Shown: positions 1 through 64,000 of the stretch, piece after piece
Layout: every line of letters begins with the position of its first letter
Position numbering within the stretch: position 1 is the first letter of the stretch
DNA from: Pseudobdellovibrionaceae bacterium
GTDB taxonomy: Bacteria; Bdellovibrionota; Bdellovibrionia; Bdellovibrionales; Bdellovibrionaceae
Assembly: GCA_019637875.1 (NCBI GenBank)
Contig: JAHBUW010000001.1
Span: 62,001 to 126,000, forward strand
Reading direction: 5' to 3'
Length of the DNA: 64,000 bases
Position numbers and translations under genes: made by a program
Notes under the pieces: model-generated
The model's database searches: none
Seen by the model: the letters and a program-made list of their open reading frames with translations, nothing else
What the model was told of the DNA's origin: nothing

Positions 1-302
1 GATGCCTGGGTTCTCCAGTGGAGAAAGGCATCCATGAAAAGCAAAGGAATGGTCGCCACGAAAAGAATGATCGCCTCCTGGCGATCGCCGACAAAAAAGA
101 AAGCCGTGCCGATACCAACCAGGAACCAGATCATCGGGTCCTTGATGGTATCCAGTAAAAGCTCAAGCCAGGGATTTCCAGTGCGTTCAATGATCGCATT
201 GGGTCCGAAGCGCGAACGTTGGGAAGAAACTTCAGCAACGCTCAGGCCAGTGGGCGCGCCGTTCAGCCCGCCTAAATTCTCAAGAGAGATTTTCTTTTTC
301 AC
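1..302 (-). CDS. P-type cation-transporting ATPase, N-terminus (partial)
   Basis: Read on the minus strand, a GTG at 302-300 opens a frame that runs off the window edge. The roughly 100 visible residues hold a cation-ATPase N-domain (the stretch GLSVAEVSSQRSRFGPNAI is typical), then DTIKDPMIWFLVGIGTAFFF, the first transmembrane hairpin of Ca2+/P-type ATPases. These are inner-membrane pumps, but the ion cannot be told because the DKTG site and ion-binding helices lie outside. The start lies inside the preceding LuxR-type gene (23-base overlap), which suggests translational coupling. The GTG is inferred as the first start that keeps the whole N-domain. Confidence 0.8.
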   Translation of the reverse strand, partial: MKKKISLENLGGLNGAPTGLSVAEVSSQRSRFGPNAIIERTGNPWLELLLDTIKDPMIWFLVGIGTAFFFVGDRQEAIILFVATIPLLFMDAFLHWRTQA

Positions 303-822
303 GGCCTTCCCTCTCCTCGCTAGGTCCTAAAAGATCTTCCAGGAAAAATGCCGCGAGTTCGGAGCGGCCCGATAGGCCCGACTTCTCGTAGATGGCGGTG
401 GACTGCGTCCGCGCGGTTTTTTCTGATGTCTTTCGAATCTCCGCGATTTCTTTGAGGCTCAATCCTTTCAAGAGAAGAAAGGCGACTTCCTTCTCGGAGA
501 TTGTCAGTTTCCAAGACGTCAGTTGACGCTCGATTTCTTGGGAGAGGCCTTCAATGTGGACTCGGGCTTGTTTTCGCCACTGTTCGGCTTCCGCTTGGAG
601 GCCGCTCGACTTGAGAACTTCAGCAGCCAAGGACCGCTTCAGTGCGAATGAGCCTCGAAGAAGGAAAACAACGCCTGCGAGAGCCGCTAGAGCAACAAAT
701 CCTTCCGCAGCCAAATGCCACCAACGGACGCCTTCCCTGGAGTCAGTGAAGAGGTCGGTCCCAACAAAGATGGCGGTTCCCAGGAGGATCGTGATTATGA
801 CCCAGCGTTCTCGGTTGCTCAT
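280..822 (-). CDS. Membrane-anchored LuxR-type HTH regulator
   Basis: A 180-residue protein with two predicted membrane helices (about 8-25 and 38-56), a short charged linker, and a C-terminal LuxR/GerE-type helix-turn-helix at about 105-165. There, LTISEKEVAFLLLKGLSLKE and SEKTARTQSTAIYEKSGLSG carry the usual features. No receiver or ligand domain is visible, so it is probably a membrane-tethered transcription factor. It lies 12 bases after the cytochrome b561 gene and overlaps the start of the P-type ATPase gene, so the three are likely one minus-strand operon. It may regulate the pump or cytochrome, which is inference from position only. Confidence 0.75.
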   Translation of the reverse strand: MSNRERWVIITILLGTAIFVGTDLFTDSREGVRWWHLAAEGFVALAALAGVVFLLRGSFALKRSLAAEVLKSSGLQAEAEQWRKQARVHIEGLSQEIERQLTSWKLTISEKEVAFLLLKGLSLKEIAEIRKTSEKTARTQSTAIYEKSGLSGRSELAAFFLEDLLGPSEEREGREKENLS

Positions 823-834
823 GCGGGCGCCTTT

Positions 835-1575
835 CTAGTCGTCATCGTCTTCGTGCTCGGCGCCTTCCTTCGTATTTCCCTGATGCTCCTCGGACTCATT
901 CTCTCCAAGTTGGAGTTTCACACCAAAGACGCTGGTCGTTGCCTGGGCGGCATCGTAGTTCTTATAGATGTGAAAGGCAAATAAGCCAATGATTCCCGCC
1001 ATTCCCATGGCCACAAATCTGTGGGAACTTGCGATAGGTGACGCTCCCTCTTCGTTGTCTTTCCTTCCGTGAATCATACTGAGGGCGATTCCATCCCGGT
1101 GGCGAAGGCTGTGCAGAACAAGGCCGGCAACGTGCGCCACCACGACAAAGGCAAAGGCGTTGGCCATGAGCTCGTGGATGTCTTCAAAGGCCTCCTTTTG
1201 ACCCGAAGCCATCAGGTAGCCGGTGACGCCGAGCCCGAGCGCGAGGCCCATCATGGCGACCGCGGCCCAGGCCGAGGCCGGATTGTGCGCGAAGTAGGTT
1301 CGCCCTTTCGTGCTCAAAATCTCGCGGAAGTACCCCATCAGCCGCAGGGGATTCAGCGGGAACGAGGAAAAGCGGGCGTAGCGAGATCCAAAGATTCCCC
1401 AAACTACGCGAAGCAGCGTTGTGACGAACAGGATCATTCCCAGCAGCATGTGCTGGGAAAACCAGGGGGATTCGTCATCGGTCAGTTGTGCGATCGCATA
1501 AGCAGCGACGAATAGACCGGCAAAAAGCCAGTGAAAGAGTCTTGTAGGTAGATCGTAAACTTTTGATTTGTTCAT
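835..1575 (-). CDS. Cytochrome b561 / hydrogenase-type cytochrome b family protein
   Basis: The protein has about 246 residues. It begins MNKSKVYDLPTRLFHWLFA, the typical first helix of di-haem cytochrome b561/Ni-Fe hydrogenase b-type subunits with the RxxHW signature. Four to five membrane helices follow, with candidate haem histidines in QHMLLG, IHELMANAF and VAHVAGLVLHSLRHR. The acidic tail (EHEDDDD) is unusual. The start at 1575 follows AGGGAGG at a good distance, so the eight upstream in-frame residues are dropped. It is divergent from a PepSY-like secreted protein, a common partner of such cytochromes, and is probably an inner-membrane electron carrier. Confidence 0.85.
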   Translation of the reverse strand: MNKSKVYDLPTRLFHWLFAGLFVAAYAIAQLTDDESPWFSQHMLLGMILFVTTLLRVVWGIFGSRYARFSSFPLNPLRLMGYFREILSTKGRTYFAHNPASAWAAVAMMGLALGLGVTGYLMASGQKEAFEDIHELMANAFAFVVVAHVAGLVLHSLRHRDGIALSMIHGRKDNEEGASPIASSHRFVAMGMAGIIGLFAFHIYKNYDAAQATTSVFGVKLQLGENESEEHQGNTKEGAEHEDDDD

Positions 1576-1620
1576 GGAGCCTCCCTTTACCTGTCTCAAT
1601 CATGGGCCTGACTCAGGGTT

Positions 1621-1697
1621 CTGGCCATGGGACAAATGCCCAATGGCCAGTAAAAACAAAAGCTTAGGGCTTTTGCCCTATGGCTAGATCGAGCCAT
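1621..1697. promoter_or_regulatory. Candidate double operator between divergent genes
   Basis: Three inverted repeats lie in the 176-base gap between the divergent cytochrome b561 and PepSY genes. CTGGCCAT at 1621-1628 pairs with ATGGCCAG at 1643-1650, AGGGC at 1666-1670 with GCCCT at 1675-1679, and ATGGCT at 1680-1685 with AGCCAT at 1692-1697. ATGGGACAAATGCCCA (plus strand, first repeat) and ATAGGGCAAAAGCCCTA (minus strand, second repeat) are two copies of one motif in opposite orientation. A shared regulator binding site is the simplest reading. The regulator is unknown. Confidence 0.45.
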
Positions 1698-1751
1698 CGG
1701 AAGCATCTTTGGTAAAGGGCAACGGTGCCCCAATAAACCAAGGAGTGATCC

Positions 1752-2012
1752 ATGAAAATCGTAACCTTACTGACCGCCCTGCCGCTTCTGCTGAGCTCCC
1801 CGGCCTTCGCCAAGAAGAACTGCACGGAAGAGCCCCAATCCAAGTGGATGACCGAGGAGGCCTTCAAGAAGAAGGTCACGGGGGAGGGCTACAAGATCAG
1901 AAAGTTCAAGCAGCCCGGCACCTGCTACGAAATCTACGGCACCGACAAAGAGGGCAACGAGGTTGAGATCTATTTCAATCCCGTAGACGGCAGCATCGCG
2001 AAGAAAAAGTGA
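1752..2012 (+). CDS. Secreted PepSY-domain protein
   Basis: A small 86-residue protein with a clear Sec signal peptide (KIVTLLTALPLLLSSPAFA, cleavage near residue 20). A single PepSY-like domain follows, with the pattern WMTEEAFKKKV...GYKIRKFK...CYEIYGTDKEGNEVEIYFNPVDG. Such domains act in the periplasm, and stand-alone forms often sit beside cytochrome b561 genes, as here on the opposite strand. Two cysteines (near 23 and 57) could form a disulphide. The start is supported by AAGGAGTGATCC just upstream. The exact role is not known. Confidence 0.8.
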   Translation: MKIVTLLTALPLLLSSPAFAKKNCTEEPQSKWMTEEAFKKKVTGEGYKIRKFKQPGTCYEIYGTDKEGNEVEIYFNPVDGSIAKKK

Positions 2013-2019
2013 AATCATC

Positions 2020-2040
2020 GGCGGGGGCATTGCCCCCGCC
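2020..2040 (+). terminator. GC-rich hairpin after the PepSY gene
   Basis: GGCGGGGGC at 2020-2028 pairs perfectly with GCCCCCGCC at 2032-2040 around a three-base loop. No long T tract follows, so it may be a weak terminator, an attenuator or an mRNA-stabilising hairpin between the PepSY gene and the next small gene. Confidence 0.5.
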
Positions 2041-2062
2041 ATTCTCCTAAGGAGGGAACGCT

Positions 2063-2290
2063 ATGTTGATTGCGATTTTTTTAGGTGTGTTTGGAATCTG
2101 GATGGCCATTCTGACTGCGATTCGGATCTCTCTTGAAGGTGGTTGGAGCCGCAGAAAAGAGGGCGATGAACCTCGTGGTCAAGCGATGCCGACGAAAGAG
2201 CGGGCTGGCTTGAACTTGCATCTCGCCGCGAAGCCCTCTGTTAGGCAGGCATTCAGCGATCTCTGGCAGGAGATCCTGAAAGGCGCGTAG
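2063..2290 (+). CDS. Small membrane protein of unknown function
   Basis: A 75-residue protein with one N-terminal membrane helix (LIAIFLGVFGIWMAILTAI) and a charged cytoplasmic-type tail. A strong ribosome binding site, TAAGGAGGGAACGCT, precedes the ATG, which is the main support for expression. It follows the PepSY gene after a hairpin and may be in the same transcript. Its last 38 bases overlap the end of a small gene on the other strand. I do not recognise the family. Confidence 0.5.
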   Translation: MLIAIFLGVFGIWMAILTAIRISLEGGWSRRKEGDEPRGQAMPTKERAGLNLHLAAKPSVRQAFSDLWQEILKGA

Positions 2291-2462
2291 CGGAGGGTTT
2301 TTCCCGAAGCAAAAATGCCTGACCCCATTTGGAGGACTGCGAGTCCTTGATGAGCTGAAGTTGCGCGATTCTGACCGTCTGGACAAGGCGCGGGAGGTGC
2401 CCTGCCGCTGCGGCGATCAAGACGATGATAAGAGCTGCTTCTACAAGTTTATTGAACCCCAT
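2253..2462 (-). CDS. Small membrane protein next to recombinase-like gene
   Basis: A 69-residue protein with an N-terminal hydrophobic helix (NKLVEAALIIVLIAAAAGHL) and a basic C-terminal half. GGAGGTCCC lies just before the ATG. It overlaps the end of the recombinase-like gene upstream by 14 bases on the same strand, which suggests translational coupling, and overlaps a plus-strand small gene at its 3' end. No known family is recognised with certainty. The tight coupling suggests the two products work together. Confidence 0.55.
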   Translation of the reverse strand: MGFNKLVEAALIIVLIAAAAGHLPRLVQTVRIAQLQLIKDSQSSKWGQAFLLREKPSATRLSGSPARDR

Positions 2463-2925
2463 TGGGACCTCCTTCGGTTTGTTGGTTTTCTTCTAGATGG
2501 CGTTTGACGATTGCTCCGATGGAGCTGTGAAACCATTTCTTGCCATTTCGTGTAGGCACCCGTTGGTCATTTAGTGCGCGAGCAATGGCTGTGAAGCTCT
2601 TCCCTGCCTGCCAGAGGCAGATGACCTTGAGGACGTTTTTGTATTCGCGGGGTTCCTTGACGAGCTTGCCTTCGAGCCAAGCGAAGCCATACGGGATGAT
2701 CGGGGAGCGCATTTTCACTGGCGGTTTGATTTTGGACGCTTTGGTTTTTGAGGCGTTTCTAAGTGGCAGGCCCCGGCGGTTCAGTGCCTCGCGAATCGAG
2801 GATTTTGCGAAGCCAGTTTTCTCTTCGATCTCGCGTAAGGAGTATCCGGCCTCGTAAAGAGGGGCACAAACGTCAAAGATGCGGTCTTTCGTCTTTGGGA
2901 AAAATCGAATAATATCGTGAGGGAT
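2449..2925 (-). CDS. Recombinase-domain HTH protein without catalytic domain; start uncertain
   Basis: The C-terminal half (from ATG at 2718) resembles the 'Recombinase' domain of large serine recombinases: IPYGFAWLEGKLVKEPREYK, then FTAIARALNDQRVPTRNGKKW. The same frame stays open upstream and has an HTH-like stretch, YSLREIEEKTGFAKSSIREA, so the protein is probably about 158 residues. No ATG, GTG or TTG lies at the natural start. The best candidate is an ATC at 2925 giving I/M-PHDIIRFF, so either a rare start is used or the start codon was lost. The resolvase catalytic domain with its serine is absent, so it may only bind DNA. It is coupled to the small membrane protein gene. Confidence 0.5.
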   Translation of the reverse strand: MPHDIIRFFPKTKDRIFDVCAPLYEAGYSLREIEEKTGFAKSSIREALNRRGLPLRNASKTKASKIKPPVKMRSPIIPYGFAWLEGKLVKEPREYKNVLKVICLWQAGKSFTAIARALNDQRVPTRNGKKWFHSSIGAIVKRHLEENQQTEGGPNGVQ

Positions 2926-3065
2926 AGGTGGCCGCCGGCATGGTGTACTTAGCCGTGCTCCGCCTCCACCAGTTTTGTTTTCGCCCGCTAGAAAACCCTA
3001 AAAGGCTTTCATCCGACGAGGTTTCCTCCAGAGGAAATGGGCGTTTTGAGTTAGAGTGTTGCCTC

Positions 3066-3371
3066 ATGAAAAAGACATTTAGCCTCAGATCTGAAGTTCA
3101 CCGCCCGGACCGGGTCGTCGAATCCGTCAAAGCCGAAATCAATAAGTACCTCGCTCGCGAGCGCCGCAAGAATTTGCCCGAGGGAGCCGATGTCTGGGAC
3201 TTCGACTGCAAGTGCGGAGTCTCGGCCGAGACCGCCGAAACTGTGTTTGTCGGCGAACTTGGAAAATCGGTGGATGCAGTTTTCGCGACGGATTCTGAAA
3301 AGGTCTACGTCGAGATTCTCGCAAAACCTGCGGTTCGCACCAGAAAATCTTCAGCTCAACGAGATGAGTAA
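3066..3371 (+). CDS. DUF6172 family protein
   Basis: A 101-residue cytoplasmic protein. The pattern HRPDRVVESVKAEINKYLAR, RRKNLPEGADVWDFDCKCG and the C-terminal YVEILAKP match the DUF6172 family, small conserved proteins of unknown biochemical role. The start is placed at the ATG at 3066, where homologues begin MKKTF; the longer upstream frame has no support. It is the first of three closely packed plus-strand genes (8-base overlap with the next). Confidence 0.8.
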   Translation: MKKTFSLRSEVHRPDRVVESVKAEINKYLARERRKNLPEGADVWDFDCKCGVSAETAETVFVGELGKSVDAVFATDSEKVYVEILAKPAVRTRKSSAQRDE

Positions 3372-3681
3372 GGATCATTCCGTGCAACAAGTAAAAGACG
3401 AGAGCGCAAAGCTCATCAGAGCGCATCTCCAAGAACTCCAAAAAATGAATGAAGAACTCGGCGGAGTCCACATCGCGCGCCTCGACGGATCCGTCGCGGT
3501 CATCGGGATCAAGGGTGGCGAGAAGAACATCATCTTCAAAACGAGTTTTGTGAGCGACGTTGAGGGTAAACTTCTCGATGCGCAGATCCTGATTCAAGAC
3601 TTGCTGGAAGAAGAAGGAATCGAGGCACTCTCGGAGTTCGACCTCAATTTGGCTTTGAACGACACCGGAAGAAAAAGCTGA
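3364..3681 (+). CDS. Hypothetical protein
   Basis: A 105-residue predicted soluble protein: a helical N-terminus (KDESAKLIRAHLQELQKMNE), a beta-rich middle (HIARLDGSVAVIGIKGGE) and a C-terminal helix. It overlaps the DUF6172 gene by 8 bases and ends 4 bases before the broken DUF5519 gene, as expected for an operon. I do not recognise the family. Support comes from the tight spacing and the ordinary composition. Confidence 0.5.
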   Translation: MSKDHSVQQVKDESAKLIRAHLQELQKMNEELGGVHIARLDGSVAVIGIKGGEKNIIFKTSFVSDVEGKLLDAQILIQDLLEEEGIEALSEFDLNLALNDTGRKS

Positions 3682-3685
3682 TTCC

Positions 3686-3999
3686 ATGTCCAAACTGCGC
3701 AAGGAGCTCGTCAAAAAGTTAGAGCGTATCCCGGGCCTGGAAGATCGGCCACCGAAAGTCCCTGGGGCTCAGCGGTTCTTTATAAAGACAAAGAGATCGC
3801 CCACTTTCACGACGACAACGAGATCGATGTCCGCCTGACCAAACAACTCATTCGCAGCGAAGGTCTGATCCATCCCACCGATTCCAAGATCCACAAGAAA
3901 AGGGCACCGAGCTCGCAATGGATGGAGCTTCGATTCCTCAAAGCCAAAGATGTGGATGAGGTCGTAAAACTCTTCAAATTGGCTCTCGAGCAGTATTGA
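3686..3999 (+). pseudogene. DUF5519 (luciferase-like) family protein with frameshift
   Basis: The ATG at 3686 opens MSKLRKELVKKLERIPGLEDR, the usual N-terminus of DUF5519 proteins. The frame then reads nonsense. From about 3750 the preceding frame continues as TESPWGSAVLYKDKEIAHFH, then DDNEIDVRLTKQLIRSEGLI and WMELRFLKAKDVDEVV, to the TGA at 3997. One missing base near CGGCCACCG (3746-3754) explains the break; a C restored there gives RPTESPWG. It is either a recent inactivating deletion or a sequence error. The family role is unknown. Confidence 0.7.
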
Positions 4000-4043
4000 T
4001 TCGCATAGGCGAACTCCGTGGAGGAGTCCGCCCTCTATCTCTA

Positions 4044-4583
4044 CTAGTTGCGTAGAGGAACTTGCGGGAAGTCAACCGGCACTCCGAATGCGTTGTTCGT
4101 GTAGTTCGTGAACACGTTCAGTGCCACATGCGCCAAGATCTCTGCGACTTCTTCATCATTGAAGCCAGCTGATTTCACCGACGCAACATCAGCATCAGAA
4201 ATTTGACCGCGTGTTTGAACCAAGCGGCCTGCGAAAGTCAGCGCCGCCTGAGTGCGGGCATCGCTTGCCTCGCCGGCTTGGGCGGCCTTTATCTCGGTCG
4301 GAGTTGCACCTGCTTTGCCGCCCAGGACCGTATGGGCCGCCAAGCAGTACTCGCAGCGGTTTAGGTCCGCCACGTACACCGCGATTTTTTCGCCCAGCTT
4401 CGCTCCTAATTTGCCTTTGCTGAGTGCGCCGAATGCGCCCCACATGCTTTCCAGTGCCGCCGAGGAATTGCCGATGGCCAGGAACATGTTCGGCACTTTG
4501 CCGAACGCCTTTTCGATTTGCTCGAACGTCTTTTTGTGACTGCCTGTCGTCTCTTGCGGGTTTTTCAAATTGATTCTGCCCAT
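4044..4583 (-). CDS. Carboxymuconolactone decarboxylase / AhpD-like protein
   Basis: A 179-residue protein of the CMD/AhpD fold. The core GEKIAVYVADLNRCEYCLAA has the paired cysteines of the redox-active CxxC followed by a histidine (CEYCLAAH) that marks AhpD-like peroxidase partners. The C-terminal half, SDADVASVKSAGFNDEEVAE followed by ALNVFTNY, matches the second conserved helix pair. It is likely a cytoplasmic peroxidase-associated disulphide reductase. It lies 10 bases after a thioredoxin-fold gene on the same strand, so the two probably act together in thiol peroxide defence. Confidence 0.85.
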   Translation of the reverse strand: MGRINLKNPQETTGSHKKTFEQIEKAFGKVPNMFLAIGNSSAALESMWGAFGALSKGKLGAKLGEKIAVYVADLNRCEYCLAAHTVLGGKAGATPTEIKAAQAGEASDARTQAALTFAGRLVQTRGQISDADVASVKSAGFNDEEVAEILAHVALNVFTNYTNNAFGVPVDFPQVPLRN

Positions 4584-4593
4584 ATGCTGCCTC

Positions 4594-5070
4594 CTAGGCT
4601 TGTTTTTGGGTTTGTGTTCTTTCAGAAAGTTTCGTGACGATTTCGACCAGTTGTTCCGTTTGGATGATCCCGAAGTGCTTCACCACGAGCTCGCCCTCGC
4701 GATCGATCACGAGCGTGCTCGGTGTGCCCTGCAGGTCGTAGGACTTCATCGTTTCTGGGAGGCGTTCGCCCGCTCGCGGTTTGTCGATCGCGACCGGAAA
4801 CGGAAGGCGCCACTCATCGATGAAAACTTGCAGCGCGGCCTCGGTCATCACGTCGTGATGTTCGAAAACCGTGTGCAGTCCCACCACCTCGACATCCGTT
4901 CCGCGGAATCGATCAAACAGCTCCACCGTCTGTGGAATTCCGTAGTACACGCAGCCGGGGCACAGCATCTGGAACGCATGGATCACCTTGACCTTCTCCG
5001 ACGCCAAATCGAGGTCGTATCCCGCCGGAGCGTTCAGCCATTTCTCTATTTTCAGTGGAAGTGCTTTCAT
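4594..5070 (-). CDS. Thioredoxin-fold peroxiredoxin/TlpA-like protein
   Basis: A 158-residue protein without an obvious signal peptide. The thioredoxin fold shows a CxxC active site (HAFQMLCPGCVYYGIPQ, near residues 37-40), the helix pattern EVVGLHTVFEHHDVM and the cis-proline loop LQGTPSTLVIDREGELVVKH. This resembles cytosolic TlpA/AhpC-TSA redoxins. It is first in a two-gene minus-strand operon with the AhpD-like gene and is divergent from an HxlR regulator, which is the likely controller of both directions. Confidence 0.8.
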   Translation of the reverse strand: MKALPLKIEKWLNAPAGYDLDLASEKVKVIHAFQMLCPGCVYYGIPQTVELFDRFRGTDVEVVGLHTVFEHHDVMTEAALQVFIDEWRLPFPVAIDKPRAGERLPETMKSYDLQGTPSTLVIDREGELVVKHFGIIQTEQLVEIVTKLSERTQTQKQA

Positions 5071-5130
5071 GTTTACTCCTCTCCACGGCTTCGATTATTG
5101 TGAAATCGCCCGCGAGAACAAGTGGCTACA

Positions 5131-5158
5131 AAACGGTAGGGTAGGCACCAAACGGTGC
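5131..5158. promoter_or_regulatory. Candidate HxlR operator
   Basis: AAACGGT occurs at 5131-5137 and again at 5150-5156, 19 bases apart, close to two helical turns. GCACC at 5145-5149 and GGTGC at 5154-5158 form an inverted repeat around AAAC. The site sits just upstream of the HxlR gene and between it and the divergent redoxin gene, where such regulators usually bind. The assignment is inference from position and symmetry. Confidence 0.35.
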
Positions 5159-5175
5159 ATCTTGGGGATTCGACA

Positions 5176-5508
5176 GTGGATAAAAAATTTGAGGTCAAAT
5201 TTCTGGTCGAGGACATCGTTGGATGCAAGTGGTCGATGTCGATCCTCGATATGGTCGACAAAGGTATCAACCGGCCCGGCGCCATGGTGCGCGAGCAGGA
5301 CGGACTCACCACGAAAGTTCTTAACGAGCGACTACGCAAACTGCAGAAATATCAAATTCTCGATAAGATCGAGCATCCCGAAGTTCCGCCGCGCGTGGAA
5401 TATGTCTACACCGACTTCGGACGGAAGTTTCTAGACATCGTGATCGCCATTCGTAAACTCGAAGACGAGATCGCCCCCAAGAAAACCTCAGCCGGAGAAG
5501 CCCCATGA
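5176..5508 (+). CDS. HxlR-family winged-helix regulator
   Basis: About 110 residues with the HxlR/MarR-like pattern: EDIVGCKWSMSILDMVDKGI, LTTKVLNERLRKLQKYQILD and VEYVYTDFGRKF. HxlR proteins are dimeric DNA-binding regulators that often sense redox or reactive compounds. I place the start at GTG 5176 because GGGGA lies seven bases upstream; a GTG at 5155 is also possible but falls inside the putative operator. It is followed at a 4-base overlap by a DHFR-like gene and is divergent from redoxin genes. Confidence 0.85.
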   Translation: MDKKFEVKFLVEDIVGCKWSMSILDMVDKGINRPGAMVREQDGLTTKVLNERLRKLQKYQILDKIEHPEVPPRVEYVYTDFGRKFLDIVIAIRKLEDEIAPKKTSAGEAP

Positions 5509-6152
5509 GTCGTTTGCGCGTCGAGAGTTTTGCGATATCCATGGACGGATACGGGGCCGGTCCCGACCAGTCCCTGGAAAATCCGCTCGGCATCAACGGC
5601 AAAAACTTGCACGAATGGGTTTTTCCGACCCAACACTTCCGGAAAATGATCGGTCAGCCCGATGGCACCACCGGTATCGACAATCAGTTCGCCTCGCGTG
5701 GATTCGATAACATCGGCGCGAACATCATGGGGCGCAATATGTTCGGTCCCATCCGCGGCGATTGGCCCAATCACGAATGGGAAGGGTGGTGGGGCGACAA
5801 CCCTCCTTACCACTCTCCGGTTTTCGTACTGACCCACCACGCGCGTCCGCCGCTGGAGATGGACGGGGGAACGACCTTCCACTTCGTGACCGACGGTATC
5901 GAATCCGCACTCGCGCAGGCGCGCAAAGCCGCCGGGGGGAAAGACATTCGCCTGAACGGCGGCACCTCCACCGTTCGTCAGTACCTGCAGAAGGGGCTCG
6001 TCGACTACATGCACTTGGCGGTGTCCGCGAAGCTTCTGGGCGCCGGCGAAAACCTTTTTCACGGACTGGATTTGCCGAAGCTCGGCTACGCGGTCAAAGA
6101 GCGCGTCCACGGCGAAAACGCGACCCACGTGATCATCGAGAAGACGTCATGA
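5505..6152 (+). CDS. Dihydrofolate reductase family protein (RibD C-terminal-like)
   Basis: A 215-residue protein of the DHFR/RibD C-terminal fold, widespread in soil bacteria beside VOC genes. It begins with the fold's first strand (LRVESFAISMDGYGAGPDQS). Typical later elements are ANIMGRNMFGPIRGDW, YHSPVFVLTHHARPPLEM, IRLNGGTSTVRQYLQKGLVD and LAVSAKLLGAGENLF. It probably reduces a small substrate with NADPH; the substrate is unknown. The ATG overlaps the HxlR stop and the gene overlaps the next VOC gene by ATGA, so the three are translationally coupled. Confidence 0.85.
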   Translation: MSRLRVESFAISMDGYGAGPDQSLENPLGINGKNLHEWVFPTQHFRKMIGQPDGTTGIDNQFASRGFDNIGANIMGRNMFGPIRGDWPNHEWEGWWGDNPPYHSPVFVLTHHARPPLEMDGGTTFHFVTDGIESALAQARKAAGGKDIRLNGGTSTVRQYLQKGLVDYMHLAVSAKLLGAGENLFHGLDLPKLGYAVKERVHGENATHVIIEKTS

Positions 6153-6505
6153 CGCTCAACCACGTTCATCTCGGCACGAAGGATCTTTCGCGGATCTGCC
6201 GCTTCTACGAAAGCTACTTCGGCTTCACGAAGAAATTCGATCACGGCTCCGGCGTCTTTCTGACTGACGCCAAAGGTCTTCTGATCGCCATCGACCCCGT
6301 CGCGGAACTGCCGCAACTTCCCGAATGGTACCACCTCGGATTCTGCCTCGACTCTGCGGAGCAGGTTTTTTCGATCTACGAGAAAATGAAATCATCCCGG
6401 GAAAACATCGTCCGCGACATGCGCGCCGAGGACGGGGAGTTCGCCTCTTTCTTTGTCAAAGATCCCGACGGCAACAAACTCGAAATCAGCTGGCATAATG
6501 AGTAG
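6149..6505 (+). CDS. VOC family (glyoxalase-like) protein
   Basis: A 118-residue protein with one glyoxalase/bleomycin-resistance fold unit pair. HVHLGTKDLSRICRFYESYF is the first beta-alpha unit, and FFVKDPDGNKLEISWH is the typical metal-site strand with the EIS glutamate. The start is the ATG overlapping the DHFR-like stop. Members bind metals and act on small electrophiles or give resistance. The substrate is unknown here, but the HxlR/DHFR-like/VOC operon suggests handling of a reactive compound. Confidence 0.85.
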   Translation: MTLNHVHLGTKDLSRICRFYESYFGFTKKFDHGSGVFLTDAKGLLIAIDPVAELPQLPEWYHLGFCLDSAEQVFSIYEKMKSSRENIVRDMRAEDGEFASFFVKDPDGNKLEISWHNE

Positions 6506-6538
6506 ACCCGTTGAATGAGTTCCGGCCAACGAGGATTT

Positions 6539-7021
6539 ATGGAAAAGAAAATCGAAGAAGCGAAACGACTCCGCGAAAACAAACAGCCGGAAGAAGCGAT
6601 GCGACTTCTGGAAACGCTTCTGCAATCCCACCCGAACGACCCCGATTTGAACTACCAAATGGCATGGACCTGCGACTCGATGGGAAAAGAGTCCGCGGCC
6701 GCGCCCTATTACGAAAAGGCCATCGCGAACGGACTGACCGAAGATCGCAAAGGCTGCTTCCTCGGTTTGGGCAGCACTTACCGCTGCCTCGGCGCGTACC
6801 AAAAGTCTTTGGACGTCTTCGACCAAGCGCTCAAAGAATTTCCGGAGGAGCGCTCATTCAAGGTCTTTCGGGCTTTGACCCTCTACAATCTCGGCAAAGC
6901 GGAAGAGTCCGTCCGCGAGCTCCTACTTCAGCTGATCGACACGACCACGGACGACTCGATCAAGTCCTACGACAAGGCCCTGAGATTCTATTCCGACAAG
7001 CTCAATCAAACCTGGACGTAA
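6539..7021 (+). CDS. Tetratricopeptide repeat protein
   Basis: About 160 residues with TPR-like helical pairs: IEEAKRLRENKQPEEAMRLL, PDLNYQMAWTCDSMGKESAA, CFLGLGSTYRCLGAYQKSLD and FRALTLYNLGKAEESVRELL. This resembles the small bacterial TPR proteins of the YvcD/DUF-type group with no enzyme domain, so a scaffold role is likely. The start at 6539 is preferred because GAGG lies just upstream; an ATG at 6515 lacks a ribosome binding site. It follows the VOC gene in the same direction. Confidence 0.75.
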   Translation: MEKKIEEAKRLRENKQPEEAMRLLETLLQSHPNDPDLNYQMAWTCDSMGKESAAAPYYEKAIANGLTEDRKGCFLGLGSTYRCLGAYQKSLDVFDQALKEFPEERSFKVFRALTLYNLGKAEESVRELLLQLIDTTTDDSIKSYDKALRFYSDKLNQTWT

Positions 7022-7040
7022 CCCGGAGGGAACGTAAACG

Positions 7041-7649
7041 ATGCGAATTTTTCTCGCCGGAGCCACCGGGCGTACGGGACGACAGATCTTGCAACAGGCG
7101 AGGCCTCGCGGCCACCAAATCACCGCGCTCGTTCGGGGCGGCGCGGATCGTCTGGAGCCCGCGGAGTCTTGGTTGCGGATTCTCAAAGGTGATCTTCTCG
7201 ATCATCCGAATCTCGCCGAGATCGTCGCGCATCACGACGCCATCATCACCGCGCTGAGCAGTTCGGTGATTGAAGCCGCGACCCTGAAATTGATCGACGC
7301 TGCGCAGACCGCGAAGGTTCCGCGCTTCCTCGGCTTAGCCGGCGGGGGAATTTTGCAACTCGATGCTCACAGCTTGCGTCGTGATCGCCCGGGATATCCC
7401 GCGTCCTTTCGGACTTCCTCGGAAGGGCACTTGCGAGCGTGGAAAGCGCTAGAGGCCTCGACGCTGGATTGGACCCTCGTCTGCACACCCGATCTGTTGG
7501 ACACTCCCGCGACGGGACGTGCGACCGCACTCGCGGACTTTATGCCCCAAGGTGGAAAATCGGTACCTCGCGCGGATGTCGCGGCGTTTATGATGACCGA
7601 GCTTGATCAACCGCGATTTTCCCGCAAACGTGTCGGTCTGACGGTTTAA
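7041..7649 (+). CDS. NAD(P)-binding epimerase/NmrA-like SDR protein
   Basis: A 202-residue Rossmann-fold protein starting with the dinucleotide motif MRIFLAGATGRTGRQILQQA (GATGxTG). It continues with strands LVRGG and LKGDLLDH, DAIITALSS and the active-site-like region KVPRFLGLAGGGIL. It fits the atypical short-chain dehydrogenase/NAD(P)H-binding family (PF13460) that includes flavin and biliverdin reductase-like proteins and redox sensors. No YxxxK catalytic pair is seen. It stands alone after the TPR gene with GGAGGGAACG upstream of its ATG. Confidence 0.85.
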   Translation: MRIFLAGATGRTGRQILQQARPRGHQITALVRGGADRLEPAESWLRILKGDLLDHPNLAEIVAHHDAIITALSSSVIEAATLKLIDAAQTAKVPRFLGLAGGGILQLDAHSLRRDRPGYPASFRTSSEGHLRAWKALEASTLDWTLVCTPDLLDTPATGRATALADFMPQGGKSVPRADVAAFMMTELDQPRFSRKRVGLTV

Positions 7650-7691
7650 GCCCACAAGATCCGTCCACACCGAAAGACCGGAGACCGCATC

Positions 7692-8168
7692 ATGATCCAC
7701 AAAAACACGATCTGTCTGATGTACGACAAAGACGCCGAAGAGGCCGCGCGCTTCTACGCGAAGACTTTTCCGAACAGCTCCGTCGGCGCCATTCAGCGCG
7801 CTCCCGGCGACTATCCGTCGGGCCGGGCCGGCGACGTCTTAACTGTTGAGTTCACCGTGCTCGGCACTCCGTGCATCGGCGTGAACGGCGGAACCTACTT
7901 CAAACACAGCGAAGCCTTCTCGTTCCAAATCGCCACCGAAGATCAGGCCGAAACCGACAAATACTGGAACGCGATCGTCGGCAACGGCGGTAAAGAAAGC
8001 CAATGCGGCTGGTGCACCGACAAATGGGGACTCTCGTGGCAGATCACTCCGCGCACGCTGACCGAAGCGATGACGAACGGAGGCGACGAAGCGAAGAGAG
8101 CCTTTGCGGCCATGATGCAGATGAAAAAGATCGACGTCGCGGCGATCGATGCCGCCCGCCGGGGCTAG
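7692..8168 (+). CDS. VOC family protein, PhnB-like
   Basis: A 158-residue protein of the PhnB/3-demethylubiquinone-like VOC group: LMYDKDAEEAARFYAKTFPN, LTVEFTVLGTPCIGVNGG and CGWCTDKWGLSWQITPRTL are the family hallmarks. Members bind a small molecule in a dimeric fold; most have no proven reaction. It lies on the plus strand after the SDR gene with GGAGACCGCATC before the ATG. A short hairpin (CCCAC/GTGGG, 8171-8183) follows, without a T tract. Confidence 0.85.
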   Translation: MIHKNTICLMYDKDAEEAARFYAKTFPNSSVGAIQRAPGDYPSGRAGDVLTVEFTVLGTPCIGVNGGTYFKHSEAFSFQIATEDQAETDKYWNAIVGNGGKESQCGWCTDKWGLSWQITPRTLTEAMTNGGDEAKRAFAAMMQMKKIDVAAIDAARRG

Positions 8169-8214
8169 GCCCACTTGGTGGGAGCAGGCCGATGAAGAAA
8201 GGATCGCACGGGAA

Positions 8215-8517
8215 CTACGCGGACCTGAGTTTCACGTCGTAATGAAATCCTTCTTTGAGCAAAGAGTCGCGCAGGGCTAGCTCGATGAGGCCCGTTTCAG
8301 GCAGGCCGAGTTTTTTGGCGATGCGTGAGGCTCGAGTGGGGGAAGGAATCCGCCGACCTTTTTCGAGGTCATTCAAATTCTGTACGGAGAGACCGATCTT
8401 TTTGGCGAAAGCGGTTTGGCTCAGCTCTTCTCCTTCGCGCCAAGCCCTCAAGAGGCCGCCAAAGGTCAAAGCGCCGTGCTGTTTTTCCAGCTTTTCGAAG
8501 TATGATTTAGTACTCAT
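8215..8517 (-). CDS. HigA-like antitoxin, XRE-type HTH
   Basis: A 100-residue protein with a Cro/CI-type helix-turn-helix at about 30-75: ELSQTAFAKKIGLSVQNLND followed by LEKGRRIPSPTRASRIAKKL. It overlaps the end of the RelE-like gene by 11 bases, and the order toxin then antitoxin is that of higBA-type modules. It probably neutralises the toxin and represses the operon through the palindrome at 8801-8821. A direct test of toxicity is not possible from sequence. Confidence 0.8.
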   Translation of the reverse strand: MSTKSYFEKLEKQHGALTFGGLLRAWREGEELSQTAFAKKIGLSVQNLNDLEKGRRIPSPTRASRIAKKLGLPETGLIELALRDSLLKEGFHYDVKLRSA

Positions 8518-8788
8518 GTTTGTTCACCTCTAAGAGTTCGATGTGCACGTGGTCCTCGATCACGCGGTAGAACAGTCGGTACGATCTGTTCATACGAACT
8601 GATCTTTCGCCGCGACGTTCGCCCCTCAGTGGTTCGTCGTGAAATCCGGGGGATTTCATGACTTCGGCCAAACCTTTCGATTCCACCAAGAAAACCCAGA
8701 AAACCACTTTCTTCCGGATGAGGTCCGGTGCCTTCTTCAGTTGCTTTTCGAAGATTCTGCTCCTCGAAATTTTTGTGAGGACTTTCAT
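8507..8788 (-). CDS. RelE/HigB-like toxin
   Basis: A 93-residue basic protein of the RelE/ParE fold. KQLKKAPDLIRKKVVFWVF forms the helical hairpin, GFHDEPLRGERRGERSVRMN and SYRLFYRVIEDHVHIELLEV form the central sheet of ribosome-dependent mRNA endonucleases. Arginines in RGERRGERSVR and SYRLFYR are likely catalytic or RNA-binding. CAGGAGGTGGG precedes the ATG. It is first in the two-gene module with the HTH antitoxin. Confidence 0.8.
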   Translation of the reverse strand: MKVLTKISRSRIFEKQLKKAPDLIRKKVVFWVFLVESKGLAEVMKSPGFHDEPLRGERRGERSVRMNRSYRLFYRVIEDHVHIELLEVNKHEY

Positions 8789-8800
8789 CCCACCTCCTGA

Positions 8801-8821
8801 TTTACTTCAATATGAAGTAAA
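8801..8821. promoter_or_regulatory. 21-bp palindrome, toxin-antitoxin operator
   Basis: TTTACTTCA at 8801-8809 and TGAAGTAAA at 8813-8821 form a perfect 9-bp inverted repeat around ATA. The site is 13 bases upstream of the toxin start codon and so near its promoter. The XRE-type antitoxin is the obvious candidate to bind it. Confidence 0.6.
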
Positions 8822-9001
8822 AGTAAAGTTGCTGTTGATGAGGCAAAGCAGTTCCCGAGCCGTTGTAGGTTCGAAGTTCTCAATGAATGGGCAAAAGGAG
8901 AGAAGTGAAAGGGCCGAGTATCGGACCTCAGCGTTCCTAGCTTACATAAATATATGAATACTAAGGAGTTTTTAAGCACACCAAAAACTGCTAGATAATA
9001 A

Positions 9002-9015
9002 ACCAACCAGTTGGT
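9002..9015. promoter_or_regulatory. Candidate TetR operator
   Basis: ACCAAC at 9002-9007 and GTTGGT at 9010-9015 form an inverted repeat with a two-base centre, 12 bases before the tetR start and followed by TATATTATTA, a possible -10 region. The layout fits autoregulation by the adjacent TetR-family protein. The rest of the 239-base gap (8789-9027) is AT-rich and shows no gene. Confidence 0.5.
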
Positions 9016-9027
9016 ATATTATTACCC

Positions 9028-9681
9028 ATGGCCCGCCCGACGAAGTCCGCGACACGAAAACCCGCCAACGAAAAGCTGCTCGAAGCGGCCTTCGGACTCA
9101 TCCGCACGAAGGGGTACTCGGCGACGACCGTCGATGAGCTTTGCCAAGCGGCGGGGGTCACGAAGGGGACGTTCTTCCACTACTTCGAAAGCAAAGAGGC
9201 GCTCGCCATCGCGGCCGCGGATCATTGGTCCGCCGTCACCGGAGGGTTTTTCAAAACCGCGCCCTATCATGAGCCCGCGGATCCGCTTGATCGCTTCATC
9301 GGCTACATCGAATTCCGCAAACAAATTCTTCACGGAGCCGTTCCCGAGTTCACCTGTCTGGTCGGCACGATGGTGCAGGAGGCCTACGAGTCGCACCCCA
9401 AACTTCGTGAGGCTTGCGCGAACAGCATCTTCACCCACGCCGCCGTCGTCGAAGAGGACATCCGCGCGGCGAAAGCGAAACATTGTCCCGACGCGGATTT
9501 TGATCCGCGCAGCCTTGCGGTTCATACGCAGGCCGTGCTTCAAGGCGCGTTCATCCTGGCGAAAGCGACCGAGAGTAACGCCGTCGCCGTCGAAAGCCTG
9601 GATCACCTCATCCGATACGTTCGATTCTTGTTTTCCGAACCCCAGCCCAAAGGAAAAACTCGTGAGCAAATCGCAAATTGA
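9028..9681 (+). CDS. TetR-family transcriptional regulator
   Basis: A 217-residue protein. The N-terminal TetR HTH (about 14-60) reads KLLEAAFGLIRTKGYSATTV, DELCQAAGVTKGTFFHYFES and KEALAIAAADHW, a clear match. The C-terminal ligand domain has FTCLVGTMVQEAYESHPKLR, typical of the AcrR/NemR-like group that often controls detoxification genes. A palindrome lies just upstream. Its end overlaps the SRPBCC gene by 20 bases, so it probably regulates this four-gene operon. Confidence 0.9.
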   Translation: MARPTKSATRKPANEKLLEAAFGLIRTKGYSATTVDELCQAAGVTKGTFFHYFESKEALAIAAADHWSAVTGGFFKTAPYHEPADPLDRFIGYIEFRKQILHGAVPEFTCLVGTMVQEAYESHPKLREACANSIFTHAAVVEEDIRAAKAKHCPDADFDPRSLAVHTQAVLQGAFILAKATESNAVAVESLDHLIRYVRFLFSEPQPKGKTREQIAN

Positions 9682-10078
9682 AATCGAAGCGACGATCAAA
9701 GCTGACGCCAACAAAGTCTGGGAGTATTGGAATCGCCCGGAGCACGTGACCAAATGGAACTTCGCCAGCCCCGACTGGCAATGCCCTTCGGCCGAGAGTG
9801 ACTTGCGTCCCGGCGGCAAATTCAAATCGCGTATGGAAGCCAAAGACGGAAGCTTCGGCTTCGACTTCGAAGGCACCTACGACGACGTCGTCGCGCAAAA
9901 GAAAGTCTCGTACACGATGCCCGATGGTCGCAAAGTGGTGACTACGTTCGAGAAAACCGGCGACGGCACCCGGATCAAAACCCTCTTCGATCCCGAAACG
10001 GAAAATCCGATCGAGATGCAGAAAGAAGGCTGGGCCGCGATCCTGAACAACTTCAAGAGCTACGCCGAGTCGCATTGA
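9662..10078 (+). CDS. SRPBCC (AHSA1-like) protein
   Basis: A 138-residue protein with the START/SRPBCC fold of the AHSA1/polyketide-cyclase-like group: IEATIKADANKVWEYWNRPE, HVTKWNFASPDWQCPSAESD, LRPGGKFKSRMEAKDGSFGF and the C-terminal KEGWAAILNNFKSYAES. The start is GTG 9662, after AAAGG, because homologues begin at this point. It binds hydrophobic ligands in a closed cavity; the ligand is unknown. It is coupled to tetR upstream and to the glutathione-transferase gene downstream. Confidence 0.85.
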   Translation: MSKSQIEIEATIKADANKVWEYWNRPEHVTKWNFASPDWQCPSAESDLRPGGKFKSRMEAKDGSFGFDFEGTYDDVVAQKKVSYTMPDGRKVVTTFEKTGDGTRIKTLFDPETENPIEMQKEGWAAILNNFKSYAESH

Positions 10079-10728
10079 TGAATCCCACGATCACGGCGTT
10101 TAAGAATTCTCCGGATCGCGGTCAGGGGCTGGCGCGCGACATGGGCGTGCGCTGGGCGCTTGAGGAAGTGGGGCAGCCGTACGACGTGCGGCTCGTTCCC
10201 TTTCAGGAAATCAAAGAGGCTTCCCACCGCGCGGTCCATCCGTTCGGAAAAATTCCGACCTACGAACAGGGCGCGCTTGTCCTGTTCGAATCGGGCGCCA
10301 TCGTTTTGCAGATCGCCGACTCGAAACCGGGTCTTTTCCCGAAAGACCCGAACGGGCGGGCCCGCGCGATCATGTGGATGTTCGCCGCGCTCAGTACCGT
10401 AGAGCCGCCGATCGTCGAACTGAGCGCCGCATTTCTGATCGAACGCGATAAGAGCTGGTACGCGGAACGTTTGCCGATGTTGCAAGCGAATGTTCGGCTC
10501 CGCTTGGGAGAACTCTCCAAATACCTCGGCGAAAGTGAGTGGCTGGAGGGCGAATTCAGCGCGGGTGATCTGATGATGGTCTCGGTCCTCAGGCGTCTTA
10601 AGCGTTCGGGTCTTCTAAACGAGTTCCCCAATATCGCCTCATACGTTGAGCGGGCGGAACAACGTCCCGCGTTTCAGCGCGCGTTCGCGGCACAGCTCGA
10701 AGTCTTCAAGGAAAACGAGAAGGCGTGA
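10078..10728 (+). CDS. Glutathione S-transferase family protein
   Basis: A 216-residue protein with the GST thioredoxin-like N-domain (MGVRWALEEVGQPYDVRLVP; HPFGKIPTYEQGALVLFESG AI with the SNAIL-type E-S pair) and an all-helical C-domain (SKYLGESEWLEGEFSAGDLM). The motif FSAGDLMM is the N-capping box of GSTs. It probably conjugates or reduces small electrophiles in the cytoplasm. The ATG at 10078 overlaps the SRPBCC stop (TGATG). Confidence 0.9.
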   Translation: MNPTITAFKNSPDRGQGLARDMGVRWALEEVGQPYDVRLVPFQEIKEASHRAVHPFGKIPTYEQGALVLFESGAIVLQIADSKPGLFPKDPNGRARAIMWMFAALSTVEPPIVELSAAFLIERDKSWYAERLPMLQANVRLRLGELSKYLGESEWLEGEFSAGDLMMVSVLRRLKRSGLLNEFPNIASYVERAEQRPAFQRAFAAQLEVFKENEKA

Positions 10729-10790
10729 GCGATTCAGTTTCGAAAACAACCAAAACCAGAAATAGCCGATCACCCCATTAAGGAGACCCC

Positions 10791-11234
10791 ATGTCGAATA
10801 CCGTTCGCCTGCATCGAGTTCTGATGGCCCCTCCCGACCGTGTTTACCGCGCTTTCGTCGATGCCGATGCCATGTGCCGGTGGCTTCCGCCGAACGGTTT
10901 CACCGGCAAGATCCACAATATGGATGCGAAGGTCGGCGGTGAATACAAGATGTCGTTCACGAACTTTACGAACATGAAAAGCCATTCCTTCTTCGGCAAG
11001 TACGTGGAGCTGACGCCCGGTGCGCTCGTGAAATACACGAACCGATTCGAAGATCCGAATCTGCCCGGCGAGATGCAGGTCACCGTGCGCATGAAAAAGG
11101 TGATGATGGGAACCGAGATCGAAATCACGCAGGAGGGCGTTCCCGCGATGATTCCGCTCGACGCCTGCTACGTCGGCTGGCAAGAGTCGCTCTTGGCGCT
11201 CGCGAAGTTGGTCGAGCCCGAGATCAATCAGTAA
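10791..11234 (+). CDS. SRPBCC (AHSA1-like) protein
   Basis: A 147-residue protein of the AHSA1/Hsp90-activator-like SRPBCC group: LHRVLMAPPDRVYRAFVDAD, MCRWLPPNGFTGKIHNMDAK, VGGEYKMSFTNFTNMKSHSF and the C-terminal GWQESLLALAKLVEPEI. Ligand is unknown. A good ribosome binding site (AAGGAGACCCC) precedes it. It is the last gene of the TetR-led operon, 62 bases after the GST gene, and a clear terminator follows. Confidence 0.85.
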   Translation: MSNTVRLHRVLMAPPDRVYRAFVDADAMCRWLPPNGFTGKIHNMDAKVGGEYKMSFTNFTNMKSHSFFGKYVELTPGALVKYTNRFEDPNLPGEMQVTVRMKKVMMGTEIEITQEGVPAMIPLDACYVGWQESLLALAKLVEPEINQ

Positions 11235-11249
11235 CGATAAGATTCTTGG

Positions 11250-11280
11250 CGATCCGGTCGATGGGCCGGATCGTCTTTTT
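11250..11280 (+). terminator. Rho-independent terminator
   Basis: CGATCCGG at 11250-11257 pairs perfectly with CCGGATCG at 11266-11273 around an eight-base loop and is followed by TCTTTTT. It ends the TetR-SRPBCC-GST-SRPBCC operon and separates it from the motor-like operon. Confidence 0.8.
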
Positions 11281-11452
11281 CCGGGACGTCATCGCCTGGA
11301 CTCTCTAGACTCTGGTCATTCTGTCCAGAAGCTTGGCGAAAAAGCGAAAATTCGCCGCGCATGAGCGCTCGGAAAACCGCTCCCAGGTTCGATTTCCCCA
11401 ACATTTTCTGGCCCTTTCTGACGATAAAGAGGATCGACGGAGAGGAGCCCAA

Positions 11453-13099
11453 ATGAGCTTAAACTATCAGAAAAAGAAAGATTCCGATGATCACGGCAGT
11501 CTATGGACGTCGTACTCGGATCTATTCATGGGGCTCTCGTTCGTCTTTCTGCTTTTGTACGTGACCGCCAGTCTGCGCGCGGGCACCAGCGGAATTCAGC
11601 AGCAAATCATGGCCCGCAAAGTGGCGATGGAAAACGAAGATCTGAAGAATCAGCTCAAAGTCTACGATGCGCTGAAGAAGGACTACCTCGAAACCGACGC
11701 CTCGGCGGATGAAGCGAAGATGTACGAAGATCTGATGGGAAAATTGGATCTGCTGCAAGATGAAGCGAAGACCGAGAAAGAAAAACTGCTGCAGGCCTCG
11801 AAAGAAAACGCCCAGAAGGAAGTGGCGCTCAACAAATACCAGCAGATGATCCGCAACGTGATCAATTCGAACGCGGTCGCGAAAGCGCGCATCAAAAAGC
11901 GGAACGTGATCATCGACGCCCAGGACGAAGAGATCCTCGAGCAAGGGGCACAGATCGAAGATTTGGAAAGTTCGGTGGCGGAAAAGCGCAATCAAATTGC
12001 CGCGCGTGAAAAACAAATCGAAGACATGAACGCGTCGCTGACCGAGCGCATGAACGACCTGAAGAAAGCCTTCGCCCAGAATAAACTCACCGAGAAAAAG
12101 TACCAAGAGCAGCTGAAAAATGCCAAAGCCGCGCACGCCAAACGTATGGGTGAGCTAGCCAACCAGCAGAAGGCCGCCGAGCAGCAGCTGTCCGCGATGA
12201 ACGCGCAGCTCGAACAAACCGAAGGTCTGTTGGGCCAAGCCGAAGGGAAAAACCGCGCCTTGGCGTCGCAACTTGAAGGGGAGCGCGGGGCGTTCGAAGC
12301 GAAAGTGGCCCAGATGCAGGGAGAGTTCGCAGCCCAGCAGGGGCGCGATCGCGCGGCCTTCGAAGCCGAGCTCGGAAAAGAAAAGCTGAACGCCCAAGGC
12401 CGCGCGGCCAAAGAAGCCGCCTACCGGGCGGGGGTCGCCAAGAAAGAGCGTGAGCTGGCCGACAAGATCGCGGGTTTGAAGAACGAACTCATCGGCACCT
12501 CGGCGGAGCTCGCGAAGGCGAAAGCCGAAATCGACGCGCGCAAGAACGTCGCGAAACAGATGAAGGATGCCTTTGCGAAAGCGGGCGTGAAGGCCGAGAT
12601 CGACGGCGTGACGGGCGACGTGACCCTCGACTTCGGCGACAACTATTTCGATACCGGGCAGGCCGACATCAAACCCGAAATGGCGCAGATCCTGCGCAAG
12701 GCCTTCCCGGTCTACGCGAAATCCCTCATGGAGAACAAGAACCTGAGCGGCAAGATCGAGTCCGTCGAGATCGTCGGTTTCGCCTCGCCCACCTACCAGG
12801 GACGGGTCATCGATCCGCGAAGCATGAAGCCCGAGGACCGCAAAGCTGCCGAATATAACATGGATTTGAGTTACCAGCGCGCGCGCTCGATTTACCAGTT
12901 CGTCTTCAACCAAGAGAAGATGCAATTCGGTCACCAGAAGGACGTCCGCAACCTCGTGAAGGTTTCGGGGAAGAGTTTCTTCGAGGCGAACAAAGTCGAT
13001 CGCAACGTGGCTTCCGAGAGCGTCGGGAGCTTCTGCAAAAAGTACGACTGCAAAAAGTCACAAAGAGTTTTGATCAAGTTTAATGTGAATCCGAAGTAA
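11453..13099 (+). CDS. MotB-like OmpA-family protein with long coiled coil
   Basis: About 548 residues. A short N-terminus leads to one membrane helix, WTSYSDLFMGLSFVFLLLYV, whose Asp (about residue 23) sits where MotB/ZorB carry their proton-binding Asp. A charged coiled coil of some 320 residues (about 50-370) follows, then a C-terminal OmpA/MotB peptidoglycan-binding domain (about 395-548) with LDFGDNYFDTG, VEIVGFASPTYQG and YNMDLSYQRARSIYQ. A CKKYDC cysteine pair lies near the end. The start at 11453 follows AGGAG. It is 12 bases before the MotA-like gene, so the two should form an ion-driven stator-like complex with peptidoglycan anchoring. Confidence 0.8.
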   Translation: MSLNYQKKKDSDDHGSLWTSYSDLFMGLSFVFLLLYVTASLRAGTSGIQQQIMARKVAMENEDLKNQLKVYDALKKDYLETDASADEAKMYEDLMGKLDLLQDEAKTEKEKLLQASKENAQKEVALNKYQQMIRNVINSNAVAKARIKKRNVIIDAQDEEILEQGAQIEDLESSVAEKRNQIAAREKQIEDMNASLTERMNDLKKAFAQNKLTEKKYQEQLKNAKAAHAKRMGELANQQKAAEQQLSAMNAQLEQTEGLLGQAEGKNRALASQLEGERGAFEAKVAQMQGEFAAQQGRDRAAFEAELGKEKLNAQGRAAKEAAYRAGVAKKERELADKIAGLKNELIGTSAELAKAKAEIDARKNVAKQMKDAFAKAGVKAEIDGVTGDVTLDFGDNYFDTGQADIKPEMAQILRKAFPVYAKSLMENKNLSGKIESVEIVGFASPTYQGRVIDPRSMKPEDRKAAEYNMDLSYQRARSIYQFVFNQEKMQFGHQKDVRNLVKVSGKSFFEANKVDRNVASESVGSFCKKYDCKKSQRVLIKFNVNPK

Positions 13100-13111
13100 A
13101 CGAGGTGTTTT

Positions 13112-14071
13112 ATGTTCTCTGAGATGGTTACGAATCTCATGAAAAGCGGCATTCTGACCTTCGCGGTCGAAATGCTTCTGCCGCTGATGGTGCTGACGTT
13201 CGTCGTCGGTTCCGTCGCGCGCATCCTGGTGTGGTACACGGTCAGCCGTCATGCTTGGTTCGCGAAAGAATTCGAGAAACGGGTCAACAAATTCATCGAG
13301 TCCGAGCAGCCGGGCGACGTGAAAAACGTCTCGTTCTACGCGCTGACGAAACAGCAGCTCGAGAAAGCCTTCTACGAGGCCTTCGAGATCCGCGATCGGA
13401 TGCATCGTCGTAAGGGCGATAAGATCATGATCGCCGCCGACCGCATCTATTTGGTTAAGCAGGGCTGCGCGTGGCTGGTCCGGGATATCCTGAAACAGGT
13501 GAAGTTCCTGAAATGGCACGACAACAACCCGAAGCTGATCAACATCACGAAGGCGACATTTCAGCAGAACCCCTGCTTCAACCGTCTGTTCGGTTTCATC
13601 CCGGTGGGTAGCCTGAACGACGTTTTGAGCATTCTTCCCGGTATGTTCGTCATCGGCGGGATCTTCGGAACGTTCATGGGGATCGTGAACGGTCTGCCGA
13701 AACTCGGCGGTATGGACATCAACGACGCCGAAATGTCGAAGCAGATCATGGACGGTTTCCTGTTCGAAGTCTCGTTCGCGATGAACAGCTCGATCATGGG
13801 GATCTTCCTGTCCGTTCTGATGACGTTCCTGAACACGATTTTCTCTCCGGACAAGGTGTTCTCGAATATGGTCGATCGCTTCGAAAACTCGCTCGATCTT
13901 TTGTGGTACCGCAGCGATAACAACGACTATCCCCGCGACGTCGAAGCTTTCGACGAGCACCGCGATCCGGCCGAAGCGCTGGCGAGTGAGTCGCTCAACC
14001 GCGAAATTTCGAAAGGCGCGCGAAGTCGCGATTTGGATGATCTCAAGACCCGGAAGACCAAAGCCTCGTAG
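13112..14071 (+). CDS. MotA/TolQ/ExbB/ZorA-like proton channel
   Basis: A 319-residue inner-membrane protein: a first helix at about 14-44, a large cytoplasmic loop (45-180), and the paired helices that define the family, VLSILPGMFVIGGIFGTFMG and SFAMNSSIMGIFLSVLMTFL. The GxxGTxxG motif and the polar SFAMNSS face are those of ion-conducting stator subunits. A short charged C-terminus follows. It lies between the MotB-like and FHA genes at 12 and 7 bases, so all three are one operon. It is probably a pentameric ring around two MotB-like subunits, by analogy with MotAB and ZorAB. Confidence 0.8.
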   Translation: MFSEMVTNLMKSGILTFAVEMLLPLMVLTFVVGSVARILVWYTVSRHAWFAKEFEKRVNKFIESEQPGDVKNVSFYALTKQQLEKAFYEAFEIRDRMHRRKGDKIMIAADRIYLVKQGCAWLVRDILKQVKFLKWHDNNPKLINITKATFQQNPCFNRLFGFIPVGSLNDVLSILPGMFVIGGIFGTFMGIVNGLPKLGGMDINDAEMSKQIMDGFLFEVSFAMNSSIMGIFLSVLMTFLNTIFSPDKVFSNMVDRFENSLDLLWYRSDNNDYPRDVEAFDEHRDPAEALASESLNREISKGARSRDLDDLKTRKTKAS

Positions 14072-14078
14072 GACCTGA

Positions 14079-16616
14079 ATGTCGAAGTTCCAGACCGTTT
14101 GCCTTATTCAAACCGGTGTCGCCGAAGAGGTGAGCTCTCGTATTTACGAGAGCTTTCCTATTTCTATCGGTCGCTCCAGCGAGACGGCGATCGGAATCGC
14201 GGATCCCGGCATCAGCCGGATGCATGCGGAACTTCGCCTGAAGAAAGGGCAAATCTGGGTCGTCGACATGGGATCGGCGAACGGCACTTTCGTGAACGGG
14301 GAGCGGATCGAAGCGCAGACGCCGGTGTTGTGCAATCCCGACGATCTGATCGAGCTGGGTACGCATCGTATCCCGCTCCGTCTACAGGTTTTCGAGAAGG
14401 CTTTTGAACGCAAACAAATCGCGGATGCGAACATTTCAAGCGAAGAGAAGAACCGCATCCTTGGCCTACTGGATGCCGCCCATGCGGAAATCAAACGCAT
14501 CGGGGAGGTCTTCCAGGCGAATCAGGCGCAAGCCCAAGCGCTGACGGAAGAAAAGATCGCCAATCAATTACGAGAGGCGCAAGAGAAGGCCGACGAAATC
14601 ATCCGCTCGGCACAACTGGACAGCGAAAATATCCGTCAGGTGGCGCGCGCGCAGCATGACTCCGTGGTCGGCGCGGCGGCGGGGGATGCGCAGGCGACCG
14701 TTGACCAAATGATTCGCGAGGCGACGGAGCAATCCGAAATGATCGCCAACAGCATCATCGACCAAGGCGAGGCGAAGCTGGCGGCCATCACCGAAGCCCG
14801 TCGCCAGGAATTTGAAACCATGATGAGCGAAGGCCGCGCGCAACTGGCGGAGTTACGTCGCCAGGACGAGGAGCGCGCGGAACAAGCGGCCCTCATCGCC
14901 GCCGAAGAAATCGAAGCGCGTCGGACCGAGATCCTGCGCGTCGCCGAAGAAAAGGCCACGGCGACTCTCGGTGCCGCGGTCGCGGAATCCGAGCGCGTGA
15001 AATCGCAAACCGAAGCCATTTACCAAGCCGAAGTCGATCGCGGGATGCGCGTCGTGGCCGAGCATAAGCTACGCACCGAAGAGGAGATGTCCGCCCGGGT
15101 CGAGCAATCGCAGGTCATGCTCAAGAATGCGGTCGAGAAGTCCGCCGAGCTCATCGGCAATGCCGAGCGAACCTCGAAGGCTCAGCTCGAAGACGCCGAA
15201 ATGAAGTCGACCGCGATGCTGAAGGTCTCGCGTGAGGATTCGACGCGGCTTTTGGAGAAAACACAGAAAGAGATTCTTGAGCAGTTCAGCGTTCACCAGA
15301 ACGATATGCAGCGACTGCGTCAGCAGACCGAGGCAGACCTTGAAGAAACCACGGCCAACTTGAAATCTTTGAAAGAGGCCGTCGACATCGTGACCTCGGA
15401 GCTGACAGAGCTTGAAGAGAAACTTGGAAGCACGCGCGAAGCGCTACAACGGACGACGGCTTCGCTGACCGCCAAAGAGTCCGAAGAAGTCGCCATCGAC
15501 AAGAAACGGGCCGCGGCCGAAAAGCAGGTGGGCGATCTCGAAGCACGTCGGGAAAAGCTGAGCGCGGAGTTCGCCGAACTTCAGAAGCGCCACGGCGATG
15601 TGGCGGCGGTCATCAATTCTAAACAGGAAGAGTGGGACGCGAAGCAGGCCCGCTTGGAAGCAGAATTCGCGCAGCAGCAAGCTAAAACGCGGGACGAGGT
15701 CGCGGCCTACCGCGAACGCGAGATGGGCATCGTCGACAAGCTGAAACTGGAAGAGCTCGAAGCCCTGGCCGTCACTCGGAGTGAAGAGGCGGCGAAGATC
15801 GACAATCACCGGGCCGAAGTCGTTTCCGAGCTTCTGAAAGTCACCGAGGGGCACTTCCTGGCGAAGTTGCGCCCCGTGCTCCCGAGCTCGTTTGACTGGC
15901 GTACGGTTTCGGATCCGCTGCACGCCGAGATGAAGGATGAGCTGGAACGCTTGGTTTACGACATTTCCCGTCGTGAGCGTGCGCCCGTGGAAGAAGTTCA
16001 GCTGACGGCGAATCAGCAGCGCCTCTTGAAGCGTACGAAGCAAACCGGTCTGGCGGTGGGTCTGGCTTTGGTTTTACTACTGCTGATTCCGGGAACGCGC
16101 GGGATTTTGCTCGATGCGGTTGGCCTGGGATCGGGTGCATCGGCGGCCGACAAATACGCGCACGAGATGCAGGTCGAACGCGAGCGCCGCTGGCAGCCCG
16201 AAAAAACGCGTGCGTGGAAAGAGTCCTACACCGACTCGGTCCTGTTCACGGAAGGTTACGTGCAGATGAAGCTCGACTCCCAAAGCCAAGAGAAGTGGAT
16301 TCGTGAGCTGCACTCTTATCTTTACGGCAAGTTACGGGTCGACGAAGACTCGATCATCAAGATCGTTTCGCTCGAAGCGGCCCTGATCGCGAATCTTAAC
16401 GAGCAAGCGGGGCAAATTCACCCCGATTACGTGGCGGAAAAGACGGCCCGCATGCGCGAAACCGAAGCCGAAGCCCTCGTCGAGATCAAGAAGCTGCTGG
16501 GCAAAGAGCGAAACGTCGAAAAGTTCCAGAAGTTCTCGCAAGATTACTACTACAACGAATACTTGCTGCGTCTGCCCGCGAACGAAACGCCGGAATCGCC
16601 GCCAGAGTCGCCGTGA
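14079..16616 (+). CDS. FHA-domain coiled-coil membrane protein
   Basis: An 845-residue protein. An N-terminal FHA domain (about 20-105) shows the phospho-threonine-binding core: [15 protein letters not shown] and [13 protein letters not shown] long charged coiled coil follows (about 120-640), then a membrane helix at about 655-672 ([17 protein letters not shown]), and about 170 residues beyond it, including [16 protein letters not shown]. The FHA domain should face the cytoplasm and the tail the periplasm. It starts 7 bases after the channel gene and is probably part of the same machine, maybe sensing a Ser/Thr kinase. I do not know a characterised protein of this architecture. Confidence 0.75.
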
Positions 16617-16647
16617 CAAATCCTCCTCGGACGGGGAGGATCGACTT

Positions 16648-17022
16648 ATGAAAACGGACGACAACAATCACCGCATCTACAAAATGAGCTTCGCCAAAGT
16701 CTATCCGGCCTACGTCGCGAAGGCGGAGCGTAAAGGGCGTACGAGAGCCGAGGTCGACGCGATTATCCGGTGGCTGACGGGTTACACTCCGGCCGGTTTC
16801 AAGAAACAGCTTCAAAGCGAAGTCGATTTCGAGACGTTTTTCGGGAAAGCACCGAAAATGAATCCGAAAACGTCGTTGATCCACGGCGTGGTTTGCGGAG
16901 TTCGCGTCGAGGACATCAAACATCCCCTCATGCGCAAGATCCGCTACCTGGACAAGCTTGTGGACGAACTGGCCGCCGGTAAAACGATGGATTACATCTT
17001 GCGCAAATCTACTTCCAAGTGA
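16648..17022 (+). CDS. DUF2200 family protein
   Basis: A 124-residue protein that follows the DUF2200 pattern closely: [60 protein letters not shown] and [13 protein letters not shown]. Members are small soluble proteins of unknown role, common in proteobacteria and Firmicutes. It follows the FHA gene by 31 bases but its family is unrelated to motors, so co-transcription does not prove a shared job. GGGGAGGATCG provides a ribosome binding site. It overlaps the convergent phosphoesterase gene by 14 bases. Confidence 0.9.
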
Positions 17023-18094
17023 ATTCGACGATCTCGCTGCTGGTGAACCAGCGCATCGGCGGCCCCCAAAAGCCCGTGCCTTGATGCGCGAAAACGCGAA
17101 TGCCGTTCACCGTCTTGAAACCCGCCGTCACGGGCTGCTGTAATTTCACCAGCAAGCTGAACGGAAAGATCTGTCCGCCATGCGTGTGCCCCGCCAACAG
17201 CAGGTCGCAGCGTTCCGTCTTCACGTCGAAGACGCTCGACGGTTCGTGCGCCAGGAGCATACGGTAACCGACGGTCACCGAGGTCGACAGCGCGCGGTCG
17301 GGCGCTGACTCGAGGCTTCCCCGCGAGAAGCGGCCCACGCCGCGATCGGGGACGCCCGCGATCAGGAGCGCTCCGCCTTCGCGTTCGATGACCGCGTTCG
17401 TGTTGTGCAGGCATTCGAAACCCAGTTCTTCCAGCCGCACTTCCCAGCTGCCGCCGCGGATGTATTCGTGATTTCCCGTGACGTAGAACTTGCGTGCGGT
17501 CACGCGCGCCAGTGGCGCCAGCATCGGCGAGGTCGTGTCGAAGTGTCCATCGGCGAGGTCGCCCGTGACCGCGACGATATCGGGACGCAGGGCCTCGATC
17601 CGGTCGACGACGCGTGCGAGCCATTTTTCACCGAGGATCGTATGACCCACGTGCAGATCCGAAATCTGGACGACCCGCAGCCCGCGCATGAACTCGGGAC
17701 CTTCAAGCGCGTGTTTATTGATTTTCGGTCCCGTCCAGTTGATCCGCAATGCCCACGAGGCGATGAGTGGAGTCACGAACAACATCCAACCCGGATACAT
17801 CTCGGCGCCCGCGATCACGAACACGCTTTGTACGAACGAGAAAAAGATCGCGATCGCGAACGTTCCCAGCCAGGTGTATCCCGCCATGATGAGTGGCAGC
17901 AGCCGATGGGACAGCGACGTCATACTTAAAAGAAGAGAGGTCGGAATTAAGAGCCAACCGACGATCATAAACACGATCAGCGAAACGGGTTTCTCGGACA
18001 TCTCCCAGGTCGCCATGGTGAAAATGAACCAATGAAGCACACCCAAAAAGGTCGTAATGATCACGAGTGGAATCAGCAGTGAGCGCAAACGCAT
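17009..18094 (-). CDS. Membrane-anchored metallophosphoesterase (YkuE-like)
   Basis: A 361-residue protein with four to five N-terminal membrane helices (about 5-125), then a calcineurin-like phosphoesterase domain. The metal-binding blocks are [39 protein letters not shown] and [14 protein letters not shown], complete in order. This is the YkuE/YaeI-like subgroup, some of which hydrolyse UDP-diacylglucosamine or other phosphodiesters. The substrate here is unknown. It is transcribed away from the small gene cluster downstream, convergent with DUF2200. Confidence 0.9.
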
Positions 18095-18155
18095 AGGATA
18101 TTACTACCCTTCGCCCAAAGGGAAGCGAGTCCAGTTCGGAGAGGACATCCGACGT

Positions 18156-18824
18156 CTACGCGAGCGTGCGGACCCGTCGGCGGAAATAAAGCAGGTAATA
18201 GATCAAGCCCGTCAGCGCTCCGCCCAAGTGCGCGCCGTGGCCGATAGGCAGACCGCCACCCTCGGCCTGCGCGACCAATCCCCAAATATCCAGACCGACG
18301 AACAAAAGTGCGCCGAAGATGGCCGGAATGGGGATGATCCCCAAGATCAGAAGTTTTTCGCGGGGAAACAGCAGCGAGAAAAGTAAAATAATCCCCGCGA
18401 TTGCGCCCGACGCTCCGTGGGCGGGAAGGTCGGGATTCCCGATGATGAACGCCGACACGGCCGCATGACAGAACGAGCCGATGATGCCCGCCACGAAATA
18501 GAAGCGCAAATAGCGGAACACCCCGAGCGAACGTTCCATGACCGCGCCGAAGCTGCTGAGCGCATACATATTCAGAAACAGGTGCCACAGCAGATTGTGC
18601 GAAAAGACCGAGGTCACGAGAGTCCAGGGACGGCCTTCGGTGATCGCGGTCCAGCTCACCAAAAAGTTGTCGATCAGGAATTGGGGCATTTCGCTCGACG
18701 CATCCGCGAACGTCCACATCGCGAAGACGGCAAGATTGATAGCGATGATGATCGTGGTGACGAATCCCATAAACGCCCCATCAGTATCGTGAGCGGCGCC
18801 GGAAGCCACGCCGCCCATGGCCAA
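18156..18824 (-). CDS. Rhomboid-family intramembrane serine protease
   Basis: A polytopic 222-residue protein with six membrane helices. WTLVTSVFSHNLLWHLFLNM carries the conserved HxxxxHLxxNM, GASGAIAGIILLFS has the catalytic Ser of GxSG, and the last helix has GHGAHLGGALTGLIYYLL with the catalytic His. It cleaves transmembrane substrates within the inner membrane. The start may be the ATG at 18770 (MGFVTT) rather than 18824; the first 18 residues look non-conserved. It stands alone on this strand, 62 bases upstream of the phosphoesterase gene. Confidence 0.85.
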   Translation of the reverse strand: MAMGGVASGAAHDTDGAFMGFVTTIIIAINLAVFAMWTFADASSEMPQFLIDNFLVSWTAITEGRPWTLVTSVFSHNLLWHLFLNMYALSSFGAVMERSLGVFRYLRFYFVAGIIGSFCHAAVSAFIIGNPDLPAHGASGAIAGIILLFSLLFPREKLLILGIIPIPAIFGALLFVGLDIWGLVAQAEGGGLPIGHGAHLGGALTGLIYYLLYFRRRVRTLA

Positions 18825-18868
18825 ATTGGGTTAGCGCCGAAAATCAGGATTTCGGTTATGCTCTGCTC

Positions 18869-19063
18869 ATGGATGAATCTGATTTTGAAGGTACGCTGGT
18901 TCTGGAGAAAATGGCCGAAATTGGCAAGGTTGAAGCCTTTTTCGAGGCGATCGACGCCGACGATTTCGAACGCGCGAAGTCCTTGATGAAACGCGCCGGA
19001 GTCGAGGCGGAGACTATCGCCATCGTTTTGAAAAAGATGGGTGACGCGGACGGCGAGCACTGA
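18869..19063 (+). CDS. Small hypothetical protein
   Basis: A 64-residue acidic, helical protein (FEGTLVLEKMAEIGKVEAFF, then EAIDADDFERAKSLMKRAG). It is divergent from rhomboid and precedes a hybrid histidine kinase gene by 70 bases, so it may be co-transcribed. The shape and charge suggest a small soluble regulator or phosphotransfer-like helix bundle, but no phosphorylatable His in an Hpt context is present. I do not recognise the family. Confidence 0.5.
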   Translation: MDESDFEGTLVLEKMAEIGKVEAFFEAIDADDFERAKSLMKRAGVEAETIAIVLKKMGDADGEH

Positions 19064-19133
19064 CTCCCGATCTGCCGCTTTCAGGGCGGAAATTCTTGTC
19101 ATCCCGTCTCAGTTCTTTAATCTCTTGGGTGGC

Positions 19134-21935
19134 ATGACTTTGCTCCGTCAACTTTTCACTACGATTCCACGCAATCCTTGGATCGGTTTCACCGTCTTCG
19201 CGATTCTTGGCGTCTTGGGGAATGCCCTTTCACTGCCGCTTTTTTTCGGCGTGGATGTGGTTTTCGGCAGCATCTTCACGCTGATCGCGATCGCGTGGTT
19301 GGGGCCGCGCGTGGGGATCGCGGCCACGTTGGTCGCGGCCAGTTACACTTTCTTTTTGTGGAACCATTTTTACGCGGCGATCGTTCTTGTGGCCGAGGGC
19401 GTTTTCGTCGCGCTCGTTCTGACGCGTCTTCGCGGGAATTTGGCGCTCTCGTCGACGCTGTTTTGGTTGATCCTTGGAATCCCGCTGCATGCGGCGCTTT
19501 ACCACTACGGTTTGGGAATGGATTCGCTGGGAACTCAGCTGGCGACCGTGAAACAAGCGACCACGGGAATATTCAACTCGGTGATCGCGAGCCTGATTCT
19601 TTCCTATGCTCCGTACCTGACCGAGACCCGCAAAAGCCAAGTGAACCGGATTCCGGTCTACCAGCACATTTTCAACATTTTCGTCGCGATCGCGCTGGTG
19701 CCGGCGGCGATTTTGTTGGTGCTCGATGCCCGTAACGCGCTCAAAAACATCGAAGAATCCGCGATGTCGCGGCTGGAAACCGTCGGCACGGGGATTTCGC
19801 AGGCCACGGAGGGTTGGCTACGACAGCAAAAAAATGCGGTCGCTTCCGTCGCGTGGCAGATTGAGATGACCGGATCGATGGATCCGAAACGCATTCAGCC
19901 GATCCTCGAGAGCGTCCGCGCCGTGTGGACCGACTTTTATGGGGCCTTCGTCACCGATGCGAGCGGGAACACTCTGGCCTTCGATCCTTTGGTGAATGCT
20001 CGTGGAGAATCCACGCTCGGTCTTAACTTCAGTGACCGTCAGTACTTTCAACACCTGAAGGAGGGCGGCAAAGGCCCCTACGTCTCGAATGTGTTTTTAG
20101 CGCGCGGCGGAGTTTTCGAGCCGGTTTTCAACGTGGCCGCGCCGATTTATGTCAAAGGCGAGTTTAAAGGAATTGTCGCCGGTTCATTGAATCTGGTGAA
20201 CGTGATTCAGAAGCTGCACGTCTTGCTGAAGGACTCTGTCTTTCAGGCGACGCTGGTGGATCGAGAAGGCAACGTGATCGTCTCGGACAATCCCGAATAT
20301 AAGTCGCTCGAGCCCTACGCTCCCCGGAATTTACGCGAGACCGAAGACATGAGCGAGCGTTATTACTACCGTATTCCGAGACCGAACGAAGTCGCGCCGA
20401 TGACCCGTTGGAACAATTCGTATTTGGGAATGGGAATCGATCTTGGTGCCGGATCGGGCTGGAAGCTTTACGTCGAGCAGCCCATGTCCCCGATGCGGAC
20501 GGTTCTTTACGATCGTTACATCCGGAACATGGCATATCTTCTGGGGCTGGCGATGGTGATTTTGTTCGGCTCGATGCTGATCGCCGAAAGAATTTCGAAA
20601 CCTTTGGCGCAGTTGTCGAACGAAACCACCGACCTTCCCGATCGGTTGGTCCGCGCCGAAGAAATCAACTGGCCCCAAAGTCGTATCCTTGAGCTCAATA
20701 CCGTAACCGAAAACTTTCAGTCCATGGTCCGCGAGTTCAAGACCCGTTTTTTGGAGCTCGAGACCTCGCGTAATCAACTGAAGCTGGCCAAAGAGGAAGC
20801 CGAAACCGCGAACCGGATGAAGAGTTCTTTCCTGGCGAATATGTCCCACGAAATTCGGACTCCGCTTGGGATCATGGTGGGTTTCACGGATCTGTTGATC
20901 GACGAGCGGACCGATCGAGGGCAGCGGGCGGAGTTCGCTTTGGGTTTGAAAAGAAACGCGAGTCAGCTTTCGCTGCTGATCGATGACATTCTTGACCTAT
21001 CGAAGGTGGAGGCGGGCCACCTTTCCATGGAGTTCAGCGAGTTTTCGCTGCGGCAGATGATGCACGATCTGATCGTGGATTTTTCTCCGAAGGTGCAAGA
21101 GAAAAATCTGACGATCGAATTGCAGATCGCCGACGATGTGGCCGAACGGATCGTGTCGGACTCCGTTCGCTTGAAGCAGATCTTGGTCAACCTCGTCGGC
21201 AACGCGATCAAATTTACGTCCAGCGGAAGGATCGATCTTTCCGTCAGGAGCAGCGGCGAAATGATCCACATCGACGTGACCGATCAGGGCATGGGGATCT
21301 CGGCCGCCGATCAAGAGAAGCTCTTCAAACCTTTCAGTCAGGCGGACGAGTCCCTCACCCGGAAGTTCGGTGGCACGGGGCTCGGCTTGGCCCTTTCCAA
21401 AAGGCTCGGGATACTCTTGGGCGGGGATCTGCGCCTTCTGCGCAGTGAACTCGGCAAAGGATCGACGTTCCGTCTTCAGCTGCCGGCACGCGCCGAGCCG
21501 GCGCTGGTTGGCGAGCGTCCCCGTGCGCAGGCGGAACGTGTGATTCGTCATTCTCTCGAGAATGTGCGGATTCTTCTGGTTGAGGACTCGCCCGACAATC
21601 AAATGCTGATTTCGCATATGCTCGAACGTGCGGGCGCCACCGTCGAGATCGCGAACGATGGCGAAGAAGGTGTGCGCAAGGCGATGTCGGCGGAATTCGA
21701 TGCCGTTTTGATGGATCTGCAGATGCCGGTGATGGACGGATTGACGGCCGCGCGTATCTTGCGCGTGCAGGGCTACGAAAAACCGTTGATCGCACTGACG
21801 GCTCACGCCATGTCGGAGTTCCGTTCGAAGTGCCTAGAAGCTGGATTCAACGATCACGTGGCGAAGCCGATCGACTTCAACGACTTGATCAAAGCCCTGA
21901 GCCAAAACGGCAGTCTTCCCGAGACGCAGATTTAA
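19134..21935 (+). CDS. Hybrid sensor histidine kinase with cache-like sensor
   Basis: About 933 residues. Six or so N-terminal membrane helices resemble a MASE-type or Pr-like sensor (IGFTVFAILGVLGNALSLPL onward). A periplasmic dCache-like domain follows (about 200-460; LVNARGESTLGLNFSDRQYF, then GPYVSNVFLARGGVFEPVFN), then a further helix, a HisKA with the phospho-His in [20 protein letters not shown], an HATPase ([29 protein letters not shown]) and a C-terminal receiver with DAVLMDLQMPVMDG. It probably feeds an unseen Hpt or response regulator. The start is the ATG at 19134, after GGGTGG. Confidence 0.85.
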   Translation: MTLLRQLFTTIPRNPWIGFTVFAILGVLGNALSLPLFFGVDVVFGSIFTLIAIAWLGPRVGIAATLVAASYTFFLWNHFYAAIVLVAEGVFVALVLTRLRGNLALSSTLFWLILGIPLHAALYHYGLGMDSLGTQLATVKQATTGIFNSVIASLILSYAPYLTETRKSQVNRIPVYQHIFNIFVAIALVPAAILLVLDARNALKNIEESAMSRLETVGTGISQATEGWLRQQKNAVASVAWQIEMTGSMDPKRIQPILESVRAVWTDFYGAFVTDASGNTLAFDPLVNARGESTLGLNFSDRQYFQHLKEGGKGPYVSNVFLARGGVFEPVFNVAAPIYVKGEFKGIVAGSLNLVNVIQKLHVLLKDSVFQATLVDREGNVIVSDNPEYKSLEPYAPRNLRETEDMSERYYYRIPRPNEVAPMTRWNNSYLGMGIDLGAGSGWKLYVEQPMSPMRTVLYDRYIRNMAYLLGLAMVILFGSMLIAERISKPLAQLSNETTDLPDRLVRAEEINWPQSRILELNTVTENFQSMVREFKTRFLELETSRNQLKLAKEEAETANRMKSSFLANMSHEIRTPLGIMVGFTDLLIDERTDRGQRAEFALGLKRNASQLSLLIDDILDLSKVEAGHLSMEFSEFSLRQMMHDLIVDFSPKVQEKNLTIELQIADDVAERIVSDSVRLKQILVNLVGNAIKFTSSGRIDLSVRSSGEMIHIDVTDQGMGISAADQEKLFKPFSQADESLTRKFGGTGLGLALSKRLGILLGGDLRLLRSELGKGSTFRLQLPARAEPALVGERPRAQAERVIRHSLENVRILLVEDSPDNQMLISHMLERAGATVEIANDGEEGVRKAMSAEFDAVLMDLQMPVMDGLTAARILRVQGYEKPLIALTAHAMSEFRSKCLEAGFNDHVAKPIDFNDLIKALSQNGSLPETQI

Positions 21936-22046
21936 CCGCGCTTAAGGGAACCTAATTCTCCGCACTCGCCTTCGATATTTGGAAAAAGTTCCGTTAATCT
22001 TCGAATGTTTGTCGCAGAGCAAGGCGGATGGACCTCGTGTTTTTAG

Positions 22047-22445
22047 GGCATCACTCCGAATCACCTCCGAGCCGTACAATTTACGGGAGGTCTTTCTGAC
22101 GGATCCACGCAAATCAATATCCCGGACGGGCAATTCAATGCCGCAGGTGGATCGACAACGGTTTTAGTTTCTCGATCCAGAGAAGATATTCCTATCACCG
22201 TCACCTGCAATAACGTCACGAAATCCGGCGTGATCAAGACGTCCTACGATCCCTTGGCCGGGGTCGCGGGCAATATCATCTTCGGAGGAATCATCGGCAT
22301 CGGTATCGATGTCGTTGGAAACAAAACGTACGATCCACCTCGTAACTTCAATCTTGCCCCCCTTTGTGCGGAGGCTAGCGACTCGCAGAAAGGGATTGCG
22401 GATGGTCGGGGCGAGGGGCGTACACCCAGCTCCAGTGCTCCTTAA
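22047..22445 (+). pseudogene. Truncated secreted/lipoprotein-like gene remnant
   Basis: A frame with no plausible start opens after a TAG at 22044 and ends at 22445. It reads like the C-terminal part of small PEGA-like lipoproteins: STTVLVSRSREDIPITVTCN, then VTKSGVIKTSYDPLAGVAGN and IIFGGIIGIGIDVVGNKTYD. The expected signal peptide and first half are missing, so it is probably a decayed gene. Apart from this the 594-base gap between the kinase and the SOUL gene holds nothing I can identify. Confidence 0.45.
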
Positions 22446-22529
22446 CTTGGGGAAATATGGGGCGCGTTCCGGCAAAACGGCCCCACCTTGTCGTGTCCGA
22501 AGATTGCTGCTCCCGAGGCGGAGGTCTTT

Positions 22530-23150
22530 ATGGCGACAGTCGATCCCCGCAACGAAAATATCCCCGATCCCAGTCTACCCCTGACGGAAATTCTGAAAAC
22601 CATTCCCGAGTTTTTCGGAGTCCGGGTCAACGAGGAACCGGCCTATCAAGTCATCGAAAAACACGGGGATGTTGAGATCCGTCACTACGAGGCGCAAGTC
22701 ATGGCTTCCGTCACGGTCGTGAACGAGGACTTCGACGCGTTTCGCGAACACGCCTTCAAACGTCTGGCGTATTACATCTTCGGTGGGAATTTCGAGAAAG
22801 AGAAAATGGCGATGACCGCCCCCGTCCTTCAAGAGAAGTCCGGACGTCATGCGTGGACCATGAGCTTCATTCTGCCGAAGGGCCTTGATCTATCGAACTT
22901 GCCGCAGCCGTTGGATGAAGGCGTTCGGGTCGAGGCGCGCCCCGCTCAGCATGTCGCCGTCCTCCGTTACGGAGGCAATAACTCACTCGCCAAAATGAAA
23001 GAGCACGAATCGCTTCTGGAGGCTTGGCTTCAAGGGCAAAGCGCTTGGATCGCGATGGGCGACATCTACTGCGCCCAATACGATGCCCCTTTCGTTTTGC
23101 CGATCGCGAAACGGAATGAAGTACAAATTCACGTCCGGCACGCGCACTAA
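22530..23150 (+). CDS. SOUL family haem-binding protein
   Basis: A 206-residue protein of the SOUL/HBP family: EEPAYQVIEKHGDVEIRHYE, AYYIFGGNFEKEKMAMTAPV, WTMSFILPKGLDLSNLPQPL and VRVEARPAQHVAVLRYGGNN are the family hallmarks in order. Members bind haem or hydrophobic ligands; many have no known function. No signal peptide is seen. The start at 22530 follows GGAGGTCTTT, so the longer frame is dropped. It stands alone, convergent with the CcmI-like gene. Confidence 0.9.
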   Translation: MATVDPRNENIPDPSLPLTEILKTIPEFFGVRVNEEPAYQVIEKHGDVEIRHYEAQVMASVTVVNEDFDAFREHAFKRLAYYIFGGNFEKEKMAMTAPVLQEKSGRHAWTMSFILPKGLDLSNLPQPLDEGVRVEARPAQHVAVLRYGGNNSLAKMKEHESLLEAWLQGQSAWIAMGDIYCAQYDAPFVLPIAKRNEVQIHVRHAH

Positions 23151-23177
23151 GCGCGATCGGAACCCAAATCGACCCGA

Positions 23178-23561
23178 TTACTTGCCCTTGAGTTCGATTC
23201 TCAAATCGCCACGGCCGACGTCGACGGGTTTCGCTTCCGCCCCTTCGGGGCCGGATTTGTCCATCGCATCGCCTGTGGGCGAATAGCGGGCCGAGATTTG
23301 GTACGCGCCCTTGAACGGCGTGCCCGCGATCATCGCGTGCTCGGCGCTCAGGGTGAATTTTTGCGGGAACTTCGGCTCGACCTGGCGGAAAACCGCGACC
23401 GGCATGGGTTTCCCGGATTCTTTCGCCATGACGAACAAAACGCCGCCCGGTTTCAAAGTAACGCCTTTCGCCAGGGTCACTTCGCCGGAAATTTCGGATT
23501 TCGCGGCTTGGGATTGCAGGGCGACGAAAACGATGGCGGCGGACAGGATCGCGCGGAACAT
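23178..23561 (-). CDS. Secreted CcmI C-terminal-like domain protein
   Basis: A 127-residue protein with a Sec signal peptide (RAILSAAIVFVALQSQAA). The mature part resembles the C-terminal periplasmic domain of cytochrome c biogenesis CcmI/CcmH fusions: ISGEVTLAKGVTLKPGGVLF, VMAKESGKPMPVAVFRQVEP and KFPQKFTLSAEHAMIAGTPF. No TPR part is present. It is the last of a three-gene minus-strand set, 8 bases after the Rieske fusion gene, so it may serve a periplasmic redox function linked to that protein. Confidence 0.65.
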   Translation of the reverse strand: MFRAILSAAIVFVALQSQAAKSEISGEVTLAKGVTLKPGGVLFVMAKESGKPMPVAVFRQVEPKFPQKFTLSAEHAMIAGTPFKGAYQISARYSPTGDAMDKSGPEGAEAKPVDVGRGDLRIELKGK

Positions 23562-23569
23562 GGGACCTC

Positions 23570-24637
23570 CTAGTGCGTGATGAACGAGCCGACCATTTTC
23601 ACGGAGCGTTCAACCAGTTCAAAACTCTGTTGATGTAGGTATTCACTATCGCGCACCGAGGTCATGTTGTGCTCCATGTCCTCGGAGGACCAGCCCCGCG
23701 AGTGCGCGACGAACGGGAAGGGCGGGGACACGAAGCCAAGTTCGCCGAAGAACATCAGCATCTGGCCCGCGACCGCTTGAATATTGTCTTGCCCACCGGT
23801 GATGATGAAGCCCGCGACCTTATCTTTGATCAGCACGCGATCACGTAAGGTGATTTGGTTTTGCACGCTGTTCAGTCGCTCGGCCATCTTGTAGTAGAGC
23901 GAGCTGGCCGAGCCCCACCGGATCGGCGTACCCATGATGACGACGTCGGCCCAGTGAACCATGGCCTCGTACACTTTCACCATCTCGTCGGCGGGATCGA
24001 GTTTGGTAATCGAACACGGCCATGTGCACGCGCGTTCGCTTTTCGAGTAAAACCCCTCGCAGTGACGGAACTTCAGGTCGGCGAGCGCCAGAAATTGGGT
24101 TTCGACGCCCAGTTCTTTTTCGGCGCGCGCGAGCGACGATTTCAAAAGATGTTCGGAGGTCGAATACCGGGGAAACTTCGGATCCATCGCCGTGGTGGAA
24201 AGTCCCAAGACGCGCACGGGTCCCGCGGCCCTTACGGGGTCGCGTGCGACCGGATGCATGGGATTGTATGAGGGGCGGACGCGCTCGTTTTCGCCCGCGA
24301 TGTCGATGAACAAGGTTTCGTTTTCAATTTTCAGAGGGAAGCTGGGGACGACTCCGCCGTTGGATGCCAAGGGTTCGTAAGAGCGGTTCACGCCGGCGCC
24401 GCTGCGATGGTCGAACTCCCAGTAGTGCCACGGACATTGGATGCGGCCTTCGACCATGCGACCCTGCGCCAGTGGGGCACCCATGTGATTGCACTTTGCG
24501 TTCAGGGCGCCGAACTCCCCGTTGAAATAGGAAAGCACGAAGCGACGTCCATCGACTTCGATTTCCATCAGTGAACCGCGCGCGTCCAGATCGCGGCGTA
24601 GGTCGGCGACGTTCCCGAGGGCGGTCCATTGATTCAT
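23570..24637 (-). CDS. Rieske 2Fe-2S protein fused to NADPH-dependent FMN reductase
   Basis: 355 residues in two domains. Residues 1-115 are a Rieske ferredoxin with both ligand pairs, CNHMGAPLAQGRMVEGRIQC followed by PWH, so the CxH...CxxH set is complete. Residues about 140-350 match NAD(P)H-dependent FMN reductase/flavodoxin-like proteins: VRVLGLSTTAMDPKFPRYST, VHWADVVIMGTPIRWGSASS LYYKMAERLN, and DKVAGFIITGGQDNIQAVAG. A direct transfer of electrons between the flavin and the cluster is plausible. It overlaps the channel-like gene by four bases (ATGA) and lacks a signal peptide. The partner is unknown. Confidence 0.85.
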   Translation of the reverse strand: MNQWTALGNVADLRRDLDARGSLMEIEVDGRRFVLSYFNGEFGALNAKCNHMGAPLAQGRMVEGRIQCPWHYWEFDHRSGAGVNRSYEPLASNGGVVPSFPLKIENETLFIDIAGENERVRPSYNPMHPVARDPVRAAGPVRVLGLSTTAMDPKFPRYSTSEHLLKSSLARAEKELGVETQFLALADLKFRHCEGFYSKSERACTWPCSITKLDPADEMVKVYEAMVHWADVVIMGTPIRWGSASSLYYKMAERLNSVQNQITLRDRVLIKDKVAGFIITGGQDNIQAVAGQMLMFFGELGFVSPPFPFVAHSRGWSSEDMEHNMTSVRDSEYLHQQSFELVERSVKMVGSFITH

Positions 24638-25455
24638 TTCGTCTCCCTATTCAAAATCGATCCACACAGTCGGCAGTACTTCGCGTCTTCGGAATGGGCG
24701 AGCTCTTGGCAAGCGGGGCAACTGCGTCCGTCCAACTTGAAATAACGCGAGGCCCGAGTCAATTCCGACGTCACGATGCCGGTGGGCACGGCGATCACGC
24801 CGTAGCCCAAAATCATCAATCCGGATGCGAAGAGCTGACCCAAGGGCGTTTTCGGGGTGATGTCCCCGAAGCCGACGGTCGTCATGGTGACGATGGCCCA
24901 ATAGATTCCGGTGGGGATGCTCGTGAAACCCGACGCCGCGCCTTCGATGACGTACATCAGCGCTCCCATGGTCAGGACGGTCGACAGTACGACGACCAAG
25001 AAGACCGTCACTTTCGCGCGACTGGCTCGAAGCGCGGCCAGGAGCATCTGCCCTTCGCCCAAGTACTGCGCGAGTTTGAAGATGCGGAAGATCCTCAAAA
25101 GGCGGAAAACCCGGATGATCAAAAGGGACTGCGCCCCCGGGATGAATAGACTTAAGAACGTCGGCAAAATGGCGAGGAAGTCGATCACACCGAAGAAGCT
25201 GAAGACATAGCTCAGCCGATTCCGCACCGAAAAAACGCGCAGTAGATATTCGACGAGAAAAAGCAGGGTGAAGGCCCACTCCGCCACGTAGAGCTCGTAA
25301 CCGATCCACGCGCGAATACTTGCGACGCTTTCGAGGGTGACGAGCACGACGCTGATGAGGATGGCACCGATCAAGACGAGGTCAAAGACCTTGCCGCCCC
25401 AGGTGTCGGATTCAAATACGATACGGGCGATTTTCTCGCGCGAGGACATGGCCAT
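24634..25455 (-). CDS. Voltage-gated potassium-channel-like protein with zinc ribbon
   Basis: A 273-residue membrane protein of the ion-transport family. It has an S1-S4-like part with the arginine-rich S4 (LLIIRVFRLLRIFRIFKLAQ), a pore with the K+ filter TMTTVGFGDITP, and a last helix. After the membrane part a zinc-ribbon tail follows (CPACQELAHSEDAKYCRLCG, four cysteines in CxxC...CxxC). It probably conducts K+ across the inner membrane. It is first in a minus-strand operon with the Rieske/flavin fusion, which suggests redox-linked gating, though that is inference. Confidence 0.85.
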   Translation of the reverse strand: MAMSSREKIARIVFESDTWGGKVFDLVLIGAILISVVLVTLESVASIRAWIGYELYVAEWAFTLLFLVEYLLRVFSVRNRLSYVFSFFGVIDFLAILPTFLSLFIPGAQSLLIIRVFRLLRIFRIFKLAQYLGEGQMLLAALRASRAKVTVFLVVVLSTVLTMGALMYVIEGAASGFTSIPTGIYWAIVTMTTVGFGDITPKTPLGQLFASGLMILGYGVIAVPTGIVTSELTRASRYFKLDGRSCPACQELAHSEDAKYCRLCGSILNRETK

Positions 25456-25515
25456 CGCACGAGTATATGAGGCGGGCGCGGAAACTCAAATGGATGTTGC
25501 CGCGCCGATAGCGAA

Positions 25516-25628
25516 TTAAAGCTCGTTCTTGAAACGTTCCACGACGAGGTCTTCGACCCAGTTCAACTGCTCCATGACCGCAGCTTTGAATTTGACGGGA
25601 TCGATCTGTGCCCTGTTTAAGGGGTGAC
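25516..25628 (-). other. Short gap with possible gene remnant
   Basis: Between the channel and FAD-monooxygenase genes the minus strand reads IDPVKFKAAVMEQLNWVEDL followed by VVERFKNEL and TAA at 25516. The composition looks protein-like, but the only ATG leaves 19 residues. It may be the tail of a decayed gene that ran on from the FAD gene region, or chance. No function can be given. Confidence 0.2.
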
Positions 25629-26726
25629 TTAGGAGGTCGTGAGCATCCGCCGCAGATTGCCTTCCATAACCGAGGCCGGAGTCAGACGAAGTAGCCTGTC
25701 CCGTGACCAGCGCACGAAGGGATGGCGTAGTTGACCCGCGCGACCGATGCGGCGTGATTGATTCGCGACCCAGCGAACGCGCGGTCCTCGCTCTTCTCGT
25801 AAAGCCTGGGCGAAATCAGTGTGTCCCATTGCCAAAGTACGGGCCAGAAACGCGGCGTCTTCAATTCCCATGGCGGCGCCTTGTCCCAGATTTGGCGTCA
25901 TGGCGTGGGCGGCATCGCCGATTAAGACGATCGTGTCTTCGCCCCAGATAGGGGCGGGGAGTTCTTCGATGTCGCTTTGTATGATGTGACCTTCCTCGAA
26001 GATAGCGCGAAGGTAGTCCCGGTCGACGAAATCGTGGAAGTGCGGAAGGATATCCTCTGCGCGCAGGCCGCGGCCCTCGCCGGCCTGCGCGTTGAGGGTG
26101 GCGTACACGTAGGTTTCGTTCGCCGATACAGGCACGGTCCCTAGGCGACAACCGGCGCCCCAGGCTTCGGTGACTTGGGACGGGACGGGAAGATGGTGTA
26201 CGAGTCCACGCCAGCAGGTGTATCCGGAATAGCGGAGCGGTGTCGTGGACTTCAAAAAGCGCGTTCGCACTTCCGAGCGGATGCCGTCGGCGCCGACCAA
26301 GAGGTCGAACGAGAAATCTTCACCATTGGAAAGAAAGGCTGTTCGTCTTTCGATTTTTGCGATGGAAGTTCCCAACCGCAGAGAAGTGGGATGGATCGCG
26401 CGAGCGAGCGCGGCGTGCAGCTCCCCTCGCTTCAACGCGAGGCCCGGTGATTGATCCTTGGTCAGGCGCGCGGGCACTTCACTGAGCACGACACCGCCCG
26501 CATCGCTTAGGTACATTCGTTCTAGACTGACCCCACGAAGACGCAGATCATCCAAGTCGAGAAATTTGGCCAGACATCCCAGGGCATTCACGCTTAACGT
26601 GATTCCCGCGCCGATGGGTTTTAATTCAGTCGCGCGCTCCACGATTCGGTGTTCGATACCAAGAAGACGGAGCTCGGCCGCTAGGCTAAGGCCCGCGATG
26701 CCGGCCCCTTGAATCAATACTTTCAT
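25629..26726 (-). CDS. FAD-dependent monooxygenase
   Basis: A 365-residue protein of the PHBH-type flavin monooxygenases. The GxGxxG nucleotide site is MKVLIQGAGIAGLSLAAELR, the DG motif is FDLLVGADGIRSEVRTRFL, and the GD motif is TIVLIGDAAHAMTPNLGQGA, all in the usual order. It hydroxylates or otherwise oxidises a small, probably aromatic substrate using NAD(P)H and O2. The substrate is unknown. It is divergent from a TetR gene with a 66-base shared promoter region, a classic regulator/target arrangement. Confidence 0.9.
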   Translation of the reverse strand: MKVLIQGAGIAGLSLAAELRLLGIEHRIVERATELKPIGAGITLSVNALGCLAKFLDLDDLRLRGVSLERMYLSDAGGVVLSEVPARLTKDQSPGLALKRGELHAALARAIHPTSLRLGTSIAKIERRTAFLSNGEDFSFDLLVGADGIRSEVRTRFLKSTTPLRYSGYTCWRGLVHHLPVPSQVTEAWGAGCRLGTVPVSANETYVYATLNAQAGEGRGLRAEDILPHFHDFVDRDYLRAIFEEGHIIQSDIEELPAPIWGEDTIVLIGDAAHAMTPNLGQGAAMGIEDAAFLARTLAMGHTDFAQALREERGPRVRWVANQSRRIGRAGQLRHPFVRWSRDRLLRLTPASVMEGNLRRMLTTS

Positions 26727-26792
26727 TCGGCCTCCGATAACTTTAGAATACGAGTAATTGCTTACATTTTACACTCGCAATGGGGGAGGCCC
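26727..26792. promoter_or_regulatory. Divergent promoter region, candidate TetR operator
   Basis: The shared gap between the FAD-monooxygenase and tetR genes contains CGAGTAATTGC, then TTACATTTTACACTCGCAAT. CGAGT and ACTCG, and ATTGC and GCAAT, are each inverted across an AT-rich centre, so the region has loose dyad symmetry. This is where the divergent TetR protein would be expected to bind. Exact operator borders cannot be set by eye. Confidence 0.35.
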
Positions 26793-27422
26793 ATGCCCGC
26801 CTCAAGAAGAAGCCTAAGTCCGCGAAAACAGCCAACTCAGCAACGTTCGCGCGAGATGGTCGAGCTTCTGCTAAAATCGACGACTCGCATTTTAGTGAAG
26901 GACGGGCTGACCGGATTCAATACGAACAAGCTCGCGCGGGTTGCGGGAGTTTCGGTCGGTTCGGTTTACCAATACTTTCCGAATAAGGACTCGCTGCTTT
27001 CAGCTTTGATTGAGGCGAAAGTTGCCGCCGACGTCGAATTTTTCATAGAGTGGATGAAGGACGCGGAGGGTTGGAGTGTGGAGCGTCGCTTTGAAGAGCT
27101 TCTTCTAGCCGGAATCGAATTGCATCGCCGCGATCACAAGCTGATGAAGGTGATCTTCGCGCAGCTCGGAAGTTCGGGACAATTGGGCTTGGTTGAGCGC
27201 ACGCATGACCGTCTTTTCGATATGATTCGCGCCATGATCCGAGAAAAGCGAAGCCTCGGCGAGGCCGATTTGAACGAACGCACTTACGTCGTCGGGCAAC
27301 TGGTTCTTGCCATTTGGCATTCGCAGGTCGAAAAAGATTGGATGAAACTCGACGCGCGTTCGGTGGCGCGCCGAGCGTTAAGTATGATTCAGGTCTGCAT
27401 TCAAGACGGGGGACGGTCGTGA
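26793..27422 (+). CDS. TetR-family transcriptional regulator
   Basis: About 209 residues. The N-terminal HTH reads MVELLLKSTTRILVKDGLTG, NTNKLARVAGVSVGSVYQYF and PNKDSLLSALIEAKVA, a clear TetR signature. The C-terminal part has the helical ligand domain. I place the start at 26793 because GGGGGAGG lies just upstream; the frame extends further but without a site. It is divergent from a flavin monooxygenase, its likely target, and its stop overlaps the GTG of the membrane/SRPBCC fusion gene, which may also be regulated. Confidence 0.85.
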   Translation: MPASRRSLSPRKQPTQQRSREMVELLLKSTTRILVKDGLTGFNTNKLARVAGVSVGSVYQYFPNKDSLLSALIEAKVAADVEFFIEWMKDAEGWSVERRFEELLLAGIELHRRDHKLMKVIFAQLGSSGQLGLVERTHDRLFDMIRAMIREKRSLGEADLNERTYVVGQLVLAIWHSQVEKDWMKLDARSVARRALSMIQVCIQDGGRS

Positions 27423-28498
27423 ACAAAGAGAAAACGCTGGCGCTGATCGGGGCCGTGTTCGGTGGTTTCGCCGTTGTCGCGCAGTACTATCTGATCTTGG
27501 AGAATCGGGTCGTCGATCCCTTCGAAACGACCGTCCGCTTTTTCAGCTTCTTCACGATTCTGACGAACGCGCTGGTGGCGTTGTTCTTCACTTTCCAGCT
27601 CGTCAAAACCGATTCGTGGTTGGGGCGTCAGTTCGCCCGTCCGGGAGTTTCGACCGCATTGACGGTCTACATTTTCGTGGTGGGGGCGGTTTACTTCTTT
27701 CTGTTACGTCATCTCTGGACGCCGACGGGTTTACAAAGGGTCGTCGATGAAATTCTGCATTCCGTGATGCCCGTGTTGATGCTCGTTTATTGGTTCGGGT
27801 TCGAGGCGAAACGTCCCGTGCGCTGGACGAAAATTCCCTCGTGGCTGCTTTTTCCGACGGGTTACCTGATTTACGTTCTGGTGCGGGGCTCGTATGCCGA
27901 GTGGTATCCTTACCCCTTCGTGGACGCGGCGAAATTAAGTCCCGCACAGTTGGGCGGAAATATCTTCGGGTTGGTGGGACTTTTTGCGGTGTTGGCTTTC
28001 TTGTTCGTCGGGATCGGGAAAATCATGGCGCGTCGGCGCTCGCCCGGTGAGTTTTTCTATATGATATTGAAAGCGCCGCGCGCGCAGGTGTTTCGGGCCT
28101 TGACGGACGCGCAGGCGATTGCGCGCTGGCGCGTTCCCGAGGGCATGCGGTCCGAGATCCATGAATTCGAAGCGCGACCGGGCGGTCGTTTTCGCATTTC
28201 GCTGATCTACGAGCAAAAAGATCTGGCCGGTAAAAGCTCTGAACACGCGGATACTTATCACGGGCGTTTTCAGGAGTGGCTCGAGAACGAAAAAATCGTC
28301 GAGGTCAGTGAATTCGAGTCCGAAGATCCCGGCTTCAAGGGCGAGATGGTCATGACCTATCGTTTGCGTGCGATTCCGGAAGGCACCGAGCTGACCGCCA
28401 CCCACGCGGGGCTTCCGCGCGGGATCAAACCCGAGGACAACGAAGCCGGTTGGACGATGTCGTTGGCTAAACTGAAAGCTTTCGTTGAGCGGTCCTGA
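27419..28498 (+). CDS. Pr6Pr membrane protein fused to SRPBCC domain
   Basis: About 359 residues starting with GTG at 27419, which overlaps the tetR stop. Residues 1-205 hold six membrane helices of the Pr6Pr/FAR-17a/AIG1-like family (FFSFFTILTNALVALFFTFQ, HSVMPVLMLVYWFGFE, IPSWLLFPTGYLIYVLVRGS). The protein then continues into an AHSA1-type SRPBCC domain (APRAQVFRALTDAQAIARWR, VPEGMRSEIHEFEARPGGRF, NEAGWTMSLAKLKAFVE) facing the cytoplasm. The two usually occur separately, so this is an unusual fusion. Function is unknown; a lipid or hydrophobic ligand is likely. Confidence 0.8.
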   Translation: MNKEKTLALIGAVFGGFAVVAQYYLILENRVVDPFETTVRFFSFFTILTNALVALFFTFQLVKTDSWLGRQFARPGVSTALTVYIFVVGAVYFFLLRHLWTPTGLQRVVDEILHSVMPVLMLVYWFGFEAKRPVRWTKIPSWLLFPTGYLIYVLVRGSYAEWYPYPFVDAAKLSPAQLGGNIFGLVGLFAVLAFLFVGIGKIMARRRSPGEFFYMILKAPRAQVFRALTDAQAIARWRVPEGMRSEIHEFEARPGGRFRISLIYEQKDLAGKSSEHADTYHGRFQEWLENEKIVEVSEFESEDPGFKGEMVMTYRLRAIPEGTELTATHAGLPRGIKPEDNEAGWTMSLAKLKAFVERS

Positions 28499-28522
28499 AA
28501 ATTGGAATAGCGTTCGGGTCCT

Positions 28523-28882
28523 ATGGAGCTCGGCGGTTTTTCCAACCTCGGCATTTTGCTCGCGCAAATTCTGATCATCGTGGTCGCGTCTCGACTGGCC
28601 GGGCGGCTGATGCGCGTCTTCGGGCAACCGGCGGTCGTGGGAGAGATGATCGCGGGCATTGTCCTCGGTCACTCCGTTTTTGGCCTTGTCTGGCCGGCGG
28701 GTTTTCAGGTGGTCTTTCCGGCGGCGTCGATGCCGAATCTATACGTTCTGGCGCAGCTGGGGCTTATTTTGTTCATGTTCGTGGTCGGGATGGATTTGCG
28801 GATCGAGCACTTGAAATCTCGGGCGAAGACGGCGGTCGTGATTTCCCACGTGAGCATCGTGGCGCCGTTTCTTCTGGGTGTG
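28523..28882 (+). pseudogene. Cation:proton antiporter (CPA2), N-terminal fragment
   Basis: The first 120 residues are those of a CPA2/KefB-type Na+(K+)/H+ antiporter: MELGGFSNLGILLAQILIIV, GRLMRVFGQPAVVGEMIAGI and LYVLAQLGLILFMFVVGMDL. The match ends abruptly at SIVAPFLLGV (near 28882), where about 270 more residues and the remaining helices would be expected. Beyond this point the frame runs into unrelated low-quality sequence. The gene is therefore truncated by a deletion or rearrangement and cannot make an antiporter. Confidence 0.75.
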
Positions 28883-28885
28883 GGC

Positions 28886-29189
28886 GCGCCGTCACTTCGA
28901 AAGCGAGCTTTTTGTGACGGGCAACATCGGATCGGCCAGCCGTACGGACGAAGAGAGCGAGAGCGGAGACGGCGGGCAAACCTGCAAGGTCATGCGTTCG
29001 ATGGCGTTCACCATCACGCGTTCCGCGGCGAGCGCCGCGACCGTCGTCGTTGAACAGTCGATGGCGCGTAAGCCGGGCGCGACGAACATGGAATGGAACG
29101 AAACCGCGTGCATGGGACCGAACGGATCGGACTGGCTCAAGCGCGAGATGGATAAGGTTTTCCGTTTCAAAATCAATCTGACCAAATAA
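28886..29189 (+). pseudogene. C-terminal fragment of an unrelated gene
   Basis: From the junction a different frame is open and reads HFESELFVTGNIGSASRTDE, then CKVMRSMAFTITRSAASAAT, VVVEQSMARKPGATN and MEWNETACMGPNGSDWLKRE, to a stop at 29187-29189. It looks like a genuine C-terminus with no start of its own, except a GTG at 28878 inside antiporter sequence. I do not recognise the family. A real terminator follows, as expected for the end of a gene. Confidence 0.5.
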
Positions 29190-29215
29190 TCGGGGACGGG
29201 CTCAAACTTGGAACC

Positions 29216-29249
29216 GGGGCTCGCCGCAATTCCGCGGCGGGCCCTTTTT
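29216..29249 (+). terminator. Rho-independent terminator
   Basis: GGGGCTCGCCGC (29216-29227) pairs with GCGGCGGGCCC (29234-29244) with one G-T wobble, around the loop AATTCC, and is followed by TTTTT. It ends transcription of the fragment upstream. The T run also contains the stop codon of the convergent gene. Confidence 0.8.
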
Positions 29250-29724
29250 ATTGCATCTCGATCGGCAAAAGAATCTCCGTCAGCAGCTTGTCCTCGGGAA
29301 CTTGCGCGGGACTGTTGAGGTAGTGCTCAATGCAAAACTCGGGGCGCAGCCGTACCCGTCGATCCGCTAAAAGTTGAAACGCATCCGCGAACGCGGTGCC
29401 GATCTTCGCGTAGGTTCCGCGCAGCAGAAAGCTGGCGTATTGTCCTTCGGGGATGGTGCGTTCGCGAAAGCCCGGCGGCAGTTGCATCGGCGATTTCAGA
29501 ACGACGCCCGCTTGATAGATTTTGGCTTCGTCGCCGGATTTTCCGGGCTCCATTCCGCTCAGGCCCAATGTTTGGGTCACGGCCTCGCGACCGATGGCGG
29601 GAAAGTGGTTCCAGAAGGCGGGCCACAACGCTCCGGCCGTCTGCGGAAAGTCGCCGCGCCCTTCGATGAAAATCACATGAGTTGCGGGACGCAAGACTCG
29701 ATCAAAATTCGCGAACGTGCCCAT
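29248..29724 (-). CDS. GyrI-like effector-binding-domain protein
   Basis: A 158-residue protein that resembles the GyrI-like/AraC effector-binding domain in its size and central region: RLVLRPATHVIFIEGRGDFP-like opening, KIYQAGVVLKSPMQLPPGFR, TIPEGQYASFLLRGTYAKIG and RPEFCIEHYLNSPAQVPEDK (the EHYLN...E pattern is typical). No DNA-binding domain is present, so it probably binds small molecules or gyrase-like partners. The start at 29724 follows GGAGG; the longer frame lacks support. Confidence 0.75.
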   Translation of the reverse strand: MGTFANFDRVLRPATHVIFIEGRGDFPQTAGALWPAFWNHFPAIGREAVTQTLGLSGMEPGKSGDEAKIYQAGVVLKSPMQLPPGFRERTIPEGQYASFLLRGTYAKIGTAFADAFQLLADRRVRLRPEFCIEHYLNSPAQVPEDKLLTEILLPIEMQ

Positions 29725-29916
29725 GGAAGCCTCCTCCAAGAAAATTCTAACGCCGGCCCCTTCGTGAAGCGAGCCGCCCATGGTCAAAAGTGGGACGCGT
29801 TCTTGCAATATCCGCTGAGGGCGTCCGGATGGGGCGAATTGGGTATTGGATCGGGGCATTGAGCGCGTTAGGATGATTTCGCGGAGCCGTATTTCGGCCC
29901 GTCTCAAGGAGCTTTC

Positions 29917-30417
29917 ATGGAAAGATTCCCGTCATCGACCGCGCTTCAGGATCACTCTTTCCAACTCGCTTCGGCGGAAGAGGTCTTGGAGTGTTTTCGC
30001 GAGAAGGAACGACGCAAGGTTCTGTTACCACGCCTGATGCCTTTTCCGGTCATCGCGGATTATTACTACGCCTGGAGCGAGGCTTCGGGCGTGTATCTGT
30101 ATCTGATTTTCCGCCGACCCGATTGGAAAAAACCGCGTGGGGTCGTTTTCAAACGGATGCACGCGATGGCGGAAGGGCAGACGGGACGGATGTGCGATTG
30201 GTGTCACGCGTATGGCGGGAGCGACAAGGTCGGCATGATGACGACGGCTCTGGACGCCCAACGTTCGGCGGGTTTGGTTCTGTGTTTGGATCTGGCCTGC
30301 TTCGACAAATTGGAAACGATTTCGAATCAATCCAAAAAGCCCATCGAGAAGCTCGCGGGTGGTCTTTTGGAACGGATGGGCGCGTTCGTGACGAGCGCTC
30401 GTCACGACGAGGAATAG
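29917..30417 (+). CDS. FBP-type treble-clef zinc finger protein (EF-G-binding-like)
   Basis: A 166-residue protein that fits the FBP C-terminal treble-clef family, which includes FusB-like EF-G-binding proteins. RLMPFPVIADYYYAWSEASG leads to GRMCDWCHAYGGSDKVGMMT and then SAGLVLCLDLACFDK, giving four cysteines (CDWC...CLDLAC) for one zinc. Such proteins can free EF-G from the ribosome; whether this one does is unknown. AAGGAG precedes the ATG. It starts the short plus-strand run with the DUF3617 and VOC genes. Confidence 0.75.
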   Translation: MERFPSSTALQDHSFQLASAEEVLECFREKERRKVLLPRLMPFPVIADYYYAWSEASGVYLYLIFRRPDWKKPRGVVFKRMHAMAEGQTGRMCDWCHAYGGSDKVGMMTTALDAQRSAGLVLCLDLACFDKLETISNQSKKPIEKLAGGLLERMGAFVTSARHDEE

Positions 30418-30440
30418 ACGACGAATAACGGAGGTTTTGG

Positions 30441-30857
30441 ATGAAGACGGTTATCTTTTTGGGCTCGTTGATCGTGGCGAATTTCGCTTTCGCGCACGCC
30501 ATTCAACCCGGAATGTGGCGCGCCGAGAACAGCGTGAAGTTGAATGGGGTACCGCTCCCGGGCTCTGAAAACGAAGAATGCATTTCGAAGTCGAAGGCCC
30601 GCGATTTGCGCGCCACGATCACGAAAGATCTGAAAGACAAGGGTTGCGAACTCACGCGTTGGAAGGTGAAGAGCAAAAAACTCGACGCCGCTCTTCGCTG
30701 TAAAAACGACGATATCGACGCCAACGGAAATCTGGTCGGCGCGGTCACCGACAAAATGTACGATCTGAAGGGCGAGGCCAACGGCAAATGGAAAGCCATT
30801 CCCGCGACGGTCGCCGTGCACATGAAGGGAAATTGGGTCAGCGATTGCCCACGCTGA
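30441..30857 (+). CDS. Secreted DUF3617-like protein
   Basis: A 138-residue protein with a Sec signal peptide (KTVIFLGSLIVANFAFAHA). The mature part fits DUF3617: an early IQPGMWRAENS, ENEECISKSKARDL, KGCELTRWKVKSK, ALRCKNDDIDANGNLVG and a final GNWVSDCPR, with four cysteines that may form disulphides. It is a periplasmic or outer-membrane-associated protein of unknown function. GGAGGTTTTGG precedes the ATG. Confidence 0.7.
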   Translation: MKTVIFLGSLIVANFAFAHAIQPGMWRAENSVKLNGVPLPGSENEECISKSKARDLRATITKDLKDKGCELTRWKVKSKKLDAALRCKNDDIDANGNLVGAVTDKMYDLKGEANGKWKAIPATVAVHMKGNWVSDCPR

Positions 30858-30888
30858 TCTTTCAGAACTGCCGCTTTTCAGAGGAAAT

Positions 30889-31290
30889 ATGACCAATTGG
30901 AAACCCCGCGGGTATAACGTTTTGTCGCCTTACCTGCTGACGAATCGCCCCAACCAGCTACTGAAATTTCTAGAGAAAGTCTTGGGCGGCGAGCGTCGTC
31001 ACGTTCAAGAAGACGACGAGGGCCGCGTGATGCACGCCGAAATCAAGATCGGCGATTCCGTTTTGATGATGGGGGATCCCGGTGACGGCTCCTCTGATCA
31101 CTGCCACATTCACGTTTACGTTCCGAACGCCAAGGCCGTCTACGCGAAGGCCATCAAGGCGGGGGCGAAGAGCGTGCGCAAAGTCGAGCAAAAACAAGAT
31201 GCCGACCAACGCGGTGGATTCACCGATCCCACGGGCTCGGTCACCGTTTGGGTGGGCACGCACGTGGGTTTGAAAAAGAAGAAACGTTAA
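30889..31290 (+). CDS. VOC family protein, PhnB/YdcJ-like
   Basis: A 133-residue single-unit VOC protein: SPYLLTNRPNQLLKFLEKVL, EGRVMHAEIKIGDSVLMMGD, HIHVYVPNAKAVYAKAIKAG and the ending GGFTDPTGSVTVWVGTHVG. The D-P-x-G strand is the family hallmark. It is a small ligand-binding or glyoxalase-like enzyme with unknown substrate. The basic tail KKKKR is unusual. It overlaps the stop of the convergent copper-protein gene by four bases. Confidence 0.85.
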   Translation: MTNWKPRGYNVLSPYLLTNRPNQLLKFLEKVLGGERRHVQEDDEGRVMHAEIKIGDSVLMMGDPGDGSSDHCHIHVYVPNAKAVYAKAIKAGAKSVRKVEQKQDADQRGGFTDPTGSVTVWVGTHVGLKKKKR

Positions 31291-32429
31291 CGACAGTTGT
31301 TCGCGCGCACGTAGACCGTCGGGTCTTCGTTCGGCAGCGTTTGCGGCTGTCCTTGGCCCGCGCCGCCGATCGGTTCGCTGGAGGGGCGGAACGTATCGAA
31401 GGTCGCGAAACGTGCGATTTTCGATACTGCGCGGTCCAGGGCTTTGTCCTGCTTCGGGGTGCCGTGGGAACCGTGACCTTGGTGGCCGGCGTGGTGATCG
31501 TGACCGCTGCCCCCGCGGGGTTCGCTGCTGACGCCGTTCCAACGGCTTTGCCAAGGATAGCAGTAGCGATCACCCACGGGACAATTGAATGAAATGCGGG
31601 TGAACCCGTTGGCGCGCAGCCAAGCGGCGACCACCTGATCGACCCAACCGTGCAGCTTCCAGAAAACGGGGTTCACGTGGGCGCTGTAGGAGTTCCCTAG
31701 ATAGTTGAACTCGGGCGAAGCGAATTGCGTGCCCAGGAAATTGGGTGTCAGCACTTGCGCCAGGTTTTGGGGAAAGTCGTCCCCTTGACGGGGCGTGGCC
31801 GCCCACCGCATGTGGAGCATGTTGTGGATGGTGAACTCCAGAGCGTAACCGACTTCGCTGAGCGTATGCACGCGCAGAAAGTTCGGATCCATGAACCACT
31901 CTTGCCAAGCGTCGATGTAGGCGCGTGCGGTCGGCCCTTTCGGATCTTGCGGCTGCGTGCTCCACGGATTCGCGTTCGGCACGGGCCAAGTGGCGTCGTT
32001 ATCCGAAGGGATTCGCGTCCACGGCGCGATACAAGGAAGTCCCTGCGAAACGAGCGTCGACTGAAGTTGATCGATCATCATGTGGTGCATGAGCAGGAAC
32101 TCTTCGCCGGCGGGATTGTAAGTCGCGCTCGCGCCGGGCATCGGGCAAAGACGCGCGTGGTTTCCCCATACGGGAGAGTTGCGGCGAAGCGCGGTTTGTT
32201 CGTTCGCGCTGAGCTGATCCCAACCGCCGCGAGTGGCGTGCCACAGGAAGTGATATTGGCGATGAACCGCCGATCCCATGAGCTGATTGATGATGTTTTG
32301 TTGCTGGGGCGTGACGGCGTCCGTAAAGGCGAAACAGCGGGCGCGGTCGTCCGCGAAGAGTTCTTGATTGAATTGCGCGTGCGCGTTCACGCCAACGATC
32401 GCGATCAACGACACCAAAATCTTTTTCAT
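31287..32429 (-). CDS. Secreted tyrosinase-like di-copper protein with His-rich tail
   Basis: About 380 residues with a signal peptide (KKILVSLIAIVGVNAHAQ). The second half shows a tyrosinase CuB-like set: EFTIHNMLHMRWAATPRQGD, then SAHVNPVFWKLHGWVDQVVA, i.e. HNxxH followed by NPVFWxLHxxVD. An earlier region, GEEFLLMHHMMIDQL, may hold CuA histidines, but the classical CuA spacing is unclear. A glycine/histidine run HDHHAGHQGHGSHG near the C-terminus could bind copper. The start is chosen where the signal peptide begins (32429). It is probably a periplasmic copper oxidase or copper-binding protein. Confidence 0.65.
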   Translation of the reverse strand: MKKILVSLIAIVGVNAHAQFNQELFADDRARCFAFTDAVTPQQQNIINQLMGSAVHRQYHFLWHATRGGWDQLSANEQTALRRNSPVWGNHARLCPMPGASATYNPAGEEFLLMHHMMIDQLQSTLVSQGLPCIAPWTRIPSDNDATWPVPNANPWSTQPQDPKGPTARAYIDAWQEWFMDPNFLRVHTLSEVGYALEFTIHNMLHMRWAATPRQGDDFPQNLAQVLTPNFLGTQFASPEFNYLGNSYSAHVNPVFWKLHGWVDQVVAAWLRANGFTRISFNCPVGDRYCYPWQSRWNGVSSEPRGGSGHDHHAGHQGHGSHGTPKQDKALDRAVSKIARFATFDTFRPSSEPIGGAGQGQPQTLPNEDPTVYVRANNCR

Positions 32430-32602
32430 GTCGCCAATATTAATGACTTTTATCCCGTTTCTCGCCTGTCGAGTTTTTGGACGGTAAGTCTTTCCCACCG
32501 GTACGTCCGGATCTCGCCCCAGGAATCAGCCTGCGGTCGGGGCTTTCGGTTTTGGAGGCGGCTTCGGGATTGCGACGGCTTCGTTTCACAAAGGAGAACC
32601 CC

Positions 32603-32830
32603 ATGAAAGCGAAACCCAAATTACGTCCCGGTAGCTCCGTTTGCTGGAACTGGCGCGACCTTGTCGTCACCGGGACCGTGAAACGCGTTTACCACGAGCG
32701 CGTCGAGCTGGAATTACGTGGCACGCGTTATGTCCGCAATGGCACGCCGGAGCGACCCGCGTATCTAATCACTTCGGCCGCCGGGAATGACGTCTTGAAA
32801 CTCGCCAGCGAGGTGCGTCGCGCGAAATAG
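32603..32830 (+). CDS. DUF2945 (HVA1-like) small protein
   Basis: A 75-residue basic protein that fits the DUF2945/HVA1 family: KLRPGSSVCWNWRDLVVTGT VKRVYHERVELEL and the end AYLITSAAGNDVLKLASEVR. These stand-alone beta-barrel-like proteins are widespread and of unknown function, often near stress genes, as here. The start is ATG 32603 after AAAGGAGAACCCC. The next three genes downstream in the same direction are small stress-associated and BON proteins. Confidence 0.7.
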   Translation: MKAKPKLRPGSSVCWNWRDLVVTGTVKRVYHERVELELRGTRYVRNGTPERPAYLITSAAGNDVLKLASEVRRAK

Positions 32831-32905
32831 TGGGGCGAAAGCGGAAGGAACGTTTATTGCGGCCCAACTCGAGTGAGGGGTCACGATCAACAAAGGAGAA
32901 GCCTC

Positions 32906-33130
32906 ATGCCTCGCGGAGATAAATCAAGTTACACCAGCAAGCAAAAGCGCCAAGCCCGTCACATCGAAGAGAGCTACGAAAAGAAAGGGGTTTCCACCAA
33001 GGAGGCGGCGAAGCGCGCCTGGGCCACCGTGAACAAGGAAACGGGTGGCGCCGGCAAAAAGGTCTCGAAGACGGCGTCCTCAAAAAAGGCCGCGCGCACT
33101 CGTCGCCATGAAGGTCACGCCCACGCCTGA
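32906..33130 (+). CDS. Small basic 'plasmid stabilization'-type protein
   Basis: A 74-residue lysine/arginine-rich protein beginning MPRGDKSSYTSKQKRQARHI, then EESYEKKGVSTKEAAKRAWA and TVNKETGGAGKK, then a basic, alanine-rich tail. This family is annotated as plasmid stabilization protein in many proteobacteria, without evidence for that role; it is usually chromosomal and linked to general stress. GGAGAAGCCTC precedes the ATG. It lies upstream of two BON genes, with a terminator in between. Confidence 0.75.
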   Translation: MPRGDKSSYTSKQKRQARHIEESYEKKGVSTKEAAKRAWATVNKETGGAGKKVSKTASSKKAARTRRHEGHAHA

Positions 33131-33194
33131 ATCGGGTCCGAAAAAAATCCCCGAATCCGTCCCCGTACGGGCCGGAATAGGGTTTGCTGCGCAA

Positions 33195-33224
33195 TTGAGG
33201 AACGCCGAGGACGGCGTTCCTCAA
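33195..33224 (+). terminator. Strong hairpin, probable terminator
   Basis: TTGAGGAACGCCG (33195-33207) pairs perfectly with CGGCGTTCCTCAA (33212-33224) around AGGA and is followed by TTTCTT. It most likely ends transcription of the preceding small gene. Since the BON gene starts 21 bases later, it may instead sit in that gene's 5' leader. Confidence 0.65.
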
Positions 33225-33245
33225 TTTCTTCTGAAGGAGCAGCAC

Positions 33246-33845
33246 ATGGCCAACATCCGCTACGATCGCTTTTATCAATACAATCCCTACAACCCCGAAT
33301 ACCCGACGTCCCCCTTTTATCACGGTGCGGAAGATGGATACGGTCGCAATGAGCCGGTCACGCGTTACTCGGATGAAGGCCATATCTCCTACGCGGATCG
33401 CGCGGGCAGCCGTCCCTATCAACCGAACTTCAGCGCGGATTACGGACGTGACGACTTCCGGGCGATGAGCATGCCGGAAGGCGGAATCTACGGCGAAACG
33501 ATTCGCGGATCGCATGCGGGCAAAGGCCCGAAAGGCTGGAGCCGTTCGGACGAACGCATTCGGGATCAAGTTTGCGACACTCTCGAGATGGATGCCTACA
33601 TCGACGCGAGCGAAATTGAGGTCGAAGTGAAAGAAGGCATCGTCACGTTGAGCGGAAAGGTCGATCATCGCTCAACCAAACGCCGTGCCGCCGACCGAAT
33701 TGAAAATCTACCCGGAGTGCGGGACGTCGACAACAATCTGACCATCGATCAAAGCTTCTTCCAGCAAGCCAAAGAAATGCTGACGGGCGAGCCCGAGGCG
33801 CGCGCGACTCACCGAGGTCAAGGACCCAAATCGGCCCGTCACTAG
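33246..33845 (+). CDS. BON-domain protein
   Basis: A 199-residue protein. The first 95 residues are rich in Tyr, Asn, Pro and Gly (RYDRFYQYNPYNPEYPTSPF) and look disordered. GPKGWSRSDERIRDQVCDTL leads into a BON domain: DASEIEVEVKEGIVTLSGKV and then LPGVRDVDNNLTI. BON domains bind phospholipid or membranes, but no signal peptide is seen. The start is ATG 33246 after AAGGAGCAGCAC. It is followed at 32 bases by a paralogue with the same linker, so the two form a pair. Confidence 0.85.
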   Translation: MANIRYDRFYQYNPYNPEYPTSPFYHGAEDGYGRNEPVTRYSDEGHISYADRAGSRPYQPNFSADYGRDDFRAMSMPEGGIYGETIRGSHAGKGPKGWSRSDERIRDQVCDTLEMDAYIDASEIEVEVKEGIVTLSGKVDHRSTKRRAADRIENLPGVRDVDNNLTIDQSFFQQAKEMLTGEPEARATHRGQGPKSARH

Positions 33846-33877
33846 TCGCGCGAAATTCGCCAACCGAGGAGGTCTTC

Positions 33878-34369
33878 ATGGCACGTCGAAGTTATCCCCA
33901 AAGTGTTCCACCACCTTATGCGGACGCCGGCGAGTACACGCGTACGACTCCGCCCGAGAACAGTCGACCTTACCAAGGAGATTTGCTGGGCTCTTACGGC
34001 GAAGAACGCTTCGGTGCGCGTTCGTCCGCGAAGACGACGGACCGCATGGTCGATCCTTGGGGAATGCGGCCGGGGGCGCAGCCCCAGCGGATGAACTATC
34101 GTGGTCGTGGCCCGAAAGGTTGGAAACGCACGGATGAAAGCATACGAGACCGGGTTTGCGATCTTTTGGACGCAAGCCCGGACGTCGACGCTCGCGAGAT
34201 CGACGTCAGCGTGAAAGACGGTGAGGTCACGCTGAAAGGTCATGTCGAAAACCGCGAAGCGAAGCGCCGCGCAGAGGACATCGTGGGCGATCTTCCGGGC
34301 GTCACCGATGTCCACAATCGGCTGCTGATCGACCATCGTCTTTTCGAAGCAACGGTTTCGCCTTCATAA
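33878..34369 (+). CDS. BON-domain protein
   Basis: A 163-residue paralogue of the previous gene. A disordered start (YPQSVPPPYADAGEYTRTTP) is followed by GRGPKGWKRTDESIRDRVCD and a BON domain: DAREIDVSVKDGEVTLKGHV and LPGVTDVHNRLLI. No signal peptide. AGGAGGTCTTC precedes the ATG. Both genes share the GPKGW linker and its spacing to the domain, pointing to duplication. Function is unknown; envelope or stress roles are usual for BON proteins. Confidence 0.85.
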   Translation: MARRSYPQSVPPPYADAGEYTRTTPPENSRPYQGDLLGSYGEERFGARSSAKTTDRMVDPWGMRPGAQPQRMNYRGRGPKGWKRTDESIRDRVCDLLDASPDVDAREIDVSVKDGEVTLKGHVENREAKRRAEDIVGDLPGVTDVHNRLLIDHRLFEATVSPS

Positions 34370-34415
34370 AACCTGCGCTTGCTCCAGCTGGGGATTTGCA
34401 TTAGCCCTGAAGCGC

Positions 34416-34787
34416 ATGAACTACCGTTTGCGGCGCGCCGAGCGCCAAGGTCTTGAGCCGGTGAACGGCCTCATCGCGCGTGCGAAATCGGGTTGGGGTT
34501 ATCCCGAGGACTATTTGCGGGCGGCCCTTCCGCTTTTACGGGTCGATGAAAATTACCTTTTCGCGAATCTATGTTTCGAAATCGAGCGGGACGGCGCACG
34601 TTGCGGGTTCGTCGCGGTCACCGAAGTCGAGGGCGAGAAATATCTCGATCACCTTTGGATCGATCCGGGGGCGCAGAATCAAGGCGCCGGAAGGTTCGCG
34701 CTCTTTCGTCGCTCTTTCGATCGGATCTCCCACGGCCTCGTGGAGGATTCGTGCCGATCGGTCGGCGAACCCGGAGAAACGACATGA
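34416..34787 (+). CDS. GNAT acetyltransferase, C-terminally truncated
   Basis: The first 95 residues match a GNAT N-acetyltransferase: GLIARAKSGWGYPEDYLRAA, GFVAVTEVEGEKYLDHLWID PGAQNQGAG, the last being the acetyl-CoA-binding A-motif (QNQGAG). After RFALFRRSF the sequence becomes Arg/Ser-rich and no later GNAT strands (FYxxxGF) appear, so 40 or so residues are missing or frameshifted. The gene ends in an ATGA overlap with the PaiB-like gene. It may be inactive. Confidence 0.6.
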   Translation: MNYRLRRAERQGLEPVNGLIARAKSGWGYPEDYLRAALPLLRVDENYLFANLCFEIERDGARCGFVAVTEVEGEKYLDHLWIDPGAQNQGAGRFALFRRSFDRISHGLVEDSCRSVGEPGETT

Positions 34788-35398
34788 CCATGTATTCACC
34801 GCCGTTTTATCGGGAAGAGCGTTTGGACGTGATCCATCGTTTGATCGATGAAACTCCGTTTGCCATGTTGATCGCCGACCACGATGGATCGATCAGTCAT
34901 TTGCCGCTCTTGCGCGAGGGTAACGAACTTCTGGGTCACATGGCGCGCGCGAATCCGCAATGGCGAGGCCTGCGCGAGAAGCCCGGCTGTCGTGCGATTT
35001 TCCAGGGGCCCCATGCCTACATCTCGCCGGCCTGGTATCAACCGCAAGCCGACAATGTTCCGACCTGGAACTATGCGGCCGCGCACGCTCGCGCACGGTT
35101 TACGATCGACGAAGACCCGGTGTCGGCGTATGTGGCGATGGAGCGGATGGTGAATCACTTCGAAGCCAAATACCGGACGGGGTGGGTACTTCCCCGCGGT
35201 GAAGCCGCGATTGAAAAGCTGATGAAAGGCATTGTGGTCTTTCGCTTGAGGGAAGCGACGTATGACGCCAAGCTGAAGCTCGGCCAAAAACTCGATCCTG
35301 CGGATCGTCAGCGTGTGATCGACGAGCTCGATCAACGCGGGTGTGAAATGCGGGATGTCGCGCGTTGGATGAATGACAACCCACTGACGGATCGCTAG
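34784..35398 (+). CDS. PaiB-type FMN-binding protein
   Basis: A 204-residue protein of the PaiB/FMN-binding negative regulator family: MYSPPFYREERLDVIHRLID, AMLIADHDGSISHLPLL, QGPHAYISPAWYQPQADNVP and WNYAAAHARARFTIDED. These fit the flavin-binding split-barrel of the family. PaiB is tied to repression of sporulation or protease genes in Bacillus; the role here is unknown. The gene starts at 34784 after GGAGAAAC, overlapping the truncated GNAT gene, as PaiA (GNAT)/PaiB pairs do in Bacillus. Confidence 0.85.
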   Translation: MTMYSPPFYREERLDVIHRLIDETPFAMLIADHDGSISHLPLLREGNELLGHMARANPQWRGLREKPGCRAIFQGPHAYISPAWYQPQADNVPTWNYAAAHARARFTIDEDPVSAYVAMERMVNHFEAKYRTGWVLPRGEAAIEKLMKGIVVFRLREATYDAKLKLGQKLDPADRQRVIDELDQRGCEMRDVARWMNDNPLTDR

Positions 35399-35425
35399 AA
35401 ACTTTAAAATCCAAGGAGAACAACC

Positions 35426-36160
35426 ATGAAAGTCATGATTCTGCTCGTCGCTTTTTTCCTAAGTGGTGGCGCCTTTGCGGCTGCCGAGACCAAAGAGTTC
35501 GACGGCAATGGACTGCAAAATTTGAAAATCAAAAACTCCAGCGGCGACGTCCGCATCACCTTATCGACCGATCAAAAAGCGATCGTGATCGCCGATAAAG
35601 TGAAATTCGACAAAGACTGCAAACTCGAGATGAAACGTTTCGGTGACGATCTGTTGATCTCGGTCGAGGGCGATTCGTGGATCGGCTCGTGGTTCGGCGG
35701 GAAGGACTGCAAAGTGAATTTCGAAATCAAAGTCCCGTCCAAAATTGCGGCGAGTATTAAAAACGGGTCGGGCGATGTTGAACTGATCGGTACGCAGGGT
35801 GCCGTGGACATCTCGGTGGGCAGCGGGAATGTGGCCATCAACGCGGATTCGAAGGACGTGAACGTGAAAACCGGTAGCGGATCGGTGCAGGCGAAAGGTC
35901 TATCCGGAAACGCCTTCGTCAAGACGGGCTCGGGCGACATCACGTTGGCCTACGCGGTCGCTCCCACAAAAGCCGAGGTCGATGTTAAAACGGGAAGCGG
36001 CGACGCGACCTTGACCGTTCCCGCGGCCACGAAGCTGCTCTCTGATTTCAAAGCGGGCTCGGGCCGACTCGTCAACGAAGTCGGGGATACCGCGAACGCC
36101 GATTTCAAGGTTTCCATGCGCGCCGGTAGCGGCGACTTGACGATCAAAAAAGCGGAGTAG
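35426..36160 (+). CDS. Secreted DUF4097-type beta-repeat protein
   Basis: A 244-residue protein with a Sec signal peptide (KVMILLVAFFLSGGAFA). The mature part is a beta-helix-like series: DVRITLSTDQKAIVIADKVK, then repeats with a G-S-G-D/N/S kernel, NGSGDVELIG, VGSGNVAIN, TGSGSVQAKG, TGSGDITLAY, TGSGDATLTV and AGSGDLTIKK. This is the DUF4097 family (right-handed beta helix), usually periplasmic or surface-exposed, of unknown binding target. AAGGAGAACAACC precedes the ATG. Confidence 0.8.
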   Translation: MKVMILLVAFFLSGGAFAAAETKEFDGNGLQNLKIKNSSGDVRITLSTDQKAIVIADKVKFDKDCKLEMKRFGDDLLISVEGDSWIGSWFGGKDCKVNFEIKVPSKIAASIKNGSGDVELIGTQGAVDISVGSGNVAINADSKDVNVKTGSGSVQAKGLSGNAFVKTGSGDITLAYAVAPTKAEVDVKTGSGDATLTVPAATKLLSDFKAGSGRLVNEVGDTANADFKVSMRAGSGDLTIKKAE

Positions 36161-36171
36161 GGGCTTCGTCC

Positions 36172-36561
36172 CTAGTGGAGGGCGACGGGCGAATCACCGG
36201 CCAAAAGCCACTCGCGCGCCTCGGCAAGTTGGTCGGGGCGGAAGGCGCGTACTTCCGCGCGTAGAAGTGGGTCGGCCGCACGACTGAGCGCCCGGAGCCA
36301 CTTCTCGTCCGCCACGACCGCGCACTTTTCAAAATGTTTGAAGAGCCCCAGATTTTTCATCGCGAAACGTAGATCTTGAATGAGCGCTTCGCCATCGACC
36401 CCTTCGAGATTTTCGACGATTTCCAGGATGCGGATGTTTCTCCAGTGCATCATACGCGGTTTGATTTTCTCGACCGCTTCCGCGAAGTCCTCTTTGGTGA
36501 CGTGGCCGGAAACTTTGATTTCGATATATTTACGTTCCGCGTCTTCATGATACAGGATCAT
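36172..36561 (-). CDS. SpoIIAA/STAS-like domain protein
   Basis: A 129-residue protein that fits the SpoIIAA-like STAS family: YHEDAERKYIEIKVSGHVTK EDFAEAVEKIKP, RNIRILEIVENLEGVDGEAL and FKHFEKCAVVADEKWLRALS. The phosphorylatable Ser of anti-anti-sigma factors is not evident, so it may be a ligand-binding variant. AGGAGGAAAGCG precedes ATG 36561, and the extra upstream frame is dropped. It is divergent from the hibernation-factor-like gene. Confidence 0.8.
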   Translation of the reverse strand: MILYHEDAERKYIEIKVSGHVTKEDFAEAVEKIKPRMMHWRNIRILEIVENLEGVDGEALIQDLRFAMKNLGLFKHFEKCAVVADEKWLRALSRAADPLLRAEVRAFRPDQLAEAREWLLAGDSPVALH

Positions 36562-36707
36562 CGCTTTCCTCCTGGGGATCGGGACTTCAAGAAGCAGACC
36601 GCCCCAAAATTCCCTATTTTGCGGAGTCTGTGCTTGGTCGGCATTTCGCAATGCTGCTCCTCACGGAACCGGATCAAGGCGATTCGGTCCTCACTCCAGG
36701 AGGAAAT

Positions 36708-37025
36708 TTGCAGATCTTGGTTCGTACGGACAAAAACGTCAGTGGCCGCGAGGCCGTCACCAGTTACATCGAAGGCGTCATTGACGCCTCATTGTCGCGT
36801 TTCGGCACCCACCTCACTCGTGTGGAAGCGCATCTCAGCGATGAGAACGGCCAAGGTAAAGCCGGCGGCAAGGACATTCGCTGCGTTCTAGAGGCGAAAA
36901 TTCAAGGGCGCCAACCCGTCGCGGTTTCGAACGACGCGGGAACCGTCCATGATGCCGTTCAGGGCGCGGCAAGCAAAATGGAAAGCGTTCTGTCGACGGC
37001 CATTGATAAGTTGAAACACATGTGA
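36708..37025 (+). CDS. Ribosome hibernation factor-like protein (HPF/S30AE)
   Basis: A 105-residue protein of the S30AE/HPF fold: ILVRTDKNVSGREAVTSYIE, SLSRFGTHLTRVEAHLSDEN, KDIRCVLEAKIQGRQPVAVS and a final amphipathic helix. It should bind the 30S decoding region or help 100S formation in slow growth. The short form lacks the HPF-long dimerisation domain. I take the TTG at 36708 as start because AGGAGG lies just upstream and homologues begin MQI; the longer frame has no site. It is followed by a sensor kinase gene. Confidence 0.8.
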   Translation: MQILVRTDKNVSGREAVTSYIEGVIDASLSRFGTHLTRVEAHLSDENGQGKAGGKDIRCVLEAKIQGRQPVAVSNDAGTVHDAVQGAASKMESVLSTAIDKLKHM

Positions 37026-37099
37026 ACGTCCCGTGAACCCGTACCAGGGCGAAGAATTGATTTGCCAAGAAATCCGCTCGCCGGGAAATTGGACCGCCC

Positions 37100-39067
37100 A
37101 TGATGAACTTCCAGAGTGAAAAACCCGCTCTCCAATTCGCGAACATCGACGATCCGCAGGACGTCCTCTTGCGCTGGCGCCAAGAGCGCACTCGTCGCAT
37201 CGCGAGCACGTTCGGCTGGGGCGGGGCCTTCCTCGCCGCGATGGCATTTCTGGCTGACAGTTTCTTCGGTAGCGCGTGGGCGGTGATCGCGACGGACGTG
37301 ACGTTGTTCCTCGCGTGCCTGGTCTGCCTTGCGATCATGCGTCGCTGGCGCCACAACTACTACGCTTGGCTTCCGATTTACGTCGCCCTCTGGATCAGCT
37401 GTTTGCCAAGCTTTTGGACGACCGGGGGCCTTTGGAGTCCGTTCTTCGGCGTTTCGATCGCGGCGCTGTATGTTCTGGGCGCCGTCATGGATCCACGCGG
37501 TCGTAGTCTTTATTTTTTCTTCGGGATTTTGCACTTCCCCGCTTTCATGCTGCTCGAAAACTACTTTCCGCTGTCCGAGGCTCCGCGCTCGGCACCGGAG
37601 CTTATTGCCGCCGTGAATATCTTGTTTATCGCGGCCATGTTTTTGTGCGTCCGGGCCATGCTGAAAACCGAACAAGACCTTTCGCACGAATTCACCGAGC
37701 ACTACCAGACGTTGGCGGCGGCGGAACGTGAGCTGAAAACATCGGAAGCCCGGCTGCGCGAGGCCCACGACGAATTGGAGAAAAGGGTCGAGGAACGCAC
37801 GCAAGAACTCGCGAACAGCCTCGAGCGCGAACGGATCGCGAAAGAGATGGCGGAAAACGCGAATCAGGCAAAGATGCAATTTCTGGCGCAGATGAGTCAC
37901 GAGATCCGGACGCCTATGAACTCCATTTTGGGGTTTTCGGATTTGATGGCGTCGGAGCGGCACTCGCCCGAAGAGAATCGGCAATATCTGGCCCGGATAC
38001 GCGCGAACGGTCTTCACCTGCTGCATTTGATCGACGATATTCTCGATCTTTCGAAGTTCGAGGCCGGGAAGATGCCGATTGAACGCGTTCGCTTTTCAAT
38101 CGCCGAGATGCTGAACGAACTTCGGCAATCGATGCGTCCGATGGCCGACTCGAAACGGATTGGTTTGCAGATTCGCCTGCAAAGTCAAATTCCCCAGTCG
38201 ATTTATGCGGATCCGACACGTATGCGACAGATTCTCGTGAACTTGATTGGGAACGCTCTGAAGTTCACGGAAAAGGGCGGCGTCATCGTCAGCGTCGCGT
38301 ACGTTCCTCAAGATGAGACCATGGGGGAAATGATCATTGAAGTCGCGGATACCGGTATTGGTATTTCTCGCGAGCAGCAGTGCCGGTTGTTCCAAGCATT
38401 CGAGCAAGGCGACCGCTCGACCAGTCGTAAATTCGGCGGCACGGGGTTGGGATTGGCGATCTCTCGTCGAATCGCGCAGGCGCTTTCCGGAAGCTTGGAT
38501 CTTGTTTACAGTGGCGAGGAGAAAGGGAGTTGCTTCCGTCTGCGGATTCCAACCGGGGACATCAGCCAGTCCGTCTTCCTTTCGAGTTTGAACGAGACGT
38601 CGGGAACGACGGCGCAACCTTCAACGCACGCTCGTACGTTGAAACCCCGTCTGGCGGGTCGGCGGGTGCTCTTGGCGGAAGATTCGTCGGACAATGCCGA
38701 TCTCGTCACTCATTATCTCAGGGATGAAGGCGCGGATGTTTCGTGGGTCGAAAACGGCTACCGCGCGGTTGAAACCGCTTTGGGAAGCGGCTTCGACTTG
38801 GTTTTGATGGACGTCCAAATGCCGGGGAAAGACGGGTTGACGGCAACGCGAGAGCTGCGAGCGGCAGGTTACACGAAACCCGTGCTGGCGCTGACCGCGC
38901 ATGCGTTGAAAGCGGATATTGATCGATCGCTGCAGGCGGGTTGCGACGCCCATGTTTCCAAACCCGTCAATCGCGAAGAACTCGTTCAAGTCATGTTGAA
39001 GGCGATTGAAAGGGACGACGAGTATTTGTCTTATCGTCCGGCAGTCAGTTTTCCGGATCTTTATTAG
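37100..39067 (+). CDS. Hybrid sensor histidine kinase
   Basis: A 655-residue protein. Six membrane helices (about 40-195) form a MASE-like integral sensor with no large periplasmic loop. A coiled coil leads to HisKA ([20 protein letters not shown] with the phospho-His), HATPase ([33 protein letters not shown]) and a C-terminal receiver ([29 protein letters not shown]). It resembles the other hybrid kinase in the window in its core and receiver. No partner regulator is adjacent. The ATG at 37100 is followed by a second ATG; either may be used. Confidence 0.85.
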
Positions 39068-39121
39068 CAGATCTTGTGCGGGCTTTGGCTCTTCGTTAGC
39101 ATAGGGCTTCAGGAGTGCCGC

Positions 39122-39877
39122 ATGAAGTTTCGTCTTTTAGTTCTGTCGATGACCGTGATCGTGAGTTGTGAATTTCGTCGGAAAAATGAAGCTTCTCCCC
39201 CCGTGCCCGCGCCGACCGCGGTGGCCGTGGCGGCCACTCCCGCCCCTTCGACGGCGGACGCACCGACGGCGGCCGTGAACGCCCCGCCGGTCGCCTTGCC
39301 AGAGAACGCCGATCTGAAATTGGACTCCACCGCCCTTGGCAAAGAGTGGTCGGCGCTCTGGGAGTTGAGTGATCCCTATCCGGCCCTGCGCGATTTCGTA
39401 CGCAAGAACGGTTTGTTTTTGGAAACTTCCGAAAAAGTCGGCGAATACTCGGTTTTGGGAAGCGAGGGGCCTTGCGGCGACGAGTATGTCAGCCTCGTCA
39501 AGGATACGGCCAAGGTCGGCGAGCATGTTTGGGAAATCGATCCGAAGGGCAAAATTCTGCGCGAGTGGCGGTCGGGTAATAACGAGGTTTTGCGTATCGA
39601 GAAGAATCGTTTGTACCGCGTGATCGATCTCAATCGAAAGATCTCCGACTTCAATATGGCAAATCCGAAGCGCGACCCCGCCTATTCCAGTTTCATCTTG
39701 GGGATCGATTCCAACGGAAAGTTCGAGGTCCTAAGCGACGACGCGGACAAACCGAAAAGTTGGAAGGTGTCCGAGGTTCCCTGTCCGAAGGGCCTCCGGA
39801 TCGAGTCCGACTACAAATACTGCGTGCACGAAAAGGCGACGAAACGTACGTTCGTGCTTCAGCGCGAGTGTACTTAG
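39122..39877 (+). CDS. Lipoprotein of unknown function
   Basis: A 251-residue protein with a type II signal: MKFRLLVLSMTVIVSC, the Cys at about 16, followed by charged residues and a Pro/Ala/Thr linker (SPPVPAPTAVAVAATPAPST). The mature domain (about 90-251) has alternating beta-type segments, among them VLGSEGPCGDEYVSLVKDTA, and no known family signature. CAGGAG precedes ATG 39122. It is probably an outer-membrane or periplasmic lipoprotein. I do not recognise the globular part. Confidence 0.65.
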   Translation: MKFRLLVLSMTVIVSCEFRRKNEASPPVPAPTAVAVAATPAPSTADAPTAAVNAPPVALPENADLKLDSTALGKEWSALWELSDPYPALRDFVRKNGLFLETSEKVGEYSVLGSEGPCGDEYVSLVKDTAKVGEHVWEIDPKGKILREWRSGNNEVLRIEKNRLYRVIDLNRKISDFNMANPKRDPAYSSFILGIDSNGKFEVLSDDADKPKSWKVSEVPCPKGLRIESDYKYCVHEKATKRTFVLQRECT

Positions 39878-39919
39878 GACGAGGGTCTAGCGGGCGGTCT
39901 GGACGCGTGGAGGTCTAAG

Positions 39920-40336
39920 ATGAAAATATCGAAAATTGCGGACGTGTCGGAGTATATTGCGATCTTCCCCGCGCCGGTTCGCGCGAAACTCAAGAAAATC
40001 CGTGCGATCGTGCGCAAGAACGCTCCGGGCGCGCTCGAGAAGATGAGTTACGGTATGCCCGCGTACAGTCTGAACGGCGTACTTGTCTATTTTAACGCGT
40101 TCGAGAAGCATATCGGCATTTACATCATGCCTTCGGCGATCACGCATTTTCAAAAAGAGATTGCGGGATACTCGACCTCGAAAGGGACGATACGATTGCC
40201 GCTTGAGGGACGTCTGCCCGAGGGGCTCATCGCCCGTATCGTCAGGTTTCGGGTGAAAGAAAATGCCGCAAAGAAAAACCAGAGCGCGGCAAGTTATCAC
40301 CGGGCCAAGAAAAAGGCGCGTAAAAGCAAAGTCTAA
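39920..40336 (+). CDS. DUF1801 / YdhG-like iron-chaperone-type protein
   Basis: A 138-residue protein that fits DUF1801 (YdhG/YobT, SufE-like-related chaperones): SEYIAIFPAPVRAKLKKIRA, NAPGALEKMSYGMPAYSLNG and the later YIMPSAITHFQKEIAGYSTS followed by KGTIRLPLEGRLPEGLI. The tail is lysine-rich. Frataxin-like roles were proposed for some members; the role here is unknown. GGAGGTCTAAG precedes the ATG. Confidence 0.85.
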   Translation: MKISKIADVSEYIAIFPAPVRAKLKKIRAIVRKNAPGALEKMSYGMPAYSLNGVLVYFNAFEKHIGIYIMPSAITHFQKEIAGYSTSKGTIRLPLEGRLPEGLIARIVRFRVKENAAKKNQSAASYHRAKKKARKSKV

Positions 40337-40354
40337 AAAAGAAGGGCCGAGTGC

Positions 40355-40705
40355 TTAGGCCTTGCGAACAAATTCCGACTTCAGATTGATGGAGCCGATG
40401 CCGTCGATCTTGCACGCGATATCGTGTCCGTCACCGGCGTCTTGCAGGCGGATGTTTTTCACCTTGGTGCCGACCTTAACGACGCTCGAGGCGCCCTTGA
40501 TCTTCAGTTCTTTGATGACCGTGACGCTGTCGCCATCTTGAAGGATATTTCCGTTCGCGTCTTTGACGACATGGGCTTCGGGCGCGGCGTCCTCTACCAA
40601 TGTTTGGGCCGGATCCCACTCGTGAGCGCACTCGGGGCAAACCCAGAGGACCATGTCTTGATAGATATTTTCGGATTGGCATTTCGGGCAATGAGTCGGT
40701 GTCAT
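40355..40705 (-). CDS. yjdM: Zinc-ribbon protein YjdM (PhnA-like)
   Basis: A 116-residue cytoplasmic protein matching PhnA/Yjd[22 protein letters not shown] is the N-terminal zinc ribbon (CxxC...CxxC) and the C-terminal domain has [40 protein letters not shown] and [15 protein letters not shown]. Despite the older name phnA it is not proven to act in phosphonate use, and its function remains unclear. The 93-base gap to the divergent hydrolase gene should contain both promoters. Confidence 0.95.
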
Positions 40706-40798
40706 AAATTATCGTTCGCACTTCACCACGCTTCGGGCAACTGAATATTGCCGTGTTTTCCCGCTCGACACTCAGCTCGAGCGAACGCACAATGAGGC

Positions 40799-41671
40799 AT
40801 GAAAAAAATTGTCCTGTTTTCCGGCATGTTGTTTTTGCTCGCTTGTGCGTCGCGCCCCACGCTTCCTCATCCCGATGAGGGTTCTTCCGAGAACGCATCG
40901 GTCGTACGCGCGAACGCCGTCGTGAACGGCCTTTCGCTCTACTATGAAATTCATGGCGAGGGGCCGCCGCTCGTACTGATTCACGGCGGGGGATCCACAT
41001 TGGACACGACCTTCGCGAAGGTCATTCCTTTGCTCGCGCGCCGGCACAAAGTTATCGCCATCGATGAACAGGCTCATGGCCGGACGCCCGACATCAGCCG
41101 TATGGTTTCATTTGCCAATACCGCGGACGATATTGCCGCTTTGTTGACGCATCTTCAGATTCCCAAAGCCGATGTCTTCGGTTTCAGTAACGGTGGGACC
41201 ACGGCCTTGCACTTTGCCATCCGCCATCCCGAAAAAACGAATCGCGTGATCGCCGCGTCGGCGTTGACTCGCCATGCGGACGCTCCCGCCACCTTCTGGA
41301 AATTTATGAAGACCGGAACCTTCGACCAGATGCCGGAGGTTTTGAAGCAGGAATTCCGCAAGGTGAACGCGGATCCCAATGCCCTCTTGGTGATGTTCAA
41401 GCGTGATTCCGATCGGATGAACGCCTTCAAGGATATTCCCTCGGATCAGCTGCGTTCTTTGAAAGCGCCGGTTCTGGTGATCGTAGCCCAGAAAGATGTG
41501 ATGTCGGTGGAAAGTGCTTTGCGCGTCAGTCAGCAAATTCCACAGGCGCGCCTGTTGGTGCTTCCGGGCGGTCATGGAAATTACCTAGGGGAAGTCTCGG
41601 CGGGGCCGCCTATTCCCCAAGGACCGGAGTTCACCGCCGCGAGCGTGAGTGAGTTCCTGCTGGCAAAATAA
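40799..41671 (+). CDS. Alpha/beta hydrolase lipoprotein
   Basis: A 290-residue protein with a lipoprotein signal (KKIVLFSGMLFLLACASRP, lipobox LLAC). The alpha/beta hydrolase domain shows LVLIHGGGSTLDTTFAKVIP (oxyanion HGG), DVFGFSNGGTTALHFAIRHP (nucleophile Ser in GFSNGG), LVIVAQKDVMSVESAL (acid Asp) and LPGGHGNYLGE (His). All catalytic residues are present. It probably acts on an ester or similar bond at the outer-membrane or periplasmic face; the substrate is unknown. Confidence 0.85.
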   Translation: MKKIVLFSGMLFLLACASRPTLPHPDEGSSENASVVRANAVVNGLSLYYEIHGEGPPLVLIHGGGSTLDTTFAKVIPLLARRHKVIAIDEQAHGRTPDISRMVSFANTADDIAALLTHLQIPKADVFGFSNGGTTALHFAIRHPEKTNRVIAASALTRHADAPATFWKFMKTGTFDQMPEVLKQEFRKVNADPNALLVMFKRDSDRMNAFKDIPSDQLRSLKAPVLVIVAQKDVMSVESALRVSQQIPQARLLVLPGGHGNYLGEVSAGPPIPQGPEFTAASVSEFLLAK

Positions 41672-41743
41672 GGGTGAGAGTTTTGCCCCGAGGGACGCCG
41701 TCGACTTGATGTTGGCGGAAATCTGCATTAGTTCTTCAAGGTG

Positions 41744-44056
41744 ATGGCGACGGACAATCCACGACAACTTCCGGAAGAGCTGCGACACCTCGTACATATC
41801 GCCACGGCGATTTTGGGTGACACCATTCGTGATGTCGAAGGCGCCGCGGTTTATCGCAAGGTCGAAAGTTACCGTCGAAAACTCAAGTCCACCCGCGGGC
41901 GCGAGAAAAGCAAAAATCTGCCCGCGATTCTGAAGCAGCTACGCCGTGAGTCCCCGGCATTGCGGCTCCATCTTTCGCGCGCGTTTTCACTGCAACTTGA
42001 ACTCGTGAACTGTTGTGAGGCCGCCTACCGAACGTGGCGGGTGCAGCGTCGGCCAGTGCATGATGAAACGCGCGAAAAAACGGTCATCAACTTGGTACTC
42101 ACGGCGCATCCGACCGAAGCTCGTTCGCTCGAGACCGTGCGTTGGCTGAACGACATCACCGCCGTGCTTTTGGGCGGGTTGACGCGCCAATTTCACTTCG
42201 ATGACGTGCGGATGCGCAGTCTGGTGCGATTGTTGTGGCTGCGTGCGCTTTCGAAAGCGACGAAACCCGCGGTCACGGACGAAGCCGATTACATTTTTTC
42301 GCTCGCGTTATCGGATGATTCGCTGAATTTTCTGCTGACGGAGCATCCCGACTTCAGCCTGCGCCTGCGGACTTGGGTCGGTGGCGACAAGGACGGTCAT
42401 CCTTTGATCGATCACCGCGTGATGCGTGCCTGCCTGCAGCGTTCGCGGCAACGGATTCTTCACCACCTGAATCTGCGGTTGGATCGGATTGCCGACGACT
42501 TTGAAGGATTAAGCCATCGTCAGCGCGTGGGGCTTGGTGACGTTCGCGACATGCGTGCCTTGCGCGCGGCGACTTCAAAATTCTCGCAGGTTGAAAAAGG
42601 GGACGGCCGCCGCATCAAGCAGTGGACCGAGCGGTACCTGAAGGTTGCGAAACGTTTGGATAAGGTCATGGGTACGCACCATGAACACTTGGCCATCCTG
42701 CAGCTGCTGCAAAAGTTCCCGGCGATCGTTTTGCCGATCGAGATGCGCGAAGACTCGGGTCTGGTTCATGAGGCATTGAAGAAAAAGAACGCGGCGATTC
42801 GCCAAATGCTGGGGCATCTGGCGCGGATCGCGGGACCTCTGGAAATCACCTCTTATGCGCGCGGATTCGTGATCTCTCATTGTGAAAGCGGTGCCGATCT
42901 GACGGCGGCATGTGACTTGATCAAATTGGCGACGGGAGCTTCGAATCTGCCGGCGATTCCGCTTTTTGAAACCAGCGAAGCCTTGCGCGGCGGCCGTGAT
43001 ATTTTGAAAGCTTGGCTCAGCGAACGCAAGAATCTGTCGCTAGTGAAAAAGAACTGGCGTGGTCGTTTCGAGATCATGCTGGGCTATTCGGATTCGGCGA
43101 AACAAGTGGGTGTTCTTTCGAGCCGTTACTTGCTGTCGAAAACGATGGTCGAACTGGAGCAAACCATCAAAGCGCGAAAGCTCTTGCCGATTTTTTTCCA
43201 TGGTTCGGGTGGAAGCGTGGATCGTGGCGGCGGCTCATTGAAAGAGCAGATCCAGTGGTGGGCGGATGCGGCGGTGGCGACGCCGAAGATGACCGTGCAG
43301 GGCGAGATGATCCAGCGCTGGTTCGCGAATCCGGAAATCTTGAATTCGCAATGTTCGCATCTGGCAGACGAAGTCCGGGCCCGCCGCGAAGGTCATCACG
43401 AGCCGAAACGCAGCGGCGCGCTCGAAAAATTCGCCGGTCTGCAGGAGCTGGCCTATCGGGAACTGACGGGCGACGGCGGGCGTATGGGGCAGCTGTTGGG
43501 CGCGACGCCGTATCGCTTTCTGGAAGTTCTGCATATCGGTTCGCGGCCCGCGAAACGCGCGAGCGGCGAATTTTCCTTAAATTCCTTGCGCGCGATCCCT
43601 TGGGTCCTGTGTTGGACGCAGACCCGTATTCTGTGGCCGACCTGGTGGGGGCTGGGCTCGGCGTGGAAGCTCATGGGGGCGACGGACCGGCAAGAGCTGC
43701 GCCGTCTCTATCGTCGGGATCCATTTTTCAGCTCGTTCCTCAAAATGTTGGGATTCACTTTGGCCAAAGTCGAAATGGAAATCTGGGAAACTTATTTTCA
43801 GCCCGAGGCGAGCCACCGGGATCTCTCTCGTCAGATTCGGAATGAACTGGCCGGAGCGCGTGCGTTTCTGGCTGACGTCACGGGGGAAGACGATCCTTTA
43901 TGGTATCGTCCTTGGCTTCAAGAAAGTATTCGGATGCGTAACCCGCACATCCATATTTTGAATCTGCTGCAGGTCTTGGCGATCGAAGATAACGACGCCG
44001 ACCTGATGCGCTCAACCCTCGTGGGTATCGCCTGCGGGATGATGACGACGGGATAG
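41744..44056 (+). CDS. Phosphoenolpyruvate carboxylase, divergent
   Basis: About 770 residues, shorter than the usual 880-930. The order of motifs is right: INLVLTAHPTEARS with the catalytic His, VGGDKDGHP, EIMLGYSDSAKQVG, FHGSGGSVDRGGGS and RAIPWVLCWTQTR. Several positions differ from typical enzymes: GGDKDGHP for GGDRDGNP, FHGSGGS for FHGRGGS (the Arg is a key loop residue in E. coli), and GMMTTG at the C-terminus for GMRNTG. It may have low activity or altered control by aspartate. It would form oxaloacetate from PEP and bicarbonate. ATG 41744 or GTG 41741 is the start. Confidence 0.8.
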   Translation: MATDNPRQLPEELRHLVHIATAILGDTIRDVEGAAVYRKVESYRRKLKSTRGREKSKNLPAILKQLRRESPALRLHLSRAFSLQLELVNCCEAAYRTWRVQRRPVHDETREKTVINLVLTAHPTEARSLETVRWLNDITAVLLGGLTRQFHFDDVRMRSLVRLLWLRALSKATKPAVTDEADYIFSLALSDDSLNFLLTEHPDFSLRLRTWVGGDKDGHPLIDHRVMRACLQRSRQRILHHLNLRLDRIADDFEGLSHRQRVGLGDVRDMRALRAATSKFSQVEKGDGRRIKQWTERYLKVAKRLDKVMGTHHEHLAILQLLQKFPAIVLPIEMREDSGLVHEALKKKNAAIRQMLGHLARIAGPLEITSYARGFVISHCESGADLTAACDLIKLATGASNLPAIPLFETSEALRGGRDILKAWLSERKNLSLVKKNWRGRFEIMLGYSDSAKQVGVLSSRYLLSKTMVELEQTIKARKLLPIFFHGSGGSVDRGGGSLKEQIQWWADAAVATPKMTVQGEMIQRWFANPEILNSQCSHLADEVRARREGHHEPKRSGALEKFAGLQELAYRELTGDGGRMGQLLGATPYRFLEVLHIGSRPAKRASGEFSLNSLRAIPWVLCWTQTRILWPTWWGLGSAWKLMGATDRQELRRLYRRDPFFSSFLKMLGFTLAKVEMEIWETYFQPEASHRDLSRQIRNELAGARAFLADVTGEDDPLWYRPWLQESIRMRNPHIHILNLLQVLAIEDNDADLMRSTLVGIACGMMTTG

Positions 44057-44059
44057 TTC

Positions 44060-44809
44060 ATGCGAAATTACATCCTGGCGCTGACGGTGACGGTGACGGT
44101 ACTGGCGTCGCCGGCATGGGCATTTATCAATATCGAATCCGTCCGCATGGGAACCAAAGATCCATTTGTCGGAAAGGCGCAGCTGCTGTTGAGCGGGAAC
44201 GGTGGCAATACCAACAAAAGTACCGCCGCTTTCTCTTCGGTGAATATTCGACGTTGGAGCAATTCCGAGTTCTTGGCATTGATCGACTACAACTACGAAA
44301 CGACGAACAGCGCGCGCAACGTGAACAACGGTCGCCTGCATTTACGCCAGACCTTCGCCAGCCGCGAAGTGCTGGCTTATGAATTCTTCGTGCAGAACGA
44401 GTTCGACGAATTTCAAAACTTGAACGCGCGGCGCTTGGCGGGGGCGAACTTACGTCATGAAATCTTCCGCGATGAGACGAACGCCTTTTTCCTGGGGACG
44501 GGTCTTTTCTATGAAGACGAGGACTACAAGTTGGTCGAGGACCGTTACGGAACGCGCGGTAACTTGTATTTGTCCTACACGGAAAAAATCACGGAGGCCT
44601 TGCAGGGGTCGGCGACGATTTATTATCAGCCGTCATTGAGCCGCGCGAATGATTACCGCATCCGTCTGCAATCGGGGCTGCATGTGCGGATGACGGAGCG
44701 CTTTGCCGTGAATTTAGAGTTTGAATTGAAGCACGAATCGAATTTGCCCGATCCGCGCCTGCAGTCGACCGATACCCGCTACCTAGCGGGCTTTTCGGTC
44801 ACTTATTGA
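44060..44809 (+). CDS. DUF481-type outer membrane beta-barrel protein
   Basis: A 249-residue protein with a Sec signal (RNYILALTVTVTVLASPAWA). The mature part is a run of amphipathic strands typical of DUF481/YdiY-like barrels: VGKAQLLLSGNGGNTNKSTA, SNSEFLALIDYNYETTNSAR, NAFFLGTGLFYEDEDYKLVE and a final aromatic RYLAGFSVTY, the terminal residue pattern used for BAM insertion. It is probably an outer-membrane protein of unknown substrate. It is 3 bases after the carboxylase gene and convergent with the next gene. Confidence 0.8.
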   Translation: MRNYILALTVTVTVLASPAWAFINIESVRMGTKDPFVGKAQLLLSGNGGNTNKSTAAFSSVNIRRWSNSEFLALIDYNYETTNSARNVNNGRLHLRQTFASREVLAYEFFVQNEFDEFQNLNARRLAGANLRHEIFRDETNAFFLGTGLFYEDEDYKLVEDRYGTRGNLYLSYTEKITEALQGSATIYYQPSLSRANDYRIRLQSGLHVRMTERFAVNLEFELKHESNLPDPRLQSTDTRYLAGFSVTY

Positions 44810-45348
44810 GGCGGCAAAACCTTTTCGAATTTGTCGAACTGCTGCTCCCAGCCCATCTTCGCGAACAGCGACATGATGCGGGGGATACCTTCTTCGACGA
44901 TGGTGATCTCGGTCTGACGGCCCATGTCTTTGAATTCGACCGTGACGCGAACGAAGGGCGGCCAATCCCCAGGGATTCCGTAGTGACCCGCCGGCACGGG
45001 GTTTCCCTTTTCGTCGGCGAAGGCCATTTGCGAGACGAGCTTTTTTAACGGTTCGACTTCGACGTAAGTTCCTGAGTTGTATGAGATCTTGCCGTCCGGT
45101 GCCTGCATCGCGAAAAGGAAGCGGCCGCCGGTGCGGGCGTCATTTTCGATCACGGGGGCGGTGAAGTCTTTCGGGCTCCACCACGTTTTCATCGCTTCGG
45201 CGCTGGTAAAGTTCTGCCAGACGACGTCAACCGGTTGATCAAAGACCCGGCTGACGCGCACGACGCTGGAAGTCTTATTTAGGAAGAGGAGCAAGAAGCC
45301 CAGGGCGACGACAAGAATGGCCAGACTGATCAAGATTTTCTTTTTCAT
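44803..45348 (-). CDS. SRPBCC (AHSA1-like) protein with membrane anchor
   Basis: A 181-residue protein. An N-terminal membrane helix (KKKILISLAILVVALGFLLL) anchors an AHSA1-type SRPBCC domain: RVSRVFDQPVDVVWQNFTSA, EAMKTWWSPKDFTAPVIEND, ARTGGRFLFAMQAPDGKISY and QTEITIVEEGIPRIMSLFAK. The last third is the helix over the ligand cavity. It would sit on the outer face of the inner membrane. Its ligand is unknown. It is convergent with the DUF481 gene and divergent from glutathione peroxidase. Confidence 0.8.
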   Translation of the reverse strand: MKKKILISLAILVVALGFLLLFLNKTSSVVRVSRVFDQPVDVVWQNFTSAEAMKTWWSPKDFTAPVIENDARTGGRFLFAMQAPDGKISYNSGTYVEVEPLKKLVSQMAFADEKGNPVPAGHYGIPGDWPPFVRVTVEFKDMGRQTEITIVEEGIPRIMSLFAKMGWEQQFDKFEKVLPPQ

Positions 45349-45395
45349 GGCCCATGATAACGACTAGGTTGTCCACATTTCAACGGAGGACTCTC

Positions 45396-45947
45396 ATGGC
45401 TAGCCCGATTTATGAATTCCAAGTCAAAAAGATCAACGGAACTCCCGCCTCTATCGCGGACTACAAAGGCAAAGTGCTTTTGGTCGTCAATGTGGCCTCG
45501 AAATGTGGGCTGACACCCCAGTACGACGCGCTGGAAAAGATCCACGAGAAGTATCACGAGCAAGGCCTTGAGGTTCTTGGATTTCCGGCCAACGAATTCG
45601 GCGCGCAGGAACCCGGCACCAACACCGAAATCCAAGAGTTCTGCCGCGCGAACTTCGGCGTGAAATTTCCGATGTTCGAAAAAATCGTCGTCAAAGGCGA
45701 GGGCCAGCATCCGCTTTATAAATTTCTGACGGATACCAAGCCGACGGCGGAAGTGAAGGCGGGCACCGATTTCGAAGGCAAACTCAAGGGCTACGGACAC
45801 ACGCGCGAAAAGGCGAATGACATTCTGTGGAACTTCGAAAAATTCCTGATCGGACGCGATGGACAGGTCGTCGCGCGCTTCAATCCCGATATCGCTCCGG
45901 ACGACGCGATCATCACCGGCGCCGTGGAAAAAGCGCTCAAGGCATAG
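45396..45947 (+). CDS. Glutathione peroxidase family protein
   Basis: A 183-residue thioredoxin-fold protein with the GPx signatures: VVNVASKCGLTPQYDALEKI (the catalytic Cys in place of Sec), LEVLGFPANEFGAQEPGTN and the Trp motif in DILWNFEKFLIGRDGQVVAR. Together the Cys, Gln and Trp active-site residues are conserved. It reduces hydroperoxides in the cytoplasm, most likely using thioredoxin in this Cys form. The start follows GGAGGACTCTC. The next gene begins two bases after its stop. Confidence 0.9.
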   Translation: MASPIYEFQVKKINGTPASIADYKGKVLLVVNVASKCGLTPQYDALEKIHEKYHEQGLEVLGFPANEFGAQEPGTNTEIQEFCRANFGVKFPMFEKIVVKGEGQHPLYKFLTDTKPTAEVKAGTDFEGKLKGYGHTREKANDILWNFEKFLIGRDGQVVARFNPDIAPDDAIITGAVEKALKA

Positions 45948-45949
45948 AC

Positions 45950-46573
45950 TTGAGCGAGAAGCTGGCCGAATTGTCCCGTATTCACCGGCGGCTCCGCGAT
46001 TGTCGCCGGTGTCCTGCGATGTGCGACCGTGCGGTGCATGGGCCGGCGCTCGATACGGAGATCATGATTTTGGGCCAAGCTCCCGGCGTGCACGAGGGAG
46101 CGCGCGGCCGTCCGTTCGCGCATACCGCCGGTAAAACCCTCTTCAAATGGCTGAAGGAAGCGACCGGCAACGACGAAGAGGACGTGCGCGAATTGATCTA
46201 TTTCTCGGCGGTGGCACGCTGTTTTCCGGGCAAGGCCAAGTCGGGCTCGGGAGATCGCGTCCCTTCCCGTGCCGAAATCGAGAACTGCCGTCCGCATTGG
46301 TTAGGCGAGGTCGCGGCCCTACGGCCGAAGTTGATTCTTGCCGTCGGCAAACTCGCGATCGCGGAATGCTTTCGTGCCGCAGGGATCACCGAGCCCGCGA
46401 CGCTTGATGCGGCGGTGGGAAGCGCTTTTGAACTTGAAATCGCGGGCGTGAAAACGCGCGTGATCCCATTGCCCCACCCCAGCGGAGTCTCGCGCTGGCC
46501 CCAGACCGAGCCCGGAAAAACGCTTTTACATCAGGCGCTCCGCCGGATTGGCCGGGAATTCCGTACGCATTAA
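45950..46573 (+). CDS. Fe-S uracil-DNA glycosylase, type 4/5-like
   Basis: A 207-residue protein of the family 4/5 uracil-DNA glycosylases. The Fe-S cysteines are CRRCPAMC near the N-terminus and a later pair in AVARCFPGKAKSGSG and EIENCRPHW. Catalytic motif 1 is ILGQAPGVHEGARGRPF and motif 2 is LPHPSGVSRWPQ with its His. It removes uracil from DNA. It begins with TTG at 45950, coupled to glutathione peroxidase. Its last 48 bases overlap the convergent DUF72 gene. Confidence 0.85.
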   Translation: MSEKLAELSRIHRRLRDCRRCPAMCDRAVHGPALDTEIMILGQAPGVHEGARGRPFAHTAGKTLFKWLKEATGNDEEDVRELIYFSAVARCFPGKAKSGSGDRVPSRAEIENCRPHWLGEVAALRPKLILAVGKLAIAECFRAAGITEPATLDAAVGSAFELEIAGVKTRVIPLPHPSGVSRWPQTEPGKTLLHQALRRIGREFRTH

Positions 46574-47326
46574 TATCTCGTGGTGTCCGGTCGCTTCGTA
46601 CTGATTTGGCATTTCGAGTAGGGCACGCAGCTCCAGCGCATTGCGAGTCGCGCAGCCGAACGTGGTGTTATCGAAAATACACCAGTTCTCATTCGTGCGG
46701 GACCGCAGGCGATTCGCTTGTTCCTTCAGGAAATCCGCTTCGTAGTTGCTACGATAAATTTTCGGCGAGCCATGCCATCGGTCGTAGCGGACCGCACTCT
46801 CCGGAGCGTCCCGATGCGGGCAAGGCTCGGGGTCCGCCCAGATGCGCGGAAAATCGTGTCGCGCGAAGAAGTGTTCGGCTTCCGCCCACGCCCATGAGAG
46901 ATGGCGTGGTTCCCAGAAAATGCGGACATTCCTTGGTGTCGATTCTTTGAGCGCCGTTAGAAAGTTCTCCGCGACCTTCGCGTCGAACATGAGGCTCGGG
47001 GGAAGTTGAACGAGAAGCGCGCCCCATTTTTTCCCGAGGGCGGAGATGGCATCGAGGCTGGCGCTCAATGCCGGACCGGTTTCGCGTAGCCGAGCTTCGT
47101 GGATGAACTCCCGCGCCAGCTTTACGGAAAATCGAAAATCCTCGGGGACCGAGTCCGCCCAGCGTCGGTAAGTGTCCGCGCGGTGTTCCCGATAAAACGA
47201 AGAATTGATTTCAACGGCATTGAAAACCTGCGCGTAACGTTCCAGATGAGTGCCTTCGATCGGGAAGGCCGACTTCAAAAATGATGGAATCGTCCATCCC
47301 GCGGTTCCAATGTAAATCTTCGTCAT
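46526..47326 (-). CDS. DUF72 family protein (TIM-barrel)
   Basis: A 266-residue protein of the DUF72 family: MTKIYIGTAGWTIPSFLKSA at the start, FNAVEINSSFYREHRADTYR RWADSVPEDFRFSVK and later LVQLPPSLMFDAKVAENFLT. The pattern GTAGW...N.VEINSSFY is diagnostic. These TIM-barrel proteins have unknown function, maybe related to metal or nucleic-acid enzymes. The gene overlaps the convergent uracil-DNA glycosylase by 48 bases. GGAGGAGATTTTC lies upstream of its ATG. Confidence 0.9.
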   Translation of the reverse strand: MTKIYIGTAGWTIPSFLKSAFPIEGTHLERYAQVFNAVEINSSFYREHRADTYRRWADSVPEDFRFSVKLAREFIHEARLRETGPALSASLDAISALGKKWGALLVQLPPSLMFDAKVAENFLTALKESTPRNVRIFWEPRHLSWAWAEAEHFFARHDFPRIWADPEPCPHRDAPESAVRYDRWHGSPKIYRSNYEADFLKEQANRLRSRTNENWCIFDNTTFGCATRNALELRALLEMPNQYEATGHHEILMRTEFPANPAERLM

Positions 47327-47459
47327 GCGGAAAATCTCCTCCGTGATCCTTCAATCAGCAGCGTTCGTGCCAAGCGCCCCGATTCCCGTTCCATAAATCC
47401 CCAGTCATGGGGGCATTCGCCTTGCTGAGGTCAACTCACGGTTACACCGGGAGGACGTT

Positions 47460-48572
47460 TTGAATTTTGACGAATTGACCACATCGATTTCCGAAGGCGG
47501 CGCGATTTCAGCGGTTTTCGCGCTGAGCGCGACCCTGTTACTGACCTTTCTCATCATGCTGGGGGTGAAGGCTCTTGCGGGCCTCGCGCGGAATGCGACC
47601 CAACGCACACAAACGAAGTGGGACGACTACGTACCCGTCGTGCTCGAGAACATGCGCTCTTGGGTCGTCGCGATTTGGGTGTTCGGAGCGGTGATCAGCG
47701 GTTTGAACTTTCACGACTCGGTCTACGCGGCGTTAAAAACCCTGACCATCGCCGCCACGACTTATCAGGTCATCGTATGGACGGTGCAGTCCATGCGCGC
47801 TTGGCGGGATCGCAAGATGCAGTCTTCCGCCTCCGCCGAAGAGCAGGCTCCCATCGGATTGCTGACCACGGTTGCGGAAACCGTCGTCGTCATCATTCTT
47901 GTCATGGCGGGACTTTCCAATCTGGGTGTCGACATCGGCGCGTTGATCGCGGGTCTCGGTATTGGCGGGATCGCGGTCGCTTTGGCCGCGCAGAATATTT
48001 TGGGAGACCTCTTCGCTTCGTTCTCGATTATCTTCGATAAGCCGTTTCGCGTGGGCGATTTCATCAAGGTCGGGGACGATTCGGGAACGGTGGCGGCGAT
48101 CGGTTTGAAAACCACGCGTGTGAAAAGTCTGACCGGCGAGCAGCTGATTTTCGCGAATAAGGATCTATTGGAAAGTCGGATTCGCAATTTCAAGCGGATG
48201 AATGAACGCCGCGTGGTTCATCGTTTCCGCGTCCCGTTCAAAACACCGTCCGAAAAAATGCGGAGGATTCCCCAGATCGTCGAAGCCGTCGTGAGATCGT
48301 TTCCCCATACCCGTTTCGATTACTGCAAATTGACCGAGATGACCGAGTACGCTTTCAGTTTCGAAGCGGTCTATTGGGTCGACAATCCCGACAACACCAT
48401 GCACTTGCAGATCCAAGAGAAGTTCATCTTGGGCGTCGTGGATGGACTTCGTCACGAAGAGATGAATTTGGCGGTTCCGGCGCAGTACCAGTGGATCGAC
48501 GACGTCACTCCGGACGATGGCCCTGCGCAGATCGCCGATTCGGGGCGCTTGCGCGGAGCAATGACGGAATAA
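47460..48572 (+). CDS. MscS-type mechanosensitive channel
   Basis: A 370-residue protein starting with TTG at 47460 after GGGAGG. Four N-terminal membrane helices lead to the MscS pore and beta domain: VDIGALIAGLGIGGIAVALA AQNILGDLFASFSII is the pore-lining TM3, then PFRVGDFIKVGDDSGTVAAI and GLKTTRVKSLTGEQLIFANK form the Sm-like barrel. It opens under membrane tension to release ions in osmotic downshift. It heads the next small hydrophilic genes. Confidence 0.95.
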   Translation: MNFDELTTSISEGGAISAVFALSATLLLTFLIMLGVKALAGLARNATQRTQTKWDDYVPVVLENMRSWVVAIWVFGAVISGLNFHDSVYAALKTLTIAATTYQVIVWTVQSMRAWRDRKMQSSASAEEQAPIGLLTTVAETVVVIILVMAGLSNLGVDIGALIAGLGIGGIAVALAAQNILGDLFASFSIIFDKPFRVGDFIKVGDDSGTVAAIGLKTTRVKSLTGEQLIFANKDLLESRIRNFKRMNERRVVHRFRVPFKTPSEKMRRIPQIVEAVVRSFPHTRFDYCKLTEMTEYAFSFEAVYWVDNPDNTMHLQIQEKFILGVVDGLRHEEMNLAVPAQYQWIDDVTPDDGPAQIADSGRLRGAMTE

Positions 48573-48663
48573 TTCCCGGAATCTCGGAGTTTCTGACCGG
48601 TGCCGGGGATGGCTCGATCTTGCAGTTTTAAATGGATGAGGCTGAACGCCCTGGAGGTTCCGA

Positions 48664-48867
48664 ATGAATAAGCATGAACAAAAGCCGGATGTGTCGCCTT
48701 CGCAGAATCCGCCGGCGCCCAACAAAGATAAAAAACAAACTCCGCAGAACGACAAAGGCCGTCGTCCTGATGTCTCGAAGGGCGTGGATCCTTCGGTCAG
48801 CAGCAACAGCACGGTTCGCAATCCCGAGGCGGATCTGCAGGACAAACACATCGTGGGTCAAGACTAA
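48664..48867 (+). CDS. Small hydrophilic, probably disordered protein
   Basis: A 67-residue protein rich in Pro, Lys, Asn, Ser and Asp (HEQKPDVSPSQNPPAPNKDK, then KQTPQNDKGRRPDVS), with no hydrophobic core. GGAGGTTCCG precedes the ATG at the usual spacing, the main sign that it is a gene. It belongs with the neighbouring small hydrophilic proteins and may be a hydrophilin-like stress protein. The family is unknown to me. Confidence 0.55.
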   Translation: MNKHEQKPDVSPSQNPPAPNKDKKQTPQNDKGRRPDVSKGVDPSVSSNSTVRNPEADLQDKHIVGQD

Positions 48868-48885
48868 GACCTGAAGGAGGAGCCC

Positions 48886-49116
48886 ATGCCGAACGTCTCT
48901 TCAAAAAGCCAAGTGGTTCGCAGCGGTAATCACAACCGCGCGGATATCCACCGTGAGCACACCGCCGAAAAGGCCCGCGACGACCTGCGTACCGCGTACG
49001 CGGGCGACGAAAATAAAGGTCCGGCGGCCGACAAGAAAGCGAATCATGTCCGTAGTACCTCGCTGAGCGGCCGTCGCATCGACCAGAAGCGCGACGATAA
49101 GGAACCGGTGCGTTGA
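48886..49116 (+). CDS. Small hydrophilic protein
   Basis: A 76-residue basic and polar protein (SSKSQVVRSGNHNRADIHRE, then RDDLRTAYAGDENKGPAADK). No membrane helix or known domain. AAGGAGGAGCCC precedes the ATG. It lies 18 bases after the previous small gene and its stop overlaps the next ATG (TGATG), so the set is likely one transcript. A role as a small stress or nucleoid-associated protein is possible but not shown. Confidence 0.55.
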   Translation: MPNVSSKSQVVRSGNHNRADIHREHTAEKARDDLRTAYAGDENKGPAADKKANHVRSTSLSGRRIDQKRDDKEPVR

Positions 49117-49151
49117 TGAATACGATGAGCACGGGAGTCATGGCGGGGTGA

Positions 49152-49508
49152 ATGGCGAATGGACCGGTGACGCTCGGGATGATGAAAGTCCGCGAAGCTG
49201 AAACCGGCGTCCGGGGTTCAGAAACGAAACCCGATATGAGTTTCCTGTCGCACCTGGCATACGGAACCGCCTTCGCGGTTCTGTACGCGATGACCGAATC
49301 TAGAGTGAAAGCCAACCCGATGGTGAAGGGCGGCGTTTTGGGTTTGGGCGTGTGGGGCCTCAGTCGAATGGGTTTGATTCCGTCGCTCAAACTTCCGCCG
49401 GCGGGCGCGAGCGTGGGGCTTTCGCGCGATTCGCAGATGGCACTCGCGCATCTCGTGTGGGGCGCCAGTATCTCGCAGGCCGTGAGCTCATTGAAAGAGA
49501 GAGGATAG
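49152..49508 (+). CDS. DUF1440-like membrane protein with upstream in-frame stop
   Basis: 118 residues with two or three membrane helices (SFLSHLAYGTAFAVLYAMTE, PMVKGGVLGLGVWGLSRMGL, MALAHLVWGASISQAVSSL), resembling YagU/DUF1440 proteins. In the same frame an ATG at 49116, overlapping the previous stop, encodes MNTMSTGVMAG and then TGA at 49149, directly followed by this ATG. Together they read like one N-terminus (VMAGxMANGPVTLGMMKVRE), so a nonsense change with re-start at 49152 is plausible. Function is unknown. Confidence 0.6.
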   Translation: MANGPVTLGMMKVREAETGVRGSETKPDMSFLSHLAYGTAFAVLYAMTESRVKANPMVKGGVLGLGVWGLSRMGLIPSLKLPPAGASVGLSRDSQMALAHLVWGASISQAVSSLKERG

Positions 49509-49512
49509 CCGT

Positions 49513-49944
49513 ATGAACCCTTGGTTGATTTTCGGATTTTTGAGTCTGGGGCTGGCGCTGCCGGTCAACGCGCAACGCCCGCCCGAGATTACGGTCGTCC
49601 TTCCCGAGTCAAACGTGCAGCAGCCGCCGACGGTCAATCCGCAGCCGCAAGTGCAGGTCGCCCAACCGCCGACGACCAACGCCCAACCCAACATCAGCTT
49701 CGGTCAGCCCGCGACCTCGATTCCTTCGCCCGCGCCGACGCCCAGCCTGGCGCCGTCATCGACTCCGTTCAATAACTTCAATACCGGAGCGGGCAACACG
49801 CTGATTTATCCCCCCTCTTATCCACAAACCGGCAGCACGCCGACGATGCCCATGGCGCCGACCATTCCGGGCGCACCGACGATGCCCCCCGGTTCGGGAT
49901 CGGCGACCTCACCCAGCACGGGAAGCGGTGGCGTGGCCCGGTAG
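49513..49944 (+). CDS. Secreted proline-rich protein
   Basis: A 143-residue protein with a Sec signal peptide (PWLIFGFLSLGLALPVNAQ). The mature part is low-complexity and rich in Pro, Gln, Thr, Ser and Asn (VQQPPTVNPQPQVQVAQPPT, then SIPSPAPTPSLAPSSTPF), with no globular domain. It starts 4 bases after the membrane protein gene and ends the group. It may be a periplasmic linker or surface-exposed spacer. I do not recognise the family. Confidence 0.6.
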   Translation: MNPWLIFGFLSLGLALPVNAQRPPEITVVLPESNVQQPPTVNPQPQVQVAQPPTTNAQPNISFGQPATSIPSPAPTPSLAPSSTPFNNFNTGAGNTLIYPPSYPQTGSTPTMPMAPTIPGAPTMPPGSGSATSPSTGSGGVAR

Positions 49945-49979
49945 CTAAACCCTGGTGATCCCAGCGAAAGTTCTAAAGG

Positions 49980-50091
49980 CGTCGAAATCTCAGCCGGGTC
50001 TGTGATTTCGACGTTTCATTTTGAAGCCCTCGGTCTGACCCGAGCGCGAACGGGAGTTGGCGTACCCACTGCTTCGATCTGAAGCGTTTTT
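49980..50091 (+). terminator. Hairpins in the gap before the lipoprotein gene
   Basis: CGTCGAAATC (49980-49989) pairs perfectly with GATTTCGACG (50004-50013), followed by TTTCATTTT, and is probably the terminator of the proline-rich gene's transcript. A second, weaker stem, GCTTC (50071-50075) with GAAGC (50081-50085), is followed by GTTTTT. The rest of the 231-base gap shows no gene. Confidence 0.55.
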
Positions 50092-50175
50092 CACCGTTTT
50101 TACGCAAGGTCCACTCGTTGCTCTGCTGGTCCCTGTCGTCATTCAACCACCATCTTTTTCCGGGGGGAAAACAGG

Positions 50176-51456
50176 ATGAGAGTTGTTCGGGTCGTTTCTG
50201 CCGGCATTTGCATCTTGACGGTGACCGCGGTTTTTCAAAACTGCACTCCCAAAGAATTCAGCATGATCGATCCCGAATTGAAGAGGGCGAAAGTCGGCGG
50301 TGAAAGCGTTTTCGGCGGCGGCGAAGGCGAGATCGACGTCACCGGAGCCCCCGATAACGGTGAAGTTCCGGCATTCGAACCGGGACAAGAATATTCCCCT
50401 GACGGAAGCGCCAATACCAATCCCACCAACGGTGATATGACCGTCAAGTACGTCTGCTCGGATCGGCGTTCGCAAGCCGACGGCAATGTGGCGGAAGTCG
50501 CCTCGATCCGCGTGGAAGTTCTGAACGACAAGAAATCGGTCGTTTGTTCTTTCACGGACTCAAGCGTGCGAAGCTCCATCCTGAACCAGAAGAAATTTGC
50601 GCTCAGCCGGTTGGCTTCGAAATGCGGATCGGTTGCGAACGGTCGCTATACTTTGCGTTTAAGAGATCCCGCGCGCGGCATCCACACGAATCTGGTCGTG
50701 AGTGGTGAGAACATCGATCGGGTGACGGGAGGATGGAAACGTGTCGGCGGTCGCTTAGCGGTCGTTGCGGACCGGAATCCTGAAACTTCGTCCCAATCCT
50801 CTAGCGTCAATTGTGATGAATTGGCGTCACCCTTGGTGATCCATATGCACGCAGACGTGGAAAAGGCAGAACCTTTGGTGTTGACCTCACCGCGCCACGG
50901 AGTTTGGTTCGACATTTTGGGCGGGAACGCGGATCCCGTCCCGCATTCGCCGCGCCGGATTTCGTGGCATCGTTCAGATCAGTATTACTATATCGCCTTG
51001 CCGAACTCTCGTGGCGAGGTCCGCGGGATCGATCAACTTTTTGGGGACAATACGTTCGGTCCGGACGGGCGCTACGCCACGGACGGTTTTGCGGCTTTGG
51101 CGAAGTATGATGGGAAAACCGCGGACGGAAGCGGTAACACCGGTAGACCCGACGGATACATTACCGATGCGGATCCCATTTACTCGAAGCTGCGTTTGTG
51201 GCGCGATCTGAATTTCGATGGCATCGCGCAGAAGTCCGAGCTGCAGTCACTCGCAGAGGCGGGGATCGATATCATCGACCTGAAGTACGATCCGAATTAC
51301 TTGGAAGTGGATAGACACGGAAATGAAACCCGTTTCAAGTCCGTCGTGCAAGACCGCAGCGGTCGCTTGCATCTGCTTTTCGACGTTTGGTTCAATACGG
51401 GAACGCCGAAACGAACCGCGCCGTCCGTCGTCCGCGGTTTGGCCAGCGTTCGTTAA
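50176..51456 (+). CDS. Lipoprotein with EF-hand-like calcium-binding region
   Basis: A 426-residue protein with a lipoprotein-like signal (RVVSAGICILTVTAVFQNC, Cys near 24). An acidic, Gly-rich linker follows. The last 200 residues resemble a large secreted-protein C-terminal module: SPRRISWHRSDQYYYIALPN, QLFGDNTFGPDGRYATDGFA, then DADPIYSKLRLWRDLNFDGI with the EF-hand-like DxNxDG loop and IDLKYDPNYLEVDRHGNETR. Calcium binding is inferred. It may be surface-exposed. It ends in a TTAA shared with the convergent helicase gene. Confidence 0.7.
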   Translation: MRVVRVVSAGICILTVTAVFQNCTPKEFSMIDPELKRAKVGGESVFGGGEGEIDVTGAPDNGEVPAFEPGQEYSPDGSANTNPTNGDMTVKYVCSDRRSQADGNVAEVASIRVEVLNDKKSVVCSFTDSSVRSSILNQKKFALSRLASKCGSVANGRYTLRLRDPARGIHTNLVVSGENIDRVTGGWKRVGGRLAVVADRNPETSSQSSSVNCDELASPLVIHMHADVEKAEPLVLTSPRHGVWFDILGGNADPVPHSPRRISWHRSDQYYYIALPNSRGEVRGIDQLFGDNTFGPDGRYATDGFAALAKYDGKTADGSGNTGRPDGYITDADPIYSKLRLWRDLNFDGIAQKSELQSLAEAGIDIIDLKYDPNYLEVDRHGNETRFKSVVQDRSGRLHLLFDVWFNTGTPKRTAPSVVRGLASVR

Positions 51457-52670
51457 CCGCGGCGCGCGACTTTCTTTTTCTTCTTTTTTGCCGACAGGGG
51501 GCGAGCCGAGGCCCGCGCCCGCGCGAAGGGATCTTCGCGCAGCCAAGACTCTTTGCTCGTGCCGGTCTTTTTACCGTCGACCTTATCCATCAAACGCGAA
51601 TCGCGCTCGGTCACCAAATTGACGACCATGCCGGGGCGGCCCGCCCGCGCCGTACGGCCGGCACGGTGCAGGTAGTTTTCCATCTCACGCGGTAAGTGAT
51701 AGTTGATCACCCGGTCGACGGATTCGATATCCAGCCCGCGTCCTGCCAAGTCCGTCGCGACCAGATACTTCACTTTGCCACTACGGAACTGATTCAAGTT
51801 CAAACGACGTTGGTTTTTGTCCATCTCGCCGCGGTACACGACGCAGTCGTAACCGTTTTCGACCATCTCGCGTGCGAGCTTTTCGCATTGCTCGCGCGTA
51901 TTGGTGAAAATCATCGTCGAGCCCTTCACGCGTTCGGCCAGAAGTTTTTCCAGCACTGGCCAACGTTTACCGTCGAGCACTTTGATATTGCGGGTCTTCA
52001 GTTCGGACACGACCTTGCCCGCTCCCGCGGTCTGAATGAGTTCCGCGCCTTGGAAAAGATCGTCGATCATTTTGCGAACTTTGTCGGTCACCGTCGCCGA
52101 GAAAAGACTCATTTGGCGGGCGGCTCCGCAAGCGGCGGCGATCTTTAAGGTGTCGTCGATGAACCCTTGCTCCAACATCTGATCGGCTTCGTCGAAAATC
52201 AGGTGACGTACGTCATCCAGTAACAGCATGTCTTGCTCGATCATCTGGACCAAGCGACCAGGCGTCGCGAGCATAATTTCGAAAGGGCCGGACGTATTGC
52301 GCCGGGCCTGCTCCATCGAGGTGCCACCCAGTGCGGTGCGGACGCGCAAACGGGTATCGTGCGTCAGGGTCTTGAAAGCCTTGGCGACCTGTTCGCCCAG
52401 TTCGCGGGTGGGGACCATGACCACGGCGCGCGGGGAGGCCTCTTGCGTGACGGCTTCGCCATCATCTTCCAGGGATTTGAGCTGGTGTAAAAGCGGCAAC
52501 GCGTACGCGAAGGTTTTACCGCTGCCGGTTTGCGCGACGCCGACGACGTTTTGTCCGGACATCAACATCGGAATGGTGCGGGTTTGGATTTCGGTCGGTT
52601 CGCGTAAGCGCAGTTCGCGCAGGCTCTTCTGCAAGGTCGGCAGCAGGCCAAAGTCTTTAAAGCTCTTCAT
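51453..52670 (-). CDS. DEAD-box RNA helicase
   Basis: A 405-residue protein with the helicase core in order: Q motif EPTEIQTRTIP, I VGVAQTGSGKT, Ia VPTREL, II (DEAD in IFDEADQMLEQG), III LFSATV, IV STMIFTNTREQC, V DLAGRGLDI and VI HRAGRTARAG. A basic tail (AKKKKKKVARRG) may bind RNA. It unwinds RNA duplexes, perhaps in ribosome assembly or cold/stress. The start is ATG 52670 because the upstream frame has no site and homologues begin near it. It is convergent with the lipoprotein gene. Confidence 0.9.
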   Translation of the reverse strand: MKSFKDFGLLPTLQKSLRELRLREPTEIQTRTIPMLMSGQNVVGVAQTGSGKTFAYALPLLHQLKSLEDDGEAVTQEASPRAVVMVPTRELGEQVAKAFKTLTHDTRLRVRTALGGTSMEQARRNTSGPFEIMLATPGRLVQMIEQDMLLLDDVRHLIFDEADQMLEQGFIDDTLKIAAACGAARQMSLFSATVTDKVRKMIDDLFQGAELIQTAGAGKVVSELKTRNIKVLDGKRWPVLEKLLAERVKGSTMIFTNTREQCEKLAREMVENGYDCVVYRGEMDKNQRRLNLNQFRSGKVKYLVATDLAGRGLDIESVDRVINYHLPREMENYLHRAGRTARAGRPGMVVNLVTERDSRLMDKVDGKKTGTSKESWLREDPFARARASARPLSAKKKKKKVARRG

Positions 52671-52870
52671 GGTGCGAGACCATAACCGCAAATCCCGGAA
52701 CTCCCTAGGAAAATTCGGACGTGGCGTTTCGGGTGGGGGCCTGCGCGTATTTTCGCCAAAAAGTCCTCGAGCCACTCCCGTTTTGAACTCCGCGGGGCCC
52801 CGGCATGGCTTGCAGTAAGGGGACGTGTGGGAACTGGATCCCGCGTACATTTAACCTAAGGAGTCTAGCC

Positions 52871-53215
52871 ATGGCTAAGCAACAGGATCAAAAACAGGCA
52901 GGCGGTAAAACCCAAACCCAAACCCAAAAACCCGGACAAGGCCAACAGCAAGGAAACAAACGCTCGTCGGACTTGGATATGGATTCGTCGTCGATGAGTT
53001 CCAGCCGTCGCACGGAAGGCGACGCGTTCCCGAGCAGCGTGTCTTCGACCAGCCGCACCTCGTCTTCGGATCAGCTGTCGGACGACGTCGCGGAAAGCCG
53101 CAGCCAGGATTTCGATCAAGACCAAGACATTGAAAGCCGTGACGAGCGTTCAAGCTCTTCGGATCGCAGCTCGTCTTCGCGTTCGAACGCGAATCGCGAT
53201 CTTGATATCGAATAG
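52871..53215 (+). CDS. Ser/Gln/Asp-rich disordered protein
   Basis: A 114-residue low-complexity protein: Gln/Lys-rich at first (KQQDQKQAGGKTQTQTQK), then Ser, Asp and Arg runs (SSSMSSSRRTEGDAFPSSVS; DERSSSSDRSSSSRSN). It has no hydrophobic core and is probably disordered. TAAGGAGTCTAGCC before the ATG and a strong terminator after it support a real gene. It faces the helicase gene across a shared promoter region. The role is unknown. Confidence 0.55.
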   Translation: MAKQQDQKQAGGKTQTQTQKPGQGQQQGNKRSSDLDMDSSSMSSSRRTEGDAFPSSVSSTSRTSSSDQLSDDVAESRSQDFDQDQDIESRDERSSSSDRSSSSRSNANRDLDIE

Positions 53216-53246
53216 TCCTTTTTCGATTTACGACGGACGTAAGGAC

Positions 53247-53276
53247 CGCGGCCCCGAAACGGGCCGCGTTTTTTTT
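53247..53276 (+). terminator. Rho-independent terminator
   Basis: CGCGGCCC (53247-53254) pairs perfectly with GGGCCGCG (53261-53268) around CGAAAC and is followed by eight T. It ends the Ser-rich gene's transcript, although a ribosome binding site for the next gene follows within 13 bases of the T run. Confidence 0.9.
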
Positions 53277-53289
53277 AAAGGAGGACAAC

Positions 53290-53499
53290 GTGACCCACGA
53301 TGAATTTCCGCAAAAAGTGACCGATTTCTCGACCGAGCAATCCATGGAACGTGAACAGAAGACCGTGGATAAAGAGACCCGGAGCTTCGAAGAAACCCAA
53401 CAGGCCAACCGCCCTGCGCGGTGGGATGAGCCGGGTCCCATGCCGAAGGTGACGCCGCCCAAGCGCAAGCCACCGCAAGAAGTGACCGGCGAGTCCTGA
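53290..53499 (+). CDS. Small hydrophilic protein
   Basis: A 69-residue polar protein (HDEFPQKVTDFSTEQSMERE, then QKTVDKETRSFEETQQANRP) with a Pro/Lys-rich end. AGGAGGACAAC before the GTG start supports it. It follows the terminator of the Ser-rich gene, so its own promoter may lie in or after the hairpin. No family is recognised. It resembles the other short hydrophilic proteins in the window in composition. Confidence 0.5.
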   Translation: MTHDEFPQKVTDFSTEQSMEREQKTVDKETRSFEETQQANRPARWDEPGPMPKVTPPKRKPPQEVTGES

Positions 53500-53553
53500 A
53501 TCTGCAGGTCAGTGGAGATTTCGGAGGAAATGTGGTAGGCTCGCGGGATTTCC

Positions 53554-54696
53554 ATGAGGGACGCGCGCTTGTCGAAACCCAAGAACCCCACCGCACACAC
53601 GCAGAATAGCCTCAAGCAGTCCGTGGGTCGGGGCGCGCAGGGCAATGTCACGAGCCGGTTCGTGAAGAATCACACCGTGGCGGATCTCGAAAACTTCGGT
53701 TACCTCGACGACGAAGAAGATTTGTCCACGCTCCGCACCGAATATCTGAGCGATTCGTCGCGCACGATCGTCGCGAGCAACGACAGTCCCGATATCGGGT
53801 TCACCTATAGCGCCAATCCCTACCGAGGCTGCGAGCACGGTTGTATTTACTGTTACGCACGGCCCACGCATGAGTACTTGAACCTTTCGGCGGGCCTCGA
53901 TTTCGAAACAAAAATTTTCGTCAAGCACGAGGCTCCCCACCTTCTGCGCGAAAAAATTCTTTCCAAGTCATGGGAAGGCGATACGATCTTCTTCAGCGGT
54001 GTGACCGATTGTTACCAACCGGTCGAGCGGCAGCTGAAGCTCACGCGGGCCTGCATGGAAGTGATGCTCGAGTACCGCAATCCGGTTTCGGTCATCACGA
54101 AAAACGCTTTGATCCGCCGGGACGTCGATCTTTACGCGCGGATGGCCGAGTACCAAGGCGTGCTCGTTTACCTTTCGATCACGTCGCTGAAACCCGATCT
54201 GCAGAAAATTCTGGAACCGCGCACGTCGCTTCCGGAGTTGCGTTTGCGCGCGATCGAAGAATTGACGAAGGCGGGGGTTCCGGTGGGCGTGAACGTCGCG
54301 CCGGTCATCCCCGGGCTGACGGATGAAGAGCTTCCCGCGATTCTGAAAGCCGCCGCGGAGGCGGGGGCGATCTCGGCGGGTTTTACGCCCGTGCGCCTGC
54401 CTTTGGCGGTGGCGCCGCTTTTTGAGGAATGGCTGGGGGTGCACTTTCCCGATCGTAAGGACAAGGTTTTGAACGCCGTCCGGTCGATTCGTGAAGGTAA
54501 ACTCAACGATTCAACGTTTGGTTCAAGGATGCGGGGTGAAGGTGCCCGTGCCGACGCCATGGCCGACATCTTCAATCTCTTCGCGAAAAAATACGGTTTG
54601 CAAGAGAAACGCGTGACGCTTTCGAGCGCGAGCTTCCGCAAACCGGCGGCGGACGAGATCCGCGATCTGAAATCGGGTCAGCTCCGACTTTTCTGA
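53554..54696 (+). CDS. PA0069-family radical SAM protein
   Basis: A 380-residue protein. The SAM Fe-S motif is GCEHGCIYCYARPTHEYLNL (CxxxCxxC), and YLSITSLKPDLQKILEPRTS, the substrate-side strand, and TFGSRMRGEGARADAMADIF are the features of the PA0069 subgroup, related to spore photoproduct lyase-like proteins. The N-terminal region NPYRGCEHGC is typical too. The reaction is unknown, perhaps DNA or nucleotide repair. ATG at 53554 follows an AGGAAATG-type site weakly; a later start is possible. Confidence 0.9.
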   Translation: MRDARLSKPKNPTAHTQNSLKQSVGRGAQGNVTSRFVKNHTVADLENFGYLDDEEDLSTLRTEYLSDSSRTIVASNDSPDIGFTYSANPYRGCEHGCIYCYARPTHEYLNLSAGLDFETKIFVKHEAPHLLREKILSKSWEGDTIFFSGVTDCYQPVERQLKLTRACMEVMLEYRNPVSVITKNALIRRDVDLYARMAEYQGVLVYLSITSLKPDLQKILEPRTSLPELRLRAIEELTKAGVPVGVNVAPVIPGLTDEELPAILKAAAEAGAISAGFTPVRLPLAVAPLFEEWLGVHFPDRKDKVLNAVRSIREGKLNDSTFGSRMRGEGARADAMADIFNLFAKKYGLQEKRVTLSSASFRKPAADEIRDLKSGQLRLF

Positions 54697-54700
54697 AATA

Positions 54701-54732
54701 AAAAAGCCCCGCGGGAGATGAGACCGCGGGGC
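54701..54732 (-). terminator. Rho-independent terminator of the minus-strand BON gene
   Basis: GCCCCGCGG (54706-54714) pairs perfectly with CCGCGGGGC (54724-54732) around GAGATGAGA. Read on the minus strand it is followed by TTTTTTATTT, so it is a good terminator for the BON gene downstream on that strand. On the plus strand the flanking bases are A-rich before and not T-rich after. Confidence 0.85.
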
Positions 54733-54800
54733 GTTCAGGTGATCAGGGTCCCAAGCCCAAGGCTTATGGCCCGGGCCGGGACCTTACTTCCTTACTGAAA

Positions 54801-55970
54801 TCAGGATTGGTAGTTCCGTGATTCAGTGGAAGAGCGCGAGCTGGATTTTCCGCCGCGCGCGGTCGCGGTGTCGGTGTCGTTTTTGTCCGAAGACTTGCCA
54901 TCGGATGTCGTCATCGAATCAGACCAGGTCTTCTTGTTGCCGGTGCTCGACTCCGCTTGCACGCGCAGCTCGTTCCGCACGTCGCTCACGCCGCGGATAC
55001 GTTCGGCGCAGTCCTCCGCCAGACGTTTCATACGGCGCTCACTGACCGTGCCTTTCAATGTGACGACGCCGCTTTCGACGGTCAGATCGATTTCGCTCGC
55101 GTCAATATGTTGATCTTGGGTGAGAGCGTCGCTCAGCTCTTCTTTGATGCGCTCGTCCGAGCGACGATAGCCTTTCGGCGCCACGCCCGAAAAGCGACCT
55201 TGTTGTTCACTTCGCGACGAACGTTCCCAATCGCGCTGGCCGTAGTCGGCGCGGCCGAAGGCCGATTGCGAATCACGACTGCCCCACGAGCTTTCGTCGC
55301 GACCTTGGTAGTTGTCACGACTCGAGCGTGAAGAAGGGGATGGGGATTGGTAAGATCCGTAAGTCTCGCCGTATCCCATGCCGTAGGATTGACCGAAGCC
55401 TTGATTGTAGCCGCGGTTCGACGAGTTGTCGTGCGAACGTTGGTCCATGTTCGAGCGGTCGTAATCCGAACCGTAGTTGCCGTATGAAGAAGAAGAAGAG
55501 CGGCTATACTGATCGTAATCGCGGTCCGCGCGGTAGTCGGTGCCATTCGAAGGCGACCACTGATCCATCGAACGTTCCGTCGAGCGTCCGCCTTGCGACG
55601 AGCGACCGAAGCTTTGCTCCTGCCCGCGATAGCCGCGACCCGAGCTCATGTCTTGACGACCCCAAGTTTGGTGTTGGTCACGGTCCGAGGATTGACCGGT
55701 GTAGTCGTTTCCGTAACGTTCCGCGCCGTAGTCCGAACGTTGTTGCGAGCCGTATTCGGTGCGGTCCGCGCGCGAGAAGGGTTGGCTGTTGTAGCTGTTC
55801 TGTTGATCCATATACTCGGGATACTCCGAAGCGGTCGAACGTTGCTGACCCTCGAAGACCCGGTCGCCTTCGAAGCGGCGTCCGTAATTTTGTTGATCGT
55901 ATCCACGATCGTAGTCATTGCGTCGACCGTAGCCCTGATTGCTTCCTTGATTGCGATTGCGTCCGTTCAT
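54801..55970 (-). CDS. Large low-complexity BON-domain protein
   Basis: A 389-residue protein. Residues 1-265 are rich in Tyr, Gly, Ser, Gln, Asn, Arg and Asp with little Leu, Ile or Val (YGRRNDYDRGYDQQNYGRRF), like prion-like RNA-binding tails. Then VAPKGYRRSDERIKEELSDA leads to a BON domain (DASEIDLTVESGVVTLKGTV, CAERIRGVSDVRNELRV), followed by a Ser/Thr/Asp-rich end. The APKGYRRSDE linker is like that of the two other BON genes. The start at 55970 follows AAGGAATTCGCC; the longer frame is only low-complexity read-through. No signal peptide. Function is unknown. Confidence 0.8.
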   Translation of the reverse strand: MNGRNRNQGSNQGYGRRNDYDRGYDQQNYGRRFEGDRVFEGQQRSTASEYPEYMDQQNSYNSQPFSRADRTEYGSQQRSDYGAERYGNDYTGQSSDRDQHQTWGRQDMSSGRGYRGQEQSFGRSSQGGRSTERSMDQWSPSNGTDYRADRDYDQYSRSSSSSYGNYGSDYDRSNMDQRSHDNSSNRGYNQGFGQSYGMGYGETYGSYQSPSPSSRSSRDNYQGRDESSWGSRDSQSAFGRADYGQRDWERSSRSEQQGRFSGVAPKGYRRSDERIKEELSDALTQDQHIDASEIDLTVESGVVTLKGTVSERRMKRLAEDCAERIRGVSDVRNELRVQAESSTGNKKTWSDSMTTSDGKSSDKNDTDTATARGGKSSSRSSTESRNYQS

Positions 55971-56162
55971 GGCGAATTCCTTTCGGTGATTTACGGGAAG
56001 TTGTTTCCGGTAGCGAGGCCTCGATGAGCAAAGGCCGTACCGAGGTATAAGCGTCTGCAATAGTGCAATCGCTCGGAAAAAAGGGGGAGGAGTAGGGAGG
56101 AAACGACGGCGTAATGTTTTGCATTCGTGAAGACGCCGGACTTCTGTCCCGTGAAAGGCTTT

Positions 56163-56642
56163 ATGAAAAATTTGAAAATCTACACCGTCGGTTACGAAGG
56201 TCAGAACATCGACGACTTCGTGGCGGGTCTGAAGAAGAAGCGCGTGAAGATGATCGCCGACTTGCGTAAAAATCCTCTGAGTCGAAAGCCCGGCTTCTCG
56301 AAAAGACGATTGGCGGCGGCCCTTGAATCCGTCGGAATCGACTATAGGCATTACCCCGGATTGGGTGTTCCTTCCGAATGGCGTCAGCGTGCGCGCGCGG
56401 GGAAGATGACTCGACCCGAGATGTTTCGACGTTATGAAAAGCAGATCTTGCCGAAACATCAGGAAGAGTTGGCAGAAATCATGTCGGGAATTGCGCGGCC
56501 CGGTTACGCGCTTTTGTGTTACGAAGCGGATGCTTCGGACTGTCACCGCCGTTCCGTGACGGAAGCGATTCAGCGCCGTGCGCGTGGCCGTGTGGAAGTC
56601 GTCGATCTCAGGATCCCGCCGCCAAAGACCGGAGCGCGGTAA
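56163..56642 (+). CDS. DUF488 family protein
   Basis: A 159-residue protein of the DUF488 family: KIYTVGYEGQNIDDFVAGLK, MIADLRKNPLSRKPGFSKRR, DYRHYPGLGVPSEWRQRARA and CYEADASDCHRRSVTEAI, where the CHR box is typical. Members are small, soluble and of unknown function, sometimes linked to nucleic acids. The start is ATG 56163. It is divergent from the BON gene and overlaps the convergent EEP gene by 35 bases. Confidence 0.9.
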   Translation: MKNLKIYTVGYEGQNIDDFVAGLKKKRVKMIADLRKNPLSRKPGFSKRRLAAALESVGIDYRHYPGLGVPSEWRQRARAGKMTRPEMFRRYEKQILPKHQEELAEIMSGIARPGYALLCYEADASDCHRRSVTEAIQRRARGRVEVVDLRIPPPKTGAR

Positions 56643-57324
56643 CGTCGAGCTCGGCGATCAGCGGATAGTGGTCCGAGAAAACGCGGGTTTCCTTCGTCTT
56701 CAGGACGCGCGCGGACTTTAGGAGTCCTTGCGGTCGACACCACATCCGGTCCAGCGAAAAAAGCGGAAAGCGCGTGGGGAAAGTGGCGCCGCATTTCAAG
56801 GGTACGAGATATTCCTCAAGCTTACGGAGAGCGATCGAGGCGGAATGCCATTCGTTCAGGTCGCCACCCACGATCAGTGGCACGTCGCTTTTGCGCGCGA
56901 GGAGTTCGCCGAGTTTGCGCAGTTGAAAACCGCGTTCGACGGATTTAAGTCCTTTGTGCGTGTTGAGGATGTGCAACGGACCGTCCGGCGTCTGCGCGAA
57001 AGTTTCGAGGATGTTGCGGGGTTCCCGTCCCGCATGGCTGACGTCGATGACGTTCGTGTTCCTCAGCGGAAACCGCGAGAGGATGGCGTTGCCGTACCAA
57101 CCGAGCGAAGTGGAAATCGTCGGTCCTTCGGCGATGAAAGGAAAACGTCCCCCCGCCAGCACGCTAATGTCGACGGCCGCGAATTTCCGTTTCGGTCGGG
57201 TGTCCATTTCCTGAATGAGGGCGATATCGATTTCATGCCCTTCCAGCAAACGCGAGATGCGCGCGTAGTCCCGGTGCCCATCCGTACCGATCGCTCCGTG
57301 GATATTGTAGGTCAATATCCGCAT
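56608..57324 (-). CDS. Endonuclease/exonuclease/phosphatase family protein
   Basis: A 238-residue EEP-fold protein: MRILTYNIHGAIGTDGHRDY, IDIALIQEMDTRPKR (metal Glu), ILNTHKGL, VGGDLNEWHSAS (Asp-Asn pair) and SDHYPLIAELDV (catalytic Asp-His). The active set is complete. Members cut DNA/RNA or phosphoinositides; the substrate is unknown. It is 6 bases after a phospholipase D-like gene, so the two are one operon and may act on the same lipid or phosphate pathway. Confidence 0.9.
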   Translation of the reverse strand: MRILTYNIHGAIGTDGHRDYARISRLLEGHEIDIALIQEMDTRPKRKFAAVDISVLAGGRFPFIAEGPTISTSLGWYGNAILSRFPLRNTNVIDVSHAGREPRNILETFAQTPDGPLHILNTHKGLKSVERGFQLRKLGELLARKSDVPLIVGGDLNEWHSASIALRKLEEYLVPLKCGATFPTRFPLFSLDRMWCRPQGLLKSARVLKTKETRVFSDHYPLIAELDVTALRSLAAGS

Positions 57325-57330
57325 ACCGCC

Positions 57331-59475
57331 TCACACCGTCTGGGGGTTTTGTCGTTTTTGGACTTGCTTCACGACGAAGTAGGTCGCCCCCACGATCAAC
57401 AGCCAAACGCCGAGTCCCAGCGCCAGGTACTTCGCGGTCTCTTCGTTCGGGTTCAAGATCACTTGCGTCAGCGAATCACCCAGAAGTCCCTTCGCGACGA
57501 ACGCGGGCAGGAATGCGAGGAAGGTCCCCAACACGAAATCGAGGAAACGAACGGACGAGACGCCCGCCGCCAGATTCACGAGCGTGAAAGGCGCGATGGG
57601 GATCAGACGCACGAGCATGACGCCGATGATGCCGGCTTTCTCGAAATGTTGATCGATCTTGCGGGTGCGTTCGCCCATGATCTTTCGCAGGCCGCCGAAA
57701 CCCGCCCAACGACCGAGCCAAAACCCCGTGGTCGCGCTGGCGAGCGCGCCGGCCATCGCGTAGGTCGGTCCCCAGATCGCGCCGAAAACGGCGGCGGTGA
57801 TCAGGGAAAGCACGGTCACCGGGAAGAAGATGAAGCCGCCCAGGACGTAAACCGTGACGACGGCCGGGAGGCTCCAGGGGGACTGGCGCGTGGCTTCGAG
57901 GAAGGTCTGGATCTTGGCGGCCGTTAGATCATGAAAAAGAGAGCGCGCCGCAAAGATGGCGATGATCGCCATGACCGCAAAAATTCCGATGGCAAGGACT
58001 TTACCGCGACCGGGTGTAGACATTTTGGCGAACCCTCCGATGATTGGTGTAGACGGATCCGCCAGCATTTTCGCGACGGGTTGCAGTTTTCCATCCGTAA
58101 AATGTTCGTCACGCGTTTCGCGCAAGGAGTAACTTTCGGCGTTGGCCTCTTGCATGAACTCGTTCACGAAGCGTCCCTCGTCGCACATGCGGGCAACGTC
58201 TTGGATGGGGAGGCCCGAGTGTTCGGCCAAGAGATCGTCCCGCATCCGGCGAATCCAGTTCCGTTGCGCGGGGGTCGCGCCGTAGAACGTGACATCGCAT
58301 TCGGTATCCAAGTTCATCGAACGGTTGGCGATATTCGCCGAACCCACGGTCATGTAACGATCATCGACAACGATGATTTTGGAATGAATACGTTTGTGAA
58401 GGGGGGCGCCGTCGGGTTTCAGGATGCCGGTGCAGAAGATGCCGACACGCCCGGCACGGATGCCGTCGGTCATGCGACGCTTGAACTCGATCCGTCCCGC
58501 CCACAGCCCTTCCCGCTCGAAAAGTCCCTGCGGATTGAACGAGCTCACGCAGATCACTTTCAAAGCGGGGTACTTTTTCAGTTGAGCGTTCAGGGCGTCG
58601 GCGATTTTCTCGCAGGCGAGGAATTGATTCTCGATGTAGATGAGCTGCCGGGCGGTCGGAATCAGATCCATGTACATCTTGTGGATTTCGGTCGTCGCCC
58701 GGCAATCCTTCATCTCGGGAAGCGTGCGTGAAATGGCGGCGTTGATGCGCCCTTGCTGCGGCGGAAAGTGACGAGGCCACGACGGCGCGGGTGTCGTGAG
58801 CGGGGGTGTCGCCCGCTCGGGCACCGCCTCGTATCCGGCGGCGCGCCGCCAGCGCCAACGCACGAGTTCGGCGAAATGTTTCACGATTGGCCCGTCCATC
58901 ATCATCTGCGCGTCGTGGTAAGGGCCGTAAGGGCCGAGTTCGTCGGTGCGCTCGGGCTCGTGCACGCGGTGGTCGCGTTCGTCCCAACGCTGGCGGGCGA
59001 TGTCCATGCCGCCGTTGAAGACGAGCTCGTCGTCGATCAAGATCACTTTCTGGTGTTGGCTGCCGCCGATGGGAATCGCGCTGTCCATGCAGATCGCGAG
59101 ATTTTCCGGGGTCGCGCCGGTCCACGCGTATTCCGGAAGCGCCTCGCGTTCACCGAGAAACGCGATCGAGGGATCCCAGCGCAGCAGATAAATTTTCAGA
59201 TCGGGATTCTGCTGCGCTTTCCAATTCAAAAGGTCGACGGCGCAGGACGGAATTTCCGAGGTCTTCTCTTCTTCACCGCGTAGAAGACGGACGTGACTGT
59301 CGATTTCCCATCCAAGAATGAAAATCGAGTGGCGCGCGTTCGCGATCGCGGCGTGAATCGCGCGGTAGTAGTCCGCGCAGTCGACAAGAAGACGCGCATG
59401 ATTCACGGTTCCCGTGCGCCAACAGTTCTTCTCGGTCTGAAAAATATTTCGGGAGTAGAGACGAAGCTGATCCAC
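57331..59475 (-). CDS. Phospholipase D-like protein fused to VTT/DedA membrane domain
   Basis: A 714-residue protein. The N-terminal 480 residues form a PLD-family enzyme with two HKD motifs, HQKVILIDDELVFNGG and HSKIIVVDDRYMTVGSAN, and IENQFLACEKI between. The C-terminal 210 residues hold VTT/DedA-like membrane helices: VLGGFIFFPVTVLSLITAAV, FGAIWGPTYAMAGALASATT and GIIGVMLVRLIPIAPFTLVN. Such fusions are thought to be phospholipid synthases or phosphodiesterases linked to scramblase-like domains. It shares an operon with the EEP gene, which is next downstream. Confidence 0.9.
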   Translation of the reverse strand: MDQLRLYSRNIFQTEKNCWRTGTVNHARLLVDCADYYRAIHAAIANARHSIFILGWEIDSHVRLLRGEEEKTSEIPSCAVDLLNWKAQQNPDLKIYLLRWDPSIAFLGEREALPEYAWTGATPENLAICMDSAIPIGGSQHQKVILIDDELVFNGGMDIARQRWDERDHRVHEPERTDELGPYGPYHDAQMMMDGPIVKHFAELVRWRWRRAAGYEAVPERATPPLTTPAPSWPRHFPPQQGRINAAISRTLPEMKDCRATTEIHKMYMDLIPTARQLIYIENQFLACEKIADALNAQLKKYPALKVICVSSFNPQGLFEREGLWAGRIEFKRRMTDGIRAGRVGIFCTGILKPDGAPLHKRIHSKIIVVDDRYMTVGSANIANRSMNLDTECDVTFYGATPAQRNWIRRMRDDLLAEHSGLPIQDVARMCDEGRFVNEFMQEANAESYSLRETRDEHFTDGKLQPVAKMLADPSTPIIGGFAKMSTPGRGKVLAIGIFAVMAIIAIFAARSLFHDLTAAKIQTFLEATRQSPWSLPAVVTVYVLGGFIFFPVTVLSLITAAVFGAIWGPTYAMAGALASATTGFWLGRWAGFGGLRKIMGERTRKIDQHFEKAGIIGVMLVRLIPIAPFTLVNLAAGVSSVRFLDFVLGTFLAFLPAFVAKGLLGDSLTQVILNPNEETAKYLALGLGVWLLIVGATYFVVKQVQKRQNPQTV

Positions 59476-59518
59476 CCCTAGCGGTTCAGCAAAGCCCGTA
59501 CCGTCCCAGATAGGGGCA

Positions 59519-61324
59519 TTACAAGAAATGCGGCGCGCGACGGGCCCGATCGAGAGCGAAAGCGCAGTTGATCAAACCGACGTGGCTGTAAGTTTGCGGG
59601 AAATTTCCCCATTGTTCTCCCGTCTCTGTATCGTAGTCTTCGGCCATGAGTCCGAGATGATTCTGCGCGCGCAAAACTTTTCGCAGAAGCTCTTCGGCTT
59701 CGCCCAGGAAGCCCAACTGCACCAACGCTTCGATGTACCAGAAGCTACAGATCATGAAAGCGGAGCGCTGTTGGCCGAAGTCGTCGGTGTGCCGGTAACG
59801 GACCAAAAATCCGGGCTCGATCTCGAGCTCTTTCTGGATCGCACGCAAATGCGAAATCGCCCGCTCGGGAGGTTTATCGTGAAAGTAGCCGAGGGTGATC
59901 ATTTGCAGTTGGCTGGCGTCCAAATCATGCGAGCCGATCGCTTGCGTGTAAACGCCGCGCGCGGGATCGTAACATTCCTCCAGCAACTCGGCCGCGCGTT
60001 TCATGGCTTTTTCGGCGCGTTCCGCGAGATCGAGATCGTCCAAAGATAGGGCGATCTTGCGCGCGGCCGCGCTGCCCGCCCAATGAAAAAGCGAAGTGTA
60101 AGAGTGAATCGACTGACGCCCGCGGAACTCCCAAACGCCGTTGTCCGGATCTTCCAAAGTCGTCTCGATGTAGCGCAGAAGTGAATGCAAGGTCGCGCGC
60201 GAAACGCGGCTTTTGTCCGCATGACGTACATCCATGTACAAGTTGAAAATGGCGAGCAGGATCTGGCCGTAGCCGTCGTTTTGAATTTGCGTGACGGCGC
60301 CGTTCCCGATGCGCACGGGCTGATTGCCGCGAAAGCCTTGGAGTGGCAGTTCGCGTTCCGGCATGTCGGGTAAACCGTCAATACGGTACACGGGCTGCAA
60401 GTTCTTGAGGTTCCCGATGTTGAGGTTTTCGATGAAAGAAGAATATTTCTCCATTTCCTCATAGTGCCCCAGACTCTCGAGGGCCGAGAGCGTGTAGTAC
60501 GTGTCGCGCAGCCAGCAGAAACGGTAATCCCAGTTGCGGCCTTCGCCGTCGATTTCCGGAAGACTCGTGGTGCAGCTGGCGACGATACCGCCCGTATCCT
60601 CGTACTGATGGATTTTCAGCGCGAGCGCGGAGCGGATCACTTCTTTCTGGAAAACGCGCGGGAGCGTGCAGCGCTCCACCCATGTCGTCCAATACTTTTG
60701 TGTCCGGTTTAGAAAATCTTCGAAGGTGGTGACGAGAGGGCCTTCCAGTGGTATACCCCAGGACAACACGAAGTACATGTCTTCGGTCAGGGCGAACGGT
60801 CGCTCTTGATGAATGAAATTGAGCGACGCATTCGTCGTGAGCCGCACGGGCTCGCCCAATCCACTGTAGCGAATGTGGTTACTGCCGAAGTGAACTTCGG
60901 GTTTCGTTTCGCCATACTCACCCACGGGCTTGCAGCAAATGCGCACACGCGGCGTGCCCGAGATACGGCGAATTTTTCGAAAGAGCATGAGCGGCTTGTG
61001 AATGCGCTCTTGCAGGAAAAATCGCGGTGCGAAATCGATGACTTCAAAGCTGCCGTCGGACGATTCGAAGGTCGTGGAAAGGATGTTGGTGTTGGCTAGG
61101 TATTTTTGTCGCGTTTGGGGATTCTCACCACAGGACTCGATCGTGAACTTGCCCCCTTTTTCCCCGTCGAGCAGTCCACCAAAAATGAAGCTGGAATCGA
61201 ATCGCGGCCAGCAGAGCCACTGGATGCTCGCATGATGATCGACGAGAGCGGAAAAATTGCAATTGCCGATCATTCCCATCTGGTACTGGTTCTGCAGTGA
61301 AGGTTTTCCGGAATTTCGTGTCAT
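59519..61324 (-). CDS. Glycoside hydrolase family 15 (glucoamylase/trehalase-like)
   Basis: A 601-residue protein of GH15. The opening (QYQMGMIGNCNFSALVDHHA, SIQWLCWPRFDSSFIFGGLL) and the catalytic-domain signature EIDGEGRNWDYRFCWLRDTY are diagnostic, followed by RVSRATLHSLLRYIETTLED and GEAEELLRKVLRAQNHLGLM with the acid-base residues of the (alpha/alpha)6 barrel. Actinobacterial relatives are trehalases; that is likely because it is divergent from OtsAB. No signal peptide, so it acts on cytoplasmic sugar. A 49-base promoter gap separates them. Confidence 0.9.
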   Translation of the reverse strand: MTRNSGKPSLQNQYQMGMIGNCNFSALVDHHASIQWLCWPRFDSSFIFGGLLDGEKGGKFTIESCGENPQTRQKYLANTNILSTTFESSDGSFEVIDFAPRFFLQERIHKPLMLFRKIRRISGTPRVRICCKPVGEYGETKPEVHFGSNHIRYSGLGEPVRLTTNASLNFIHQERPFALTEDMYFVLSWGIPLEGPLVTTFEDFLNRTQKYWTTWVERCTLPRVFQKEVIRSALALKIHQYEDTGGIVASCTTSLPEIDGEGRNWDYRFCWLRDTYYTLSALESLGHYEEMEKYSSFIENLNIGNLKNLQPVYRIDGLPDMPERELPLQGFRGNQPVRIGNGAVTQIQNDGYGQILLAIFNLYMDVRHADKSRVSRATLHSLLRYIETTLEDPDNGVWEFRGRQSIHSYTSLFHWAGSAAARKIALSLDDLDLAERAEKAMKRAAELLEECYDPARGVYTQAIGSHDLDASQLQMITLGYFHDKPPERAISHLRAIQKELEIEPGFLVRYRHTDDFGQQRSAFMICSFWYIEALVQLGFLGEAEELLRKVLRAQNHLGLMAEDYDTETGEQWGNFPQTYSHVGLINCAFALDRARRAPHFL

Positions 61325-61373
61325 GCGTACGTCCTTTTTTCAGCCATTCACGTTTTAGCGGGGTTCAGCTTCA

Positions 61374-63620
61374 GTGACAAAAGCAAAACAGATTTTCGTT
61401 TCCAACCGACTGCCGTTCAACGTCGATGCAAAAACCGGTCAACTTCAGCGCGGAAGTGGTGGTCTAGTTTCGGCTTTGCTGGGCGTCGATTTGCAAGAGC
61501 CCTTTTGGTGGCTGGGGTTCGAGACGCGCGAGGAGAATTTGCGTCCGCTCGAGGATAAGGCGTCCCAGGTTTCGCCGAATCTGCGTCTGAAGCCCGTGCT
61601 GCTGGATACGGCGACATACGACGATTATTACGACGGATTTAGCAACGACGTTCTGTGGCCGCTTTTCCATTACGAAAGCCAATACACGTTCTTCCAACCT
61701 CAGAACTGGGAAGCTTATATTCGCGCGAATCAGAAAATGGCCGACGCCATCCTGAAGGTGGCGGAGCCGAACGACTGCGTGTGGATTCATGACTTTCATT
61801 TCATGCTGCTGCCCGAGATGTTGCGCCAGGGGAACCCGTCGCTGAAAATCGGCTTCTTCCTGCACACGCCGTTTCCCGCCTTCGAGGTTTTCCGGCAGCT
61901 TCCGGTGCGGGACGCGCTTTTGAAATCGATGGTCCAGTGCGACCTGATCGGATTCCACGAGCATTCCTACCTGCGCCACTTTTCGATCACTCTCAAGTCG
62001 CAGCTCGGTATCGATTCGACGTTCTTCAAAGCGCGTATCGGCGCGCATACTTTGCAGATGGGAGTCTATCCGATCAGCATCGATACCGCCGGCATGAAAG
62101 AGAAGGCGGCGTCGGCCGAAGTCGATCGTCAGACCCGGGAGTACCACGAAAACATCCAGTCGAAGTTTTTGATCCTGGGCGTGGACCGATTGGACTACAC
62201 GAAGGGGCTGGAGCTGAAGTTGAAGGGCGTCCACCGCGCGCTGGAGAAGTATCCCGAGCTGCGCGGTCAGCTGAACTTCCTGCAGGTCGCTATTCCCACG
62301 CGCACGAAAGTGCCCTCGTATATTCGCTTGAAGGAGCAGGTCGATCAATTGGTCGGGCAGATCAACGGGGCTTTCGGGCAGCCGGGATACGTGCCCGTCA
62401 ATTATATCTTCGGTTCGGTGAACGAAACACAGCTGCTTGGACTGTACCGCCGGGCCGACGCGCTTCTGGTCTCGTCGAAACGCGATGGCATGAATTTGGT
62501 CGCGATCGAATACGCGATCTCCCAGCAGGCGGAGCAGCCGGGGGTCGTGATCGTAAGTGAATTCGCCGGGGTCGCGTCGATGCTCGGGCAGGCGTTGATC
62601 ATCAATCCTTGGGACGAGGATTCGATGGCGGACGCGATTTACCGCGCGTTCAAGATGCCGACCGACGAGCGGCTCGAGCGGCAGAACGACCTGCAGGAAC
62701 TGCTTTTCCGTTATTCGGCGAGCCAATGGGCGAATTCGTTCCTGACGGACTTGGCGAAAACCGCGGATGCGCACGAGCGTCGCGAAGTGGCGCCGCTTCC
62801 GTCCCGTCGTGAGGAATGGCCGAAAGAGCTCGTACAGCGAGTTCAACATGCGTCGAAGATTTGCTTGGTTCTGGATTACGATGGGACCGTCGTGCAGATC
62901 GAGCAACGCCCCGAGCTCGCCGTGCTGAGTTCTTTGCAGCGGGAATTTCTGAAGGAACTGCAGAAACGCGCCGAGGTGGTCATTCTGAGCGGGCGTCGGA
63001 AGGAATTCCTGGACCAACAGTTCGAGGACTGCTCCTTCACTTTGGGTGGAGAGCACGGCGCCTTCATCAAAGATCACAGCGGCGTTTGGCGCAATCGCAT
63101 CAGCTCGGACATCCAGAGCTGGTACGGCGAGGCCCGTAACGTGATGCAAGCCTACGCGGACCGCGTTCCGTTGTCCTTCGTGGAGCAGAAAGAAGCCGCG
63201 CTGGTGTGGCACTACCGTCAAAGTCCGCAGACCTTCGCGGCGTTTCATGCCCACCGTCTGGACGAACAGCTCCAGGTCGGACTCGCCAACCAGCCGGTCA
63301 CCGTAACCCTCGGCAATCGTGTGGTCGAAGCGAAAGCGATCGAGTGCAGCAAGGGGAGTTTCGTACGCGATCTCATGAAACAGTCCCCGGCGGGAACTCT
63401 ATTTATATGTCTGGGGGACGATCTGACGGACGAGGACATGTTCAAGGTGGTCGGCCGCCGCGGACTTTCGATCAAAGTCGGCGACGGAAAAACCGGGGCG
63501 CAGTACCGGTTAGCCAAGCAGGGGGACGTGTCGGTTTTCCTCGGGGAGCTTCTCTTGATGCTCGATGGGCGCGTGAATTCGGGGAAGGGCGGGGAGCATT
63601 TGCCCCTCGCCAAAGGCTAG
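61374..63620 (+). CDS. Bifunctional trehalose-6-phosphate synthase/phosphatase
   Basis: A 748-residue fusion. Residues 1-470 are GT20 OtsA: IFVSNRLPFNVDAKTGQLQR, WIHDFHFMLLPEMLRQ, FFLHTPFPAFEVFRQLPVRD, VDRLDYTKGLELKLKGVHRA and VSSKRDGMNLVAIEYAIS. Residues 490-745 are an OtsB HAD phosphatase: KICLVLDYDGTVVQIEQRPE (nucleophile Asp), VVILSGRRKEFLDQQF, LGGEHGAF and LFICLGDDLTDEDMFKVVGR. It makes trehalose from UDP-glucose and glucose-6-phosphate in one chain, in the yeast Tps-like arrangement. It starts with GTG 61374. The neighbour GH15 may degrade the product. Confidence 0.95.
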   Translation: MTKAKQIFVSNRLPFNVDAKTGQLQRGSGGLVSALLGVDLQEPFWWLGFETREENLRPLEDKASQVSPNLRLKPVLLDTATYDDYYDGFSNDVLWPLFHYESQYTFFQPQNWEAYIRANQKMADAILKVAEPNDCVWIHDFHFMLLPEMLRQGNPSLKIGFFLHTPFPAFEVFRQLPVRDALLKSMVQCDLIGFHEHSYLRHFSITLKSQLGIDSTFFKARIGAHTLQMGVYPISIDTAGMKEKAASAEVDRQTREYHENIQSKFLILGVDRLDYTKGLELKLKGVHRALEKYPELRGQLNFLQVAIPTRTKVPSYIRLKEQVDQLVGQINGAFGQPGYVPVNYIFGSVNETQLLGLYRRADALLVSSKRDGMNLVAIEYAISQQAEQPGVVIVSEFAGVASMLGQALIINPWDEDSMADAIYRAFKMPTDERLERQNDLQELLFRYSASQWANSFLTDLAKTADAHERREVAPLPSRREEWPKELVQRVQHASKICLVLDYDGTVVQIEQRPELAVLSSLQREFLKELQKRAEVVILSGRRKEFLDQQFEDCSFTLGGEHGAFIKDHSGVWRNRISSDIQSWYGEARNVMQAYADRVPLSFVEQKEAALVWHYRQSPQTFAAFHAHRLDEQLQVGLANQPVTVTLGNRVVEAKAIECSKGSFVRDLMKQSPAGTLFICLGDDLTDEDMFKVVGRRGLSIKVGDGKTGAQYRLAKQGDVSVFLGELLLMLDGRVNSGKGGEHLPLAKG

Positions 63621-63689
63621 CGCGCCGTTTTTCGGGACACCTCGCGACGGCACCGCCATTGCTAATTAAAGCGGCGGCAAGGCGGTGAC

Positions 63690-64000
63690 ATGCAAAGTTA
63701 TTCCAGCAGCATCAATATTTCGACTTCGGCCACGGCCATTAACACGTACTGCACCAAGTTTGAGAACTTGTGCCGCGCATTTCCGGGAAACGTCGACCTG
63801 CGGGTTCTCCCCGAAGATCGACTTCAATGGAAGGTGACCGCGCCTTTCAATGTCGAACTGGAAGGCATCGTTGAACATCGAAGCCTCGCTTCGGGTCGTG
63901 TGCTCTTGTGGAACTCCTCGGGAGAGGACGCCCCCAACTTCGAAATCATGATCGAAATTTTTGAAGAGCCCGCGGGAGACGAATGCGAAGTGCATCTGAC
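63690..64000 (+). CDS. SRPBCC-like protein (partial, runs off the window)
   Basis: The ATG at 63690 opens a frame that stays open to the window end, about 103 residues. It has the SRPBCC first strand and helix (SINISTSATAINTYCTKFEN LCRAFPG), a beta-sheet run (LQWKVTAPFNVELEGIVEHR; SGRVLLWNSSGEDAPNFEIM) and resembles polyketide-cyclase/START-like proteins. The family assignment is tentative because the C-terminal helix is missing. It lies 69 bases after the trehalose gene with AAGGCGGTGAC upstream. Confidence 0.55.
   Translation, partial: MQSYSSSINISTSATAINTYCTKFENLCRAFPGNVDLRVLPEDRLQWKVTAPFNVELEGIVEHRSLASGRVLLWNSSGEDAPNFEIMIEIFEEPAGDECEVHL

Follow-up and report, generated by a model that had tools for sequence, protein, structure and literature searches.

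What kind of envelope machine is encoded where genes for a MotB-like and a MotA-like protein are directly followed by a gene for a large FHA-domain protein? This question was raised by a locus within a 64-kb stretch of DNA (64,000 nucleotides), which is referred to as the window; positions are those of the window, and all features discussed are located on its plus strand. A preliminary description had proposed that the locus could specify an ion-driven envelope machine with an FHA partner, gated by Ser/Thr phosphorylation.

Three tightly spaced genes in a conserved order

The three genes are located on one strand in an operon-like arrangement at 11453-13099, 13112-14071 and 14079-16616; 12 bp separate the first two and 7 bp the last two. 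All three open reading frames, as well as their tight spacing, were recovered as originally described, namely a MotB-like gene, a MotA-like gene and a gene for a protein with an FHA domain, a coil, a transmembrane (TM) helix and a periplasmic part. A terminator-like hairpin (11248-11275; 12 pairs followed by TTTTT) separates the operon from an upstream AHSA1-family gene, but a pattern scan gave no more such sites than shuffled sequence and the hairpin is therefore suggestive only. A DUF2200 gene starts 31 bp downstream of the operon. A search of six genomes for a sigma-28-like promoter in front of the operon gave none, and the neighbours beyond the trio were conserved within genera only. The gene order B subunit, A subunit, third gene was retained in most of the 32 loci from relatives that were re-examined. 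Likewise, of 80 loci taken from a scan across 84,980 species, 72 had the FHA gene downstream and the B-subunit gene upstream (once with a contig end instead). Since this order is retained across the loci of relatives, the arrangement of the trio is not due to chance.

The motor subunits resemble ZorA and ZorB

The first gene encodes a B subunit of 548 amino acids (11453-13099) with a membrane helix, WTSYSDLF..FLLLYV, that contains Asp23 (11519-11521). This residue, a candidate ion-carrying membrane aspartate, was invariant in 44 homologues and is placed equivalently to D24 of ZorB, where D24/D21 is the critical membrane aspartate (PMC11890865). Between the membrane helix and the C-terminal peptidoglycan-binding domain lie about 330 residues of helical coil. 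In an AlphaFold2 model based on 44 sequences, which is of modest confidence (mean pLDDT 72), the periplasmic coil at residues 85-376 (11705-12580) consists of long helices with breaks at about 209-213 and 310-313; owing to these breaks, the coil could probably double back inside the periplasm. A fold search with the model gave no significant match, returning generic coils and helical hairpins only. The OmpA-like domain (12584-13087) retains a conserved NxxLSxxRA motif, carries GFASPT in place of GHTD, and has an invariant Cys528/Cys533 pair; its match to the Pfam OmpA model (4e-4) was below the cut-off.

The second gene encodes a channel subunit of 319 amino acids (13112-14071) with a TolQ/ExbB-like GIFGTFMGI helix. 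Its pore-lining helices (13670-13792) carry Thr187, within GTF, and Ser227, both in invariant alignment columns, as would be expected for a Ser/Thr ring of the kind present in ZorAB (PMC11890865). Past the last TM helix the chain continues for about 75 residues, and the long cytoplasmic tail of the ZorA type is absent. The C-terminal KAS (14060-14068) is part of a common ending, with 111 of 121 distinct homologues finishing in [AVSGT][AS].

The preliminary description had filed these two proteins as MotA/MotB-like. Profile and structure comparisons assign them to ZorA and ZorB instead: the B subunit was best matched by PADLOC ZorB1 (5.9e-30) and the B chains of PDB entries 8VVI and 8QYD, and the channel subunit by PADLOC ZorA1 (1.4e-7) and 8VVN (7.7e-8), the best PDB matches for the motor subunits thus being the ZorAB cryo-EM structures 8VVN, 8VVI and 8QYD/8QYH. 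The NCBIfam ZorA models also matched the channel subunit, far below their cut-offs. Among Pfam models, the motor genes matched only OmpA and, weakly and below the cut-off, MotA_ExbB (0.01); no model of the MotB plug or N-terminus was matched. In a phylogenetic tree, 45 family members formed one group (support 94/88). The genome's own flagellar-type MotA paralogues (L152/L153) and TolQ/ExbB-like proteins fell outside this group, and a ZorA-like sequence was placed on a long branch near it.

The third protein spans the membrane and carries an FHA domain

The third gene (14079-16616) encodes a bitopic coiled-coil protein of 845 amino acids. Its FHA domain (14160-14360; Pfam 9e-18, residues 28-94) has intact ligand residues GR, SRxH and NGT, which by a strict pattern are also intact in 76 of 90 distinct FHA matches. 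Judged from sequence, it is followed by a cytoplasmic coiled coil of about 545 residues (about 110-655; 14406-16043). This coil is poorly conserved, showing 16-23% identity to the window protein, and the distance from the FHA domain to the periplasmic profile ranged from 206 to 1378 residues in 80 homologues (median 610). A single TM helix at about residues 660-678 (16056-16112) comes after KRTK, and this positive N-side indicates that the FHA domain is inside and the C-terminus outside. The periplasmic stretch of about 165 residues contains an all-helical domain (16146-16586) that was predicted with a pLDDT of mostly 95-98; it had no family match, and a fold search against the PDB and viral libraries returned nothing significant.

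Loci of the Bacteriovoracaceae type depart from this pattern. In six of them (L121, L131, L206, L216, L218 and L220) the FHA domain is degenerate, with SRxH and NGT gone, and Bacteriovorax BSW11_IV (L114) lacks it, while the coil and the periplasmic domain persist. Phospho-binding is thus not required in every lineage. Gating by Ser/Thr phosphorylation, as originally suggested, is therefore plausible for this family, but not universal. Within the 64-kb window there is no kinase gene; two clear kinase genes are located elsewhere in the genome.

The trio is a co-inherited unit

A scan of contigs with the single protein gave no relative, whereas an alignment-based scan did. Among 60 related genomes, the channel gene was present in 36 and the periplasmic domain of the third protein, as detected by its profile, in 34, and all 34 of these genomes carried the motor (p = 9e-15 by a Fisher test that ignores shared ancestry and is descriptive only). 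The motor occurred without the domain in two genomes (G047 and G052) and the domain without the motor in none of the 60. Widespread occurrence of the FHA gene without the motor, which would have spoken against the proposed partnership, was thus not observed. In one genome (G051), a second copy of the periplasmic domain sits away from the motor. The trio is a genuine co-inherited unit. Of the preliminary interpretation, a co-inherited FHA partner was supported, as was a probable ion-driven envelope motor.

Of 291 genomes sampled from the Bdellovibrionota, the phylum of the predator Bdellovibrio, 139 had some form of the channel; the genome of the window itself belongs to the Bdellovibrio family. 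Family members in records named Streptomyces griseus, Actinomycetota and Thioalkalivibrio (L085, L078 and L096) most likely represent contamination. Two contaminated bins carry phylum assignments, and a search of 299 and 198 genomes of these phyla yielded only contaminant contigs and distant matches (1e-8 to 1e-10, mostly to much longer open reading frames). The motor family is mostly single copy, its tree largely tracks families, and no member was found in plasmids. The best reading of this pattern is vertical inheritance of the operon.

This distribution also bears on the idea that the trio is a variant of the anti-phage system Zorya, in which the ZorAB-like motor would sense envelope damage and the FHA protein would relay this to an effector. 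ZorA and ZorB are indeed the closest known proteins, and the ZorAB mechanism employs both peptidoglycan binding and a cytoplasmic rod (PMC11890865). However, a PADLOC scan of ten neighbours revealed no ZorC/ZorD, ZorE or other effector gene, no nuclease gene is nearby, and the neighbours are ordinary. Moreover, since the family is mostly single-copy, is present in roughly half the genomes sampled from a single phylum, has a tree that largely tracks families and was not found in plasmids, its distribution is unlike that of patchy defence islands. We therefore consider a defence function improbable.

A channel tail motif accompanies the third gene

Three architectures were distinguished, namely B-A-FHA, B-A alone (for example L061, L062 and L184-L190), and B-A with a cyclic-nucleotide-binding protein of 146-156 residues (L195-L197, L199 and L200). 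In these last five loci the cyclic-nucleotide-binding gene starts 0-15 bp downstream in the FHA gene's stead, and the three proteins scanned among the five matched Pfam cNMP_binding at 1e-15 to 1e-18. In the tree, the latter two architectures formed a moderately supported group (90/91), L117 excepted.

The cytoplasmic tail of the channel subunit carries the motif FDEHRDPAEALAS (13949-13987). In the form F[DN]E[HN]RDPxEALA, this motif was carried by about 90 of the 95 three-gene loci and by 1 of the 18 with two genes (p = 7e-15, again from a descriptive Fisher test that ignores shared ancestry). For this count, a strict pattern was tried first and then relaxed, the loci with cyclic-nucleotide-binding genes were pooled with the two-gene class, and L126 was moved by eye into the three-gene class as its FHA domain had been missed by the script. 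The one exception is L117, which has the motif but no third gene. Because the motif accompanies the third gene and is nearly absent from two-gene loci, it is a candidate docking site, and this correlation suggests that the third protein may bind the channel tail there. The motif has no conserved Thr or Ser and is therefore not itself the FHA ligand, which must lie elsewhere.

An attack-phase lead in Bdellovibrio bacteriovorus

In the genome that we take to be that of B. bacteriovorus HD100, the seventh gene past the FHA gene encodes a YkuD protein (L,D-transpeptidase). We take this YkuD gene to be Bd1176, which acts in the remodelling of prey peptidoglycan and presumably encodes an L,D-transpeptidase. 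Counting genes back from Bd1176, rather than from an annotated record, the HD100 operon is probably located at about Bd1167-Bd1169, with Bd1167 as one of its coiled-coil genes. A further genome, presumably from the epibiotic predator B. exovorus JSS, lacked the trio; being one genome, it provides no evidence for a link with periplasmic invasion.

Bd1167 has been reported as a coiled-coil 'crescentin-like' gene whose expression falls when cells pass from attack phase into prey (PMC2797640). In B. bacteriovorus, the operon would thus probably encode an attack-phase machine. In its main text, the published Tn-seq study mentions none of the genes in the Bd116x range.

The description of Bd1167 as crescentin-like (PMC2797640) invites the view that the third protein is a cell-organising scaffold, whose long coil and FHA domain would position the motor or other proteins at the pole or along the cell, motor activity being secondary or regulatory. 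The length, length variability and poor conservation of the coil would fit such a role. Yet the two motor subunits have invariant pore residues, and wherever the partner is present it retains its periplasmic domain, which makes a mere scaffold rather unlikely.

Proposed mechanism

The explanation that we favour, with a rough probability of 0.6 for the whole, is a vertically inherited ion motor of the ZorAB class that is tethered to peptidoglycan and works with a separate, docking FHA rod protein under phospho-control. By homology, two MotB-like subunits would have their membrane helices enclosed by five MotA-like subunits, and residue conservation suggests that ions may pass Asp23 of the MotB-like and the Thr187/Ser227 ring of the MotA-like subunits. 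The OmpA domain would tether the MotB-like subunit to peptidoglycan via its long, probably folded-back coil. While ZorA has its own rod, here the cytoplasmic rod would be supplied by the separate bitopic FHA protein, which may dock on the motor, probably at the FDEHRDPxEALA motif in the tail of the MotA-like subunit. If the FHA domain binds a phospho-threonine ligand, Ser/Thr phosphorylation could set partner engagement, position or motor output. The periplasmic domain of the FHA protein might transmit force or conformation to the envelope, or read it.

A more far-reaching reading is that the trio represents a new family of peptidoglycan-anchored motors, so far known only from the Bdellovibrionota, of which the output is coupled to interchangeable second-messenger readers (an FHA domain for phospho-threonine, a cyclic-nucleotide-binding domain or none, depending on the branch), and which would serve predators in attack phase as a signal-switched envelope motor. 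This we regard as a tentative possibility. In any case, with this locus the 5:2 ion-motor core gains one more user, from a phylum noted for periplasmic predators. The locus also offers a natural experiment, as one motor occurs alone, combined with an FHA protein or combined with a cyclic-nucleotide-binding protein. Should the partner set motor output, this would illustrate a way of connecting such motors to signalling inside the cell.

Comparison with known systems

No description of the trio as a system, or of an FHA-associated 5:2 motor of this form, was found in the open-access literature, nor did this literature yield an experiment on a homologue. The ZorAB motor of Zorya is similar in its membrane aspartate at the same place, its Ser/Thr ring and its OmpA-type peptidoglycan-binding domain. 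In contrast to ZorAB, the trio lacks the long cytoplasmic ZorA tail and its B subunit has about 300 extra coil residues. It differs from Zorya also in the lack of ZorC/D/E, in the extra FHA/coil/TM partner and in a vertical, core-like distribution. Membership of the Zorya class was rejected because the channel tail and the effector genes are missing.

The Agl-Glt gliding machine of Myxococcus shows that an FHA partner is not unique to the trio, contrary to the earlier statement that known relatives carry none: in this machine, the bitopic FHA protein GltG binds to the channel subunit AglR (PMC3169522). Both systems thus combine a MotA/TolQ/ExbB channel with a bitopic FHA partner in one conserved complex (PMC3169522), and in the trio, too, the FHA-TM partner is encoded together with the channel genes. 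Conceivably, the trio could serve as a second motor for gliding or motility, comparable to Agl-Glt; the FHA protein would then correspond to GltG, which has an FHA domain, a TM helix and a periplasmic domain (PMC3169522). The probable attack-phase expression would agree with this, as would the match of the NCBIfam GltG model (1.2e-10, far below the cut-off), but this match is confined to the FHA end of the third protein. Furthermore, Agl-Glt has two ExbD/TolR subunits and GltG ends in a TonB-like C-terminus, whereas the trio has one OmpA-type B subunit with a peptidoglycan-binding domain and an unrelated helical periplasmic domain; Pfam and NCBIfam profiles gave no TonB or ExbD match in its proteins, and the operon has no TPR genes of the GltD/E type. 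Because of the TonB-like end of GltG and the ExbD/TolR subunits of its motor, the trio is not an Agl-Glt member, and a gliding function seems unlikely.

Flagellar MotAB stators share the 5:2 motor class, the membrane aspartate and the OmpA domain, but the trio differs from them by the missing match to a MotB plug model, its separate clade and its extra partner. In TolQR and ExbBD, the B subunit is of the ExbD/TolR type, while that of the trio matches OmpA and ZorB. DgcB of Bdellovibrio, an FHA-GGDEF protein with phosphopeptide reading by its FHA domain (PMC6733907), is an FHA reader of the same organism group, but a soluble enzyme without a motor. Taken together, the trio is best read, from its sequence relationships, as a ZorAB-like variant of the 5:2 ion-motor kind with what appears to be an exchangeable cytoplasmic signalling partner.

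Genomic context of the trio

The trio of motor pair and FHA-domain protein was absent from three genomes, G002, G031 and G146, all of them complete and single-contig; its presence is possibly linked to lifestyle. Three loci with motor gene homologues (L078, L085 and L096) reside on Bdellovibrionota-like contigs in assemblies labelled as Actinomycetota, Streptomyces griseus and Thioalkalivibrio; these contigs are probably binning contamination. In related genome G051, the periplasmic domain of the third protein occurs a second time (C10:18908-19495, frame of 550 residues), on a contig other than that of the motor genes. On the minus strand of the window (8215-8788), a helix-turn-helix gene adjoins a ParE/YoeB-like gene, and together they probably constitute a toxin-antitoxin pair.

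C-terminal signature of the channel subunit

The channel subunit, in the window (14060-14068) and in homologues from loci L031-L223, carries a C-terminal signature: 111 of the 121 distinct homologues terminate in [AVSGT][AS]-COOH, as compared with 41/665 other long ORFs, none of 123 B subunits and none of 90 third proteins. The cyclic-nucleotide-binding proteins encoded directly 3′ of the motor pair in variant loci (L195:7197-7658, L196:7863-8327, L197:8047-8517, L199:7079-7519 and L200:7356-7823) also end in KAS or KAA. Since two further MotA-type proteins from the window's own genome (L152 and L153) terminate in ERAA and KKAA, the signature may be common to MotA-class proteins there. As judged from its sequence, the channel-subunit C-terminus resembles a ClpXP-type C-terminal degron.
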